The notes under the pieces: model-generated
Databases searched by the model: none
The model's input: only the letters and a program-made list of their open reading frames with translations
Told to the model about the DNA's origin: nothing
Program-made: the position numbers and the translations under genes
Shown: piece by piece, positions 1-64,000 of the stretch
How the letters are laid out: the number at the start of each line of letters is the position of its first letter
Position numbering within the stretch: position 1 is the first letter of the stretch
Source: Oscillospiraceae bacterium
GTDB taxonomy: Bacteria > Bacillota > Clostridia > Oscillospirales > CAG-272
Direction: 5' to 3'
DNA: 64,000 bases
Assembly: GCA_015064185.1 (NCBI GenBank)
Contig: SVSS01000002.1
Span: 1 to 64,000 of the forward strand

Positions 1-32
1 CAAATAAAAATCATTAATGGAGGGTCAGCAAA

Positions 33-1088
33 ATGACAACTGAAAGAATCTTGGATAGTAGAATCCAAATCCGAAACGACACGGCGGCTAACTGGAAGGC
101 TGCCAACCCCGTCCTTCTTAAGGGCGAGCTTGGTATCGAGATTGATACCAGAAAGATGAAAATCGGTGACGGCATCAGCGCATACACCGCGCTCAAGTAC
201 GTGAGCGAGGACATCGTTGTGGGCAACACCAGTCCTACCGATGCCGACACCAACTACGACGTCGGTGAGCTTTGGATTAACCAGAGTGAGAAGACCGCAC
301 ACGTACTTATTGCCACCTCGGATACTTCGGCGGTATGGAAAAGACTTGTCACCGCAGAGGAAATTGTGGTAGTGGCAGAGTCTATCGTGGCGCAGAAGCT
401 CAAGACCGCAAGAGCCATTTCCCTTGCAGGAGATGTAACGGGTGTTACGACCTTTGATGGTTCTGCCGATGCGACTATTACCGCTATTTTGGTAAATACA
501 GGCGCAACCGCAGGTACTTATACCAAGGTGACCGTAAACGAAAAGGGCCTTATCACAAAGACCGAACTTCTTACTCCCGATGACATCCCCGCACTCACGC
601 TTGCAAAGATTACCGATGCAGGCACGGCGGCAGCAAGAAATGTCGGTGAGGAGGTTGGTAACCTTGTAGAGGTCGGCGCAAATGGTAAAATTTCCGATGC
701 CGTTCTTCCGCCTCTTGCAATTACCGACACTCACGCCGTAGCGGATGAGGCTGAAATGCTTGCTCTCGATGCACAGCGTGGTGATATTGCCATCCGTGCG
801 GACGAGAACAAGTCCTACATCCTCAAGCAGACTCCCGCAACTGACCGCACCAACTGGCTTGAACTCAAATCCCCGGATTGTAAGGTTCATTCGGTAAACG
901 GCAAGGTCGGTGATGTGGTGCTTTCCACTACGGACGTTAGTGAGGGTGAAAACCTTTACTACACCGAGGCGAGAGATACCGCAAACTTTGAGGCAAATTT
1001 CGTAAAGAAAACCTCGAAGGAACTCTCTGACGGCGCAACTGTTCTGCACGAAACCGATAGCTTTATTATCAACGGCGGCAACGCTTAA
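33..1088 (+). CDS. Phage tail fibre / receptor-binding-like structural protein
   Basis: 351 aa ORF; N-terminus (RIQIRNDTAANWKAANPVLLKGELGIEIDTRKMKIGDG) matches the pattern of phage tail-fibre N-terminal domains (major-tropism-determinant-like); followed by phage-type small genes. Confidence 0.75.
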   Translation: MTTERILDSRIQIRNDTAANWKAANPVLLKGELGIEIDTRKMKIGDGISAYTALKYVSEDIVVGNTSPTDADTNYDVGELWINQSEKTAHVLIATSDTSAVWKRLVTAEEIVVVAESIVAQKLKTARAISLAGDVTGVTTFDGSADATITAILVNTGATAGTYTKVTVNEKGLITKTELLTPDDIPALTLAKITDAGTAAARNVGEEVGNLVEVGANGKISDAVLPPLAITDTHAVADEAEMLALDAQRGDIAIRADENKSYILKQTPATDRTNWLELKSPDCKVHSVNGKVGDVVLSTTDVSEGENLYYTEARDTANFEANFVKKTSKELSDGATVLHETDSFIINGGNA

Positions 1089-1100
1089 GGGAGGTAAGTT

Positions 1101-1679
1101 ATGGCGGAGAGAACGATTAATTCCAAAGTGCAACAGAGGAACGATACCGCTGCAAATTGGCTACTTGTGAATCCCGTTCTGCTCCGTGGTGAACTCGGCA
1201 TCGAACTTGACACGGGTAAAATGAAGATTGGCAATGGTAGTTCTAACTGGGCTACCTTGCCATATCTTGGCGTTGGCATTACGCAGGCGGACATTTTGAA
1301 CTTTGCCTATCCTGTAGGTTCGATTAAAATTACGACCACGGCAGAAAATCCCAGTACTACCATCGGTGGGACTTGGGAGAGATGGGGCAACGGCAGAATG
1401 CTTATCGGTGTTGATGAAAACGATACGGATATTGCGGTGGCCGAGCAGATAGGCGGTGAGAAAGAACACACGCTTACAACAGAGGAAATCCCTGCGCATA
1501 CGCATACGGCTACTATTCCGACAGACGGAGAGGGCTTACGGGCGCGTATCCAAGGCAATCAAACAAACGTACTCTCTGTCGGAACGATGGATGTTGAAAC
1601 CACAGAAACGGGTGGCGGTATGGCACATAACAATATGCCTCCGTACATTACTTGCTATTTCTGGAAACGCACGGCGTAA
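1101..1679 (+). CDS. Phage tail collar / baseplate-like protein
   Basis: 192 aa; same N-terminal module as the upstream ORF, then YPVGSIKIT...IGGTWERWGNGRMLIGVDE...GGEKEHTLTTEEIPAHTH typical of tail-collar-like domains. Confidence 0.8.
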   Translation: MAERTINSKVQQRNDTAANWLLVNPVLLRGELGIELDTGKMKIGNGSSNWATLPYLGVGITQADILNFAYPVGSIKITTTAENPSTTIGGTWERWGNGRMLIGVDENDTDIAVAEQIGGEKEHTLTTEEIPAHTHTATIPTDGEGLRARIQGNQTNVLSVGTMDVETTETGGGMAHNNMPPYITCYFWKRTA

Positions 1680-1688
1680 GGAGGTATT

Positions 1689-1985
1689 ATGGCAGCAACA
1701 ATTATAAGTATTTGCGCAAGCATCATCAGCGGTATGGTGCTTTTCTTTTTGAAACGCTATTTTGATAGGCGTGAAAAAGAGGAAAAGGAACGTGATGCGG
1801 TATTTGCAAAGGAAAATATCCTCATCCTCAAAACCATTGATGCGGTTGGTAAACTGACCTATGCGGATGCCATTGCAATCCGTGACGGCAAGACCAACGG
1901 CGAGATGAAAGAGGCTATCGAGGCTTATAAAAAAGCAGACCAAGAACTCTATGAGTTCTTACTTGAACAGAATTCCAAAAAATAA
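1689..1985 (+). CDS. Small membrane-anchored phage protein of unknown function
   Basis: 98 aa, N-terminal hydrophobic segment and charged remainder; RBS-like ggaggt upstream; between tail and holin genes. Confidence 0.5.
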   Translation: MAATIISICASIISGMVLFFLKRYFDRREKEEKERDAVFAKENILILKTIDAVGKLTYADAIAIRDGKTNGEMKEAIEAYKKADQELYEFLLEQNSKK

Positions 1986-2000
1986 CGGAGGTAAACATTT

Positions 2001-2291
2001 ATGGAACAGTATCTTGAACTTATCAGCGTACCCGCTATTGCAGCAGTGGTTTATTGGGTTATTAACCTCATCAAATATACTGTTGGCGATAACGAAACAT
2101 TCAAGCGTTTTATTCCGCTTATCGCAACGGCTCTCGGTATTGTTTGCGGTGTCGTTTGCTTCTTCTTGATTCCGACCATCGTCCCTGCGGACAACGTGCT
2201 TGTGGCTATCGTCATTGGTGGCGCAAGCGGTCTTACGGCAACGGGTACGAATCAGATTATCAAGCAACTCACCAAGAACGATGAGAAGTAA
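2001..2291 (+). CDS. Putative phage holin
   Basis: 96 aa with three hydrophobic segments (VPAIAAVVYWVINLIKY / FIPLIATALGIVCGVVCFFLIPTI / VLVAIVIGGASGLTATG), located after tail genes. Confidence 0.7.
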   Translation: MEQYLELISVPAIAAVVYWVINLIKYTVGDNETFKRFIPLIATALGIVCGVVCFFLIPTIVPADNVLVAIVIGGASGLTATGTNQIIKQLTKNDEK

Positions 2292-2310
2292 AAACTGAAT
2301 AAGCAATATG

Positions 2311-2350
2311 AAGCCTATCTTGGATTTTTCCGAGGTAGGCTTTATTTTTT
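2311..2350 (+). terminator. Rho-independent terminator after holin
   Basis: aagcctatcttgga-tttt-tccgaggtaggctttatttttt hairpin (with G-U pairs) plus T tract. Confidence 0.75.
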
Positions 2351-2406
2351 TGCGTTAAACCTTCACTTTTTCGCTCTGCCGTGGCTTTTAGGTGGAGGTG
2401 GTATAG

Positions 2407-2817
2407 ATGACCAATACAGAAAAAGAACGAATCATAGCCCTTAAAAATCAAGGGATGAGCGTAGGTAAAATAGCGGAAGCCATAGGTATTCCCGCAGGAA
2501 CGATAAAAACATTTTTACGCAGAACGGAAATAAAGCGTAAGGAAAGCACCGAGGGCGTGTGCCTTGAATGTGGTGCAGAGTTGCCCACTGTACCGCATAT
2601 AAAGCCGAGGCGATTTTGCTCCGGGACTTGCCGACAAAAGTGGTGGAACTCGCACCTGCACTTGGTAAAGCGTAAAGCCTTTTATGATTTTATTTGCCCG
2701 TGGTGCGGAAAGAAATTCACGGCTTATGGTAACGACCACAGGGTTTATTGTTCCCGTGATTGCTATGCGGAGGCAAGGAGGAAGAATGGAAAATTACCAG
2801 AACATTTTAATGTATAA
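2407..2817 (+). CDS. HTH plus double zinc-finger DNA-binding protein
   Basis: 136 aa; sigma70-r4-like HTH (MSVGKIAEAIGIPAGTIKTFLRR) then two Cys motifs CLECG...CSGTC and CPWCG...CSRDC; adjacent to recombinases. Confidence 0.65.
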   Translation: MTNTEKERIIALKNQGMSVGKIAEAIGIPAGTIKTFLRRTEIKRKESTEGVCLECGAELPTVPHIKPRRFCSGTCRQKWWNSHLHLVKRKAFYDFICPWCGKKFTAYGNDHRVYCSRDCYAEARRKNGKLPEHFNV

Positions 2818-2950
2818 GCTCGCTATGAGTATGGCGGACGATATGCTAAAACGAGGAATTATCACCCCCGAAGAATACGGGCTTATTGAACAAAAAATGT
2901 GCGAAAAATTCTCTATAAATAGTTCCTCAATTTATCGAAATATGACTTGA
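2786..2950 (+). CDS. Small SHOCT-like protein, overlapping the upstream gene
   Basis: MENYQNILMYKLAMSMADDMLKRGIITPEEYGLIEQKMCEKFSINSSSIYRNMT; ATG at 2786 with aaggaggaag RBS; starts inside the 3' end of the HTH gene. Confidence 0.6.
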   Translation: MENYQNILMYKLAMSMADDMLKRGIITPEEYGLIEQKMCEKFSINSSSIYRNMT

Positions 2951-2999
2951 TATATAACTCTTTTAGAGGTAATATACACATACCAAAAAGGAGGTAAAT

Positions 3000-4295
3000 A
3001 TGCGAGAAATAAAGGACGTTACGCCCGTAAGGGCAACCGAAATCAAACGCCTTCGAGTATGCGCCTACGCACGTGTTTCAAGTGGTAAGGATGCAATGCT
3101 ACACTCGCTTTCAGCACAGGTCAGTTATTATCAAAAAATGATAGCCTCCCACGTGGATTGGAAGTTTTGTGGCATATACGCAGATGAGGCTTTTACGGGA
3201 ACGAAGGAAAACCGAGTGCAGTTTCAAGCTATGCTTGAAGAATGCCGAAAAGGCAATATCGATTTGATTGTTACAAAGTCAATCAGCCGTTTCGCCCGCA
3301 ACACGATTACGCTTTTGCAAACAGTGCGCGAGTTCAAGGCGCTTGGCGTGGATATTTTCTTTGAAGAACAGAACATCCATACCCTTTCCGCAGACGGAGA
3401 GCTTATGCTTACAATCCTTGCATCCTACGCACAGGAAGAGAGCCTTTCCGCAAGCGAAAATGCAAAGTGGCGTATCCGCAAAGGCTTTGAGGCGGGAGAG
3501 CTTATGAACTTCCGATACCTTTTCGGTTACATCATCGTTAAAGGCAAAGTCAGCGTTCACGAAGCCAATGCAACAATAGTGCGTGAGGTGTTTTCAAGGT
3601 TCGTAGACGGCTCGACCTTGGCGGAAATAGCGCATTGGCTTAACGAAAGCGGAGTGCCGCCGATTGAAAGCGGTGAGTGGACGAGCAAAAAACTCCGTGC
3701 TATGCTCCGCAACGAAAAATACACGGGCAACGCACTATTGCAAAAAACATTCAGTAATAACCACCTCGAAAAGAAGAAGAAAATCAACCGAGGAGAGTTG
3801 CCGATGTATTACGTCGAGGACACGCACCCTGCAATCGTGGATTTGACTACCTTTCAGATAGCCAACCAAAAGCTCGATGCCGCCACGGAGTATTACACAT
3901 CTACTACAGAAGCAAGCGAATCACCCTTTTCAAAAAAGATGGTTTGCGGTTACTGCGGTGGGTATGTTAAAAGGGCAAAAAACAATGCCCGCACCATTTG
4001 GCATTGCCACCATTACCTTGAGCGTGGACGTGCCGGGTGCGAAAAGGCAAAGCAAATTCGCAACGATACGCTTGAGGCACTTTGTTGTGAGATTTTCGGT
4101 TGGGACAGTTTCAACGCCGATTTTATTTATAAAAACGTGGCGCAAATCACTGTTTTTGATAGAAATTTGGTGTTTTTAATGACGGACGGCAGAACGATTG
4201 AAAAGAAATGGCAGTACAAATCACGCTCGGCATCGTGGACTCCCGAAATGCGGGAGATTGCAAGGCAGAGGGCGTTAAGACAAAACGGAGGTTAA
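3000..4295 (+). CDS. Large serine recombinase (resolvase + recombinase + zinc ribbon)
   Basis: 431 aa; VCAYARVSS catalytic motif, ITKSISRFARNT, zinc-ribbon CGYCGGYVKRAKNNARTIWHCHHYLERGRAGC. Confidence 0.92.
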   Translation: MREIKDVTPVRATEIKRLRVCAYARVSSGKDAMLHSLSAQVSYYQKMIASHVDWKFCGIYADEAFTGTKENRVQFQAMLEECRKGNIDLIVTKSISRFARNTITLLQTVREFKALGVDIFFEEQNIHTLSADGELMLTILASYAQEESLSASENAKWRIRKGFEAGELMNFRYLFGYIIVKGKVSVHEANATIVREVFSRFVDGSTLAEIAHWLNESGVPPIESGEWTSKKLRAMLRNEKYTGNALLQKTFSNNHLEKKKKINRGELPMYYVEDTHPAIVDLTTFQIANQKLDAATEYYTSTTEASESPFSKKMVCGYCGGYVKRAKNNARTIWHCHHYLERGRAGCEKAKQIRNDTLEALCCEIFGWDSFNADFIYKNVAQITVFDRNLVFLMTDGRTIEKKWQYKSRSASWTPEMREIARQRALRQNGG

Positions 4296-4296
4296 A

Positions 4297-5886
4297 ATGG
4301 CAAAGGTTACAGTTATTCCCGCCACAAGGGATTTTCACACAGGTGTTTCAAAGACAAGTAGGCGCAAACGCAGAGTGGCGGCTTATGCACGTGTTTCCAC
4401 CAATAGCGAAGAGCAAGTTACCTCTTATGAGGCACAGGTGGATTACTACACGAAATACATCCAAAGTCGACCCGATTGGGAGTTTGTCAAGGTTTATACT
4501 GATGAAGGTATAACTGGAACGAACACCAAGCACAGAGACGGCTTTAATGAGATGATTGAGGATGCCCTCGCAGGCAAGATTGACCTTATCATCACAAAGT
4601 CGGTCAGCCGTTTTGCCCGCAATACTGTTGATAGCCTTATCACAGTGCGTAAGCTCAAGGAAAAAGGCATCGAGGTCTACTTTGAAAAGGAAAATATTTA
4701 TACCCTCGATAGCAAGGGCGAGTTGCTTATCACGATTATGAGTTCCTTGGCACAGGAAGAGAGCCGTAGCATTTCGGAAAACATAACGTGGGGCAAGCGT
4801 AAATTCTTCGCAGACGGCAAAGTGTACCTGCCTTATAAATCCTTCCTTGGCTACGAAAAGGGCGAGGATGGGCTTCCCAAGATAGTCCCCGAAGAGGCAA
4901 ACATTATCCGCCTTATTTATTCAATGTTCCTTGACGGCAAAACGCCGTATGCGATAGCAAGCATTCTTACCGAAAGCGGTATTCCCACGCCAAGGCAAAA
5001 GGCGGTGTGGAAAGCAAGCACCATCGAGAGTATTCTTACAAACGAAAAGTATAAAGGCGCAGCCCTTTTGCAGAAAACCTTTACAGTGGATTTCCTTACG
5101 AAAAAGATGAAAACCAACGAGGGCGAAGTGCCTCAATACTATATCGAGGATAGCCACGAACCGATTATTCTGCCGAGAGAGTTCGAGGTAGTGCAAGCGG
5201 AAATGGCAAGGCGCAAAGGTGTCAAAGGCAATTATAGCGGAAACACCATTTTTGCCTCCCGTATTATTTGCGGGGATTGCGGTGAGTTTTTCGGCTCAAA
5301 GGTATGGCACTCTACAGATAAATACCGCAAGGTCATATACAGGTGCAATCATAAATACGCAGATAAAAACCGCCGATGTGAAACACCCCACCTTACAGAG
5401 CAAGAAATCAAAGATGCTTTTATTGCGGTATTTAATACGCTTATGGCGGATAAGGATGCGGTGCTTGATGCCTGCCGTGTGATGCAGGACACGCTGGCGG
5501 ACACCACCGAGATTGATTTCAAGATTGCAAGGTTGCAAGAATCCCAAGAGGATGCGGTAGTTCTTCTGAAAAAGCACGTCGAGGACAATATGCGAGTTTC
5601 CCAAGACCAAGAGGCTTTTTGGAAACGCTACGATGAATATGAAAAACGTGCAAATGACCTCGCAGCCGAGCTTGACGAACTGAAAGTTATCCGCATACAA
5701 CGTTTGCAAGAGGCGGAAATCATAGGCGCATTTATGTTTGAAATCCACGAGCGCGAGGGCGTGATTGAAACCTTTGATGAGAGGCTTTGGAGCGTTTGCG
5801 TGGAAAGCGTAACTGTATATAAAACGGGTGAGATGGTGTTCCGTTTCAAGAATGGAATGGAGATAAAACACCAAAAAAGTAAATAA
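4297..5886 (+). CDS. Large serine recombinase (second of tandem pair)
   Basis: 529 aa; VAAYARVSTNSEEQVTSYEAQ, ITKSVSRFARNT, CGDCGEFFGSK...YRCNHKYADKNRRC zinc ribbon, C-terminal coiled-coil; 1 nt after previous stop. Confidence 0.93.
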   Translation: MAKVTVIPATRDFHTGVSKTSRRKRRVAAYARVSTNSEEQVTSYEAQVDYYTKYIQSRPDWEFVKVYTDEGITGTNTKHRDGFNEMIEDALAGKIDLIITKSVSRFARNTVDSLITVRKLKEKGIEVYFEKENIYTLDSKGELLITIMSSLAQEESRSISENITWGKRKFFADGKVYLPYKSFLGYEKGEDGLPKIVPEEANIIRLIYSMFLDGKTPYAIASILTESGIPTPRQKAVWKASTIESILTNEKYKGAALLQKTFTVDFLTKKMKTNEGEVPQYYIEDSHEPIILPREFEVVQAEMARRKGVKGNYSGNTIFASRIICGDCGEFFGSKVWHSTDKYRKVIYRCNHKYADKNRRCETPHLTEQEIKDAFIAVFNTLMADKDAVLDACRVMQDTLADTTEIDFKIARLQESQEDAVVLLKKHVEDNMRVSQDQEAFWKRYDEYEKRANDLAAELDELKVIRIQRLQEAEIIGAFMFEIHEREGVIETFDERLWSVCVESVTVYKTGEMVFRFKNGMEIKHQKSK

Positions 5887-5899
5887 TTATAGTCAAAAA

Positions 5900-5928
5900 T
5901 GCTCCTACGATGCTTTTTCGCAGGAGCA
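5900..5928. terminator. Bidirectional terminator between convergent genes
   Basis: tgctcctacg atgcttttt cgcaggagca hairpin between convergent LSR and ParB-like genes. Confidence 0.6.
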
Positions 5929-5933
5929 TATTG

Positions 5934-6788
5934 CTATTTGTCATCATCTGTAGGAAGGTCGAAAGTTATCGGCTCTTCGTACTCATCATCGATGCCTTCT
6001 TTTTCATAGAGCTTTCCGATGCGTAAACGATGCACATTATTTTTCTTTTTGCCATTGTACTCGATAACCATAGCCTCTGCATATCCCATCATACCGGGAC
6101 GGCGTTCCTTTGCGGTTCTTGCAAGTGTTTTGAGTGAAACCGCACCGAGCTTTTCTTTGAAAATTTCATCATCAAGCACATTTTTATATACCACTACAAG
6201 TTTTGCCACCGCTTTCATAATGCTACCAGAGAAGGAGTTGCAATCACCCTCCCAAGCACCAATGATAAGGCGGAGGACACGGCTCAAAACATGATAGCCG
6301 TAATCCTTGTAAATAGACTCAACAGTGGCTATAGCGCAAATAACGCCGTGGGTTTTCTGTGAGCCGATGGTAAGGCCGAAGGATTCCACCAAATCCCGAA
6401 TGATAATCTGCTCATCATTGCCCGCCTCGATGTTTGCCATAAACACCTCAAGGGGCTGTAGGTTCTTTACGAATTTCATCTGATTTGCGAAAATATCCGC
6501 TTCGTGTTCGTAGCAGAGGTCATCGTAAATCATACACCAGACAGGGGTTTCTCTTGAGCCTGAAACAAGAGCTACGATTTCTATGGTGTGCTGACCATTA
6601 AAAACATAATTGATGCCGTCCCTTCGGCTAACCTTGACGGGGTTGATTTGATACAGGTCAAAGTTTTCTGCAGCACGGGCAATATGCGTATGCGAAAGGC
6701 TACGCTGATAGTCTTGGTTTGACACCAAGTTCTTTATAGGTATCTGCTCGAAATGCACATTCGGCACGAACATACTGTAATCGTCCAT
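5934..6788 (-). CDS. ParB/sulfiredoxin-fold-like protein (DUF6551-like)
   Basis: 284 aa; IPIKNLVSNQDYQRSLS..., YVFNGQHTIEIVAL resembling the D/NGQHR motif of ParB/Srx-fold proteins; last gene of minus-strand operon. Confidence 0.6.
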   Translation of the reverse strand: MDDYSMFVPNVHFEQIPIKNLVSNQDYQRSLSHTHIARAAENFDLYQINPVKVSRRDGINYVFNGQHTIEIVALVSGSRETPVWCMIYDDLCYEHEADIFANQMKFVKNLQPLEVFMANIEAGNDEQIIIRDLVESFGLTIGSQKTHGVICAIATVESIYKDYGYHVLSRVLRLIIGAWEGDCNSFSGSIMKAVAKLVVVYKNVLDDEIFKEKLGAVSLKTLARTAKERRPGMMGYAEAMVIEYNGKKKNNVHRLRIGKLYEKEGIDDEYEEPITFDLPTDDDK

Positions 6789-6789
6789 T

Positions 6790-7728
6790 TTACTCCTCCT
6801 CTATGAGTGCGAGTAATTCTGCTATGGTATCTTGCAGGTCGCACAATACATCTTTTAATTTTTCCTTTGCACGATCTGAAACGATAGCGGCATTGATATT
6901 TTTATGAGCGCGTTTTATAGAGCTTGTCCACGAAGGAACAGTAAGAGATAGCTCAACGGCGGGGGCGTCGGGGTCAAACGCTGGCATATCCTTGACGGAT
7001 GGTCTAACGGGCGGTGGAGCAACTACAGTGTTTTTTCTTGGCGGTCTGCCTCGGTGAGGTTGGTTCATTTGGATGCTATAAGTTTTTTGCTCCTCACCGA
7101 AATCCGCCCTCCGAAGTTCTGATGCGGAAAGTTTAGAAAGTTCCACGACACGTTGGTGTGGGAGCTTTAGCCGACCTGCGAGGATTTTAGGTAAGACCTC
7201 GGGATATTTTGCGCCTATGCTCAAAAGCGCCTTTGTATAAATAGCGTACTTTTGAATGGTGGCGTGAGTGACGTTGTTTTCATCGGCTAATCGTTGCGCC
7301 GTTGTATGCCTTGTAGGTGATTCAGTATAATTCACGCTATCAAGGGATAAGGCGGCATCTGTGCCACGCCAAGGCGTATAAGTACGGGAGCGAGTGCTAT
7401 TGAGATATTTTTCCGCTTCATACTGCATACCAATTAGGAATTTGCGTGTTTCAAAGGTCAAGTCCCGGCGTTGGAGTTGCTTTTTGCAGACAAACGCCAT
7501 AGCCGCCTCTTTGCACGAAAAGCGCATTTCTTCGACCTCATATGGGATATCGTGGCGCAGGCAGATTTCATAGCGAGTAATACCATCAATGATATAACCC
7601 TTCCAAGTAACGATAGGCTCGGTGCAACCTTCTGCAAGGAGTTTTTCTTCAAGCAGTAGGTATTCCTTTTTGGAGTATGGGCTTATAAGGTTTGTAAAAT
7701 CTTGATTTATTTGCAAGCGTATGTTCAT
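6790..7728 (-). CDS. ParB N-terminal-domain-like protein with HTH
   Basis: 312 aa; IDGITRYEICLRHDIPYEVEEMRFSCKEAAMAFVCKKQLQRRDLTFETRKFLIG and TTAQRLADENNVTHATIQKYAIYTKAL (HTH). Confidence 0.65.
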   Translation of the reverse strand: MNIRLQINQDFTNLISPYSKKEYLLLEEKLLAEGCTEPIVTWKGYIIDGITRYEICLRHDIPYEVEEMRFSCKEAAMAFVCKKQLQRRDLTFETRKFLIGMQYEAEKYLNSTRSRTYTPWRGTDAALSLDSVNYTESPTRHTTAQRLADENNVTHATIQKYAIYTKALLSIGAKYPEVLPKILAGRLKLPHQRVVELSKLSASELRRADFGEEQKTYSIQMNQPHRGRPPRKNTVVAPPPVRPSVKDMPAFDPDAPAVELSLTVPSWTSSIKRAHKNINAAIVSDRAKEKLKDVLCDLQDTIAELLALIEEE

Positions 7729-7738
7729 ATACGTGTCC

Positions 7739-8113
7739 TCAACTTTCTACTTTCGCTATGGTGTCCATTGCAAAAACCGCCATTTTCTCTGACGTAAGAA
7801 TGGTACCTAAAAGACGATATGTGCCGTTTTCTTCAAGACCGCCCACAACGCTGCAAAGCTCCTTTATAAAAGAACCGCTATAAATTTCGCAAGAGTTATC
7901 GGGGCCAAGCATTTCAGCATTTACCTTGTGCGACTGGTCACCCGATGTAACCTTGTCCACGCACTTAACGGCTACGATTCGCCTATTTGTGCTAACAAGC
8001 AGTTGTATATACCTTGGGTCACCAAGGGCGTGGAGGGTGGATTTATGTATTCGTATTCTATGTTTCTTTGGGTCGATAGATAGTATCGTTCCCGTTTGTA
8101 AATTATCACTCAT
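7739..8113 (-). CDS. Small protein sharing a module with the LSR C-terminus (unknown function)
   Basis: 124 aa; HRIRIHKSTLHALGDPRYIQLLVSTNRRIVAVKC and FIKELCSVVGGLEENGTYRLLGTIL...MAVFAMD align by eye to the 638-aa LSR C-terminus. Confidence 0.55.
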   Translation of the reverse strand: MSDNLQTGTILSIDPKKHRIRIHKSTLHALGDPRYIQLLVSTNRRIVAVKCVDKVTSGDQSHKVNAEMLGPDNSCEIYSGSFIKELCSVVGGLEENGTYRLLGTILTSEKMAVFAMDTIAKVES

Positions 8114-8841
8114 TGATTATCTCCTTCCGCATTTACGGGTGCAGGCAGAGCAGCATTTTCATCTGCCACCGCCGTGGTGTCTTTAATTGCGTAAACAGCG
8201 TAGCCATCAAAAATATTTATCTGCATCGATTGCTTATGAACGCTATACGGCAATCCGAACTGTGTCTGCCATTCCGAGGGGAACACGGGCGTTCTCGATG
8301 TTTTTGGCTTTTTCTGTCCTTCGACAAAAGTGCGCTCATACATTTCGGGAGCGTTAAGGTCGAAAACGATTAAATATTCGCCGTTGGAATGCATCAAGCG
8401 CCCAAGCACCTTATATCGATATTTCGGATTCCATTCCATCATAGACACAATCTTTGCAAAGAACGGCTTGCAAGTGATAGGACGAGGTTTGCGCTTACCC
8501 TTGGAGTTGTTGCACCAAAGGTAGGCATCCTTTGCGCCTTCCTCACAGGGGCGTAAAGCTATAATCTTGTCCGTTTGGTTTACAAGCACCTGTGCAAAAT
8601 CGAATTGCGGGAATTTAGAAATACACGCCATGTTGACTTGGAACTTAAAATCGCAGAAAGTGACGGACGGCTCTCGCATATGTGCAAAGAACTCACGTCT
8701 TACCACTTGGAAATCGTCAAAATTAAAATCGGCGGCTTCAATAACCTCATCCCCATCTGAAAGGACAGGTGCGTTTGTGGCAGAGGGAGCAGCCTCGTCC
8801 ACGACTTTTAATAGTTCCGTTATAGTATCAGATTGATTCAT
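8110..8841 (-). CDS. Stand-alone homologue of the LSR C-terminal module (unknown function)
   Basis: ORF track 8110..8868, internal start MNQSDTITELL at 8841 preferred; FDDFQVVRREFFAHMREPSVTF...QVLVNQTDKIIALRPC...PFFAKIVSMMEWNPKYRYKVLGRL aligns to the LSR C-terminal region; 4-nt ATGA overlap with next gene. Confidence 0.6.
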   Translation of the reverse strand: MNQSDTITELLKVVDEAAPSATNAPVLSDGDEVIEAADFNFDDFQVVRREFFAHMREPSVTFCDFKFQVNMACISKFPQFDFAQVLVNQTDKIIALRPCEEGAKDAYLWCNNSKGKRKPRPITCKPFFAKIVSMMEWNPKYRYKVLGRLMHSNGEYLIVFDLNAPEMYERTFVEGQKKPKTSRTPVFPSEWQTQFGLPYSVHKQSMQINIFDGYAVYAIKDTTAVADENAALPAPVNAEGDNQ

Positions 8842-10744
8842 CAGTAACCTCCTCGAGTGAGATGCCACTCAATTCTTGCCTTATGTATCTGCGGAGTTCC
8901 TCAAAGGGCGTAACGTTGATGCGCTTGCCCGTTTCAAAGAGTTGGCCTTGTATCCGCAATTGCCAATCTATCTCGCTTTGGTTTTCAAGTTCCTCAACCG
9001 AGCGTTCGTGAAAATAATACGGCTTGCCGAAAGAAAACATCCATTCTTCGGGATATCCTTTGATGTAATTGCCAACGGCGGACAATGGCTTTAAGGATGC
9101 CGAATCTTCCTGCCGTGGAATCATATAGGACTTGAAGTAGGTTTCGCAATCGGCGGTATCGAAAATAAATACAATCTCTCCGTCCTTTTCGTAGATAGAG
9201 CCGTTAATTTTATATTTGTATTCGGTGTTCCAACCGAACAGACGATACAAGGTTTCAAAAAATGCCGAGGCTGGGATATCTTTCGGATAGTAAACCTTAT
9301 ACGACAGAGTTGAGCAGTAGACCCCTTGACGATTATCCTTATCCGTCGGGCGGAGTGCGAGTTTCTTGGTGATAGGGTTTACAAGCAACTCTACATAATT
9401 TTTTGCGCCAAGTTTGCGTATGCAATCGGTGTTGAATTTTATTTTCTTATCCACAAAGGTAACATACGGGCGGTGGGGCGTGTCGAAAAACTCTGCACGG
9501 GCAACCTCAAAGCCACGAAGGTCGAAATCCCCGGCGGCAACTTCGATTTGTATTTCAGTAGGTGGTATAGCCGTTTCGGTAGCCTCTTCGATATTATCGT
9601 AAACGCTGACCGCTGCTTGGAAATAATCGCCCTCCTTGAAATTTGCCCATCGAGGGTGGATGCCCACAAAACCTTTCAGAATACCGCTATCAATAACCCG
9701 CAGTTCAGGAAGGAAGGCGCGGTTGCCGTATCTTGCGTTTTCAATCATATGCTGAACGGCAATATAGTCCGCCTTGGAAACGATAGCTTCGTGGTGGTTG
9801 GAGTAATGGCTCTGCGGTCTATCTCCTTTGTTTATCAACGTGCGGTGTGTGCGGTAGTTTTCAGTATAGGTCTTACGGGTTATAACGTCACCGCAGTGGC
9901 GCTCATTTCGCAGAATTTGAATAATACTGCCTGATGTCCATTTGGTGGTGTTGCCAAGGTAGGACTTACGCTCAAGGGCTATAAAGGCTTTTGCGATTTG
10001 CCCCGAAGAGTAGCCGAATAGGTACATATAAAACGCCAATTTTACAGTGGGAGCTTCGTCGGGATTGATGATAAGGTTACCATCTGCATCGTGGCTATAA
10101 CCGAGCAATTTCGGCGTAAGGGGCAAGCCGTGGTCAAGGCGCATACGCAGCGAGGTTTCCATACTACGGCTACGGGTATGTGATTCTTCTTCCGCCATAG
10201 TGGCTTGGAAGGACAGTGCCATAGAGGAGTCCTCGTTGAGAGAGAAAATAGCCTCCGACTCAAAGAAAACACCAACTGCGGGCTTCCTTTCGGCAAGCTC
10301 ACGCACGATGCCTATAAAGTCATACTGATTACGCGCAAAACGGGATACGCTTTTGGTGATAATAAGCGTTAATTTGCCTGCCTTTGCATCAGCAATCATC
10401 TGCTTGAACTCATCACGATTTTTAAGAGATGTGCCACTGATACCTTCGTCTGCGTAGATTTTCACAAGTGTCCAGTTTGGGTGGCGGGAAACGAACTCCT
10501 CATAGTATTTTTTCTGTAGCTCGAAAGAGGTTGTTTGCCTTACGTCATCGGTGGAAACACGGACGTAAATACCGACCAATTGTGGCGTTTCGGTATCGTA
10601 ATAATCGGTTTTCTTCTTTTCGGGGATATATTCGTAATTATCGGGGTCTATTTCCACACGCATACGGCGGCGGACTTTTTCCTTTTGCTGCCACTTTGTA
10701 TTACGCTTTTCTTCGTCAATCATCATTGCCTCCATCTGTTTCAT
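8828..10744 (-). CDS. Large serine recombinase with atypical C-terminal extension (no zinc ribbon)
   Basis: 638 aa; VGIYVRVSTDD, ITKSVSRFARNQ, recombinase domain ...VIRNERHCGDVITRKTYTEN-like; then FDLRGFEVARAEFFDTPHRPYVTFVDKKIKFNTDCIRKL... instead of Cys-rich ribbon. Confidence 0.9.
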   Translation of the reverse strand: MKQMEAMMIDEEKRNTKWQQKEKVRRRMRVEIDPDNYEYIPEKKKTDYYDTETPQLVGIYVRVSTDDVRQTTSFELQKKYYEEFVSRHPNWTLVKIYADEGISGTSLKNRDEFKQMIADAKAGKLTLIITKSVSRFARNQYDFIGIVRELAERKPAVGVFFESEAIFSLNEDSSMALSFQATMAEEESHTRSRSMETSLRMRLDHGLPLTPKLLGYSHDADGNLIINPDEAPTVKLAFYMYLFGYSSGQIAKAFIALERKSYLGNTTKWTSGSIIQILRNERHCGDVITRKTYTENYRTHRTLINKGDRPQSHYSNHHEAIVSKADYIAVQHMIENARYGNRAFLPELRVIDSGILKGFVGIHPRWANFKEGDYFQAAVSVYDNIEEATETAIPPTEIQIEVAAGDFDLRGFEVARAEFFDTPHRPYVTFVDKKIKFNTDCIRKLGAKNYVELLVNPITKKLALRPTDKDNRQGVYCSTLSYKVYYPKDIPASAFFETLYRLFGWNTEYKYKINGSIYEKDGEIVFIFDTADCETYFKSYMIPRQEDSASLKPLSAVGNYIKGYPEEWMFSFGKPYYFHERSVEELENQSEIDWQLRIQGQLFETGKRINVTPFEELRRYIRQELSGISLEEVTDESI

Positions 10745-11318
10745 CGGGGAGCAACTTCCAATCCGGGGACGGCAGGAAGAAGGTGTCCTTCAAATCGTCT
10801 TGATAATAATGAGCGAGGGTGAAGATATCCTCGGAAATAAAGTACATACCGACAGGAGGCTTTTGGGCTGCAAACGCCCGTGCTAAAAAGGCTATCTCAT
10901 ATGGCTTTTTCGATACGTTGGATACTTTTTGGGTGATGATGAGGTCAACTTTTCTGTCCATACAATCCTGTAAGAGCCGACTCCATTCTTTTGCGTTTTC
11001 CATATTCGGTGCGGTTGCGCCCTCGTCAATATAGAAATCCACAAGTTCCCAATTGGGGCAAAGCGCCATCGTGTCTTTGAACTCCTTGATGTGGTAATCC
11101 AAATAGTCCGTATGCCTTGTTTGATTGAAGTATCGGATATAAATGCCGACCCTGAAATGGTGAGCCGTGTTAGGCCTTTCGTGGCGGATATTTTGTAGCC
11201 ACGCTTTATGCTCGGCAATCTTCTGCGCCTGCTCGGTATTTGCTCCAAAGAAAGCGGAAAATTTCTGCGCCTCACCGATTTGCATCAAGCGTTCATATAC
11301 CTCAACTTCTGTACTCAT
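10716..11318 (-). CDS. Resolvase-domain-only protein, predicted catalytically inactive
   Basis: 200 aa; RVGIYIRYFNQTRHTDYLDYHIKEF...LVDFYIDEGATAPNMENAKEW...DLIITQKVSNVSKKPYEIAFLARAF is colinear with the LSR N-terminal domain but the catalytic Ser and two Arg positions are substituted. Confidence 0.8.
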   Translation of the reverse strand: MSTEVEVYERLMQIGEAQKFSAFFGANTEQAQKIAEHKAWLQNIRHERPNTAHHFRVGIYIRYFNQTRHTDYLDYHIKEFKDTMALCPNWELVDFYIDEGATAPNMENAKEWSRLLQDCMDRKVDLIITQKVSNVSKKPYEIAFLARAFAAQKPPVGMYFISEDIFTLAHYYQDDLKDTFFLPSPDWKLLPDETDGGNDD

Positions 11319-11470
11319 AGATATAAGCCTCCATAGTTATAGTTGCCAACATTATAACCGCTTTTTCGACAAATTGCGAATAACTGTCGGTCAGGTTTTT
11401 AACCGTGGGTTATTGAAACGCAAAAAAATATTGAAGGCAATAAAAAAAGAGTGGGCGCAAACCCACTCAA

Positions 11471-11830
11471 TTAGTCATCGTATTCAGTTTTATTGGTACG
11501 CATCGTTGTCTTCAACTCACGCACAATTTTAAGAATTGCCTCGACTTCCGTTGGTGTACAATCACCAAGCAAATCGGCAAATTCCTTCTGGTATATTTGG
11601 TTCACATGAGGGACATCGGGGCGTAGGATTTCGTCCGCTGACACTTGCAACGCTTCAATGATTTTGCAGAAGGTTGTAAGGAGCATTTCCTTCTTTCCGA
11701 GTTCGATATCACTGATGTGTGGCAAGGACACATGGGCATCAAATGCCAAGTCCGCTTGGCTCATTTTCTTCGCTTGACGTGCAGCCCTTATTCGCTGTCC
11801 AACTTTATATTCTATGCTATTCTCATCCAT
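11471..11830 (-). CDS. XRE-family transcriptional regulator
   Basis: 119 aa; KVGQRIRAARQAKKMSQADLAFDAHVSLPHISDIELGKKEMLLTTFCKIIEALQVSADEIL. Confidence 0.9.
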   Translation of the reverse strand: MDENSIEYKVGQRIRAARQAKKMSQADLAFDAHVSLPHISDIELGKKEMLLTTFCKIIEALQVSADEILRPDVPHVNQIYQKEFADLLGDCTPTEVEAILKIVRELKTTMRTNKTEYDD

Positions 11831-11910
11831 TTTGGCGCACCTCCATAAACCACAGACGAATTTATCACTTATAGTTTATCATTTCCAGACGATTATTGAA
11901 ATCTTCGGCT

Positions 11911-11925
11911 GACGATTATATCGTC
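11911..11925. promoter_or_regulatory. Candidate repressor operator in divergent intergenic region
   Basis: Perfect inverted repeat GACGAT-TAT-ATCGTC; related half sites gacgatta at 11888 and gacgaat at 11855. Confidence 0.5.
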
Positions 11926-11974
11926 CGCAGTTTATAATAAATTAGAGAAATTTTTAACTTAAAGGAGGTTCTTA

Positions 11975-12322
11975 ATGAAACTTGATTTTTATACCGTGGG
12001 GCAAAGGATACGAAGATTGCGTAGGCGCAAAAAACTATCCCAAGCCACCCTTGCCGAAATGGTGGATGTTTCGGCTACATACATAAGTCATCTTGAGAAC
12101 GGAATGAAATTTATGAGCGTGGAAACGCTGATTGCTCTTGCCAATGCACTGGGCGTTTCTACAGACACAATCCTATGCGATTCTCTCGACCAACAGTTAT
12201 CAGCCTGCGTGACGGAGTTTGAGATAATTTTGAAAGATTGCACCAATTATGAACGGCGGGTAATCCTCGATAATGCGAGGAGCATCAAGAAGGCTTTACG
12301 AGATAATAAGTATCTGAAATAA
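11975..12322 (+). CDS. XRE-family transcriptional regulator
   Basis: 115 aa; YTVGQRIRRLRRRKKLSQATLAEMVDVSATYISHLENGMKFMSVETLIALANALGVSTDTIL. Confidence 0.9.
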   Translation: MKLDFYTVGQRIRRLRRRKKLSQATLAEMVDVSATYISHLENGMKFMSVETLIALANALGVSTDTILCDSLDQQLSACVTEFEIILKDCTNYERRVILDNARSIKKALRDNKYLK

Positions 12323-12411
12323 ATATCGTCCACGGACTATAAAAATTGGTTGAAAAAGTCATAATTATATGCTATAATTGATATATCTCTTATTTCGATT
12401 GGGGTGGTAGT

Positions 12412-12990
12412 GTGGCAGAAAAAAGGTGCTGTTTTATTGGACATCGTACCATTACGCTGACCGATGAACTGGTAACGAACATAAAAAATATTATTTGCAG
12501 GCTCATTGTGGATGAGGGTGTGAAGTATTTTCTATTTGGCAGCCGTAGTGAGTTTGATGACCTTTGCCACCGAATCGTAACCGACTATCAAAAAGAGTAT
12601 CCCCATATCGTGCGTGCTGCATACACTCGGCGTAGCGAATATGCCGTAAAAAAAGACGAGAAAGAGAGAATGGAAAAGTCGTGGAGTTCGCTCCTGAAAA
12701 CGGATGTTAAACTCAAGGACTACGATGCCGAGGTGCAATCCGATAGGGTTTACTCGGCGGGAAAGGCATCATATGTCGAGCGCAATCAAGAGATGATAGA
12801 TGCCAGTGATTATTGTATTTTCTATTATAACGAGGCGTATCAGCCTCCGCAAAGAAAAAGGGCTAATAGGGATTTAACTTCCTATCAGCCGAAAAGCGGG
12901 ACTCGCATTGCGTATGAGTATGCGGTTCAAAAAAGTAAGAAAAACGATAAAATTGTAATAAATACGTTCGCATCCTATGAAACGGATTGA
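12412..12990 (+). CDS. SLOG-superfamily (DUF1273-like) protein
   Basis: 192 aa; MAEKRCCFIGHRTITLTDELVTNIKNII...YFLFGSRSEFDDLCHRIV; GTG start; prophage-associated context. Confidence 0.7.
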   Translation: MAEKRCCFIGHRTITLTDELVTNIKNIICRLIVDEGVKYFLFGSRSEFDDLCHRIVTDYQKEYPHIVRAAYTRRSEYAVKKDEKERMEKSWSSLLKTDVKLKDYDAEVQSDRVYSAGKASYVERNQEMIDASDYCIFYYNEAYQPPQRKRANRDLTSYQPKSGTRIAYEYAVQKSKKNDKIVINTFASYETD

Positions 12991-13049
12991 AAAATTCATT
13001 ATTTTATGATATACTATTTTAATAAACAATTTAAGGGAGTGGCAAAGAA

Positions 13050-15695
13050 ATGAAATTAAAACGGGCCTTGTTACCGATTTTAATACTCATACTGACGTTG
13101 ACGATGGTTGCTTGTTTTACTGCTTGCGACTCTTCTGATAACGACAATGAACCCCATACGCATAGTTTTTCCGAATGGACAACTACTGAAGAAGCAACTT
13201 GTTCTTCTGTGGGTACTCAAAAACGTGTATGCACTTGTGGGTATACTGAATACAAATATATAGAACAATTGCCACATACCGAAGTAGTAGATGAGGCTAT
13301 TCCTGCTACTTGTACTGAAAGCGGTAGAGGCGAAGGAAAGCACTGTGGCGTATGCAATGAAGTACTGCAAAACGCTATTGTGATTGAGCCGTTGCAACAC
13401 GCATGTGATGATGTAACTATTATTGAAGAAGCGACTTGCCTTAAAAACGGCACAAAGAGATTTACTTGCATCCGTGAGAATTGCGGTTTTTATTATGATG
13501 AGGCATATCCGTTACAGGAGTATACCTCAACGGAGATATATAATCAAGCGCTTAAATATGTGGGCGAAATAATAACCTATGATAAAAAAGGAATTCCACT
13601 TGCACAAGGCACAGGATTCGTTAGCAGTGCAGACGGAAATATTATTACAAACTACCACGTTATCGATGGCGCATATACAGCCACGATTACGATTGGCGAA
13701 GATACATATATGATTCAATCCATATTGGCTTTTGATGCCGATATTGATTTGGCTGTCTTGAAAATAGATGCCACGGGACTCATTCCCGCAAATATCTGTA
13801 AGAAAGAACCTGTCATAGCTGCGGAAGTTTATGCTATAGGTTCACCCGAAGGATTTACTGCTTCTATATCCGTTGGCAATGTTTCTTATGCTCAAAGGGT
13901 TATTGATGGTGTTACATATGTCCAACATACGGCAGCAATAACGCATGGCAGTTCTGGAAGTCCGCTCATAAACAAGCACGGTGAAGTTATTGGAATCAAT
14001 GCGGGTGCTTTCTATGGCGAGATTAATGTTGCTATTTTTACAGGTGAACTCGATAATTTGGTGTATGGTACACCGATAACGCTGGCGGAACTTTATGATT
14101 CCCAAAACACCCCGAATGATATTCTTCGAGAGTGGTTGCTTGGTAATTATAATTTCGTTACCGATGATTTAACGTATTACCAAATTGAAGGTGAAGGCTT
14201 TATTTATGCTGTCGGTTATGATGCCACGGCGGGTATTAACTTCCTTGAGTGTATTTGGGAATTTGCTGACGGCTCTGATTTGTATTTGAGCATCGATTTA
14301 ACCCTAACAAACGATGGGTTGTACACGTATTATGCGCATTATACCCTTGGTGACAATGAAAATTACACCCGTGGATATATAAATCCCGAAACATATATGG
14401 TTACGACTATACTTACGCATTATTCGTATGAAGGTGAGTATTGGGAAGAAGAAAGTATCATGGAGTTTTACTCAAGTGCCGTTGCCTGTGTGATGGAATG
14501 GTTCGATTATTGCCTTGATAATTATGTTGAGGAAATCGACACCGAAGATTTCGGGTTTGAGGCTCTTGCGTTTGATTACAACACAGATGCGCTAACTCTA
14601 TTGAAAAACCATATTCGCACAGAAGGCGAAGTAGACACTGCGAATTCTTGGTACAGAATTGATGAAGAATACGAAGGCTCTAATTATGACGTAAAATTGT
14701 CGATGGTATATGACGCTAACAATAATAGCGCTTTTGCATCGATGAGTTGGTTCGGTGATGACGGAACATATTATTACACATATTTGAGTTTGAATCCAAC
14801 GGCACTCGGTTACTACTATGGTTGCTCATATAGTATTTATTCTAATGGCAGTTTTATAGACCAAAACGATGTAAAAGGCTATATCGAGGCTGGCACATTT
14901 ACTACCAAGGCAAAATTGGGCTATTTCAGTTATGAGGGGCTTCCTGAGTATGAAGACGATTTGCTTGAGATATACTCCGCATGTATACAAGACCTTTTGA
15001 ATTGGATGGGTGCATATTTTGATGGCGCAGACTTGAATTATGGCCTTGCTGATTTAGGTTTTATCTTCTATGACGGATATGCTCCTGCACAGGATTGTGA
15101 TGGAGAGAATCACTATTATCAGACTCCAACCTTCACGTGGGTAGAAGACGAGAACGGATTTAATGTGACGTCAACCTTCGTTTGTGGTTGTGGTACTTAT
15201 TCCGATACCGCTACGACTTATGTTTCCAACACGGATTATGTTGTTACCAAAAATGCAACTGAAACAGAAATTGTTTATGCCTTTACTGCAACTGTTGTTT
15301 TTAATGGTTACACATATACCGATACTCGTTATATAAAGTACGAATGGCAGAGTGTCACACTTCATAATTCCAACTACAAGGATTATCTTGGTGTAGGCTG
15401 TAGTAACACCTCATACCTTGTAAGCACATCGGTGTCTAAAAAATACGAAAACTTAACCTATACCGATGTTACTGTTACATTTACTGTACGTATGACAGGA
15501 ACTGCAAACAATGGTGCAGGCGGAATGGGATATAGCAAAACAGAAACCATCGTGAGTGGGTTCGGGCAAAAAACAACTAATGTTTCGTCAATTGGCTTGA
15601 GTGGATATATATTCTATCCTTCGACACTGACATATTCAGTTGCGGTCAGCGGTCAAGTGTCGGGGTACTTTATGACGGAATATCTTGTACCATGA
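13050..15695 (+). CDS. Secreted lipoprotein with trypsin-like/HtrA-like serine protease domain
   Basis: 881 aa; lipobox-like LTMVACFTAC, Cys-pair repeats (ATCSSVGTQKRVCTCG, ATCTESGRGEGKHCGVC), protease motifs NYHVI, DIDLAVLKID, HGSSGSPLI. Confidence 0.8.
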   Translation: MKLKRALLPILILILTLTMVACFTACDSSDNDNEPHTHSFSEWTTTEEATCSSVGTQKRVCTCGYTEYKYIEQLPHTEVVDEAIPATCTESGRGEGKHCGVCNEVLQNAIVIEPLQHACDDVTIIEEATCLKNGTKRFTCIRENCGFYYDEAYPLQEYTSTEIYNQALKYVGEIITYDKKGIPLAQGTGFVSSADGNIITNYHVIDGAYTATITIGEDTYMIQSILAFDADIDLAVLKIDATGLIPANICKKEPVIAAEVYAIGSPEGFTASISVGNVSYAQRVIDGVTYVQHTAAITHGSSGSPLINKHGEVIGINAGAFYGEINVAIFTGELDNLVYGTPITLAELYDSQNTPNDILREWLLGNYNFVTDDLTYYQIEGEGFIYAVGYDATAGINFLECIWEFADGSDLYLSIDLTLTNDGLYTYYAHYTLGDNENYTRGYINPETYMVTTILTHYSYEGEYWEEESIMEFYSSAVACVMEWFDYCLDNYVEEIDTEDFGFEALAFDYNTDALTLLKNHIRTEGEVDTANSWYRIDEEYEGSNYDVKLSMVYDANNNSAFASMSWFGDDGTYYYTYLSLNPTALGYYYGCSYSIYSNGSFIDQNDVKGYIEAGTFTTKAKLGYFSYEGLPEYEDDLLEIYSACIQDLLNWMGAYFDGADLNYGLADLGFIFYDGYAPAQDCDGENHYYQTPTFTWVEDENGFNVTSTFVCGCGTYSDTATTYVSNTDYVVTKNATETEIVYAFTATVVFNGYTYTDTRYIKYEWQSVTLHNSNYKDYLGVGCSNTSYLVSTSVSKKYENLTYTDVTVTFTVRMTGTANNGAGGMGYSKTETIVSGFGQKTTNVSSIGLSGYIFYPSTLTYSVAVSGQVSGYFMTEYLVP

Positions 15696-15717
15696 GATAA
15701 AAAAGGAGATAGAATCA

Positions 15718-16257
15718 ATGGGAAGATGGGTATATAGAGAGGGCAAAAAAGGTCCAATATCAAGTTATTTCAGAAGCTACTTTTTTGCGTGCCTTATCTT
15801 TAATTTCATAGGCCTCATAGGTTGTATTTCTGTAAAATATTACGATGAAGAGATAACAAAAGCAAAGTGGAAAGGTGCTTTCGCAGGGCTTTCGTTTAGT
15901 ATTGCAGGCATTGCTTGGGCTATTATTGCCACCTCAGCTATTAAAAACAACGCACTTGTTGTTATTACTGCGTTCATTTTGCTGGCGGGTGTTTTCTTCG
16001 GAATCCTCTATAAGTACGGCGGACAAGAGGAAGATGAGACTCCTGTAACGACCTCTACGCCAGCGCAAAGCATCTCTTCACAAGAGATGAAACTTTGGGT
16101 TGAGGCCTATCTCCGTAATATTGGAATGAACTCGGTTGCTATTAGCGCAGCAGTTAGTGATGGTAAATTATCAAAAAGCTATAATTTAATTAGACGGAAA
16201 GCGTCAATGTCCAAGGAAGATTTTTTGATTGAAATGGGAATGTACGAGTTTCTATAA
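15718..16257 (+). CDS. Membrane protein of unknown function
   Basis: ORF track starts at TTG 15685; ATG at 15718 has aaaaaaggagat RBS; several hydrophobic segments. Confidence 0.6.
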   Translation: MGRWVYREGKKGPISSYFRSYFFACLIFNFIGLIGCISVKYYDEEITKAKWKGAFAGLSFSIAGIAWAIIATSAIKNNALVVITAFILLAGVFFGILYKYGGQEEDETPVTTSTPAQSISSQEMKLWVEAYLRNIGMNSVAISAAVSDGKLSKSYNLIRRKASMSKEDFLIEMGMYEFL

Positions 16258-16272
16258 TTTGAGGCAAATATT

Positions 16273-17886
16273 ATGAAAAAGAAAATCACACTTTTATTAA
16301 CATTAATACTTGTCCTTTTATGCTCCGTATGCTTATTTGTCGGTTGCGATGAAACGCCCGACAATATAGGTGGAAGCGGTAACGGCGGCGGAACTACTCA
16401 AACGCCGAGCGGAGGCACTTCCGAAGGTGCGGGAGATAACACAAATAGCAATGCGCCTATTACATTAAAGAACACGGGATTTGATAAAAACAATTCCGCA
16501 AGCCTCACTGTTTCAGGGCAAACGGAGATTTTTTCCTTTGCCGATAATATAACCGCAAACAACGGCTACTCATATCGTATATATTTGAGTGCTGATTGTG
16601 CAGAAGCATCGGTAATTGATAGCAATTATGATGGCTTGGACTATGGTAAAAACTATTATTATATAAAAGCCACAAAAGGTGCTGATACCAAGCAGTACAC
16701 TCTGTGTGTTGTTAGAGAAAAATATCTAACGGTTACATTTGATTTTGGTGATGGAACAGAAAATGAAACTGTTTCGGTGTTATATGGTGACACTGTTAAT
16801 CCTCCTGCCAGAGTACCTAATCCTGTTGGATACACCTTCAAAGGGTGGAACTTTGATTTTACAAAAGGTATAACCGATGATACCACTATTGGTATTATGT
16901 GTCAGGTCAATAGCTATACTTGTACCCTTGATTATAATTATGACATCCCTGATGATACTAAAACAGTTTTTTATGATGCGATTACATACTTGGGGACTCC
17001 CTCGCGGGCGAACCATAGATTTTTAGGGTGGTATTATAACGGCACCAAGGTAGAAAGCAACACGAAATGGAAATATGCCGAGGATATTACTCTTGTTGCA
17101 GAGTGGGAATTTATAGGCACAGAGGGGTTGACTTTTAGCAAAATTGATGGCCGAGATGCATACAGTGTTGGTTTTGGCACAAAAGCGACAGAGGCAAGTG
17201 AGGTAATCATTCCAGACACATATAATGGAATGCCTGTAGTAAAAATGTCTTCTCCTATGTTCTGCGAATTCACTAAAATTACGCTACCGAAGAACTTGGA
17301 ATATTTGCCAAGGTTTCAATACTGCTATAATTTGAGAGAGATTGTTATTCCTAAAACCGTTACCGAAACGGCGCATAATGCTTTTAGCGGTTGTAGCTCA
17401 TTACAAAACATTACATTTGAAAATGGTGGAACGGCATTGACATTAGGAGTACAGATATTCCAAAACTGCACTTCGCTTTCGTCCATTACGCTGCCTGACC
17501 ACTTAACTGACATCGGGTTGTATCCGTTTGATGGGTGTTCCTCTTTGAGTAGTATAAATGTTTCCGATAATGCTACAAACTTTAAGTCTGTTGATGGTGT
17601 TTTGTACTCAAAAGATATGAAAACCATTTACGCATATCCTCCCGCAAAACTTGGCACGACTTATACGTTGGATGGCGTTTCAAAGATTTTTGATGGTGCA
17701 TTCGATAGTCATTATTTGACCACATTAAATATTAAAAACTTTGGTGTCGCATTTAATATCGGCAACGTAGCTTTTTCGGGTTGCACCCAGCTTACCACAA
17801 TAAATTTTTATGGAACGGAAGAGCAGCTCGGTTTTAGCCAACACGCACAAGTTTCTTCTTCAATAACAATAAATTACTTGGGTTAG
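16273..17886 (+). CDS. Lipoprotein with InlB/Flg_new-type repeats and BspA-like leucine-rich repeats
   Basis: 537 aa; lipobox-like CSVCLFVGCDETP; VTFDFGDGTENETVSVLYGDTVNPPARVPNPVGYTFKGWNFD; LRR_5-like ITLPKNLEYLPRFQYCYNLREIVIPKTVTETAHNAFSGCSSLQNITF. Confidence 0.8.
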   Translation: MKKKITLLLTLILVLLCSVCLFVGCDETPDNIGGSGNGGGTTQTPSGGTSEGAGDNTNSNAPITLKNTGFDKNNSASLTVSGQTEIFSFADNITANNGYSYRIYLSADCAEASVIDSNYDGLDYGKNYYYIKATKGADTKQYTLCVVREKYLTVTFDFGDGTENETVSVLYGDTVNPPARVPNPVGYTFKGWNFDFTKGITDDTTIGIMCQVNSYTCTLDYNYDIPDDTKTVFYDAITYLGTPSRANHRFLGWYYNGTKVESNTKWKYAEDITLVAEWEFIGTEGLTFSKIDGRDAYSVGFGTKATEASEVIIPDTYNGMPVVKMSSPMFCEFTKITLPKNLEYLPRFQYCYNLREIVIPKTVTETAHNAFSGCSSLQNITFENGGTALTLGVQIFQNCTSLSSITLPDHLTDIGLYPFDGCSSLSSINVSDNATNFKSVDGVLYSKDMKTIYAYPPAKLGTTYTLDGVSKIFDGAFDSHYLTTLNIKNFGVAFNIGNVAFSGCTQLTTINFYGTEEQLGFSQHAQVSSSITINYLG

Positions 17887-17969
17887 ACTTATTGTTAAAA
17901 TTGAACCCTTTTACCGAAAATGAAACCTTTTCGTAAAAGTGAAACTTGTATCATATAGTTAGTTACTCA

Positions 17970-18006
17970 CAATAAAAAAAGCCGCCTTGTGCGGCTTTTT
18001 TTATTG
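17970..18006 (+). terminator. Terminator hairpin
   Basis: caataaaaaaagccgc-cttgt-gcggctttttttattg, 16-bp perfect stem. Confidence 0.8.
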
Positions 18007-18130
18007 GTGGATCCGAGGCTCAGAGTTGAACTCTGCAAGGTGCAGGAAAACTATAAAATTTGAAGTTGAAAGGTGCACCTTGCCATTTGCCGCAGGGCGG
18101 CAAATAAATCGATATCTCCTCGGATCCACC
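18006..18130. repeat. Multi-hairpin intergenic element A (tRNA-end-like termini)
   Basis: Outer 13-bp perfect inverted repeat ggtggatccgagg/cctcggatccacc enclosing cagagtt-g-aactctg, gcaaggtgca...tgcaccttgc and atttgccgc-agg-gcggcaaat hairpins. Confidence 0.7.
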
Positions 18131-18215
18131 GGCGGAAAGTTCCGCTAAACTTCCCCCCGCGAGGGCAGTACGATTGACATGTGATAAAAAATATCTTTAC
18201 TTTCGTAAATATATA

Positions 18216-18244
18216 TTGACATATTGGTTCTTTTGTGATATTAT
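18216..18244 (+). promoter_or_regulatory. Sigma-A type promoter for XRE regulator
   Basis: TTGACA -17 nt- TATTAT. Confidence 0.6.
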
Positions 18245-18267
18245 ATTATCAGAAAGGCGGTGAAGGT

Positions 18268-18879
18268 ATGTATATCGATTATAGCAAATTATGGAAATTG
18301 TTGATCGACAAAGGCATGAGCAAAACCGATTTGAAGGATATTACCGGAATCAGTTCAAGAGTATTGGCAAAATTATCAAAGAATGATACGGTTACCACCG
18401 ATACAATCGCCAGAATTTGCTCCGCACTGAACTGTGATGTGAGTGACATTATGGAATGTGCCAGCGAGGAGCGGCTATCCGTATATTCTGCCTACAAAAG
18501 ATATGGAAAATGCGTGGCGGAAAATAAGTTATTTAAGACGGTTCAATTTACAATAGACAGTCAAAAATACACGGTTTATCAATCAAAACAGATTGCAACC
18601 AAGGCAACCCATATTTGCTGTAACGAGGATGGGGCGATATACTGGGAACAAATTTTCGCCATTGGAACCGTTGCCACCACATCCGAAAAGAAACTCTTGA
18701 TCAAGCCTTGTCTAAGAAACGACGAGATCTCGATTGTGTTGATCAAGGGAAAACCGGGCGTTATTGTTGGGCTTGATGAGAACGGTTTTATTTCGAGCAG
18801 AGGCGTTCGAAAAAAACAATCTGATATTTATGTTATGTCTGAAGCTGCGTTCAAGCTGTTCGTTCCTCAAGTATTTTAA
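18268..18879 (+). CDS. XRE/Cro-C1-type HTH regulator with C-terminal domain
   Basis: Start MYIDYSKLWKLLIDKGMSKTDLKDITGISSRVLAKLSKNDTVTTDTIARICSALNCDVSDIMEC; ORF track start 18235 overlaps the promoter, so 18268 preferred. Confidence 0.75.
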   Translation: MYIDYSKLWKLLIDKGMSKTDLKDITGISSRVLAKLSKNDTVTTDTIARICSALNCDVSDIMECASEERLSVYSAYKRYGKCVAENKLFKTVQFTIDSQKYTVYQSKQIATKATHICCNEDGAIYWEQIFAIGTVATTSEKKLLIKPCLRNDEISIVLIKGKPGVIVGLDENGFISSRGVRKKQSDIYVMSEAAFKLFVPQVF

Positions 18880-18930
18880 ATTTGTATTATTTTATCACCC
18901 GACAGTACACCTAAAAGGTGTAACACATTA

Positions 18931-19206
18931 CTAGAAATTTGCCTTTGCTGTGAAAACGGCAAGGTCTATATGAACTATGACGACGCAAGAATTGAGTTTA
19001 ACGACGGTACGATTCTTTCTACAACACAGGATGCAGGCGATATCCATTATGAGGATGGAAAGGACTATTGGGGCTTCCAACATATCCGCCAGATCGCCGA
19101 TTTCTATGATGCCGTAGAAAATGACCGAGAACCGTTTATCAGCGGTAGGGAAGCGCTGAAAATTCAAAAATTGATTTGTAAGATCTACGAAAAGGGTAGA
19201 TGGTAA
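18931..19206 (+). pseudogene. C-terminal remnant of Gfo/Idh/MocA-family oxidoreductase
   Basis: ENGKVYMNYDDARIEFNDGT...YWGFQHIRQIADFYDAVENDREPFISGREALKIQKLICKIYEKGRW resembles only the C-terminal end of the family; no N-terminal Rossmann part. Confidence 0.6.
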
Positions 19207-19209
19207 TAC

Positions 19210-19246
19210 AAAAAAACGCGGGATGCCTTGCATCTCGCGTTTTTTC
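19210..19246 (+). terminator. Terminator
   Basis: aaaaaacgcgggatgccttgcatctcgcgtttttt hairpin. Confidence 0.75.
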
Positions 19247-19280
19247 ATTCACAAAACCTGTATTTTTTTGTAAAAAAGTG

Positions 19281-19309
19281 TTGAAAATGTGATTATTGTA
19301 TGATATAAT
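19281..19309 (+). promoter_or_regulatory. Sigma-A type promoter for hpt
   Basis: TTGAAA -17 nt- TATAAT. Confidence 0.65.
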
Positions 19310-19343
19310 TTTTACAAGATGTAAAAACAAAGGAATTTAATGT

Positions 19344-19907
19344 ATGAAACCAATTTGTTCCGTTCAAGATTTTAATGCACGCATCAAGCGCGTGCTTGTG
19401 ACCAAAGAGGAGATCGATGCCGCCATTTCAAAGGCGGGAAAAGAGATCGATAAGATATATGACGGTCGCCCTATTTTGCTTGTCAGCATCCTTAAGGGCG
19501 CGTTTGTGTTTATGGCTGATCTTTGCCGCGCCGTAAGCGTGCCGTGCGAGATCGGTTTTATGTGCGCAAAAAGCTATTATGAGGGCACGGTTTCAACAGG
19601 TGTTGTAAACATCACAATGGATCTTGATCAGGATATCAGCAAATACCACGTGGTGATCGTGGAGGATATCATTGATACGGGCAGAACACTTTCCGACATT
19701 GTAAAGCTGTTGCAGACGCGCAATCCCTTGTCGCTGCACGTTATTACGCTGCTTGATAAGCCCTCGCGCCGCCTTGTGGATTTTAAGGCGGATATCTCAC
19801 TCTTTACCATTCCCGATCATTTTGTGATCGGTTATGGGCTCGATTGCGGCGAGCATTTCCGCAATCTGCCGTATATAGCAGAATATCAAGAAAAGGAAGG
19901 GAATTGA
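19344..19907 (+). CDS. hpt: Hypoxanthine phosphoribosyltransferase
   Basis: 187 aa; PILLVSILKGAFVFMADLCRA, VVIVEDIIDTGRTLSDIVKLL, FVIGYGLDCGEHFRNLPYI. Confidence 0.92.
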   Translation: MKPICSVQDFNARIKRVLVTKEEIDAAISKAGKEIDKIYDGRPILLVSILKGAFVFMADLCRAVSVPCEIGFMCAKSYYEGTVSTGVVNITMDLDQDISKYHVVIVEDIIDTGRTLSDIVKLLQTRNPLSLHVITLLDKPSRRLVDFKADISLFTIPDHFVIGYGLDCGEHFRNLPYIAEYQEKEGN

Positions 19908-19908
19908 C

Positions 19909-21354
19909 ATGCAAAAGTTTCTCAACAAGTTCTTCAAGCTTGAAGAAAAAGGCACCACCGTGCGCATCGAGCTCATTGCGGGCTTAACCACCTTTATGGC
20001 GATGGCGTACATCCTCATGGTTAACCCCGGAATGTTTGCGGATCCGTTTGGCGACGGCACCAACGTGCTCGGTGTTAGCTTTGGCGCAATTTACATTGCC
20101 ACCGCACTCTCCGCCGTGGTCGGCACAGTCCTCATCGGTCTTCTTTCCAATCTCCCGCTTGCCCAGGCATCCGGCATGGGTCTTAACGCATTCTTCGTTT
20201 ATACCGTTTGTGTAGGGCTCGGCTTTAGCTATGCGAATGCTCTCGTGTTCTGTCTGATCGACGGTCTTATCTTCATCGCGCTTACCATTACGGGTCTGCG
20301 CCGCCTGATCTTCGAGGCAGTGCCCGCCGCCGTTAAGGCAGCGATCCCTGCAGGTATCGGTCTGTTTATTGCGTTCCTTGGCCTGCAAAACGCAAAAATC
20401 GTTATTCCCAGCACCTCAACCGGTGTTACCATGAACACCTTTAACCTCCTTGGTGATGCTACCTGGGGCAGCATTATGCCTATGCTCATCACCATTGCGG
20501 CTGTTATTGCCATTGCTGTTATGTCCAAGAAGGGCGTAAAGGGCGCTATTTTGTGGAGCATTCTCGGTGCCGCAGTTCTTTACTACGCACTTGGCTTTAC
20601 CGTTCCCGGCTTCTATGACGGCTTCTGGGCAAGCATTACCCTGAACCCCTTTGATGCGTTCAAGGATTTCGGTACGCAGGCAGTAGGTAAGGTGTTTACC
20701 GAGGGCTTTAACTTTGACGCATATCTTGCCGGCGAGGGTCGTTCTGTTGGCGGTCTTATCATTGCCTTCGTTACCACCTCTCTTGCATTCTGCATGGTTG
20801 ATATGTTTGATACCATGGGTACGCTCTACGGCGCTTGCCGCGGCGGTAACCTGCTGGTGAAAAACGAGGCTGGCGAGCTTGAGGTTCCCAATATGGATAA
20901 GGCAATGCTTGCCGATGCAGTTGCTACCACCACCGGTGCAATCTGCGGTACCTCTACCGTTACTACCTTTGTAGAGTCCTCTGCAGGCGTGGGTGCCGGC
21001 GGTCGTACGGGTCTTTCCTCCATGTTTACGGCTGCAATGTTCTTTATCGCGCTCTTCCTTGCTCCCGTTGCTTCTCTTATTCCTGCTTGCGCATACGCAG
21101 CAGCTCTCATTTACGTTGGCATTTTGATGATCGGTTGTGTAAAGGATATCGACTGGGCTGACCCCTCTGTTTCCTTGCCCTCGTTCCTTACCATCGTAAT
21201 GATGCCCTTCACCTACAACATTTCTTACGGTATCGCCTTCGGTCTGATTTCTCATATCGCTGTGAAGGCATTTACCGGCAAGATCAAGGAAGTGAAGCTC
21301 GGCACTTGGGTTGTGGCTGTGCTCTTTGCCGCAATGTTCTTCCTGACGCACTAA
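19909..21354 (+). CDS. NCS2-family purine permease (AzgA/PbuG-like)
   Basis: 481 aa; ELIAGLTTFMAMAYILMVNPGMF, QASGMGLNAFF, CGTSTVTTFVESSAGVGAGGRTGL. Confidence 0.92.
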   Translation: MQKFLNKFFKLEEKGTTVRIELIAGLTTFMAMAYILMVNPGMFADPFGDGTNVLGVSFGAIYIATALSAVVGTVLIGLLSNLPLAQASGMGLNAFFVYTVCVGLGFSYANALVFCLIDGLIFIALTITGLRRLIFEAVPAAVKAAIPAGIGLFIAFLGLQNAKIVIPSTSTGVTMNTFNLLGDATWGSIMPMLITIAAVIAIAVMSKKGVKGAILWSILGAAVLYYALGFTVPGFYDGFWASITLNPFDAFKDFGTQAVGKVFTEGFNFDAYLAGEGRSVGGLIIAFVTTSLAFCMVDMFDTMGTLYGACRGGNLLVKNEAGELEVPNMDKAMLADAVATTTGAICGTSTVTTFVESSAGVGAGGRTGLSSMFTAAMFFIALFLAPVASLIPACAYAAALIYVGILMIGCVKDIDWADPSVSLPSFLTIVMMPFTYNISYGIAFGLISHIAVKAFTGKIKEVKLGTWVVAVLFAAMFFLTH

Positions 21355-21366
21355 TCCTTAGTTAAT

Positions 21367-21406
21367 AAAAAAATCGGCAGAGGAAAACTCTCTGCCGATT
21401 TTTTTA
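21367..21406 (+). terminator. Terminator
   Basis: aaaaatcggcagaggaaaactctctgccgattttttt hairpin. Confidence 0.8.
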
Positions 21407-21526
21407 TATCTTTGACAATATTTTTTCGATTTTTGTTGAAATAGAGGAAAAATGTGGTATACTATATAAGTAGGGCAATCCTATTGCAAGGCAAATTTTC
21501 AATTTTACATGAAACGGAGAGTTTTT

Positions 21527-22951
21527 ATGAACAAACAGGTAGAAAAGGTCATGCAGCTCATCAAGGAGCACGACATTAAAATGATCGACTTTAAAATGGT
21601 CGATATCAACGGTCAGTACCGTCACGTGACGATCCCCGCAGAGAATTTCTCTGAGGATACGATGAAAAGCGGTATCGGCTTTGACGCCTCGAACTACGGC
21701 TATGCCGTGGTAGAGAAGAGCGACATGGTCTTTATCCCCGATCCCGCAACTGCTGTGGTCGATCCCTTCTGCTCTATCCCCACGCTTTCCATGACGGGTA
21801 ATGCGATGATCATCGATACACCCGAAAACCGTCCCTTGCCGCAGTACCCGCGTAACATCGTGCGTGCCGCAGTGCAGTATATGAAGGATCTGGGTGTTGC
21901 CGATGAGATGAAGATCCTGCCCGAGTTTGAGTTCTATCTCTTCGATAACGTTGGCTGGGAGGTCAGCGGCCGCGAGATCAGCGCAACCGTTGATGCACAG
22001 CAGTCCTATTGGAACAGCGCAACCGAGGGTCTTGGTGTTGTTGTTCCCAAGCAAAAGAATTACCACATCGCCAAGCCCTTTGATATTTCCTACGAGTGCC
22101 GTTCCGAGATGTGCATGCTGATGAAGGAAATGGGCATTGACATCAACTATCATCACCCCGAGGTTGCGGCGTCGGGTCAGTTTGAGATCGAGCCCCAGCT
22201 CGGCGAGGTCGTGCATATGGCAGATGCCACGATGATGATCAAATATATCATTCACAATACGGCACTCAAGTACGGCAAGAGCGCTACCTTTATGCCTAAG
22301 CCCATTTACGGCGAGGCAGGCAGCGGTATGCACGTGCATATGCTCCTGATGAAGGACGGTCAGCCCGTGTTCTCCGATGATAACGGTTACTCCAACCTCT
22401 CGAAGGAAGCGCACTGGTTTATGGGCGGTCTTCTTAAGCACATCGCTTCGCTTTGTGCCATTACCAACCCCAGCACCAACTCCTTTAAGCGTCTTGTCCC
22501 CGGCTTTGAGGCACCTGTAACCGTTGGCTACGCGACCTCTAACCGTTCGGCAGTTATCCGTATTCCTGCCTATGCTAAGAGCCCCGACAAGCGTCGCTTC
22601 GAGCTTCGTAACCCCGATGCAACCTGCAACCCCTACTTCTGCTACGCAGCAATTCTTATGGCAGGTCTTGACGGTATCAAGAATCAGATCGATCCCCATG
22701 CCGAGGGCTGGGGCCCCTACGATTTCAACCTTTATCACCTCTCCGATGAGGAGAAGAAGAAGCTCAAGGGTCTGCCCACCAGCTTGCCCGAGGCACTCGA
22801 TGCGCTTGAAGCGGATCACGACTACCTCACCGCAGGCGGCGTATTCCCCGAGCACCTTATCGAGAAATTTATTTCGATGAAGCGCGCTGAGTGCTCCGAG
22901 CTCTCCAAGATCCCGCATCCCGCAGAATTTGACCGTTATTACAATCTTTAA
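21527..22951 (+). CDS. glnA: Glutamine synthetase, type I
   Basis: 474 aa from MNKQVEKVMQLIKEHDIKMIDFKMVDINGQYRHVTIPAE; FKRLVPGFEAPVTVGYATSNRSAVIRIP, PDATCNPYFCYAAILMAGLDGI. Confidence 0.95.
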   Translation: MNKQVEKVMQLIKEHDIKMIDFKMVDINGQYRHVTIPAENFSEDTMKSGIGFDASNYGYAVVEKSDMVFIPDPATAVVDPFCSIPTLSMTGNAMIIDTPENRPLPQYPRNIVRAAVQYMKDLGVADEMKILPEFEFYLFDNVGWEVSGREISATVDAQQSYWNSATEGLGVVVPKQKNYHIAKPFDISYECRSEMCMLMKEMGIDINYHHPEVAASGQFEIEPQLGEVVHMADATMMIKYIIHNTALKYGKSATFMPKPIYGEAGSGMHVHMLLMKDGQPVFSDDNGYSNLSKEAHWFMGGLLKHIASLCAITNPSTNSFKRLVPGFEAPVTVGYATSNRSAVIRIPAYAKSPDKRRFELRNPDATCNPYFCYAAILMAGLDGIKNQIDPHAEGWGPYDFNLYHLSDEEKKKLKGLPTSLPEALDALEADHDYLTAGGVFPEHLIEKFISMKRAECSELSKIPHPAEFDRYYNL

Positions 22952-22958
22952 TAAAGCA

Positions 22959-22997
22959 AAAGGGACAAAGAGCGCAGCTCTTTGTCCCTATTTTTTA
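22959..22997. terminator. Bidirectional terminator between glnA and the MBL gene
   Basis: aaagggacaaagagcgcagctctttgtcccta hairpin. Confidence 0.75.
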
Positions 22998-24596
22998 TTT
23001 ATCCCATTTTTCGATCAACGCCTTGATTTGATCCGCAAGCCTTGCATTGTCCTTATTGGGACGTCCGTCTGCACGCTTGGCAAGTGCAAGCAACGCCTCG
23101 GCATTGGCAACCAAATTCGCGTGCACGCTCGATTTGCGCGATCTCGCCCTTGTCGCATCAACGGCGGGGATGCGGCGGCGCTCGGTGTAGGCGGTCATGG
23201 CACCGCTGCTAAGATCATATTCCGTGCCGCTGTTAGGCGCTTCTACGGCATAGCCACGGTCCCGTAGGGTGTCGCCCAGTGCCGCGATCGCCTCCTCATC
23301 TCCGTGATTGAGGAACACCGTTTTAGGCTTTCTTTCAAACGCCGCAAGCCAAGAGATCAAGCCATCCTTGTCAGCATGGCCGCTTGTGCCGCGCAGCGAT
23401 CTGATGCGTGCCTGTACAACGATCTCCTCTCCAAAAAGCTTCACGCGCTTCGCACCCTCTGTGAGCGCGCGTCCAAGCGTGCCCACCGCTTGATAGCCTA
23501 CAAACAGGATCAAATTCTTTTCCTGCCACAAATTATGCTTTAAATGATGACGCACACGCCCCGCCTCGCACATGCCGCTTGCCGAAATGATGACCTTGGG
23601 GTGCGGATCGGTGTTGATGCGTTTTGAGTCGTCTGCTGTGACCGCAAGCCGCAAATCATCGAAGCGAATGGGATCAACACCGGCACGGATCAGCGCCTGC
23701 GTTTCCTCATCAAAGCAAGTGGGATCGCATTTGGAGAAGATCTCGGTTGCTTCAATTGCAAGCGGGCTATCCACATAAACGGGGAATTTGGGGTGGCGTG
23801 TGAGCCCACGCGCCTTGATCTCGCGTATGGCATACAGCAGCTCCTGTGTACGACCAACCGCGAAGGAGGGAATGACCACGTTACCACCGCGGTCTATCGT
23901 TTCGTCAATAAGTCCTGCAAGCATTTCCACCGTGTCGGCGGCAGGAGCGTGTAAGCGGTTGCCGTAAGTGGATTCCAATACCAAATAATCGGCATCGGTA
24001 ACGGGCGTCGGATCCTTAATGATCGGTTGATCGGTGTTTCCCACATCTCCGCTGAATACGATTTTTTTGGTGGTATCGCCCTCGCGCAGCCAAAGCTCTA
24101 TCGCAGCAGAGCCAAGCAAATGCCCAATATCGGTAAAGCGCAGCTCTATACCCGCGGCTGCCGTGATCCTCTTGTCATACGGAACACCCTCAAGCAGGGA
24201 AATAGCGCCCATGGCGTCTTCTATGGTATAGGTAGGCGTAAAGTTATCCTCACCTGCACGCTGCGCCTTGCGGTTTTTCCATTCTGCCTCAAGCATTTGA
24301 ATGTGTGCACTGTCACGCAGCATGATGTCAGAAAGCCTTGCGGTTGCCTCGGTTGCGAAAATAATGCCACGAAAGCCCTCCTTGTAAAGGCGGGGAAGCA
24401 TGCCCGAGTGATCAATGTGGGCGTGCGTCAAAAACACCGCCTGTATTTCTCTGGCGGGCACGGGGAGCGCCACGTTTTGAAACACGTCGATCCCTTGCTC
24501 CATACCGCAGTCAACGAGATAGTATCTGCCACTGACCTCAAGCAGCGTGCAGCTGCCCGTTACCTCCTGAGCCGCGCCGATAAATTGTATTTTCAT
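22995..24596 (-). CDS. MBL-fold RNA-processing nuclease (beta-CASP/RMMBL family)
   Basis: MKIQFIGAAQEVTGSCTLLEV start, FLTHAHIDHSG, VVIPSFAVGRTQELLYAI, VIISASGMCEAGRVRHHL, GTSGHADKDGLISWL. Confidence 0.9.
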   Translation of the reverse strand: MKIQFIGAAQEVTGSCTLLEVSGRYYLVDCGMEQGIDVFQNVALPVPAREIQAVFLTHAHIDHSGMLPRLYKEGFRGIIFATEATARLSDIMLRDSAHIQMLEAEWKNRKAQRAGEDNFTPTYTIEDAMGAISLLEGVPYDKRITAAAGIELRFTDIGHLLGSAAIELWLREGDTTKKIVFSGDVGNTDQPIIKDPTPVTDADYLVLESTYGNRLHAPAADTVEMLAGLIDETIDRGGNVVIPSFAVGRTQELLYAIREIKARGLTRHPKFPVYVDSPLAIEATEIFSKCDPTCFDEETQALIRAGVDPIRFDDLRLAVTADDSKRINTDPHPKVIISASGMCEAGRVRHHLKHNLWQEKNLILFVGYQAVGTLGRALTEGAKRVKLFGEEIVVQARIRSLRGTSGHADKDGLISWLAAFERKPKTVFLNHGDEEAIAALGDTLRDRGYAVEAPNSGTEYDLSSGAMTAYTERRRIPAVDATRARSRKSSVHANLVANAEALLALAKRADGRPNKDNARLADQIKALIEKWDK

Positions 24597-24747
24597 TAAG
24601 ATCCCCCTTTCGCGTGCGCCCCGTAGGGCTTTGGGCTTAAATCTACAATTATAGTATACCACAAGACGCGCCGGATTGCAACTTGCCGTTGACTTTTCTA
24701 CCTGTGCGTGCTATCATATATTTATATTTTGAAAGGGAAGTTGCTTT

Positions 24748-25608
24748 ATGAATGTACACAAGCACCGCCTTGCCTTGATCGGCGCGATGACGATCTTTGG
24801 CACGATCGGTATCTTTCGCCGTTATATTCCGCTGCCGTCGGGCGCGGTCGCGTTTATTCGCTCTCTGATGGGTGCACTGCTTTTGCTCATTTTTTTGCTT
24901 TCCAAACGGCAAAAATTAAACATCCTCGCCATTCGCCGAAATCTTGTGTCCTTGCTTTTGTCAGGGGTGTGCCTTGGCTTTAACTGGGTGTTGCTTTTTG
25001 AGGCGTACAAATATACCTCTGTGGCGGTTGCTACGCTCTCCTACTATATGGCACCGATCCTACTGATCCTCGCCGCCCCCTTGCTTTTGGGCGAGCGCCT
25101 CACGGTAAAAAAGGGAATATGCGCCGCGGTGGCACTGTTTGGCATGGTGCTTGTTTCCGGTGTGCTTGAGGCGGGCGTGAAGAACGCTGCCGAGCTGCGC
25201 GGCATTTTCATGGGGCTTCTTGCAGCCGTGCTTTACGCCGGGATCATTCTGCTCAATAAAAAAATGCAGGAAATTGATGCAATCGATAAAACTGTGGTAC
25301 AGTTTGCAGTTTCAGCGCTGGTGCTGCTTCCATACGTTTTGCTTGCCGAGGAGGTCTCCTTGGCTGTCCTCACACCCCTGTCGGCACTTCTGCTGCTCGT
25401 GGTGTGCGTTTTACACACGGGGCTTGCGTATCTTATGTATTTTGGCGCTGTCGGCAAGCTGAAGGCGAGTACCGTAGCGCTCTTTAGCTACATCGACCCC
25501 GTTTTGGCGGTGCTTCTTTCCGCGCTTTTATTAAAAGAGCCAATGACCATTCTTTGCGGCATCGGTGCTGTGCTGGTGCTGGGCGCAGCATACGTGAGCG
25601 AAAAATAA
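24748..25608 (+). CDS. EamA/DMT-family transporter
   Basis: 286 aa, ten predicted hydrophobic segments, GAMTIFGTIGIFRRY and two-fold repeat architecture. Confidence 0.85.
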   Translation: MNVHKHRLALIGAMTIFGTIGIFRRYIPLPSGAVAFIRSLMGALLLLIFLLSKRQKLNILAIRRNLVSLLLSGVCLGFNWVLLFEAYKYTSVAVATLSYYMAPILLILAAPLLLGERLTVKKGICAAVALFGMVLVSGVLEAGVKNAAELRGIFMGLLAAVLYAGIILLNKKMQEIDAIDKTVVQFAVSALVLLPYVLLAEEVSLAVLTPLSALLLLVVCVLHTGLAYLMYFGAVGKLKASTVALFSYIDPVLAVLLSALLLKEPMTILCGIGAVLVLGAAYVSEK

Positions 25609-25632
25609 TACAAAGTAAATGGGAGCGAAAAA

Positions 25633-26190
25633 GTGGATGATAATAAGATCATAGAGCTTCTTTTTGCGCGCTCCGAAAAGGCGCTGACTGAAGTTTCCCG
25701 CAAATACGGTAAGCTTTGCTTGCACGTAGCAACCAATATTCTTGGCAATCATGCAGATGCCGAGGAATGTGTAAATGATGCATATCTCGCGCTTTGGCAA
25801 GCCATACCGCCCCAAAGACCGCGATCCTTATTGGCATTTCTTTTGCGGATCGTTAAAAATATTTGTATCAATCGCTACGAATATAATACGGCAAGTAAAA
25901 GAAATTCAAATTATACTATGTGCTTAGATGAAATGGCATATTTTCTCCAAGCCGACACATCAGTTGAACAGGAAGTGGAGGCAAGACTTATCACCACTTA
26001 CATAGAGCAATTTTTAGATACCCTCAGCAGCAGGGATCGCATATTGTTTGTGCGCCGTTATTGGTATTTTGATGCCTTTGATCAGCTTGCCGCACGCACG
26101 GGTATGCGCGAGGGAACTATTCGCGTGCGTCTTTCTCGCATGCGCGAAAAATTGCGGAAATATCTCGAGGAAAGGGGTGTGAAGCTATGA
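25633..26190 (+). CDS. ECF-type sigma-70 family factor
   Basis: 185 aa; GTG start; NHADAEECVNDAYLALW and RDRILFVRRYWYFDAFDQLAARTGMREGTIRVRLSRMREKLRKYL. Confidence 0.88.
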   Translation: MDDNKIIELLFARSEKALTEVSRKYGKLCLHVATNILGNHADAEECVNDAYLALWQAIPPQRPRSLLAFLLRIVKNICINRYEYNTASKRNSNYTMCLDEMAYFLQADTSVEQEVEARLITTYIEQFLDTLSSRDRILFVRRYWYFDAFDQLAARTGMREGTIRVRLSRMREKLRKYLEERGVKL

Positions 26191-26660
26191 GTGCCAAAAG
26201 AATGCTTGATGCAATGCACGATATTGATGATGCATATATTTTAGAAGCTAACAATATAAAGTCTAAAAACCCATCTCGCCTATGGGGGCGTGTGGCGGCT
26301 ATCGCAGCGTGTCTGTTGCTGATGTGCTCTGTCGCTCTCTTGCTTTTGCGCCCTGATCCACCTGTAACAGACAGCGGCGACGGCGCCACAACGGGCGGTA
26401 CCGGCACAAGTCAGGTTTCCTTTTATTGTAATGGCACATTATATGTAAGAGATACAAGCAAAGCACCGATATATGATCTGCCTGCCGCATATCATTATCA
26501 AGGCAATGCAATCCTAACGGACGGAGCAATCGATACAGAGCTTGAGGCAAGTGAGGCAGGAAAAATTTATATTTGTAGTGACGGCACTGCCTATTTTGAA
26601 TGCACCTCGCGCGCACCTGTAAATGGAAAATACGTTTTATTACCCTGCATTCCCGACTAA
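26187..26660 (+). CDS. Membrane protein coupled to ECF sigma factor (possible anti-sigma)
   Basis: 157 aa; 4-nt overlap with sigma gene; single TM AAIAACLLLMCSVALLLLRP. Confidence 0.6.
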   Translation: MSAKRMLDAMHDIDDAYILEANNIKSKNPSRLWGRVAAIAACLLLMCSVALLLLRPDPPVTDSGDGATTGGTGTSQVSFYCNGTLYVRDTSKAPIYDLPAAYHYQGNAILTDGAIDTELEASEAGKIYICSDGTAYFECTSRAPVNGKYVLLPCIPD

Positions 26661-26849
26661 AAAAGGGGCTGTCTCAAATTTTCAATTTGAGACAGCCCCT
26701 TCGCGTCAAAAAGGCGACGGTAGGCTTTTTGACGCCGGGAATTTGTGTTTTTTACCCGCCGGCGGGTGAAAATGGCGGCGTTTAGCCGCCAAACAAAAAC
26801 CATAGGGGCTTGTCGACCAAATGCAAAGCATTTGAGACAGCCCCTTTTT
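26660..26849. repeat. Multi-hairpin intergenic element C
   Basis: 20-bp perfect terminal inverted repeat aaaaaggggctgtctcaaat/atttgagacagccccttttt; internal gcgtcaaaaag...ctttttgacgc, acccgccggcgggt, ggcggc-gttta-gccgcc. Confidence 0.75.
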
Positions 26850-26898
26850 GTAACATCTTAGATAAAAAACTGACTGTATAAGTAAAGGAGGTGCTGTT

Positions 26899-27357
26899 AT
26901 GAAACGCAAAAAAATTGTCTGTTTATTGCTTGTAGGTGTGCTGGTGTTGGGGCTTGTGGGCACTTTTATGTGGCGCAGGTTGTGTCCCTTAGCTTATGCC
27001 GATCTTGAGGGCTGTCGGGTCGGTGTCTATGACAGGGAGGGCAGAGAGATCATTACCTATCTTAGCGATGAAAACAGAGATGAACTTTTGCTCATGCTCG
27101 ATTTGGCAGAGCTTGATACCTTTGGTACGGCAAGATATCCATTTGTTTCGGGGGCACAGCTCATCACACGGTACCGTGTTGAGCTTGCCAATAACAAAAC
27201 AATTGACATCGGGTTTTCGGGCGACTATCTTATCATAAACGGTCTTGGATACGAAGGAAAGGGTTATCTGATCGAATCCATGCATCGTTTTTGGGAGCAA
27301 GCATATAAGGAATATTATTTTGCCGATGCAGTGGTAGGTAACATTTGCGACGGCTAA
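26899..27357 (+). CDS. Membrane-anchored protein of unknown function
   Basis: 152 aa, N-terminal TM; RBS aaaggaggtgctgtt. Confidence 0.55.
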   Translation: MKRKKIVCLLLVGVLVLGLVGTFMWRRLCPLAYADLEGCRVGVYDREGREIITYLSDENRDELLLMLDLAELDTFGTARYPFVSGAQLITRYRVELANNKTIDIGFSGDYLIINGLGYEGKGYLIESMHRFWEQAYKEYYFADAVVGNICDG

Positions 27358-27364
27358 AGGCTAA

Positions 27365-27395
27365 CAAAGGGACAGATTTTTGATCTGTCCCTTTG
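27365..27395 (+). terminator. Terminator
   Basis: caaagggacagattttt gatctgtccctttg hairpin. Confidence 0.7.
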
Positions 27396-27579
27396 TGGTT
27401 ATGATCTGTTTTTACAAACTCTGCTCAAAAAAACAGTATAGCCCGACATCAAGATTGTAAAAAATACAAAAATTGATAAAAATCAAGAAATCCTCTTGAA
27501 AAATAAGGATTCATGTAGTATAATAATAAAAATAAAATACTGCAAACACAGTGTAAGTAACATAAAGGAGAATAAAGCC

Positions 27580-29082
27580 ATGGCATTCTTTTATGAAGAA
27601 CCTTCCCATACCTTTAACGAATATCTGCTTGTACCCGGGTACTCGTCTGCGGAATGTATCCCCGCTAACGTTTCTTTAAAAACGCCGCTTGTTCGTTATA
27701 AAGCTGGTGAGGAGCCGGCAATCTCCATGAATATTCCGCTTGTTTCTGCAATTATGCAGTCTGTTTCGGGTGATCGCCTTGCTGTTGCACTCGCACAGGA
27801 GGGTGGCGTATCCTTTATTTACGGCTCTCAGTCGATCGAGGATGAGGCAGCCATGGTTGCTAAGGTAAAGGGCTTTAAGGCGGGATTTGTGCGCAGCGAT
27901 TCTAACCTGCGCCCCGATCAAACACTTGCCGATGTTTTGGCACTGAAAGAGGAAAACGGTCACTCTACCGTAGCCATCACCGCAGACGGCACCCCCAACG
28001 GCAAGCTGCTTGGCATTGTTACGGGCAGAGATTACCGTGTGAGCCGCATGGACCCGGAAGAAAAGATCTCCACCTTCATGACGCCTCTTGAAAAGCTGAT
28101 CACCGCTCCCGAGGGCACCACGCTTAAGGAAGCAAACGATATTATTTGGGATAACAAGCTCAATTCCTTGCCCATCGTATCTAAGGAAGGCAATCTGTGC
28201 TATTTCGTATTCCGCAAGGATTATGATCAGCACAAGAAAAACCCCATGGAGCTGCTTGATAGCCAAAAGCGCTATATCGTTGGTGCAGGCATCAATACGC
28301 GCGACTATGCTGAGCGTGTACCCGCACTGGTTGAGGCAGGCGTTGACGTAGTATGTATCGACTCCTCGGAGGGGTATTCCGAGTGGCAGAAGCGCACCAT
28401 TGAGTGGGTTCGCGAGAAGTACGGCGACAGCGTAAAGATCGGTGCCGGAAATGTAGTAGACGGTGAGGGCTTCCGCTTCCTTGCCGATTGCGGTGCAGAC
28501 TTTATCAAGGTTGGCATCGGCGGCGGTTCTATTTGCATCACGCGTGAAACCAAGGGCATTGGCCGCGGTCAGGCAACGGCTCTGATTGATGTGTGCCGCG
28601 CCCGTGATGAATATTTCAAGGAAACAGGCATTTATGTTCCTGTTTGCTCTGACGGCGGTATCGTACATGACCATCACATGACCTTGGCACTTGCTATGGG
28701 CGCTGATTTCATTATGCTCGGTCGTTACTTTGCACGCTTTGATGAGAGCCCCACGGCAAAGGTAAATGTTAACGGAACTCTGATGAAGGAGTATTGGGGT
28801 GAGGGCAGCAACCGCGCGCGCAATTGGCAGCGTTATGACCTTGGCGGAAACAAAAAGCTTTCCTTTGAGGAGGGTGTTGACTCTTACGTACCCTATGCAG
28901 GCAAGCTTTCGGATAACGTGGGCGTAAGCCTTGCTAAGGTGCGCTCCACCATGTGCAACTGCGGCGCGCTTTCTATTCCCGAGCTGCAGCAAAAGGCTAA
29001 GCTTACCTTGGTATCTGCTGTTAGTATCGTAGAGGGTGGCGCACACGATGTACTGCTGAAGTCCACCAACAAGCAGGTTTAA
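27580..29082 (+). CDS. guaB: IMP dehydrogenase
   Basis: Start [21 protein letters not shown] after aaaggag; CBS-domain region, [55 protein letters not shown]. Confidence 0.92.
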
Positions 29083-29109
29083 TACTGTTTTGACAGAACA
29101 AACATAATC

Positions 29110-29151
29110 AACAACCGCCCCCTGTTGCATTGCAGCAGGGGGCGGTTGTTT
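29110..29151. terminator. Terminator
   Basis: aacaaccgccccctgttgcattgcagcagggggcggttgttt hairpin between convergent genes. Confidence 0.75.
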
Positions 29152-29175
29152 GTAATTTAAAAAGTCTGCCAAGGC

Positions 29176-30369
29176 TTATTTTAATCTGTAGATGTCTTTT
29201 TCTGCAATCAGAACGGTGGGCTTAACGGTAATACCGCTAAGCTTTTGATCTACCTTGGCTTGGCTTATCACGTCGCAGTTTTGGGAAAGGGAAGGCGGTT
29301 CTACACCAAACAGGCTTTTGTAGATCATTTTAGCCCCCACGTAGCCCGCCAGTGCGGTGCTGTGGTCATATGCGTCATTTTTACATAGATCGCTTTTTTT
29401 AACGCCGGCTTCGATCAGTGCTTCAAGCTCACCTCGCCAATTCAATATTACAATGTCGGGATACTGCTCACGAGCCTGATTGATTTGCGCCGCGCGCTCG
29501 TTGTGGGCGGGGAAAAGTACCAGTCTTGTGCCTGACCTTTGACAGATATCATATATAGTCTGCAAGGCTTCTACGTCGCTATTATTGTAAAGCCCGCACA
29601 TGAAGACCATGTCGTAGGCACCGTTTTTAATTTCGTTGACGGCTTCTATATGGCTGTCGCTTTCACCCGAAGCATATTTTGATATGGTGGCGTAGCCGAT
29701 GCTTGTAACCGTTATGTCATAGTTGCGATTTCCTTCGGACATCATATCCTCTAAAATAATACCGATACCCGAATATCTATTATAAACAAAGCTGTTGCCA
29801 AGAATAGCAATGGATTTTGCTTCATTTCCTCCGCCAAGCGAAAGGGAGGGAGGCTTGCGGTAGTCTTTGACAGGCACAGGCGTTGGCTCGGAAAACCATT
29901 CAAAGGCATTTTTGTCCATGGTGCTTTCAGCAATTTCTAAGGTGATGGCGCAGTCGTTACCCGCATCATCCTTGTAGGAGTAGCAAATGCGATACCAAGC
30001 GGCCTTTTCTTTGTTTTTTTTCACAACCCCGATATAGGTTTTAATGAGTACGTCATTGTAGGTTTCGCTTTTGGCTTCTGACATGCTTTCGGCATCTTGG
30101 GTTGCTTCGCTAAGCATGAGTGTGCCAACGGTGGCATCGCCTTCTTTGATGGTATAATGACCGTCCTCTTTGTCAAAGCTCCATTCCAGCGGTACACGCA
30201 CACGCAGTGCTGTGTTGCTGTCGTCAGCAGTAAAGTAAGCATACGTGGCGCCCGTGCTCTTTCTTGTGTTTGGCAGGTCATCAGGGGCGGTAGGTATAAT
30301 TTTTTTGCAGGATACGAGCGGGAAAAGCAGAAGAATAGACAATAATAAAGAGAGAATGCGTTTTGTCAT
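29176..30369 (-). CDS. Lipoprotein with SGNH/GDSL-hydrolase-like domain
   Basis: 397 aa; lipobox LFPLVSCKK; AIAILGNSFVYNRYSGIGIILEDMM...YDMVFMCGLYNN...CKNDAYDHSTALAGYVGAKMIY. Confidence 0.6.
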   Translation of the reverse strand: MTKRILSLLLSILLLFPLVSCKKIIPTAPDDLPNTRKSTGATYAYFTADDSNTALRVRVPLEWSFDKEDGHYTIKEGDATVGTLMLSEATQDAESMSEAKSETYNDVLIKTYIGVVKKNKEKAAWYRICYSYKDDAGNDCAITLEIAESTMDKNAFEWFSEPTPVPVKDYRKPPSLSLGGGNEAKSIAILGNSFVYNRYSGIGIILEDMMSEGNRNYDITVTSIGYATISKYASGESDSHIEAVNEIKNGAYDMVFMCGLYNNSDVEALQTIYDICQRSGTRLVLFPAHNERAAQINQAREQYPDIVILNWRGELEALIEAGVKKSDLCKNDAYDHSTALAGYVGAKMIYKSLFGVEPPSLSQNCDVISQAKVDQKLSGITVKPTVLIAEKDIYRLK

Positions 30370-30541
30370 GATAAACTCCGTTCTGTGTGTGGGAGATTTT
30401 AATAGAATTGTTCAAAATGAAATGAAAAGCACACTATGTTCAATGTGATGTTATTTTAACATATTTTTCGTAGAATAACAAGAGGGAAGGCTGCTTTTTT
30501 CAGACCTCGGTGAAAAATTGCAAAAATCGCGGAAGGGGGTA

Positions 30542-30570
30542 TTGACAAGAATTATTTCTTTTGTTATAAT
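30542..30570 (+). promoter_or_regulatory. Sigma-A type promoter for tRNA-Ala
   Basis: TTGACA -17 nt- TATAAT immediately upstream of tRNA. Confidence 0.8.
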
Positions 30571-30584
30571 AACAACGTTAATAA

Positions 30585-30660
30585 GGGGCATTAGCGCAGT
30601 TGGGAGCGCACAACACTGGCAGTGTTGGGGTCAGGGGTTCGAATCCCCTATGCTCCACCA
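30585..30660 (+). tRNA. tRNA-Ala (anticodon GGC), CCA encoded
   Basis: ggggcat-ta-gcgc agttggga gcgc-a-caaca ctGGCag tgttg-gggtc-aggggttcgaatcccct-atgctcc-acca cloverleaf. Confidence 0.95.
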
Positions 30661-30716
30661 ATAGACAAAAAACCGCCTGAAAGGGCGGTTTTTTGTCTAT
30701 TGGTGGAGCATAGGGG
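30645..30716. repeat. 33-bp perfect palindrome spanning tRNA-Ala 3' end and terminator
   Basis: cccctatgctccaccaatagacaaaaaaccgcc (30645-30677) and its exact reverse complement 30684-30716. Confidence 0.95.
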
Positions 30717-30839
30717 TCACTCGACCCCTGTGGAAGATTCCGTTTGAAGCGGAAAGCTTGGCAGTTCTATGGCGAATCTTCAAGCAGCCGCGCAAAGCGC
30801 GCCTGCGGGGTTCGAATCCCCGAGATAGAACGAGCCACC
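30702..30839. repeat. Multi-hairpin intergenic element B with tRNA-like T-arm
   Basis: ggtgg...ccacc ends; gaagattc...gaatcttc, cgcgc-aaa-gcgcg, cggggttcgaatccccg (T-arm sequence), gttctat...atagaac. Confidence 0.65.
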
Positions 30840-30858
30840 CATAAGGGCGGCTTTTTTA

Positions 30859-31503
30859 TTATTTTTCTTCATACCAGCCCTTGGCGCGATTAAGGGCTCT
30901 GTGCCACCCACAAAGCAGCTCTTGGCGCTTAGCGGCGCTCATTTCGGGTGTGTAGCGCGTTTTGGGTGAGAAGAGATGCTTCACATCCTCTAATTTTGCA
31001 TAGCCTACACCTATCGCCGCGGCAAAAGCGGTGCCAAGTGCGGTCGCCTCGGTACAGGAGGGAAGCTCAAGCGGTAAATTTAGGATGTCGGCTTGAAATT
31101 GCATAATAGCTATCGGGGTAAGAGCTGTTCTTGCGCGAAACTGATCGCCATACTGCGCATTAAGCTCCTCAGCGCGCGCGGCAGTGCGCCTATCCTGCCA
31201 AACAATGGCGGGATAGACAGGCTTTCCCGTTTCGGCATCCCATAGGGCAACGCTTTCACCCTCGTGATCGATACCAATGGCAAGGATATCTGCAGGCGAG
31301 GCATTGGCTATCGCCATTGCCTCGGTCACTGCGGCACAGACGGCGTTATAAATATCCGTTGGATCATGCTCGACCCAGCCTGCTTTTGGGTAGGATTGCT
31401 TTATTTCGCAATAACCGCGCGCAACGGGCGCAAAGCTGCGGTCAAACAGAATGGCGGTTGCACCCGTTGTGCCTTGATCGATCCCTAAAAAATATTTGCT
31501 AAT
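30859..31503 (-). pseudogene. glpK: Glycerol-kinase-like (FGGY) gene with large internal in-frame deletion
   Basis: N-terminal YFLGIDQGTTGATAILFDRSF...AGWVEHDPTDIYNAV...AIGIDHEGESVALWDAETGKPVYPAIVWQDRRTA joined directly to C-terminal MQFQADILNLPLELPSCTEATALGTAFAAAIGVGY; no ATG at the N-terminus. Confidence 0.8.
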
Positions 31504-31506
31504 GCC

Positions 31507-32199
31507 TTAAGCCTTGCCGTTTAAGCGCGCAAGGAGCGCAGGCAATTCGCCAAGCGCCTCGATCGTGTGATCGGGCTGCGTGCGATCAGAGGGGAAGGGC
31601 TTTACGTAAGGGATCCACACAGCAGTAAGCCCCGCCAGCTTGGAGCCTTCTACGTCGTTTATGGGATGGTCGCCCACGTACATTGCCTCAGCGGGTGTGA
31701 TGCCCATTTCGCGGCAGATCGTATGATATGCCGAGGCATGCGGCTTGCCCTTGGGCAGCGTGCCGCAAATGATAATTTTATCAAAATAGGGTGCAAGGGG
31801 CGTGTTGTTCAGCTTGTCGTTTTGGCTTTTTTCGCCGCCGTTTGTCAGCATGCCAATCAGATACCCTTGCTCACGCAGCGTTTTGAGCGTTTGGAGCGTG
31901 TCCTTCCAGAGCGTAATGGTGCGTGGCTGGTGGGTTCTGATCACCTTCATGTATTCCTCGTATGTAGGTATCTTCTTAAATACGCCCTTTGCTACCTTTT
32001 CCTTATATACATCGGGCCAGCCAAGGGGATACGCGCCGTCCTTGTCGGCTTGCTTCATGCGTGCAAGCAGCTCCTCATCAGACAGTTCATCATTGATAAA
32101 TTCAGCCATGTCCGCTTTAAAGGGAGCAAACATTTTGGCGTAGCTTGCATCTCTGTCGTATAGGGTATGGTCAAAATCAAAAATTACGGCTTTAATCAT
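31507..32199 (-). CDS. HAD-family hydrolase
   Basis: 230 aa from MIKAVIFDFDHTLYDRDASY; IGMLTNGG, GKPHASAYHTICREMGITPAEAMYVGDHPINDVEGS. Confidence 0.88.
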   Translation of the reverse strand: MIKAVIFDFDHTLYDRDASYAKMFAPFKADMAEFINDELSDEELLARMKQADKDGAYPLGWPDVYKEKVAKGVFKKIPTYEEYMKVIRTHQPRTITLWKDTLQTLKTLREQGYLIGMLTNGGEKSQNDKLNNTPLAPYFDKIIICGTLPKGKPHASAYHTICREMGITPAEAMYVGDHPINDVEGSKLAGLTAVWIPYVKPFPSDRTQPDHTIEALGELPALLARLNGKA

Positions 32200-33235
32200 T
32201 TTCTTGGTTCTCCTTGGTATTTTTGCTTTTTCGCTTGACCCCTGATAGGGGATTGTGTGACATTGCTTCCTGCATGCTGGCGCTGCTGACATGCGTGTAG
32301 ATCTGTGTGGTGTTGAGCTGCTCGTGCCCGAGGATATCCTTTAGCACACGTACATCCACAGCACCTGTTTGGTACATCAGCGTGGCGGCGGTGTGGCGCA
32401 GCTTGTGCACTGATAGGCGGCGCTCTCCAAGCCCTGCCATATCAAGGTATTTGTATACCATCCACTGCACGGTCTTAACGCTGATGCGGTTGTTTTGCCC
32501 GCTTAAAAACAACGCCTTTTCTTTGTCCGATCTGCCGTTTTTCTCGGCAAGTCGGATGGGCAGATATTCGGCAAGCGCCGTTTTGCAGGCTTCGTTTAAA
32601 TAAATGATGCGTTCCTTCGCGCCCTTGCCTGTTACGCGCAGAGACTCTATTTCGCGGTTGATGTCATTCAAATCGATGCCGCATAATTCGGACACACGCA
32701 TGCCGCAGTTGAGAAAGAGCGTGATAATGGTATAATCACGCACCACATTACGGGAATTTTTATCGTTTTTTACGGTGTCAAGCAGTAAAAGTGATTCCTC
32801 AAGAGAGAGAAACTTGGGGAGTGTTTGCTTACGCTTGGGCGATTCGATATCGGCGGCGGGATTGGTATCAAGCTGCTTGGTTTTTGTGACAAGATAGCGG
32901 TAAAACATGCGTATGGAAACCAGCTTTCTTGCCTTGGCCGCCCATAGGTTTTTGCGAACTGACCCTGTGTACTGTAAAAATGAATAGATCTCGGTGGTGC
33001 GGATCGAGCCGATAAATTTGAGGTCAAGGTCGCTGATATCGATTGCCAAAAAATCCTCGCCGTCAAGATCAATGCCATCACGGCTTGCCACCACATAGCG
33101 TAAAAAGGTGCGCAGGTCAAGCAGGTATTCTGAAACGGTTTTTTGCGAGCAGTTTTGTATGCCCGATTTGTATGCTGCAAATTCCTGTACCAAAGGCGGC
33201 AGCTCGCGCATGGGTACTGCATATTGATTTTTCAT
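32192..33235 (-). CDS. Tyrosine recombinase, XerC/XerD-like
   Basis: 347 aa; NCGMRVSELCGIDL, LSVHKLRHTAATLMYQTG, LGHEQLNTTQIYTHV. Confidence 0.92.
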   Translation of the reverse strand: MKNQYAVPMRELPPLVQEFAAYKSGIQNCSQKTVSEYLLDLRTFLRYVVASRDGIDLDGEDFLAIDISDLDLKFIGSIRTTEIYSFLQYTGSVRKNLWAAKARKLVSIRMFYRYLVTKTKQLDTNPAADIESPKRKQTLPKFLSLEESLLLLDTVKNDKNSRNVVRDYTIITLFLNCGMRVSELCGIDLNDINREIESLRVTGKGAKERIIYLNEACKTALAEYLPIRLAEKNGRSDKEKALFLSGQNNRISVKTVQWMVYKYLDMAGLGERRLSVHKLRHTAATLMYQTGAVDVRVLKDILGHEQLNTTQIYTHVSSASMQEAMSHNPLSGVKRKSKNTKENQEND

Positions 33236-33366
33236 GGCTGCTCCTTTCCTTTGTGACGCTGCGGTGTCGGTTGAGAAAAAATTACAAAATATTTTGCTTT
33301 TGTCTTGAAAAGTCCCGTATATTTCGGTATAATAAGGTATATTGTTACAAAAAGGGGAACTACATA

Positions 33367-33942
33367 GTGAAAGAATTTTTTAAGAAATATTCCTATACCA
33401 TGATAAAACTCTTTGTCAATCAATTTGCCATTGCGTTCTTTGGTATTGGCATGGCATTTGTCAGTGCTTATGCGGGCAACCTTAAGTTGCGCGTTGCCAC
33501 GAGCATTGGCGCAATTATCTTTTATCTCTTTTTGCTGTACGCCCATATGTGGGAGCTTGGCGCAAAGGACGGAATTTCAGCCCAGGCGCGTGATACCTCG
33601 CGTGGGCTGTGGCGCGGATTTGCAATCGGCGCCTGCGCCAATGTGCTGAACATTTTGTTGGCGATTACTATTACGGTAACAAGCCTTGCTAAGGTGGCGG
33701 GGGGACTCGGTCAAGCGGCAACCTCGGCTGCGCTGATGCTTGAGGGTATGTATTTTGGTATTTTGTCAGTCCCTGTGGGTGGAGTCGTTCTGTCGGAGCA
33801 CGCATGGTCTTATTTCCTTATCACCCTGCCTGCAATCCTTGTCAGCGGTCTTGCCTATATCATTGGCAGCTACAATTTGCACGCTACCAATATTTTAATA
33901 CCAAAAAACAAAGATGTCAAGAATAATGGACGTCCCCAATAA
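33367..33942 (+). CDS. Membrane protein of unknown function
   Basis: 191 aa from GTG 33367 (VKEFFKKYSYTMIKLFVNQFAIAFFG) with aaaagggg RBS; multiple hydrophobic segments. Confidence 0.6.
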   Translation: MKEFFKKYSYTMIKLFVNQFAIAFFGIGMAFVSAYAGNLKLRVATSIGAIIFYLFLLYAHMWELGAKDGISAQARDTSRGLWRGFAIGACANVLNILLAITITVTSLAKVAGGLGQAATSAALMLEGMYFGILSVPVGGVVLSEHAWSYFLITLPAILVSGLAYIIGSYNLHATNILIPKNKDVKNNGRPQ

Positions 33943-33974
33943 GAAATATTTTAAAATATAATGCTAAATTATAT

Positions 33975-34022
33975 AAAAACCTCTTTTCCAACTGCTTTTG
34001 GCAGGTGGAAAAGAGGTTTTTT
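33975..34022 (+). terminator. Terminator
   Basis: aaaacctcttttccaactgcttttggcaggtggaaaagaggtttttt hairpin. Confidence 0.8.
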
Positions 34023-34202
34023 GTATAATACTTTGTCTTTTTGGCATATGCTTTTTTTGAACTCTCACTTGTTACAATTTATTAACTTTCTGTTCACAAA
34101 ATATACAATATCTCATGCTAAGATTTTGATTGTTACAGAAAGTAGTATTTAAAACTACATAATGAAATAAAAAGTAAATCGAAATGTGGGGAATGAAACA
34201 AA

Positions 34203-34787
34203 ATGAAAAAGCTTGCAAAAATAATTCGTGGCATAACAGTGCCACCTGCCATTGTGACCGTACTCTTTGTGCTGCTGTATTTTCTCCGTGATGATGTGAT
34301 ACCGCAGCCCCTTGATCTCGCATTTTCTTTGTTTTTCTTGGCAGTGGTACCCGTGCTTGCCTACCCGTTGCAGGCAATTGTTCCCGCCTTTCGCCCCGGT
34401 GGGCAGAAAATGAAACGAAAGCTCGCGTTTATTCTCTCCATTATGGGGTATATTGCGGCATTTACCGTAAGTCTTGTACGCGGTGCAGTACCGAATCTTG
34501 CCTATATCGATGCGGTGTATCTTTGCTCGGTTTTGGTGCTTACCGCACTCAACGTGTTCACACCCTGGCACGCAAGCGGCCATGCGTGCAGCATTGTGGG
34601 TCCTATTGCCTTGCTTGCCTGCTTTTTTGGCTGGGGGGCGATACTTGCGGGCGCTGCAGTCATTGCGCTCTCCTTTTGGTCATCCGTCTATTTAAAGCGC
34701 CATACGGTGCGTGAATATCTTCTTGGTGCAGTTTCTTCCTTGCTGTCTGCCCTCATGATGTATCCTTTATTTATGCCAACGTTTTAA
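34203..34787 (+). CDS. Multi-TM membrane protein (PAP2-superfamily-like fragment or unknown)
   Basis: 194 aa; LNVFTPWHASGHACSIVGPIALLACFFG. Confidence 0.5.
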   Translation: MKKLAKIIRGITVPPAIVTVLFVLLYFLRDDVIPQPLDLAFSLFFLAVVPVLAYPLQAIVPAFRPGGQKMKRKLAFILSIMGYIAAFTVSLVRGAVPNLAYIDAVYLCSVLVLTALNVFTPWHASGHACSIVGPIALLACFFGWGAILAGAAVIALSFWSSVYLKRHTVREYLLGAVSSLLSALMMYPLFMPTF

Positions 34788-34791
34788 TAGA

Positions 34792-34833
34792 GTGCCTGAA
34801 ATGTCGGAAATGCATTTCAGGCGCTTTTTCTTT
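34792..34833 (+). terminator. Terminator
   Basis: gtgcctgaaatgtcggaaatgcatttcaggcgcttttt hairpin. Confidence 0.7.
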
Positions 34834-34876
34834 GGCCAAAAACCAAATATAGGCTTTAAAAAGGGCGGAATTTTGC

Positions 34877-34905
34877 TTTACTTTTAAATATAACTGTGTT
34901 ATACT
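34877..34905 (+). promoter_or_regulatory. Sigma-A type promoter for uvrB
   Basis: TTTACT -17 nt- TATACT. Confidence 0.5.
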
Positions 34906-34939
34906 AAATAATACTATCAATGCAAGGGGAGGTAATGAG

Positions 34940-36916
34940 ATGACTGACGGTAAATTTCAACTGAAAAGCAGTTTTCAACCAACAGGTGATCAGCCGCAAG
35001 CGATCAAGGCTTTGGTTGAGGGGCTGGATGCCGGCATGCGTTATCAGACCCTGCTTGGCGTTACGGGGTCGGGTAAGACCTTTACTATGGCAAACGTCAT
35101 TGCCAAGGTCAATCGCCCCACGCTGATTTTAGAGCCAAATAAAACCCTTGCGGCACAGATCTGCTCGGAAATGCGCGAGTTTTTTCCTGATGCTGCGGTT
35201 GAATTTTTTGTTTCGTATTACGATTATTATCAGCCCGAGGCATATATCCCGGGCAGAGATATGTATATCGAAAAGGATGCCTCGATCAATGATGAGATCG
35301 ATCGCCTGCGGCACAGCGCCACCTCCGCGCTCCTTGAGCGCCGTGATGTGATCATTGTGGCAAGTGTTTCCTGCATTTATTCGCTTGGTGACCCCGAGGA
35401 ATACCGCAGTCTTGTTATTTCCTTACGGCCCGGCATGGAAATGAGCCGTGACACGCTATTAAAGCGCCTTGTTTCCATACAGTACGAGCGCAGTGACCTG
35501 AATTTTCAGCGAAACAAATTCCGTGTGCGCGGGGATACCGTGGATATTTATCCTGCGGGATACGGGGAAAATGCGGTGCGCGTTGAATTTTTTGGAGATG
35601 AGATCGAGCGCTTAACGGAATTCCGTGCCGTAACGGGCGAGGTCATTCGCGACCTTAGATATTTTGGCGTATTTCCAGCTACCCACTATGCGGTTTCCGC
35701 AGATAAGCGAGAGGCGGCGCTTGCCGAGATCGGCGCTGAGATGCTTGACCGCGTTGCTTTTTTTGAGAGTGAAAACAAGCTTCTTGAGGCACAACGCATT
35801 GCCGAGCGCACCAAATATGATATCGAAATGCTGCGTGAGGTAGGCTACTGCTCGGGGGTAGAGAACTACTCTCGTGTGCTTTCGGGCAGACCTGCAGGCT
35901 CTACTCCTTATACGCTGCTTGACTATTTTCCAAAGGATTACCTGCTTATTGTTGATGAGTCGCACGTTATGCTGCCGCAGGTGCGCGGCATGAGCGGGGG
36001 CGACACGGCAAGAAAGAAAAATCTGGTGGATTTTGGATTCCGCTTGCCCTCGGCATACGATAACCGTCCCCTTTATTTTCATGAATTTGAGGATCGTGTC
36101 GGACAAGCCATTCTTGTTAGCGCGACCCCCGCTGATTATGAAAAGCAAAATTCCACCCAAGTGGTGGAGCAGATCATTCGCCCCACGGGTCTGCTTGACC
36201 CGGAAATCGACGTGCGCCCAATTGCAGGGCAGGTCGACGATCTCATGGGTGAGATCCGCATACGTGCCGCCAAGGGCGAGCGTGTACTTGTCACCACCTT
36301 AACAACGCATATGGCAGAGGATCTTACCTCGTATTTTGAGGAGAACGGCATCCGTGTGCGCTACATTCACCATAACGTAGAAACAATTGAGCGCATGGAG
36401 ATCATACGCGATCTGCGTGTGGGCAAGTTTGACGTTTTGGTGGGCATCAATCTTTTGCGTGAGGGGCTGGATCTGCCCGAGGTGTCGCTTGTGGCGATCC
36501 TTGATGCAGACAAGGAGGGCTTTTTGCGCACCGAAACCTCGCTCATTCAGACCATTGGCCGTGCCGCGCGCAACGCCGAGGGCAAGGTCATTATGTACGC
36601 TGACAGCATCACGAAGTCGATGCGCGTGGCAATCGATGAAACACGCCGTCGCCGCGCGATACAGGATGCCTATAATAAGGCAAACGGCATTACCCCCAAA
36701 ACCATTGTCAAGGGCGTGCATGATATTATCGATATTGGCAAGGCGACCGAGGATGCGGGCGGAAAGGGCAAGAAGAAGCTTACAAAGAACGAACGCGAGA
36801 AACTGATCCAAACACTTTCTGCAGAAATGAGAGATGCCGCAAAGCGTCTTGAATTTGAGCAGGCGGCGTTCCTGCGTGACAAGATCAGGGAATTGCGGGA
36901 AAGCAAGGAATTGTAA
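34940..36916 (+). CDS. uvrB: Excinuclease ABC subunit B
   Basis: 658 aa; [52 protein letters not shown] motif at C-terminus. Confidence 0.97.
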
Positions 36917-36917
36917 T

Positions 36918-39758
36918 ATGGCAAACGAGCTTATTTTAAAGGGCGTGCGTGTCCACAATTTAAAAAATATAGATGTGACCATACCGCGTGATAAGCTGGT
37001 GGTGCTAACGGGTCTTTCGGGGTCGGGCAAGTCCTCGCTTGCATTTGATACCATTTATGCCGAGGGGCACCGTCGCTTTGTCGAATCGCTCTCGTCTTAT
37101 GCGCGTATGTTTTTGGGGCAGCTCGACAAGCCCGATATCGATAGCATTGAGGGTCTGTCGCCTGCCATTTCCATCGACCAAAAGACCACCTCAAAAAATC
37201 CGCGCTCCACGGTAGGCACGGTAACCGAGATCTATGATTATTTGCGCTTGCTGTATGCGCGTATCGGTGTACCGCACTGTCCTGTGTGTGGCAAGGAGAT
37301 CCGTCAGCAGTCAAAGGATCAGATCGTTGACCGCATTATGGCGCTTCCCGCAGGCACACGCTTTATGGTGCTTGCGCCCGTTGTGCGCGGTCAAAAGGGC
37401 ATGCATGAGAAGGTGCTTGCCGATGCAAGAAAAAGCGGTTACGTGCGCGTGCGTGTTGATGGCAGCATGTACGAGCTTTCCGAGGAGATCAAGCTTGATA
37501 AAAATAAAAAGCACACGCTCGAGGTGGTGGTTGACCGCCTTGTTTTGCGCGACGATATCAGGGCGCGTCTTGGCGACTCGGTGGAAACGGCGCTCTCGCT
37601 TGCAAGCGGAAATTTACTGATTGCCCCCGTGGCGCGTGAGGGCGAGGAAGCCCTCGCTGAGCTTGCATTTTCCGAGAATTATGCCTGTGAGGAGCATGGG
37701 ATCTCCTTTGGCGAGCTTGAGCCGCGCATGTTTTCCTTTAACAGTCCGCAGGGTGCATGCCCCAAATGCGCGGGGCTTGGACAAATGCGCCGCCTTGCCG
37801 TGTATAAGTTGATTCCTGATGATCGCCTTTCCTTGTCCGAAGGAGCAATTGCAGTAAACGGCTTTAAGAGCCTGACGGCAGATGATGGGTGGAACGGCCC
37901 GCTGTTTGCTGCAGTTGGCGAAAAATACGGCTTTTCTATGGATACGCCGGTCAGTGAATTTACAAAGGAGCAGCTCGATGTGCTCTATTACGGCTCCGGA
38001 GAGGAAAAATATCATGTGGTGCGTTATTTCGGCAAGGAAGCGCATGAGCAGGTGGTAAAATTTGAGGGGCTCGTCAGAATGATCGAGAACCGCATGAACA
38101 TGGGCGGAAATGAATATTACGATGATTTCATTGAGGATGCGCCCTGTCCCGAATGTGGTGGCAAGCGCTTGTCAAAAACGGTGCTTTCGGTTACCGTTGG
38201 CGGCAAGAATATTGATGATCTTTGCAATCTTTCGGTAAAGGATGCCCTTGATTTTATAAACGGACTTACTCTTAGTGAAACAGAGCAAACCATTGCAAGG
38301 GATATACTCAAGGAGGTGCGCGCACGCCTTGGGTTCCTCATTAGCGTGGGGCTTGATTACCTTACGCTCGCCCGCCGTGCAGGCACGCTTTCGGGCGGTG
38401 AGGCACAGCGTATTCGCCTTGCTACCCAAATTGGCTCCTCCTTGATGGGAGTTTTGTATATCCTTGATGAGCCCAGCATTGGGCTTCATCAAAGAGATAA
38501 CGGCAAGCTCATTCGTACGCTGCAGCGCTTGCGCGATCTTGGCAATAGCGTGCTTGTGGTAGAGCACGATGAGGAAACCATGGAGGAGGCAGATTTTATC
38601 GTAGATATCGGTCCCGGCGCCGGTATTCACGGAGGCGAGGTAGTGGTAGCAGGTACTCCCGCTGAGGTCATGCAGTGCAAAAACTCCATCACCGGTGCAT
38701 ACCTTTCGGGCAAAAAGTCGATCCCCGTGCCCAAGGAACGCCGCTGCGGCAACGGTCATGTGCTGTCGGTCAAGGGTGCGCGACAAAACAATCTCAAGGG
38801 CATTGACGTGGATATTCCTCTTGGCTCGCTGGTTTGTGTTACGGGCGTGTCGGGGTCGGGTAAATCCTCGCTTGTCAACGGTATTCTTTATCCGTATCTT
38901 GCGCACAAATTAAACCGTTCTGCTACCTATGCGGGGCCGCACGATAAGATTGAGGGTGCGGAGTATCTTGATAAGGTTATCGACATTGATCAAAGTCCGA
39001 TCGGGCGCACACCACGCTCTAACCCCGCAACCTATACGGGGCTGTTCAGTGAAATTCGCGATCTTTTTGCCAAGACACCCGATGCACGTGCACACGGCTA
39101 TAAAAGCGGACGCTTCTCCTTTAACGTCAAAGGCGGGCGGTGCGAGGCATGCGAGGGCGACGGTGTAAAGAAGATCGAAATGCACTTTTTGCCCGACGTT
39201 TATGTAAAGTGTGATGTCTGCCACGGTAAGCGCTATAACCGTGATACGCTTGAGGTGCTCTATAAGGGAAAGAGCATTGCTGACGTGCTTGAAATGACGG
39301 TAGAGGAGGGGCTTTCCTTCTTTTCCGATATTCCCGCAATCAAAAGAAAGCTTCAAGCTATGTTTGATGTGGGGCTTGGCTATATTGCGATCGGACAGTC
39401 CTCTACCACGCTTTCGGGTGGAGAAGCCCAGCGTATTAAGCTTGCCACCGAGCTTGCCAAGCGCAGCACGGGGAAAACCATTTATATTCTTGATGAGCCC
39501 ACAACAGGGCTTCACAGCGCAGACGTTGCCAAGCTTATTTATATGCTGCAGCGCCTTGTGGATGCGGGCAATACCGTGCTTGTGATCGAGCACAATCTTG
39601 ACGTGATAAAAACTGCTGATCACATCATCGATCTCGGTCCCGAGGGTGGCGAGGGTGGCGGTACGGTGCTAGCCACGGGCACACCCGAGGAGATCGCCAA
39701 CGTTCCGCATTCCTATACGGGGCAGTATTTAAAAAAATGGCTTGAGAAGGGAAAGTAA
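36918..39758 (+). CDS. uvrA: Excinuclease ABC subunit A
   Basis: [71 protein letters not shown] at 36918, 1 nt after uvrB stop. Confidence 0.97.
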
Positions 39759-39764
39759 TAGACA

Positions 39765-40892
39765 ATGGAATTTGTAGCAACCTGCCTGTTTGGGCTTGAA
39801 AAGCAGCTTGGCGAGGAGCTCGATGCCTTGGGGCTTGCGCGCCTTGAAACGATCGACGGGCGTATAACCTTTCGGGGCGAGATGCTTGACATTGCCCGTG
39901 CCAATATGCGCCTGCGATGTGCGGAGCGCATTTACATCAAGGTCGGTGCTTTCCCCGCGCGCAGCTTTACAGAGCTGTTTGACGGTGTGAGGGCACTCCC
40001 GTTTGAGGACTATATTGGAGAGGTCGATGCTTTTCCCGTAAAGGGGCACGCCATCAAAAGCACGCTTTTTTCTGTACCCGATTGCCAAAGCATTGTCAAA
40101 AAGGCGATCGTTGAGCGCCTGCGCGCCGCGCACGGCGTAACCGCTTTGCCCGAGGACGGCGCAAAATATCAGATCGAATTTTTCATATTTAAGGATGTTG
40201 CCACGCTGATGATCGATACCTCGGGTGTAGCACTCCATAAGCGCGGTTATCGTCCCGCTGCAGGCGCAGCACCCCTTCGCGAAACGCTGGGTGCGGCAAT
40301 TGCGCTTACCGCCCGCCCTCGCACCGACACACTTATCTGGGATCCCTTTTGCGGCTCCGGTACAATCGTGATTGAGGCGGCGATGATTGAAAAGGGAATA
40401 TCCCCCAATACGGGGCGAGTTTTTGCCGCAATGGACTATGATTTCCTTGACCACCGCATTTGGCAAAAAGCCCGTGAGGAAGCCGAGGATCTTGTCAAAC
40501 GTGATGAGAAAATAGAGCTTTTTGGCTCGGATATTGATGAAAAGGTCTTGCAGTATGCAAGGGAAAATGCGGCGCGTGCAGGCGTTGCGGATGCTATTAA
40601 ATTTTTTCGCATGGATGCTAGAAAAATCGAAAAGCCCGACCGCCGCGGCACACTCATTTGTAATCCGCCTTATGGCGAGCGCATGATGGAATTAAAAGAG
40701 GTTGAGGCGCTTTACCGTGATATTGGTAAAACCTTTGCTACCTTTGACCCGTGGCAGATGTACGTGCTGACCTCGCACCCGCAGTTTGAGCGCTTTTTCG
40801 GCCGTCGTGCCGACAAAAAACGCCGTCTTTATAACGGTATGATCCCGTGTGATCTTTATCAATATTTCAGGCCGAAATTTCCGAAAAAATAA
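39765..40892 (+). CDS. THUMP-domain class I SAM-dependent RNA methyltransferase (RlmL/YpsC-like)
   Basis: 375 aa; HKRGYRPAAGAAPLRETLGAAI, WDPFCGSGTIVIEAAMI, LICNPPYGERM. Confidence 0.9.
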   Translation: MEFVATCLFGLEKQLGEELDALGLARLETIDGRITFRGEMLDIARANMRLRCAERIYIKVGAFPARSFTELFDGVRALPFEDYIGEVDAFPVKGHAIKSTLFSVPDCQSIVKKAIVERLRAAHGVTALPEDGAKYQIEFFIFKDVATLMIDTSGVALHKRGYRPAAGAAPLRETLGAAIALTARPRTDTLIWDPFCGSGTIVIEAAMIEKGISPNTGRVFAAMDYDFLDHRIWQKAREEAEDLVKRDEKIELFGSDIDEKVLQYARENAARAGVADAIKFFRMDARKIEKPDRRGTLICNPPYGERMMELKEVEALYRDIGKTFATFDPWQMYVLTSHPQFERFFGRRADKKRRLYNGMIPCDLYQYFRPKFPKK

Positions 40893-40913
40893 CCAAGATA
40901 TCAAGTGTTGCAA

Positions 40914-40952
40914 GAAGGAACCGCGCCCAACGGTACGGTTCCTTCTTTTTTT
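40914..40952 (+). terminator. Terminator
   Basis: gaaggaaccgcgcccaacggtacggttccttcttttttt hairpin. Confidence 0.7.
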
Positions 40953-40973
40953 GCGCTTTTCTTGCTTCACCAC

Positions 40974-41002
40974 TTGACATTCCTATATAAAAATAGTATA
41001 AT
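40974..41002 (+). promoter_or_regulatory. Sigma-A type promoter for miaB
   Basis: TTGACA -17 nt- TATAAT, both consensus. Confidence 0.8.
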
Positions 41003-41037
41003 ATTAAACTGTAAAATTATATTTAAAGGAGTTCCCG

Positions 41038-42453
41038 ATGTCCGAGAATTGCAAAGGCAAGGCAAGCGTTAGTGCTGCCCTTGATATGACACCGTATATA
41101 GATGCCGTTCGTGCCTTTTCGGACGCGCGCACGTGCAAGCCACGCTGCTTTGTCCTTACGTTTGGCTGTCAGCAAAACGTGGCAGACAGCGAAAAGCTTG
41201 CGGGTATGGCAGAGAATATGGGCTACGAGATCGTGGATGCCCCCGAGGGTGCGGATCTCATTTTGGTGAATACATGTGCCATACGTGAGCACGCCGAGCA
41301 AAAGGCACTCTCGGCGGTGGGGCAGTATAAGCACCTAAAGGAGAAAAATCCCGCGCTTATCATCGGTATTTGCGGCTGTATGGTGGCGCAGGAGCACCGC
41401 CGCGAGGAGATCAAAAAAAGTTATCCTTACGTCAGCTTTGTGCTTTGTACGTCGGTCATCTACCGTTTACCGCAGTACCTTTTTGAGGTCATGGAAAAAG
41501 GCAAGCGCATTTTGCGCGGTGAGGAGGAGCACACGGTTGCCGAGGGCGCACCCATTCGCCGTGAGAGCACCTACCGCGCGAGCGTGAGCATCATGTACGG
41601 GTGCAACAATTTTTGCTCCTATTGCATCGTTCCTTACGTGCGTGGGCGCGAGCGCAGTCGCGAGCCTGCGGCAATCATTGCCGAGGTAAAGGACTTGGTT
41701 GCCAAGGGCTATAAGGATATCACACTGCTTGGGCAAAACGTTAATTCCTACGGCAAGGATCGCACCGACGGCTATGCCTTTCCCCAGCTGCTTGCCGATC
41801 TTGATAAGATCGAGGGGGATTATACGCTCCACTTTATGACAAGCCACCCCAAGGACGCAACGCGTGCGCTTGTTGATGTTATGGCTGAAAGCCGTCATGT
41901 GGCACACAGCTTCCATTTGCCTTTGCAAGCGGGGAGCGATCGTATCCTCACGCTCATGAACCGCCACTACGACCGCGCAAAATATCTTGATATTCTTGAC
42001 TATATGCGCGAAAAAATCCCCGATATTTCGGTCACCTCGGATATTATCGTGGGATTTCCCACCGAAACCGAGGCAGAGTTTGAGGAAACGCTTGAAATGC
42101 TGCGCCGTGCGCGCTTTGATATGATCTATTCCTTCATTTACTCGCCGCGAAAGGGTACACCTGCGGCGAGCATGGAGGGGCAGATCCCGCACGAGGTATC
42201 CGCTGCACGCATGAACCGTTTGCTCGCGCTGCAAAATGAAATTGCCGAGGCTGCAAATAAGAGGCTTGTTGGCAAAACCGTGCGTGTGCTGTCAGAGGGG
42301 GTAAGCAAGACCGACGCTACCACTTATACAGGTCGTACCGACCAAAACAAAATTGTATTTTTCAAAGAGCCCGTCATGGAAGGTGAGTGGGCACTTGTAA
42401 AAATAGACCGCGCCGCCGCCTTTGCGCTGTGGGGCGAGGTTGAGAAATCATAA
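41038..42453 (+). CDS. miaB: tRNA-2-methylthio-N6-dimethylallyladenosine synthase
   Basis: 471 aa; FVLTFGCQQNVADSEKLAGM, ASVSIMYGCNNFCSYCIVPYVRGRERSR, HFMTSHPKD, TRAM-like end. Confidence 0.95.
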   Translation: MSENCKGKASVSAALDMTPYIDAVRAFSDARTCKPRCFVLTFGCQQNVADSEKLAGMAENMGYEIVDAPEGADLILVNTCAIREHAEQKALSAVGQYKHLKEKNPALIIGICGCMVAQEHRREEIKKSYPYVSFVLCTSVIYRLPQYLFEVMEKGKRILRGEEEHTVAEGAPIRRESTYRASVSIMYGCNNFCSYCIVPYVRGRERSREPAAIIAEVKDLVAKGYKDITLLGQNVNSYGKDRTDGYAFPQLLADLDKIEGDYTLHFMTSHPKDATRALVDVMAESRHVAHSFHLPLQAGSDRILTLMNRHYDRAKYLDILDYMREKIPDISVTSDIIVGFPTETEAEFEETLEMLRRARFDMIYSFIYSPRKGTPAASMEGQIPHEVSAARMNRLLALQNEIAEAANKRLVGKTVRVLSEGVSKTDATTYTGRTDQNKIVFFKEPVMEGEWALVKIDRAAAFALWGEVEKS

Positions 42454-42473
42454 AGAGAACAGGAGAACAAACA

Positions 42474-42860
42474 ATGGAAATTTTTGAGCTTGCCGCCGAG
42501 CTTGGCAAAAAGCTGAAGGAGGATGCGCGCATCAAGCGCCTTGATGCCGCACGTGAAGCATACGAGGCAGATGAGAAGATCGTAAATCTCTCTATGGAAT
42601 ACGCTGTACAGCAGCAGGCACTGCAGGCTGAGGCTGTGAAGGAGGATAAGGACGAGTCCTTGATCGAGAGCCTCAATGCGCGTGTGGAGGAGATCTATAA
42701 CGAGATCGTCAGCCTGCCGGCATACCTCGAGCTTGAAGCCGCACAAAATGAGGTCAATGATCTGATGAGCAGTGTAAATAACACCATAAATGCACAAATG
42801 ATGGGCGAGGAGCAGAGTGGCTGCACACATAACTGTGCCACCTGCGGCGGCTGCCACTAA
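42474..42860 (+). CDS. YlbF/YmcA-family protein with Cys-rich C-terminal tail
   Basis: 128 aa helical; located after miaB as for ymcA in Bacillus; ends SGCTHNCATCGGCH. Confidence 0.75.
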   Translation: MEIFELAAELGKKLKEDARIKRLDAAREAYEADEKIVNLSMEYAVQQQALQAEAVKEDKDESLIESLNARVEEIYNEIVSLPAYLELEAAQNEVNDLMSSVNNTINAQMMGEEQSGCTHNCATCGGCH

Positions 42861-42877
42861 GCCGCATTGCTTGTAGG

Positions 42878-42896
42878 GGCGATTCACGAATCGCCC
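42878..42896. repeat. Palindromic repeat copy 1 (intergenic)
   Basis: ggcgattcacgaatcgccc; identical 19-mer also at 46882-46900. Confidence 0.85.
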
Positions 42897-42928
42897 GCCC
42901 CCAAAAATCATCAAAAGGAGTATCCGCT

Positions 42929-45520
42929 ATGACACCCATGATGGAGCAATATTTTGAAATCAAAAATCAATATAAGGACTATCTCGTATTTTACCGTCTG
43001 GGTGACTTTTACGAAATGTTTTTTGAGGATGCAAAGCTTGCCTCGCGTGAGCTTGAGCTGACGCTGACGGGCAGAGATTGCGGCGAGGCAGAGCGTGCAC
43101 CCATGTGCGGCGTACCCTTTCACAGTGCGGAGGGGTATATTGCAAAGCTGATAGCCAAGGGCTACAAGGTTGCTATTTGTGAGCAAATGGAGGATCTCGC
43201 AAAGGCAAAGGGGCTTGTTAAGCGCGATATCGTGCGTATCATCACACCCGGCACCCTGCTTGAGCCCGGCATGCTTACCGAGCAGAAAAACAACTATTTG
43301 TGTGCCGTGTGCCAAGGAGACCTTTCCTATGGACTTGCTTTTGCCGATGTTTCCACAGCGGAGGTCTTTGTGACCGAGATCGCGGGAGCAAACAGATCGG
43401 CACGCCTGCAAAGCGAGATCGGCACCTATCAGCCAAGCGAGGTGATCATTGATAGTCCCCGCGAGGATTGTGCCGAGCTGGCGGATTTTATCACGGGCCG
43501 CGTAGGTGCAATGCTTTCGGCAGGCGAGATCGATCGCTTTGATTTCGCGGCTGCCTTGCAAAATGTAAAGGCGCAGTTTGGCAGCGCTCTGCCAAGCGGG
43601 CTTGAACAGTCGCGCCCCGCAATTTCGGCTGCGGGCGCGCTGCTTGATTATATCAGAGATATGCAACGCAGTGATATCTCTTACATCAAAACGCTGCACG
43701 TGTATACCGACGGGCAGTATATGGATATGGATATCAACACGCGCCGCAATCTTGAGCTTTGTGAAACCATGCGCTCAAAGGAGAAAAGGGGAACGCTTTT
43801 GTGGGTGCTCGACCGCACCAAAACAGCGCCCGGAGCGCGCCTGTTGCGCTCCTATATCGAGCATCCGCTTCTCTCGGTTTCCGAGATCGCTAAGCGCCAA
43901 GGCGCGGTTGCGGAGCTGTTTGGCAATTATATGCTGCGTGAGGATCTTGGCGCGCTGTTGTCCTCGGTCCTTGACCTTGAGCGACTGATTACACGCATTG
44001 TCTATGGCACGGCAAATGCTAAGGATCTGCGTGCTGTTGCCACGACCGTGGCGGTTTTGCCCGAGGTGCGCCGCCTGCTTGAAAATTGCCAAAATGCCGA
44101 GATCCGCCGTATTCGGGAGGAGCTTGATGATCTTACCGATATCCACGCACTCATAGACAGTGCCATTGATGAAAATCCGCCCTTTGTGATTCGCGAGGGG
44201 GGAATGATCCGCGAGGGGTATAGCGCTGATGTGGATTATTTGCGCTCTGTGATGAAGGACGGCAAATCGTGGATCGAGCGCGTGGCAAATGAGGAGCGCG
44301 AGAAAACAGGCATTCGCACACTTAAGATCGGCTACAATAAGGTATTTGGGTATTACATCGAGGTGTCAAAATCCTTTATCGATCAGGTGCCCGATACATA
44401 CATCAGAAAGCAGACTTTGACCAACGGTGAGCGCTACATCACCGAAGAGCTCAAGGATATGGAAGCCACCATTTTGGGCGCCACAGATAAGGTCTGCTCA
44501 CTTGAATATGAAATTTTCCAGGACGTTCGCGCCAAGGTTGCTGCCGCGGGCGAGCGTATACAGCGCGTTGCCACGCGGCTTTCCGAGCTTGACGTGTATT
44601 TGTCACTTGCCGATGTGGCGGCGCGAAACAAATATATTTGCCCTGAGGTTGACAGCGGGGATGAGATCTCTATTAAGGACGGCAGACACCCTGTGGTTGA
44701 GCAGTTTGTAAGGGACACCTATTTTGTCCCCAACGATGCCTTGCTTGATACGGGTAGTAACCGCGTGATGCTGATCACAGGTCCCAACATGGCAGGTAAA
44801 TCTACCTACATGCGTCAGGTGGCATTGATCGTTTTGATGGCGCAGATCGGCTCCTTTGTACCTGCCGCATCGGCACATATCGGCATTGTGGATAAGCTCT
44901 TTACCCGTGTCGGCGCCTCGGATGACCTTGCCTCGGGTCAATCTACCTTTATGCTGGAAATGAACGAGGTAGCGTATATCCTGAAAAATGCGACACGCAA
45001 GAGCCTGATCATTTATGATGAGGTCGGGCGCGGCACCAGCACCTTTGACGGCATGAGCATTGCGCGTGCCATTGTTGAATATACCAACAGCCAAAAGATT
45101 GGGGCTAAGACTCTGTTTGCTACGCACTATCACGAGCTCACTTCGCTTGAAGCTGAGCTTTCGGGTGTTGTAAACTATAATATTGCCGCTAAAAAGAGAG
45201 GCGATAGCATTACGTTTCTCAGAAAGATCGTGCGTGGCTCTACCGATGATAGCTACGGTATTGAGGTTGCCAAGCTTGCGGGGCTCCCGAATGAGGTCAT
45301 TCGGCGCGCCAAGGAGGTGCTTGCCACCGTTGAGGAAACGGCAAAGGCGCTTTCCAAGCCCGATACCGCACCCGCAAAGCCCGCAGACGACACGCTCATT
45401 ACTATAGAGGATCAGATCAACGAGCAGGTCATAGAGGAGCTGCGCAACACCGATATCAATACACTCTCGCCATATGAGGCAATGTCGTTCTTGTTTGACC
45501 TAAAAAAACGCTTACAGTAA
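42929..45520 (+). CDS. mutS: DNA mismatch repair protein MutS
   Basis: 863 aa; MTPMMEQYFEIKNQYKDYLVFYRLGDFYEMF, LITGPNMAGKSTYMRQVALIVLMAQIGSFVPA. Confidence 0.97.
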   Translation: MTPMMEQYFEIKNQYKDYLVFYRLGDFYEMFFEDAKLASRELELTLTGRDCGEAERAPMCGVPFHSAEGYIAKLIAKGYKVAICEQMEDLAKAKGLVKRDIVRIITPGTLLEPGMLTEQKNNYLCAVCQGDLSYGLAFADVSTAEVFVTEIAGANRSARLQSEIGTYQPSEVIIDSPREDCAELADFITGRVGAMLSAGEIDRFDFAAALQNVKAQFGSALPSGLEQSRPAISAAGALLDYIRDMQRSDISYIKTLHVYTDGQYMDMDINTRRNLELCETMRSKEKRGTLLWVLDRTKTAPGARLLRSYIEHPLLSVSEIAKRQGAVAELFGNYMLREDLGALLSSVLDLERLITRIVYGTANAKDLRAVATTVAVLPEVRRLLENCQNAEIRRIREELDDLTDIHALIDSAIDENPPFVIREGGMIREGYSADVDYLRSVMKDGKSWIERVANEEREKTGIRTLKIGYNKVFGYYIEVSKSFIDQVPDTYIRKQTLTNGERYITEELKDMEATILGATDKVCSLEYEIFQDVRAKVAAAGERIQRVATRLSELDVYLSLADVAARNKYICPEVDSGDEISIKDGRHPVVEQFVRDTYFVPNDALLDTGSNRVMLITGPNMAGKSTYMRQVALIVLMAQIGSFVPAASAHIGIVDKLFTRVGASDDLASGQSTFMLEMNEVAYILKNATRKSLIIYDEVGRGTSTFDGMSIARAIVEYTNSQKIGAKTLFATHYHELTSLEAELSGVVNYNIAAKKRGDSITFLRKIVRGSTDDSYGIEVAKLAGLPNEVIRRAKEVLATVEETAKALSKPDTAPAKPADDTLITIEDQINEQVIEELRNTDINTLSPYEAMSFLFDLKKRLQ

Positions 45521-45535
45521 GATAGGAGGTAACCC

Positions 45536-47539
45536 ATGGGAAAAATCAACGTGCTTTCCTTTGCCGTTGCCAATCTCATCGCCGCAGGCGAGGTTGTAGA
45601 CCGCCCTGCTTCGGTTATTAAAGAATTACTTGAAAATGCCATTGACGCAGGTGCAACGCGTGTCACGGTTGAGATCCAGCGCGGTGGAATCACCTTTATG
45701 CGCGTGGCGGATAATGGGTGCGGCATGTCACCTGAGGATCTGCCCGTTGCCATTTGTCGCCACGCCACAAGCAAAATAAAGGATGCGGCGGATCTTGACG
45801 GTATTGCTACCCTTGGATTTCGCGGCGAGGCGCTTGCCGCCATTGCCTCGGTTTCTGATCTGCGCATTATCACGCGCACTGCCGATGCCGAATTTGGAAC
45901 TTGTCTTTCGGCAAAGGCGGGCGAGGTGGTGGAAATGACTGAGCAGGGCGCGCCTGTTGGCACTACCGTGATCGTAGAAAACCTGTTTGGTAACGTGCCC
46001 GCACGTCGCAAATTCCTGAAAAAGGACGTGTCGGAGGCAATTGCGGTTTCTACTTATGTTGAAAAAATCGCGCTCTCGCGCCCGGATATCGCCATTCGTC
46101 TGATCATTGACGGCAATATGAAGCTGGATACCGCAGGTGACGGCGAATTGAAATCAGCCATGTATGCCGTGTTTGGCAGAGAGTTTGTAGGAAAGATGCT
46201 TGCCGTTAAGGGCAAGGGAGAGGGCGTTTCGGTGGAGGGCTTTATCAGCCGTCCCGATCACGTGCGCCCCAAACGCAATTACGAAAACTTTTTTATCAAC
46301 GGCAGATATGTAAACTGCCGCACCGCAGCCGCGGCACTTGAGCAGGCATATGTATCCTTTTGTCCGCCCGAGCGTTTTCCTTGCTGTGTGTTAAATATTA
46401 CGATCAATCCCGCGGCAGTCGATGTGAATGTACATCCCGCCAAGCTTGAGGTCAAGTTTTCAAATGAACGGCCTGTGTTTGAGGCGGTCTATTCCGCTGT
46501 GCGTACCGCGCTTGAAAACGATGATACGCGACCCGAGATGAAGCTCAAAAATACAGCGCTGCCTTCTGCTGCCAATGCGTTTGTGCCGATCGAGGAGGGA
46601 AGAAAAGAGAGCCTTTCGGCACGTCAGATCACCATTGATCACAAACCCACAAAGCCCGCCGCACCGCCTGCCTTTTCACACATGAGCGCGGCGGAATACG
46701 CAAAGAAATATACAAGGACTGCTGATGCAGGACAGTTTGCTTCTCCGCTTCCGTATCGCCGTAGCGAAACAGATTCTACAGGCACAATGCTCAAAGAGGC
46801 AGCGGCATACGCGCGCCCGCTTTATCACGTGCCGACAAGCAAGCCTACCGTAGAGGCAATCCCTGAAAAACCTGTTGTTGAGGCGATTCACGAATCGCCC
46901 ACAATTCCCGAATCGCAGCAGACGGCAAACAACCAAGATCCTACTGTTTCCCTTACCGCCGCACCTGTTTGGCGCATCATTGGTGAGGCATTTTCGGCAT
47001 ATGTGATCGTGGAATGTGACGATAAGCTTTTGCTCATCGACAAGCATGCCGCACATGAGCGTGTGCTGTTTGAGGAATTGCGTGCGCGCATGAAGGAGCG
47101 CACCGATACTACGCAAATTTTACTTTTGCCCCTCTCACTCTCGGTTAGTGCCGAGGATGCGGCTCTCTTTGAGGCATACCGCACCGAGATCGAGGCGGTG
47201 GGCTTTGCCTTCACGCTCTCCTCGTATACCGTGGAGGTCAGCGAGATCCCCGAGGGGCTAAAGCCCGCAGAAGCGGGAGAACTGCTCTTGTCGCTCCCCG
47301 TGACACTTGCAGAGGGTACGGGAGATGCCAAGCTAGCCCGTGATATTCTCTTTGAAAGGGCGCTTTACCAAGGCGCCTGCAAGGCAGCGATCAAGGCAGG
47401 GCGCTCCTATCCGCCCGAATATGTGGAGGAGCTTGTCAAAAAATTGATGGCACTGCCCGATATTACCGTGTGCCCTCATGGGCGCCCTGTTGCAATGGTG
47501 CTTTCGCACGCACAGATCGATCGGCAGTTCAAGAGATAA
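45536..47539 (+). CDS. mutL: DNA mismatch repair protein MutL
   Basis: 667 aa; IAAGEVVDRPASVIKELLENAIDAGATRVTVEI, GFRGEALAAIASVS, C-terminal QGACKAAIKAG and CPHGRPVAMVLS. Confidence 0.96.
   Translation: MGKINVLSFAVANLIAAGEVVDRPASVIKELLENAIDAGATRVTVEIQRGGITFMRVADNGCGMSPEDLPVAICRHATSKIKDAADLDGIATLGFRGEALAAIASVSDLRIITRTADAEFGTCLSAKAGEVVEMTEQGAPVGTTVIVENLFGNVPARRKFLKKDVSEAIAVSTYVEKIALSRPDIAIRLIIDGNMKLDTAGDGELKSAMYAVFGREFVGKMLAVKGKGEGVSVEGFISRPDHVRPKRNYENFFINGRYVNCRTAAAALEQAYVSFCPPERFPCCVLNITINPAAVDVNVHPAKLEVKFSNERPVFEAVYSAVRTALENDDTRPEMKLKNTALPSAANAFVPIEEGRKESLSARQITIDHKPTKPAAPPAFSHMSAAEYAKKYTRTADAGQFASPLPYRRSETDSTGTMLKEAAAYARPLYHVPTSKPTVEAIPEKPVVEAIHESPTIPESQQTANNQDPTVSLTAAPVWRIIGEAFSAYVIVECDDKLLLIDKHAAHERVLFEELRARMKERTDTTQILLLPLSLSVSAEDAALFEAYRTEIEAVGFAFTLSSYTVEVSEIPEGLKPAEAGELLLSLPVTLAEGTGDAKLARDILFERALYQGACKAAIKAGRSYPPEYVEELVKKLMALPDITVCPHGRPVAMVLSHAQIDRQFKR
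46882..46900. repeat. Palindromic repeat copy 2 (inside mutL CDS)
   Basis: ggcgattcacgaatcgccc identical to 42878-42896; encodes part of VEAIHESPTIPES in the interdomain linker. Confidence 0.85.
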
Positions 47540-47718
47540 GCTGCGCAATACTGCGTTGCTCCTCAAAATCAACCTCGCCGAGCACCAAGCTCGCCGTCGC
47601 CCGCTTTTTGCGGTGCGCCTTGTCTTGCTTGCTTCTCTCTTGAACGCAGGTGCACTTTTTATGCTACAAATCAAAAAAATGGGTCAAGCTGTATTCTTGG
47701 CTCCGAAAGGAAAATAAC

Positions 47719-48861
47719 ATGTCAAATTACGAGGTAAAGGCGCGCGACGGGCGCGCCCGCCGCGGTGTGCTCCACACCGTACATGGGGATATCGAAACCC
47801 CCGTATTTATGAACGTTGGTACCTGTGCCGCCATTAAAGGTGGCGTGTCTACCGTTGAACTTGAGCAGATCAACTGTCGCGTGGAGTTATCTAACACCTA
47901 CCATTTGCATTTGCGCCCGGGTGATGGGCTCATTCGTGATATGGGCGGCTTGCATAAATTTATGAATTGGAAGAAGCCGATCTTGACCGATAGTGGCGGA
48001 TTTCAGGTCTTTTCGCTCTCGCCACTTCGTAAGATTACCGAGGAGGGCGTGCACTTTGCCTCTCACATCGACGGCAAGCGCATCTTTATGGGTCCTGAGG
48101 AGAGCATGCAGATTCAATCCAATCTTGCCTCGACCATTGCGATGGCGTTTGATGAGTGCATTGAAAATCCCGCACCCTACGAGTATGTAAAGCAGTCTAT
48201 TGCACGCACCTATCGCTGGTTGGTGCGCTGTAAGGCGGAAATGGAGCGCCTCAATAGCCTGCCCGATACCATCAACCGTCACCAGATGCTTTTTGGCATC
48301 AATCAGGGCGGTGTTTATGAGGATCTGCGCATCGAGCATATGAAGCAGATCGCCGAGCTTGATCTTGACGGCTATGCTATAGGAGGCCTTGCGGTGGGTG
48401 AATCCACTGAGGATATGTATCGTATCATCGATGTGGTCGAGCCCCACATGCCCGAAAACAAGCCGCGTTATCTCATGGGCGTTGGCACGCCCTGTAATAT
48501 TCTTGAAGCGGTACACCGCGGTGTCGATTTCTTTGACTGTGTGATGCCCTCGCGCAACGCACGTCACGGCACACTCTTTACCTGGCAGGGTAAAATTACC
48601 CTGATGAACGCGAAATACGCGCGTGACGACCGCCCCATTTCCGAGGGGTGCCAGTGCCCGACCTGCCGTAACTACTCGCGCTCCTACATTCGCCATTTGT
48701 TAAAGGCAAAGGAGTCGCTCGGTATGCGCCTTGCCGTTACGCACAATCTGTACTTTTACAACGACCTCACGCAAAAGATACGTGATGCACTCGATGGGGG
48801 CTATTTTGAAAGCTTTTATCAGAAGTATCACGTGGCGCTCGGAGAGCGCCACCCCGACTAA
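47719..48861 (+). CDS. tgt: Queuine tRNA-ribosyltransferase
   Basis: 380 aa from MSNYEVKARDGRARRGVLHTVHGDIETPVFMNVGTCA; LTDSGGFQVFSL, GFEAL-equivalent GINQGGVYEDLR, zinc site CQCPTC. Confidence 0.96.
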   Translation: MSNYEVKARDGRARRGVLHTVHGDIETPVFMNVGTCAAIKGGVSTVELEQINCRVELSNTYHLHLRPGDGLIRDMGGLHKFMNWKKPILTDSGGFQVFSLSPLRKITEEGVHFASHIDGKRIFMGPEESMQIQSNLASTIAMAFDECIENPAPYEYVKQSIARTYRWLVRCKAEMERLNSLPDTINRHQMLFGINQGGVYEDLRIEHMKQIAELDLDGYAIGGLAVGESTEDMYRIIDVVEPHMPENKPRYLMGVGTPCNILEAVHRGVDFFDCVMPSRNARHGTLFTWQGKITLMNAKYARDDRPISEGCQCPTCRNYSRSYIRHLLKAKESLGMRLAVTHNLYFYNDLTQKIRDALDGGYFESFYQKYHVALGERHPD

Positions 48862-48927
48862 AGTCGCGGCATCTCGGTCATACTGAATGTGAACAAAATC
48901 CTTTAGATCTTTCAAAAGGGAGAATAT

Positions 48928-50310
48928 ATGATAGCGAAAGAATTACTTGGCGATCTCTTGTCGATCGCCGTATCCACGGGCGGTGATTTTGCCGAGGTGT
49001 TTGCCGAGCGTGAGCACGCCACCCGTATTCACTTCGTTTCGGGCAAGGTGGAAACCATACGTGACCAAGTGATAGCAGGAGTTGGTATCCGCGTGTTTTG
49101 CGGTACAAAGACCTATTATGCTTCCACCTCAAATACCACCCGCGAGGGATTGCTTGCCTGTGCCGCGGCGGTGGCAGGGGCTGTGGGAGAGGTGCAGGGA
49201 AAGCGCCATATCGATCTTACGCCCGATGCAATAGCAAAGCGTCACATTGTGAAGCGGTATCCCGATGACGTACCAACGCGTCAAAAGACAGATATCCTGC
49301 GTGAGGCATGCATGGGGGCATCCATGGTGGATGAAAGGATCTCGCAGGTTGACGGTACCTATCTTGATACCGACCGCGCCGTTTTGATTGCCAATACCGA
49401 GGGGCTTTGCCGTGAGGACCGCAAGGTGCGCACGCGCCTTGCCATTTCGGCGGTTGCAAGCGATGGCACTGAGAATCAATCGGGCTTTTATGGCCCCGGC
49501 GGTGGTGTAGGCATTGAATTTTTTGATGCTGTTTGCCCGAAAAGCGTTGGTGAGCGGGCGGCAAGGCAGGCGTTGACCAATCTTACCGCCGGCTACTCCC
49601 CTGCGGGCACGATGACGGTGGCAATTGAAAACGGATTTGGCGGTGTCATTTTCCACGAGGCTTGCGGTCACTCTCTTGAGGCGACCTCGGTTGGCATCGG
49701 CGCTTCGCAAATGGCGGGTAAATTGGGACAGCAGATCGCCAATCCAAAGGTGACTGCCATTGATGACGGTACAATCGTTGGCGGTTGGGGCTCTTACCAT
49801 ATTGATGATGAGGGAACGCCCGCCACGCGCAATGTGCTGATCGAAAACGGTGTTTTGAAAAATTATATGATCGACCGCCTTGGCTCGCGTCGCTTGGGGC
49901 TACCCATGACGGGGTGCGGCAGACGAGAGAATTATGCATATGAGCCAACCTCGCGTATGACAAATACCTTTATTGATAACGGCCCCGATAAAAACGAGGA
50001 TATCATTGCCTCGATCGAATACGGCCTGTATGCCAAGGAAATGGGCGGCGGATCTGTCAATCCCTTAACGGGCGAGTTTAATTTTGCTGTTAAGGAGGGC
50101 TATATCGTGCGAAACGGTAAGATATGCGAGCCTGTTCGCGGTGCCGCGCTGATCGGCACAGGTGCTGAGATCCTGCAAAATATCGACATGGTAGGACAAA
50201 ATCTAAAAACGGGGCAGGGCATGTGCGGCTCAAGCAGTGGCAGTGTGCCCACCGATGTGGGGCAGCCCCTCATTCGTGTGAAAAAAATCACGGTAGGAGG
50301 TCGCTCATGA
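48928..50310 (+). CDS. tldD: TldD-family metalloprotease
   Basis: 460 aa; GFGGVIFHEACGHSLEATSVG HExxxH motif. Confidence 0.93.
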   Translation: MIAKELLGDLLSIAVSTGGDFAEVFAEREHATRIHFVSGKVETIRDQVIAGVGIRVFCGTKTYYASTSNTTREGLLACAAAVAGAVGEVQGKRHIDLTPDAIAKRHIVKRYPDDVPTRQKTDILREACMGASMVDERISQVDGTYLDTDRAVLIANTEGLCREDRKVRTRLAISAVASDGTENQSGFYGPGGGVGIEFFDAVCPKSVGERAARQALTNLTAGYSPAGTMTVAIENGFGGVIFHEACGHSLEATSVGIGASQMAGKLGQQIANPKVTAIDDGTIVGGWGSYHIDDEGTPATRNVLIENGVLKNYMIDRLGSRRLGLPMTGCGRRENYAYEPTSRMTNTFIDNGPDKNEDIIASIEYGLYAKEMGGGSVNPLTGEFNFAVKEGYIVRNGKICEPVRGAALIGTGAEILQNIDMVGQNLKTGQGMCGSSSGSVPTDVGQPLIRVKKITVGGRS

Positions 50311-51653
50311 GCTTTGAAGAAATAAAAAGGGTTTTATTTGATGCCGCAAAAAAAGCGGGGCTTGCCGATTACGATGTTTATTACCGTATGTCGACCGAGC
50401 TTTCAGCAGATGCCTTAAATCACGAGCCGAATGCTTCATCCTTTGGTACGGCAGGGGGCGTGAGCTTTCGCTGTGCGGTTGACGGCAAGATAGGCGCGGC
50501 TTCTACCGAAATGATCGAAAGGGCAGAGCTTGAAGCGCTTGTGCCGCGTGCCATGGCAAATGCGGCGCTTGTAGATGCCGATGAGGAGCCGATCTTTTAT
50601 CAGCCACAGTCTGGCGATGCTTACCGCAAGGTAACCGTTGATAAGCCCGCACTCCCTACCGCGGGCGAGCTGCGCCGCGTGGCAAACGAGCTGCAGGATC
50701 ACATCTATGCGGCGTCAGAGCTTGTTGCAGACGGTACCGAAACCGCGGCAGGCGCTACCGAGGTTACGGTTTGCCTTGCCAATGCAAAGGGGCTTTCGCT
50801 TTCGCACAGCGCGGCTATGCGCTATGCCTATGCTGAGGCGGTGATCAACGACGGCAACGAGCCCTCCTACGGTACGGCAGTAACAAGAGAGTTAGACAAG
50901 GATATTCCCGAGGTTGCCCAAAAGGCAGTGTCTGAGGCGCTTGCGCGCCTTGGAGGCACTCCCGTGAAAACGGGCAAATATAAGGTGGTGCTTTCTGCCA
51001 AGCAGGTGCGTGCACTTTTTTCCGCCTTTTCGGGCATATTCAGTGGAAAAAAAGCCATGTTAGGGCTTTCCTTGCTTAAGGGAAAGGAGAACACCGAGAT
51101 CGCATCTCCCGCACTTACCATTTATGACGATCCCTTTTACCCCGGCAACACCATGCAGATACCCTTTGATGCCGAGGGCGTGCCTACCTACAAAAAGGCG
51201 CTTGTCGAGAATGGTGTTCTTAAAACCTTGCTTTATGATCTTACCACAGCCAAAAAAACGGGCAATACCTCAACCGGTAACGCAGGGCGCGGCTCTTATG
51301 CCGATCCCGTTTCGATTCGCTCCTATTGCCACGCGATCGCCCCCGGCAGTGCTACGCTAGAGGGTCTGTTTGCCGAAATGGGCGAGGGGCTTTATATTAC
51401 CGAGCTGAAGGGCTTGCACGCAGGATGTGACGCCGTAACGGGTGATTTTTCGATCGAGAGCGCGGGCTTTGCCGTTAAAAACGGTAAGCTTGCGGATCCC
51501 GTCAAGGCGTTTACCGTGGCAGGCAACTTCTTTGAGCTACTCAAAAGCATCGAAGCCGTGGGCAGTGAGGTGGAAACAGGTATTTGCGGATTTTCCATGA
51601 CCGCGGCACCTGCCATGCTTGTAAAAGATATTTCGGTTGCCGGCGAAAGCTGA
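50307..51653 (+). CDS. pmbA: TldE/PmbA-family protein
   Basis: 448 aa from MSFEEIKRVLFDAAKKAGLADYDVYY; 4-nt ATGA overlap with tldD. Confidence 0.88.
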   Translation: MSFEEIKRVLFDAAKKAGLADYDVYYRMSTELSADALNHEPNASSFGTAGGVSFRCAVDGKIGAASTEMIERAELEALVPRAMANAALVDADEEPIFYQPQSGDAYRKVTVDKPALPTAGELRRVANELQDHIYAASELVADGTETAAGATEVTVCLANAKGLSLSHSAAMRYAYAEAVINDGNEPSYGTAVTRELDKDIPEVAQKAVSEALARLGGTPVKTGKYKVVLSAKQVRALFSAFSGIFSGKKAMLGLSLLKGKENTEIASPALTIYDDPFYPGNTMQIPFDAEGVPTYKKALVENGVLKTLLYDLTTAKKTGNTSTGNAGRGSYADPVSIRSYCHAIAPGSATLEGLFAEMGEGLYITELKGLHAGCDAVTGDFSIESAGFAVKNGKLADPVKAFTVAGNFFELLKSIEAVGSEVETGICGFSMTAAPAMLVKDISVAGES

Positions 51654-51720
51654 GAAAAGCACTTGATTTTTTTAAGAAACAGATGTAAAATAAACTGTCA
51701 ATATTATACAGAGGATTGTT

Positions 51721-53460
51721 ATGCAAACTATTAAAAAATTGATCGCAGATAAACTTGTCGAGGGCATATGTGCCCTCGGCGCACCCCAGGCGCCCGAGGC
51801 CCCCGAGCTTGCGGGTATGCTTGAATATCCGCCTGATGACACCATGGGCGATCTTGCGCTTCCGTGCTTTAAGCTTTCGCGCACGCTGCGCCGTGCGCCT
51901 GTGCAGATTGCGGCGGCGCTTGCCGAGTGCCTTGGCAATATGCCCTCGGTTGAAAAGGCAGAGGCGGTAAATGGGTATCTTAACATTACCGTTTCCAAGG
52001 ACTATCTTCTAAATACCGTGCTTTCCGGCATCATCGAAGCAGGCGAAGCATACGGCTCTTCTGAGGTTGGCAAGGGCAAAACCGTTGTGCTTGACTACTC
52101 CTCTCCCAATGTTGCCAAGCCCTTTCACATTGGGCACCTTGGCACTACTGTTATCGGTCACTCCCTGAAAAAGCTACACGAGTTCCACGGCTATAAGTGC
52201 GTTGGCATCAATTATCTCGGTGACTGGGGCACGCAATTTGGCAAGCTTATTGTGGCTTACAAAAAGTGGGGCAACAAGGAAATGATCGAGCAGGGCGGTA
52301 TTGACAAGCTTGTTGAGCTTTACGTTAAGATCAACAATGCAATTTCGGGCAATGCCGAGCAGGGCATTGTTGCCGATCCCGCGCTTGGGGATGCCGCACG
52401 TGCCGAGTTTAAAAAGCTTGAAATGGGTGATGAGGATAACTTGGCGCTCTGGCGTTGGTTTATCGACATCAGCCTTGCAGAATATGAAAAAACATACAAG
52501 CAGCTTGGCATTACATTTGACAGCTACAAGGGTGAGAGCTTTTATACCGATAAAATGCCCGCTGAGGTTGGGAAGCTGCGTGATAAGGGGCTTCTTAAGA
52601 TCGATGACGGCGCTTCGATCGTTGATCTTGAGCCGTACGGTATGCCTCCCTGCCTTATTTTAAAACGCGACGGCTCAACGCTTTATCCCACGCGTGATAT
52701 CGCCGCTGCGGTATATCGCAAAAATACTTATGATTACGATAAGTCCATTTACGTGACCTCCGCGGGGCAGAGCCTGCATTTTGCACAGTGGTTTAAGGTC
52801 GTGGAGCTGATGGGCTACGATTGGCACGACAAATTGGTGCACGTGCCTTATGGCACTGTTAGTATCAACGGTGCAAAGCTTGCTACCCGTACGGGTAACG
52901 TAGTGCTCTTAAAGGATCTCTTCCGTGCCGCCATTGAGGAGGTCAGCAACATTATGACGGAAAAGAATCCCAATATCGAGAATAAGGAAGAGATCGCCGA
53001 GGCAGTTGGTGTTGGTGCGATCGTGTTCTACTATCTCTCAAACAGCCGTATCAAGGATATCAATTTCGTTATGGAGGATGCCCTTAATTTTGACGGCAAC
53101 ACAGGCCCTTACGCGCAATACACCTATGCGCGCACCTGTGCGGTGCTTCGCCGCGCCGAAGGGGAAGTGGCTCCTGCCTCGCTTTCGATCACCTCGCCCG
53201 ATGAGGCGGCGCTCTTAAAGGTGCTTGCCAAATTCCCCGAAAAGGTGAATGCTGCGATTGAAGATTACGAGCCCTCGGTCATCACGCGCTATATTCTTGA
53301 TGTAGCAGCGGCCTTTAACCGCTTTTATCATAACTGTCAGATCCTTTCGGCACAGGATCCTAACGTGCGTGCTACGCGCGTAGCGATCACACGTGCCACC
53401 AACGTGGTGCTTGGCAACGCGTTCCCGCTGATCTGTATGAAGAAAATGGAAAAAATTTAA
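51721..53460 (+). CDS. argS: Arginyl-tRNA synthetase
   Basis: 579 aa; VVLDYSSPNVAKPFHIGHLGTTVIGHSL, GTVSINGAKLATRTGNVVLLKDL. Confidence 0.96.
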   Translation: MQTIKKLIADKLVEGICALGAPQAPEAPELAGMLEYPPDDTMGDLALPCFKLSRTLRRAPVQIAAALAECLGNMPSVEKAEAVNGYLNITVSKDYLLNTVLSGIIEAGEAYGSSEVGKGKTVVLDYSSPNVAKPFHIGHLGTTVIGHSLKKLHEFHGYKCVGINYLGDWGTQFGKLIVAYKKWGNKEMIEQGGIDKLVELYVKINNAISGNAEQGIVADPALGDAARAEFKKLEMGDEDNLALWRWFIDISLAEYEKTYKQLGITFDSYKGESFYTDKMPAEVGKLRDKGLLKIDDGASIVDLEPYGMPPCLILKRDGSTLYPTRDIAAAVYRKNTYDYDKSIYVTSAGQSLHFAQWFKVVELMGYDWHDKLVHVPYGTVSINGAKLATRTGNVVLLKDLFRAAIEEVSNIMTEKNPNIENKEEIAEAVGVGAIVFYYLSNSRIKDINFVMEDALNFDGNTGPYAQYTYARTCAVLRRAEGEVAPASLSITSPDEAALLKVLAKFPEKVNAAIEDYEPSVITRYILDVAAAFNRFYHNCQILSAQDPNVRATRVAITRATNVVLGNAFPLICMKKMEKI

Positions 53461-53479
53461 TCTATAGGAGATACGTAAT

Positions 53480-54205
53480 ATGTCAGGACATAGCAAATGG
53501 GCGAATATCAAGCACAAAAAAGAAAAAACCGATGCACAAAAAGCAAAGGTCTTTACGAAGATCGGCAAGGAGATCGCTGTTGCCGTAAAGGCAGGCGGCG
53601 GTGATCCTAACTCTAACTCCAAGCTGCGTGACCTCATTCAAAAGGCGAAATCCAACAATGTACCCAACGATAATATTGACCGTATTATCAAAAAGGCAAT
53701 GGGCGCGCAGGGCGAGGATTATGAGGAGATCACTTATGAGGGCTACGGCCCCGGCGGTGTTGCCGTTATTGTGGAAACGACCACCGATAACCGCAACCGC
53801 ACGGCGGGCAATGTGCGCTCCTACTTCAATAAATATCACGGCAATATGGGCACATCCGGCTGTGTATCCTTCCTCTTTGAGGAAAAGGGCGTTATCATTG
53901 TCAATAATGAGGATGGCGACATTGAAGAGGATAAGCTGATGGAAACCGCGCTCGAAGCAGGTGCTGAGGACTTTGCCGCAGGTGATGGCGTATTTGAGAT
54001 CTACACCGTTGTAGACGATCTTTATGCCATCAAGGAGGCGCTTGAAGCGCAAAAATATCCCATTCTTTCGGCAGAAAAGGATAAGATCGCCTCAACCTCG
54101 GTAGAACTGACTGACCCCGACGACATCAAATTTATGGGGCTTCTCATCGACATGCTTGAGGATGACGATGATGTCATGAATGTTTATCACAACTGGGAGA
54201 ACTGA
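53480..54205 (+). CDS. YebC/PmpR-family protein
   Basis: 241 aa; MSGHSKWANIKHKKEKTDAQKAKVFTKIGKEIAVAVKAGGGDPNSN. Confidence 0.96.
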   Translation: MSGHSKWANIKHKKEKTDAQKAKVFTKIGKEIAVAVKAGGGDPNSNSKLRDLIQKAKSNNVPNDNIDRIIKKAMGAQGEDYEEITYEGYGPGGVAVIVETTTDNRNRTAGNVRSYFNKYHGNMGTSGCVSFLFEEKGVIIVNNEDGDIEEDKLMETALEAGAEDFAAGDGVFEIYTVVDDLYAIKEALEAQKYPILSAEKDKIASTSVELTDPDDIKFMGLLIDMLEDDDDVMNVYHNWEN

Positions 54206-54212
54206 GATTAAC

Positions 54213-54249
54213 AAAAAGGGCTTCGGCACAGCCGAAGCCCTTTTTTTTA
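54213..54249. terminator. Bidirectional terminator
   Basis: aaaaagggcttcggcacagccgaagccctttttttt hairpin between convergent genes. Confidence 0.85.
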
Positions 54250-54253
54250 GTAT

Positions 54254-55504
54254 TTAATCGTTCGCACACCACGCGGTGGGTACACCTTCAACGTAGCGCC
54301 AATAGTCACCGTGGTTTTCCGTCGGCCTTTGTTCTTTGTAATAAAGTATTTTTGGCGTTGGTTGCAGAAAAGGATCTAAATAAAGTTCATTTGTGCCACA
54401 GTAATAAACGGTCAGGCTTGTGTAATGATCCGTCACGGAAAGTGGTAAGTATTTGACGCCTGCGGGAACAATAATTGCCTCAAGACTTGTGCAACCGTCA
54501 AAAGTGGAATTTTCAATGACAGTTACGCTATTTGGCAAAATAACAGTGGAAAGATTGGTGCAGTTCGCAAAGGTCATACGGGGAATAGAGGTTACACCAT
54601 CGGGTATAATAATGTTTTTTAAATTTGTACAATGGTAAAATGCACAACGCTCAATTGTAGTTAGACTGTTGGGTAAGGTTATGCTTTTTAAATTAGAGCA
54701 TAGATAAAAAGCATAGGCTTGAATGGTAGTCATGCCGTGCGGTAAGGCAATATGTTTTAAATTTTTGCTGCTGCAGAAGGCATTTTCGCCAATGGTTGTA
54801 ACATATGAGGGAATTTCGCTGGTGTTACAGCCGCGCACCAGCGTGTTTGTAGAGGTTTCAATCAGACAATTTCCGTTGCTGTGATAAATGGGGTTTCCCT
54901 TGGCAACCGTAATGATATTTAGTTTGGAGCAAGTATCAAGGCCAATACTTCGAGTACTGATGTGTTTGAGCTCCTCGGGGATCGATAAACTTGTTATAGT
55001 ACATCCGTCAAATGCCTTTATGGCAATGCCAACCGTTCCCGATCGTACTTGTATTTCGGTAATTTTGGGGTCACAGTCTACAAGCCAATTGTCCACATAT
55101 GAAAGGCCGCCTTCGGTTTTGATTAAGTTGTTACAGCCCAAAAATGCATCAAAATCAATAGAAACAAGGCTTTCTGGCAGTTTGATCTCAGACAAATTTG
55201 TGCAATTAAGAAAGGCATTTGTGCCAATATGTGTTATGCTGTCAGGTAAGGTGACTTGAAAGAGGTTTGTGCAGTAACTGAAATCGGAAATAAAGGTTAT
55301 GGGCTTTCCATCATAGGTAGCAGGGATTGTAATTGCTTTAATGCTCCATCTTACGTCGGGATTTATACTTACGGTATAATCGTCACGGTAACTGTTATAA
55401 GTAAATATAAGGTCACCCGTTTCGTTTTCTTTTTCCTTCTCGCAGGCAACAAGTGAGATAAAACAAAGGAGTAATAGTATCAATACTATTATTGTTTTTT
55501 TCAT
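54254..55504 (-). CDS. BspA-like leucine-rich repeat lipoprotein
   Basis: Start MKKTIIVLILLLLCFISLVACEKE (lipobox); repeats ITLPNSLTTIERCAFYHCTNLKNIIIPDGVTSIPRMTFANCTNL. Confidence 0.85.
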   Translation of the reverse strand: MKKTIIVLILLLLCFISLVACEKEKENETGDLIFTYNSYRDDYTVSINPDVRWSIKAITIPATYDGKPITFISDFSYCTNLFQVTLPDSITHIGTNAFLNCTNLSEIKLPESLVSIDFDAFLGCNNLIKTEGGLSYVDNWLVDCDPKITEIQVRSGTVGIAIKAFDGCTITSLSIPEELKHISTRSIGLDTCSKLNIITVAKGNPIYHSNGNCLIETSTNTLVRGCNTSEIPSYVTTIGENAFCSSKNLKHIALPHGMTTIQAYAFYLCSNLKSITLPNSLTTIERCAFYHCTNLKNIIIPDGVTSIPRMTFANCTNLSTVILPNSVTVIENSTFDGCTSLEAIIVPAGVKYLPLSVTDHYTSLTVYYCGTNELYLDPFLQPTPKILYYKEQRPTENHGDYWRYVEGVPTAWCAND

Positions 55505-55535
55505 GTGTAACACCTTTTTGGAGCGCGGCGTGGGA

Positions 55536-57305
55536 TCAGACCCCCGCAAATTGACTGTTATAAAGCGTGGCGTAAAAGCCGTTCTTTTCGAGCAGTGTGT
55601 CGTGCGTGCCTTGCTCCACAATGTTGCCGTCGCGCATTACGAGAATAAGATCACTCTCGCGAATGGTGGAAAGGCGGTGTGCTACCACAAAGCTGGTGCG
55701 CCCCTGCATCAAGGTGGTAAAGGCCTTTTGGATGCGGATCTCGGTGCGCGTATCGATCGAGGAGGTTGCCTCATCGAGGATGAGAAGGGGAGGAGGGGAG
55801 AGCATCAAACGGCTGATACAAAGCAGCTGCTTTTGGCCTTGCGAGAGCGCGCCGCCGCCCTCTCCGATCAGGGTATCATACCCCTTAGGCAGGCGCTTGA
55901 TAAAGCTGTGCGCATGTGCCGCCTTGGCAGCAGCAATAATTTCATCCTCGGTTGCATCGGGTTTAGCAAACGCGATGTTTTCGCGCACGGTACCGGAAAA
56001 GAGCACGGTATCCTGCAGCACCATGCCGATCGATCTTCTCAAGCTTTCGCGCGTTATGTCGCGAAGGTCGGTGCCGTCAATGAGAATGGCACCCTCGCCA
56101 ACGTCATAAAAGCGCATCAGAAGATTGATCACCGTGGTTTTGCCGCAGCCCGTAGGTCCAACAATAGCTACGCGCTGTCCGGGGGATACCTGCAGGCTCA
56201 TGTGCTGGATCAAGGGCTTTTCGGGCAGATAGGAGAAGGATACGTCACGAAACTCCACAGCCCCCTTGGGCGCGGTCAGCACAGCTGCATTTTCTTTGTC
56301 AGGGGACTCCACGGGTGAATCAAGTACCTCAAAAACACGCGCAGCGCAGGCAAGTGCATTTTGCAGCTCGGTAACAACACCCGAGATTTCGTTAAAGGGC
56401 TTGGTGTATTGGTTTGCATAGGACAGGAAGCAGGAAAGCTCGCCTACTGTAATGGCGGCTGCTCCGCCACCCATAGCAAGCATGGCGCCTGTGAGGGCCA
56501 CGCCCGCGTAAACAAGGCTGTTAACAAAGCGTGTGGAGGGGTTGGTAATAGAGGAAAAGAAGGTTGCCTGCAGGGAAGCATCGCGCAGCTGCTCGTTGAG
56601 TTCCCCAAAGCGAGAGAGCATCTTCTCCTGCTGTGAAAAGGCGTATACCACCTTGTGAGAGCCGATGGCCTCTTCCATCAGTGCCGTTTCCTTGCCGCGG
56701 ATCTCACTTTGCTTTTTGAACATGTGATAGGTGCGCCTCGCGATGAATGCAGCGACAAACAGCGACAGGGGGGTTACAAACACCACCACAAGGGTAATGC
56801 CGGGGTGGATCAGCAGCATAAATACAAGCGTGCCGACAATTGTCATCACACCTGTAAAGAGTTGTGTAAAGCCAAGTAACAAGCCATCTGAAAATTGATC
56901 GACGTCTGCAATCACGCGGCTGACGATATCGCCTGTCTTTTTCGTGTCAAGATAGGAGAAGGGTACCTTTTGCAGGTGGCGGAAGGTATCGTTTCTGATG
57001 TTTCTAACGATCCCAAAGGTCATTTTGTTGTTGCACACGTTCATCAGCCATTGAAAAATGGCGGTTGCGGCAATAACCAAGACCGCAGTTTTGAAAATTT
57101 TGAATATACCGTCAAAATCCACGGCATCCTTGCCAACGATCAGGTCAATGGCATTGCCCACAAGCACGGGCAACCAAAGCGTGAGGGCTACAGTGGCAAG
57201 AGAGAGTAGTAGGGAAAGGGCAAGATAGATGCGGTAGCCTGCAAGATAGGTCAGCACGCGGCGCATTGTTCCCTTGGGGGCACGGTTTTTAACCTTATTA
57301 CTCAT
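55536..57305 (-). CDS. ABC transporter, fused permease/ATP-binding
   Basis: 589 aa; VAIVGPTGCGKTTVINLLMRFYDV, LSQGQKQLLCISRLML, LILDEATSSIDTRTE. Confidence 0.95.
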   Translation of the reverse strand: MSNKVKNRAPKGTMRRVLTYLAGYRIYLALSLLLSLATVALTLWLPVLVGNAIDLIVGKDAVDFDGIFKIFKTAVLVIAATAIFQWLMNVCNNKMTFGIVRNIRNDTFRHLQKVPFSYLDTKKTGDIVSRVIADVDQFSDGLLLGFTQLFTGVMTIVGTLVFMLLIHPGITLVVVFVTPLSLFVAAFIARRTYHMFKKQSEIRGKETALMEEAIGSHKVVYAFSQQEKMLSRFGELNEQLRDASLQATFFSSITNPSTRFVNSLVYAGVALTGAMLAMGGGAAAITVGELSCFLSYANQYTKPFNEISGVVTELQNALACAARVFEVLDSPVESPDKENAAVLTAPKGAVEFRDVSFSYLPEKPLIQHMSLQVSPGQRVAIVGPTGCGKTTVINLLMRFYDVGEGAILIDGTDLRDITRESLRRSIGMVLQDTVLFSGTVRENIAFAKPDATEDEIIAAAKAAHAHSFIKRLPKGYDTLIGEGGGALSQGQKQLLCISRLMLSPPPLLILDEATSSIDTRTEIRIQKAFTTLMQGRTSFVVAHRLSTIRESDLILVMRDGNIVEQGTHDTLLEKNGFYATLYNSQFAGV

Positions 57306-59035
57306 GCCAGCACCTCCTCTCCGCCAAATTGCGATTCGTGAATTTCGCGGTAAATGGCACAGGAATTCAGCAATTCCTCGTGTGTGCCAAGCCCTACGAC
57401 TTCGCCGTCGTCAAGCACCACAATGCGGTCAGCGTGACGGATCGAGGCGGTGCGCTGTGATACGATAAATACCGTGGGGTGGTAGGGGAGTGCGGCGATA
57501 GCGGCGCGCAGTGCCGCGTCGGTTGCGTAATCCAGTGCCGAGGCGCTGTCATCGAGAATAAGGATATTGGGCTTGCGTACCAAAGCACGCGCAATCGTGA
57601 GGCGCTGCTTTTGTCCGCCCGAAAGATTGCGTGCCTGCTGCTCAAGCATGAAATCAAGTCCGCCCTCCTTGCTTTCCACAAAGGAAAGCGCTTGTGCGGC
57701 GCGTAGCGCCTCGCGGCAGTCCTCATCAGTGGCATTTTCGTTGCCAAAGCGTAGATTATCGCGCACCGTGCCCGCAAACAGCTCTGCCTTTTGCGGTACA
57801 ACACCGATCTTGGCGCGTAGCTCTTTCGGATCAGCAAAGGCACGCACGTCGCGCCCGTCTACTGCAACCGAGCCCTCAGTCACGTCGTAAAAACGGGGGA
57901 TAAGCGAAACAAGCGAGCTTTTGCCAGAGCCTGTGCCGCCAATGATACCAACCGTTTCTCCTGCATTGGCATAAAAGGAGATATTGGTGAGGGCATGATC
58001 TGCGTTTTTGTGGTAGGAGAGTGATACCGATCTAAACTCAACAGCATGCGTGCTGTCTTGCGCAGTTGCGGTATCCTTATATGTGGGCAAGCCCGTTTGA
58101 GTATCAAAAACGGTATTGATACGCGAGCCCGAGGCGCAAGCCTTGGTGATAAGAATGATAAAGTTTGCCAGCTTAATGAGCTCAATGAGGATCTGAGACA
58201 TGTAGTTGTAGAGTGCAACCACCTCGCCCTGTGTAAGTGCGCCAAGCTTTACCTGTACGCCGCCGCGCCAAATGATAACCAAAATAGATACGTTAATGAT
58301 GACGTAGGTAAGGGGATTGAGCAATGCAGAAAAGCGCCCTGTAAAGCGTTGCAGGTGCGTGAGCTCGGCATTTGTGGCAGTAAAATCGGCAATGCTTTCG
58401 CCCTCGCGCACAAATGCGCGTACTACGCGTGCACCCGAAAGATTTTCACGCGTGCGGCCAAGCACCGCATCAAGCTTTGCCTGCACACGGCGAAACATGG
58501 GGATGCTGATCAGCATAATGCCAAATATGACGATCGAAAGCGCAGGGATGGTTACAACAAAGGTCAGTGCCGCAGAGGGCGAAACGGTAAATGCCATGAT
58601 CATGGCACCAAATACGATAAAGGGAGAGCGCAAAAACAAGCGCAGCACCAAATTGGTGGTGGTTTGTATTTGATTGACGTCGGCAGTTACGCGAGAGAGA
58701 AGTGTTGCTGTGCCAAAGCGATCGGTATTTTCGTGTGATAACTCACCGATATGGGCAAAGAGCGCGAAGCGAAGATCTGTGGCAAGACCCACTGCTGCCT
58801 TGGCTGAAAAATATTGTGCTGTGATCGAGCAAATAAGCCCCACGACACCAAGCCCCACCATAAGGGCGCACCGACGCAAAATATAAGCGCTGTCGCCGTT
58901 TTTGATACCAATATCAATAATATCAGCTACCACTAACGGGATGAAAAGCTCAAATAAAGCCTCCAGCATTTTGAAAAGAGGGCCCATGACCGCTTCTTTT
59001 CGGTAGCTTTTGATAAAATGAATGATTCTTCGCAT
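57302..59035 (-). CDS. ABC transporter, fused permease/ATP-binding (partner)
   Basis: 577 aa; [55 protein letters not shown]; 4-nt overlap with partner. Confidence 0.95.
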   Translation of the reverse strand: MRRIIHFIKSYRKEAVMGPLFKMLEALFELFIPLVVADIIDIGIKNGDSAYILRRCALMVGLGVVGLICSITAQYFSAKAAVGLATDLRFALFAHIGELSHENTDRFGTATLLSRVTADVNQIQTTTNLVLRLFLRSPFIVFGAMIMAFTVSPSAALTFVVTIPALSIVIFGIMLISIPMFRRVQAKLDAVLGRTRENLSGARVVRAFVREGESIADFTATNAELTHLQRFTGRFSALLNPLTYVIINVSILVIIWRGGVQVKLGALTQGEVVALYNYMSQILIELIKLANFIILITKACASGSRINTVFDTQTGLPTYKDTATAQDSTHAVEFRSVSLSYHKNADHALTNISFYANAGETVGIIGGTGSGKSSLVSLIPRFYDVTEGSVAVDGRDVRAFADPKELRAKIGVVPQKAELFAGTVRDNLRFGNENATDEDCREALRAAQALSFVESKEGGLDFMLEQQARNLSGGQKQRLTIARALVRKPNILILDDSASALDYATDAALRAAIAALPYHPTVFIVSQRTASIRHADRIVVLDDGEVVGLGTHEELLNSCAIYREIHESQFGGEEVLA

Positions 59036-59219
59036 TTCTATTCCTTTCCGCAGGAAGACCCCGGCAAAATTCTCTCATAAGTATAGCACAAAAATCTACA
59101 TTATTCAATAGCTTTACAAAAGCAGAAAAGTATTTTCTAAAAAAACTTGAAATTTACGCTAAAAGGTGTATAATATATATAATTGAAAGCAATGAGAAAA
59201 TCTCGGAAAGGATCAAAAA

Positions 59220-60056
59220 ATGGCAGAAGAATGCACACATGATTGTAGCTCGTGCAAGAGCGCTGATTGCAGCTCGCGCAAGGGACCGCAAAAGGAACAA
59301 ATACATGCAAAAAGTAAGATCGGAAAGGTGATCGGCGTTATCAGCGGCAAGGGCGGCGTTGGAAAATCTATGGTAAGCTCCTTGCTTGCGGTGGCTTTAA
59401 ATCGCGCGGGATACCGTGTTGGCATTTTGGATGCTGATATTACGGGCCCCTCCATCCCCAAGGCGTTTGGCCTCAAATCGGGCACCGTTGAGGGGGATGA
59501 AACAGGTCTTTATCCCGCACGCACCGCGGGCGGCATTGACGTGGTTTCCCTCAACCTTTTATTGCCGGACGAAACAAGTCCCGTTATTTGGCGTGGGCCT
59601 GTCATTGCAGGTACGGTAAAGCAGTTTTACACCGATGTGATCTGGGATAATATCGATTATCTTATCGTCGATTGTCCTCCCGGCACGGGCGATGTGCCCC
59701 TCACCGTATTTCAGTCCTTTAGGGTTGACGGCGTTGTGATCGTCAGCAGCCCGCAGGAGCTTGTTTCCATGATCGTGAAAAAGGCGGCTAACATGGCAAA
59801 CATGATGGATGTGCCGGTTCTTGGCTTGGTAGAGAATATGAGCTTTGTCCGTTGTCCCGACTGCGGCAAGGAGATCTATCTCTTTGGTGAAAGCCGCATT
59901 GATGCGGTGGCGGCAGAGTACGGCTACCCGGTGCTTGCCAAGCTTCCCATAGACCCCGCAATTGCCGCGCTTGTTGACGCAGGAAAGATCGAGCAGATCG
60001 GGGAGGATCCCATGGTAGAGGCGGCAAAGACGATAGTTGGCGCATTGAGCAAATAA
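59220..60056 (+). CDS. Mrp/NBP35-family P-loop ATPase (Fe-S carrier type)
   Basis: 278 aa; IGVISGKGGVGKSMVSSLLA, CPDCGKEIYLFG, N-terminal CTHDCSSCKSADCSSR. Confidence 0.92.
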   Translation: MAEECTHDCSSCKSADCSSRKGPQKEQIHAKSKIGKVIGVISGKGGVGKSMVSSLLAVALNRAGYRVGILDADITGPSIPKAFGLKSGTVEGDETGLYPARTAGGIDVVSLNLLLPDETSPVIWRGPVIAGTVKQFYTDVIWDNIDYLIVDCPPGTGDVPLTVFQSFRVDGVVIVSSPQELVSMIVKKAANMANMMDVPVLGLVENMSFVRCPDCGKEIYLFGESRIDAVAAEYGYPVLAKLPIDPAIAALVDAGKIEQIGEDPMVEAAKTIVGALSK

Positions 60057-60192
60057 AGTCAATAAAGGGACGCTATGATAGCATGCGCCCCTTTTTGTTT
60101 CTTATTTGAATATTTTACCGAAACACTTGCAATTGCGCGCGGTTTCGTGTAAAATAATATATATTATTTTACTTTGGAAAGGAGAGCCTGCT

Positions 60193-61482
60193 ATGGAGCC
60201 GTTGATCTTACCTGTCGGCAAGTATGGAACGCTGATCTATATTGCAACCGATCGCTTTAAAAGTGAGCTGTTGTCGCTCTCCTATTCAGTACCGCTTGAA
60301 GGTACGACCGCGCAAAAAAATGCTATGGTTACGGCACTCTCGCGCCGCGGTACTGTCACTTACCCCACGCAGGCATACCTAAACCGTCATCTTGACGAGA
60401 TGTATTCTACCGCCATTTCCACCTCAAACCGTCGCACAGGAGATATGCAGACGCTTTCCTTTACGGCTGATTTTCTTGGTGCGCGCTACGTTGGGGGCGG
60501 CAAGGGGCTTTTGCCTGAGGTGATCTCGGTTTTATCCCAGCTTGTACGTGCGCCGTTGCTTGATGAAAACGGCAATTATATCGGGGCCTTTGTAGAGGGC
60601 GAAAAGCAGGTGCTGCGCGACGCGATCAGAGCTGCTATCAATAACCCGCGCGGCTTTGCGCTTGCAAGGGCACGAGAGTTGCTTTGCGCGGGGGAGCCCT
60701 ACGGTATTTCACTCATTGGTGAGGAAGATAGCGTAGATCTGCTAACGCCCGCTTCTCTTGCCGCACGCCACCGCGCGTTGCAGGGGGAGGCTGCGCCCTT
60801 GTTTGCTTATGTTGGCAGTACGCCTGCCCCGGAGGTAGTTGCCCTTCTTGAAAACGCCTTTGGCGATTTCGGCGGCAAGGGTGCTGCGTATCAGTCGCTT
60901 GTGCGTGCGCATGAGGGCGAGGTAAAGCGCGGTGAGGTAGAAATGCCGTTGCAGCAGGGTAAGCTTTCGCTTGGCTTTCGCACCGATATTGCGGCAAACC
61001 ATAGGCTCGCGCCCGCACTTTTGCTTGTGAATGAGATCTATGGCGGCTCGCCTGCCTCTAAGCTGTTTTTAAATGTGCGTGAGAAAAAAAGCCTTTGCTA
61101 TCATTGCAGCTCATCGCTTGACCTGTATAAGGGCGTGCTCTTTGCAAGCAGCGGTATGCAGGTGGCAAACCGCGCTGCCGCCGAGGAAGCAATGCTTGCG
61201 GAATTTTATGACCTTCAGCAGGGTAATATCAGTGAGGTTGAGCTGGATGCCGCAAAAAAGGCGCTTGCCAATACCTATCGCGGCGCGTTTGATAATCCTG
61301 CGGTGCTTTCTCGCTTCTATACGGGGCGTGTTGCCGCCAATGCCTTTGAAACAGTGGATGCTTGGCGCGAGCGCTTGATGCGCGTGACGCGCGCGGAGAT
61401 CGTGGAGGCTGCAAACCACATCAGCCTTGGCGCGGAGTTCTTTCTTAAGGGAACAGTGCCGAGTGGGGAGGAGGAAGCATGA
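60193..61482 (+). CDS. M16-family peptidase-like protein, YfmF-like (inactive subunit type)
   Basis: 429 aa from MEPLILPVGKYGTLIYIATDRFKS; lacks HxxEH; followed by HxxEH-containing partner. Confidence 0.85.
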   Translation: MEPLILPVGKYGTLIYIATDRFKSELLSLSYSVPLEGTTAQKNAMVTALSRRGTVTYPTQAYLNRHLDEMYSTAISTSNRRTGDMQTLSFTADFLGARYVGGGKGLLPEVISVLSQLVRAPLLDENGNYIGAFVEGEKQVLRDAIRAAINNPRGFALARARELLCAGEPYGISLIGEEDSVDLLTPASLAARHRALQGEAAPLFAYVGSTPAPEVVALLENAFGDFGGKGAAYQSLVRAHEGEVKRGEVEMPLQQGKLSLGFRTDIAANHRLAPALLLVNEIYGGSPASKLFLNVREKKSLCYHCSSSLDLYKGVLFASSGMQVANRAAAEEAMLAEFYDLQQGNISEVELDAAKKALANTYRGAFDNPAVLSRFYTGRVAANAFETVDAWRERLMRVTRAEIVEAANHISLGAEFFLKGTVPSGEEEA

Positions 61483-62762
61483 AGCAGGTCTTTAAAAGTG
61501 AGCTTTTAGGGGAGCAATATACGCTTTTCACACATGCAAGCGGACTTCGCATTTATGTGTTTCCAAAGAAAATGACCTCTACCTATGCATTGCTTGCAAC
61601 CGATTTCGGTGCGGTAGATAATGCCCCCCTTTGCGATGGAAAAATACCTGTGCCTGACGGCGTGGCGCATTTTCTTGAGCATAAGCTTTTTTCCAACGAG
61701 GATGGAAGTGATGCGTTTGAGCATTTTTCGGCATGCGGTGCCGATGCCAACGCCTACACCTCGCACACGCGCACGGTGTATCTTTTTTCTTGTACGGAGA
61801 ATTTTGCCGATGCACTTGGCGAGCTTGTTGATTTTGTCACGCACCCCTATTTCACCGCCGAAACGGTTCAAAAGGAGCAGGGGATCATTGCGGAGGAGAT
61901 CCGCATGTGCCGTGACAATCCGTATGATTGCTGCTACTACAATATGCTGGAGGGGCTTTATCGGGAGCACCCTGTAAAAACCGATATTTGCGGCTCGGTT
62001 TCCTCTATTGCCGCTATCACGCCTGAGATACTGTACGAGGTGTATCAAACGTATTATCAGCTCTCTAACATGGCGCTTGTGGTGTGCGGTGATGTGACAC
62101 CCGATGCAGTCTTTGAGATTGCCGATAAGCATTTGCCAAGGTGCGCGGAGCATCGAATCCCGCCCCGCCGTAAAACGCTTGAGGGGCATGCGGCAAACCG
62201 TGCGCGTATTGAGGCTTGCGGGCAGGTGGCAAAGCCGATTTTTTCGATCGGTGTAAAGGACACCGCTATCCCCGAGGAGCCTTATGAGCGCTTAAAGCGT
62301 GATGCAGGCATGGCAATTCTTTCTGAAATGCTGTTTTCCGAGTCCGGGGAGTTATATAACACGCTGTTTGACGAGGGGCTGATCTCGCCCGAATTCTCGG
62401 CAGATTATGCGCTCACGCGAGATTTTGCCTTCCTTCAGCTTTCAGGCGAGGCAAACGATCCCGATCTGGTTTTTGACAGGATCAAGGCGTATCTTGAAAA
62501 AAAGAAAGCCGAGGGGCTCTCGTTTGAGGATTTTGAGCGCTGTCGCCGCATTGAATATGCAGAATATATCAAAAGCTTTGATAGCACCGAGGAGATTGCA
62601 AACACCCTGTTATCCTTTATATTTGAGGGGGCGGAGCTCTTTTCCTATGCCGATGTGCTCATGAGCATTGATCTTGCCTTTGTTGAGCAGCTGCTTTTGG
62701 AGGTGTTTGACGATACGCATTATACTCTTTCGGTGATCGTTCCCAAAAAGGAGGAAATATAA
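61479..62762 (+). CDS. M16-family peptidase, YfmH-like
   Basis: 427 aa; GVAHFLEHKLFSNEDG (HxxEH), FSACGADANAYTSHTRTVYLFSC. Confidence 0.9.
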   Translation: MKQVFKSELLGEQYTLFTHASGLRIYVFPKKMTSTYALLATDFGAVDNAPLCDGKIPVPDGVAHFLEHKLFSNEDGSDAFEHFSACGADANAYTSHTRTVYLFSCTENFADALGELVDFVTHPYFTAETVQKEQGIIAEEIRMCRDNPYDCCYYNMLEGLYREHPVKTDICGSVSSIAAITPEILYEVYQTYYQLSNMALVVCGDVTPDAVFEIADKHLPRCAEHRIPPRRKTLEGHAANRARIEACGQVAKPIFSIGVKDTAIPEEPYERLKRDAGMAILSEMLFSESGELYNTLFDEGLISPEFSADYALTRDFAFLQLSGEANDPDLVFDRIKAYLEKKKAEGLSFEDFERCRRIEYAEYIKSFDSTEEIANTLLSFIFEGAELFSYADVLMSIDLAFVEQLLLEVFDDTHYTLSVIVPKKEEI

Positions 62763-63755
62763 ATGAATGATGTGACCGTTGTATCCTTTCCCGGTATCGG
62801 TATCGGGGAAGTGACGATCAATAAAGTAGCATTTGAGCTACCGATCCTTGGTGGTCTTGAGGTGCGTTGGTACGGTATTTTGCTGACCCTTGGTATTATA
62901 GCAGGGTTCTGTTACGCGCTTTACCGCGCCAAATTTGAGGGCTTTACCTCAGATGACGTCATTGATTATGCGCTTGTTACTGTTTTGCTTGCCATCATCG
63001 GTGCACGCACGTATTATGTGCTTACCACGCTTGGCAAGGGGCTATACAACAGCTTCTACGACGTGATCGCCATTTGGGAGGGCGGTATTGCAATGTACGG
63101 CTCTATCATTGGCGGTGCACTTGGACTTTTGATCGTAAGCCGCTTTAAAAAGATCGGCAAGAAGCGCATGATCAAGATATTTGACATGGTAGCACCCGGT
63201 GTAATGCTGGGGCAAATTATTGGCAGATGGGGCAACTTTGTCAACGGTGAAGCACACGGCGTTGCCACATCGGATAACTTTTTCCTGCGCATGGGGCTTT
63301 CCTACGGTAGCAAAGTCACCTATTATCATCCCACATTTCTTTACGAGAGCCTTTGGAACCTCGTGGGCTTTGTGCTGATTACCGTATTTTATAAAAAGAA
63401 GAAATTTGATGGGCAGATCGTGCTCTCTTATCTTGCGTGGTACGGCTTTGGCAGAATGTTTATCGAGGGGCTTCGTACCGATAGCCTTTATATCGGTGAA
63501 TTCCGCATTTCGCAGGTCGTGGGCTTCCTTTGTTTTGTTATTTGCACCACTGTGCTGATCTATATGCTTGTGCGCAAAAACAGGGAGGAGCTTGACAAGG
63601 AGGCATATGCCCCCGTATATGAAAAATGCCGCCGTACGCTCTTTCGTACAAGCGAAAAGGAGCAGGCGGTGAAGGAAACAGAGGCAGCGATCGATGAGAT
63701 TATTGCCCGTGCAGAAGAGGAAAAGGAGAACAACGAAAATGGCAAAGCTGATTGA
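62763..63755 (+). CDS. lgt: Prolipoprotein diacylglyceryl transferase
   Basis: 330 aa; VRWYGILLTLGIIAGF, GARTYYVL, GQIIGRWGNFVNGEAHG, HPTFLYESLWNL. Confidence 0.95.
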   Translation: MNDVTVVSFPGIGIGEVTINKVAFELPILGGLEVRWYGILLTLGIIAGFCYALYRAKFEGFTSDDVIDYALVTVLLAIIGARTYYVLTTLGKGLYNSFYDVIAIWEGGIAMYGSIIGGALGLLIVSRFKKIGKKRMIKIFDMVAPGVMLGQIIGRWGNFVNGEAHGVATSDNFFLRMGLSYGSKVTYYHPTFLYESLWNLVGFVLITVFYKKKKFDGQIVLSYLAWYGFGRMFIEGLRTDSLYIGEFRISQVVGFLCFVICTTVLIYMLVRKNREELDKEAYAPVYEKCRRTLFRTSEKEQAVKETEAAIDEIIARAEEEKENNENGKAD

Positions 63756-64000
63756 CGGTAAGGCAATTGCGGCTGAGATCCGCCGCGAAATCGCAGCAGA
63801 TACCGAAAAGTTTAAAAAAGAGAACGGCTATGCACCGGGGCTTGCCGTGGTTATTGTAGGAGAGGATCCTGCCTCGCAGGTCTATGTGCGCAATAAGCAC
63901 CGCGCTTGTGAGGAGGTCGGCTTCTATTCAAGGGGCTATGAGTTGCCTGCTGATACCGATGAGAAAACGCTTCTTGCGCTGATCGATGAGCTCAACGGCG
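63739..64000 (+). CDS. folD: Methylenetetrahydrofolate dehydrogenase/cyclohydrolase, 5' part (truncated by window end)
   Basis: MAKLIDGKAIAAEIRREIAADTEKFKKENGYAPGLAVVIVGEDPASQVYVRNKHRACEEVGFYS; overlaps lgt 3' end. Confidence 0.93.
   Translation, partial: MAKLIDGKAIAAEIRREIAADTEKFKKENGYAPGLAVVIVGEDPASQVYVRNKHRACEEVGFYSRGYELPADTDEKTLLALIDELNG

Follow-up and report, generated by a model that had tools for sequence, protein, structure and literature searches.

A perfect palindrome at the 3' end of a clostridial tRNA-Ala gene as the probable left junction of a tRNA-linked repeat

The 3' end of a tRNA-Ala(GGC) gene in the genome of an Oscillospiraceae gut bacterium lies within a 33-bp perfect palindrome, which probably marks the left-hand junction with a tRNA-linked repeat (TLR); comparison with related units suggests that site-specific recombination in the T-loop lets such repeats spread and be replaced. 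The units have a common architecture, their ends match the tRNA gene that they follow, they recur within the genus, and they have a counterpart in E. coli. What is new here is a variant of the TLRs, the E. coli repeats themselves being already known. TLRs were first described in 1978, and in E. coli the family comprises 22 genes at ten loci (PMC8144298). By definition they lie directly downstream of a gene in a tRNA or rRNA operon and repeat the last 18-19 bp of that gene at their own 3' end, and their function is so far not known according to the same source (PMC8144298).

The palindrome and the tRNA-Ala unit

The window analysed is a stretch of 64,000 nucleotides (contig SVSS01000002.1). An earlier note on this DNA had reported a 33-bp perfect palindrome spanning the tRNA-Ala 3' end and its terminator, and the report holds: the arms (30645-30677 and 30684-30716) are complementary at 33 of 33 positions around a 6-nt loop. 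The palindrome is genuine and well above chance expectation. It is by far the longest in the window, the second-longest having 18-bp arms, and in eight dinucleotide-preserving shuffles of the window the longest palindrome was at most 11 bp. The left arm begins with the last 16 nt of tRNA-Ala (30645-30660), which comprise the 3' strands of both T-stem and acceptor stem together with CCA; what remains of the arm is spacer and terminator stem. Beyond the palindrome the mirror goes on imperfectly, with a 7-nt mismatch against the T-loop and then ACCCCTG, which complements the 5' strand of the T-stem.

The downstream side of the tRNA gene adjoins a non-coding unit with the layout T-X'-S-H-X (Table 1). 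T by itself fits an ordinary intrinsic terminator, but the full stem does not, with 16 nt reaching into tRNA-Ala; at many other tRNAs of the source genome the terminator stem extends 0-3 nt into the tRNA. The tRNA end, T and X' make one long palindrome because X' complements X, X is the tRNA end, and T lies between them. Mirrored ends, which the earlier note had proposed to look for at other tRNA genes of this genome, were found at several of them, where the mirror reaches a variable 6-16 nt into the tRNA.

Table 1. Features of the tRNA-Ala(GGC) locus (window positions)
Feature	Position	Strand	Basis
tRNA-Ala(GGC)	30585-30660	+	ARAGORN; Rfam RF00005, 64.5 bits
TLR-like non-coding unit, T-X'-S-H-X, ~180 bp	30661-30839	+	sequence layout and homologous units
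33-bp perfect palindrome, loop 30678-30683	30645-30716	n/a	palindrome search, shuffles
T, terminator-like hairpin: A-run, G+C stem, U-run 30689-30694	30667-30694	+	sequence
X', last 16 nt of tRNA-Ala in inverted orientation, no mismatch	30701-30716	-	sequence
X' continued, complement of the T-stem 5' strand, past mismatched stretch 30717-30723	30724-30730	-	sequence
S hairpin, 33-nt loop	30733-30781; arms 30733-30740 GAAGATTC / 30774-30781 GAATCTTC	+	compensated arm changes elsewhere
H hairpin, G+C-rich	30784-30806; arms 30784-30793 / 30797-30806, one mismatch	+	sequence
X, exact 15-nt copy of the tRNA-Ala T-arm GGGGTTCGAATCCCC	30807-30821	+	direct repeat
Second terminator-like hairpin, 3' of X	30834-30857	+	sequence

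Identity of X to the tRNA 3' end is limited to the 15-nt T-arm in the window copy and covers 15-20 nt in sister units of the same core family; the acceptor part of the window X (30822-30839) has diverged and is intact in the sister units. The end of the S loop (30763-30773) reads AGTTCTATGGC, a sequence that recurs in a tRNA-Glu unit (L310) and, slightly altered, in Ser units, and that is a possible binding motif. Rfam microRNA matches across the palindrome were set aside as generic long-hairpin hits with scores below the gathering threshold.

Recurrence within the genus and the counterpart in E. coli

Seven units, the window one among them, were used to build a covariance model (R1) of the part from S to X, and accordingly the window match (30771-30821, 72.3 bits) is that of a training sequence. 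R1 finds 21 copies, distributed over 8 of the 21 genomes of the genus; the source genome has five, and every copy sits behind a tRNA-Ala, -Lys, -Ser or tmRNA gene in the same sense as that gene. Within a sample of 196 genomes of the family, matches were confined to the source genus. The same layout with other cores is found in the source genome behind His, Leu-CAG, Leu-CAA, Arg-CCG, Arg-ACG, Gly-GCC, Val-CAC, Val-GAC, Gln, Glu, Met and Ser-UGA. Units follow at least 12 of the 37 tested tRNA genes of that genome (about 20 by inspection), with one unit at the window locus and one to three elsewhere, inside the TLR range of one to five.

Unit ends fit their own tRNA rather than others, as judged from two sequence comparisons. 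When a direct copy of a tRNA's own tail is counted at a score of at least 11 within 700 bp of the tRNA, 13 of the 37 tRNAs of the source genome have one, against 12 of 1332 comparisons with the tails of other tRNAs; the 13 become 12 because the Gly-TCC copy probably reflects the neighbouring His unit. Two congeners gave 5/27 (G003) and 9/29 (G015), and genomes of other genera gave 0/31 in the same family (G028) and 0/31 in the same order (G043). Likewise, X' matched its own tRNA in 12 of 32 units and other tRNAs in 16 of 948 comparisons. A search for viral carriers returned no hits with the type B pattern, five with the type A pattern (apparently coding DNA, none with a tRNA context or an R1 match), and only weak matches outside Clostridia with an earlier pattern.

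The E. coli TLRs (rtT/RttR at tyrT/tyrV, and proK) likewise lie behind a tRNA gene as single or tandem units of 168-178 bp whose 3' end is identical to the tRNA 3' end. The repeats behind tyrV of strain K-12 are 178 bp long and end in the tRNA-Tyr 3' end, and among complete E. coli genomes the number of full 168-bp units at proK ranges from zero to two (L364, L367, L368). The tyrV and proK repeats both have an inverted T-arm with a GAGAA loop (GGGGAAGGAT-GAGAA-GCTTCGA and GAGGAT-GAGAA-CCTCC, respectively) ahead of the internal hairpins and X. The Rfam RtT consensus (RF00391) contains the X':X closing helix, and the terminator of proK belongs to the repeated unit. The units described here differ in their host, a Clostridia genus and not an enterobacterium, in having several unrelated core types per genome, and in following a far larger share of the tRNA genes, plus tmRNA. 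They also differ in that X' extends to the very end of the tRNA, producing a perfect palindrome with the terminator. In a literature search that reached few subscription journals, descriptions of TLRs were found for E. coli and its relatives only.

Some observations speak against the TLR reading and the recombination proposed with it. Over the defining 18-19 bp, the window copy is identical to its tRNA in the 15-nt T-arm only. The RF00391 model gave no match in 30400-31000 at E values up to 5 (the positive control, E. coli tyrT/V, scored 133-138 bits), the GAGAA motif is missing from the window copy, and no dedicated recombinase was found.

Folding and turnover of the units

The units fold far better than shuffled sequences (median z -7.8), and in many predicted folds X':X pairing closes a branched structure that encloses S and H. 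The S arms show compensated variation across units (GAAGATTC, GAAGATGC, GAAGGTGC, GAAAGTTTC, GGAAGCACGC). G-U pairs make up 5.7% of the unit helices, compared to 8.6% in the tRNAs of the source genome and 15.9% in shuffles, and G-T pairs are absent from the clearly identified S stems. A motif frequent in units of the genus is GGGG-n-GAGAA followed by a complement of the T-stem; GAGAA itself is present in 17 of 42 units, against 10.6% expected from shuffles.

Relatives differ in the presence, number and type of units. At tRNA-Glu, G003 has an empty site (...CGGGTCACCA|AACGTAACAAATCCG), and the occupied site of G015 has one unit and then ...TCTCCTACGGGTCACCA|AACGTAACAAATCCG, so that in this pair the tRNA 3' end forms a direct repeat of 17 nt. 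Islander-type islands have a 3' fragment of the target tRNA gene displaced in the same orientation, and both the tRNA-Glu pair and the X copies show one. At tRNA-Leu-CAG, G003 has an extra tRNA-proximal unit, followed by X and by the T-X' segment that comes first in G000. At tRNA-Gln(UUG), G000 and G015 carry different unit types with an identical right flank, and Gly-GCC and Arg-CCG are each followed by two units in G000 and by a single one in G015. Finally, one core subtype, with the constant sequence GGTAGAGTTC(A/T)GA, occurs fused to 3' ends specific for Ser, Lys or tmRNA. This combination of a constant core with target-specific ends places the boundary in the T-loop, a position that tyrosine integrases use as one of their crossover subsites within tRNA genes (PMC4383910).

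The empty/occupied pair, the turnover of types at one tRNA and the core subtype joined at the T-loop suggest site-specific insertion of the units. Deletion between direct repeats could by itself account for the empty site and for the changes in copy number; without movement, it is harder to explain how the same core comes to have target-specific ends.

The units resemble Islander-type tRNA-gene islands (prophages, ICEs and IMEs) in that the target is restored, a 3' fragment is displaced downstream, and the boundary is in the T-arm (PMC4383910). Unlike those islands, the unit is non-coding, has no integrase gene, measures about 180 bp against the Islander minimum of 2 kb, and carries an additional inverted tRNA end. 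An element of about 4.3 kb with its own tyrosine integrase does occur in the tRNA-Ala gene of another genome (L068; G018:C20:4000-14000), and its right end is marked by a displaced 3' fragment of the tRNA.

No dedicated recombinase for the units was found in the source genome, whose two tyrosine recombinases are not linked to units and do not exceed the integron-integrase cut-off. One of the two, XerC/XerD-like but below equivalog cut-offs, is encoded in the window at 32192-33235 on the minus strand, 1.5 kb from the unit. The other (L200) was rejected as a required factor: it was not found in five unit-bearing genomes (G010, G013, G017, G019 and G020) and is present in genomes of other genera. 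Restriction-modification genes have been observed at two unit loci. Behind tRNA-Ser(GGA) of the source genome, an 855-aa fused N6-methylase/specificity protein (MAD2/MAD5-like, below cut-off) is encoded between two TLR-like units (L064; G000:C16:46000-54000, ORF 2268-4835), and the same site in G015 is without it. In G015, a 3.3-kb cassette with an HpyAIV-type endonuclease and a CcrM-like methyltransferase lies between tRNA-Ala and a truncated TLR-like unit (L023; G015:C35:10400-14600).

Origin of the units

The favoured account of how the units arrive is that a trans-acting enzyme, probably a tyrosine recombinase, inserts them in the T-loop. The incoming unit would bring its own terminator, T, ahead of X', so that the tRNA transcript could still end properly. 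Insertion would displace the original 3' end of the tRNA gene to the downstream side, where it would become X; X' would pair with X, closing the fold of the unit around S and H. Tandem copy number would then change through recombination between direct repeats, and repeated insertion of this kind would let units spread and be replaced. The earlier suggestion of a tRNA-end duplication came close, in that the unit contains the tRNA 3' end twice, once inverted (X') and once direct (X). The suggestion of a footprint of integration by inversion survives in its first part, as the units look site-specifically inserted; inversion is not needed, because X' belongs to the repeat's own fold.

The strongest competitor is a passive origin, in which a tRNA 3' end and its terminator were duplicated in tandem and a hairpin-templated (quasipalindrome) mutation copied the end into X', with no site-specific mobility. 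We give it a real but minor chance. Copy number changes by whole units at Gly-GCC, Arg-CCG and E. coli proK, as recombination between direct repeats would give, and the varying depth of the mirror fits as well. However, such an origin leaves unexplained why one core subtype occurs at three target genes with target-specific 3' ends, why unrelated unit types follow the same tRNA, and why a conserved non-complementary stretch separates the two complementary parts of X'.

It is rather unlikely that the units exist for an RNA-level function, as small RNAs or as processing elements in which X' and X compete for the tRNA end in read-through transcripts. In favour of such a function are the strong, compensated folding noted above and the rrn TLRs of E. 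coli, for which evidence of transcription and of binding to Hfq and CsrA has been presented (PMC8144298). Against this, the terminator stands before the unit, a CsrA-binding signal is not reported for TLRs in tRNA operons (PMC8144298), and close relatives have no unit behind the same tRNA. The processing control proposed in the earlier note finds no support either: the terminator's U-run lies ahead of X', so the mirrored strand would presumably be missing from a pre-tRNA that ends normally, and a direct effect of the palindrome on tRNA processing is unlikely on these grounds.

A more speculative reading, to which we assign little probability, holds that the units are integron-like hairpin cassettes in tRNA genes, the folded single strand (X-T-X' or X'-S-H-X) mimicking a double-stranded attachment site. 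The insertion step that goes with it, in which a host Xer-type recombinase would place the folded strand with its unpaired T-loop beside the tRNA, seems just as doubtful. The units do share with integron attC arrays and CALINs their tandem imperfect hairpins, variable loops, paired boxes split by an unpaired spacer (here the T-loop stretch) and occasional cargo, and the restriction-modification cargo lies in integrase-free arrays. The new unit in the one Leu-CAG comparison is beside the tRNA, and there are few recombinases other than Xer types. In contrast to attC arrays and CALINs, the units have no integron integrase or attI, occur on many tRNA genes and are usually free of cargo; no enzyme is tied to them, and the single-strand recombination step is hypothetical. 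If this reading were true, TLRs would be hairpin cassettes that occasionally carry cargo such as restriction-modification genes.

Reverse transcription primed by a tRNA was also considered, given that X' resembles a primer-binding site. An assembly artefact (a foldback chimera), which the earlier note had named as the finding that would undo its claim and which a perfect 33-bp mirror in a metagenome-assembled genome might bring to mind, is very improbable: the same layout stands at tRNA-Ser(UGA) of the source genome, relatives that were assembled independently have it with different spacer sequences at Ala, tmRNA, Lys and Ser, the mirror gives way to unique sequence, and complete E. coli genomes hold a counterpart.

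In the source genus, TLRs follow a large fraction of the tRNA genes, one site is also seen empty, different targets share core subtypes, and turnover is fast, so that comparative analysis can now test where TLRs come from. The GAGAA-containing inverted T-arm, present both in a Clostridia genus and in E. coli, hints at one widespread class. Palindromes at tRNA ends, and tRNA fragments near tRNA genes, are not necessarily assembly artefacts or prophage att sites.
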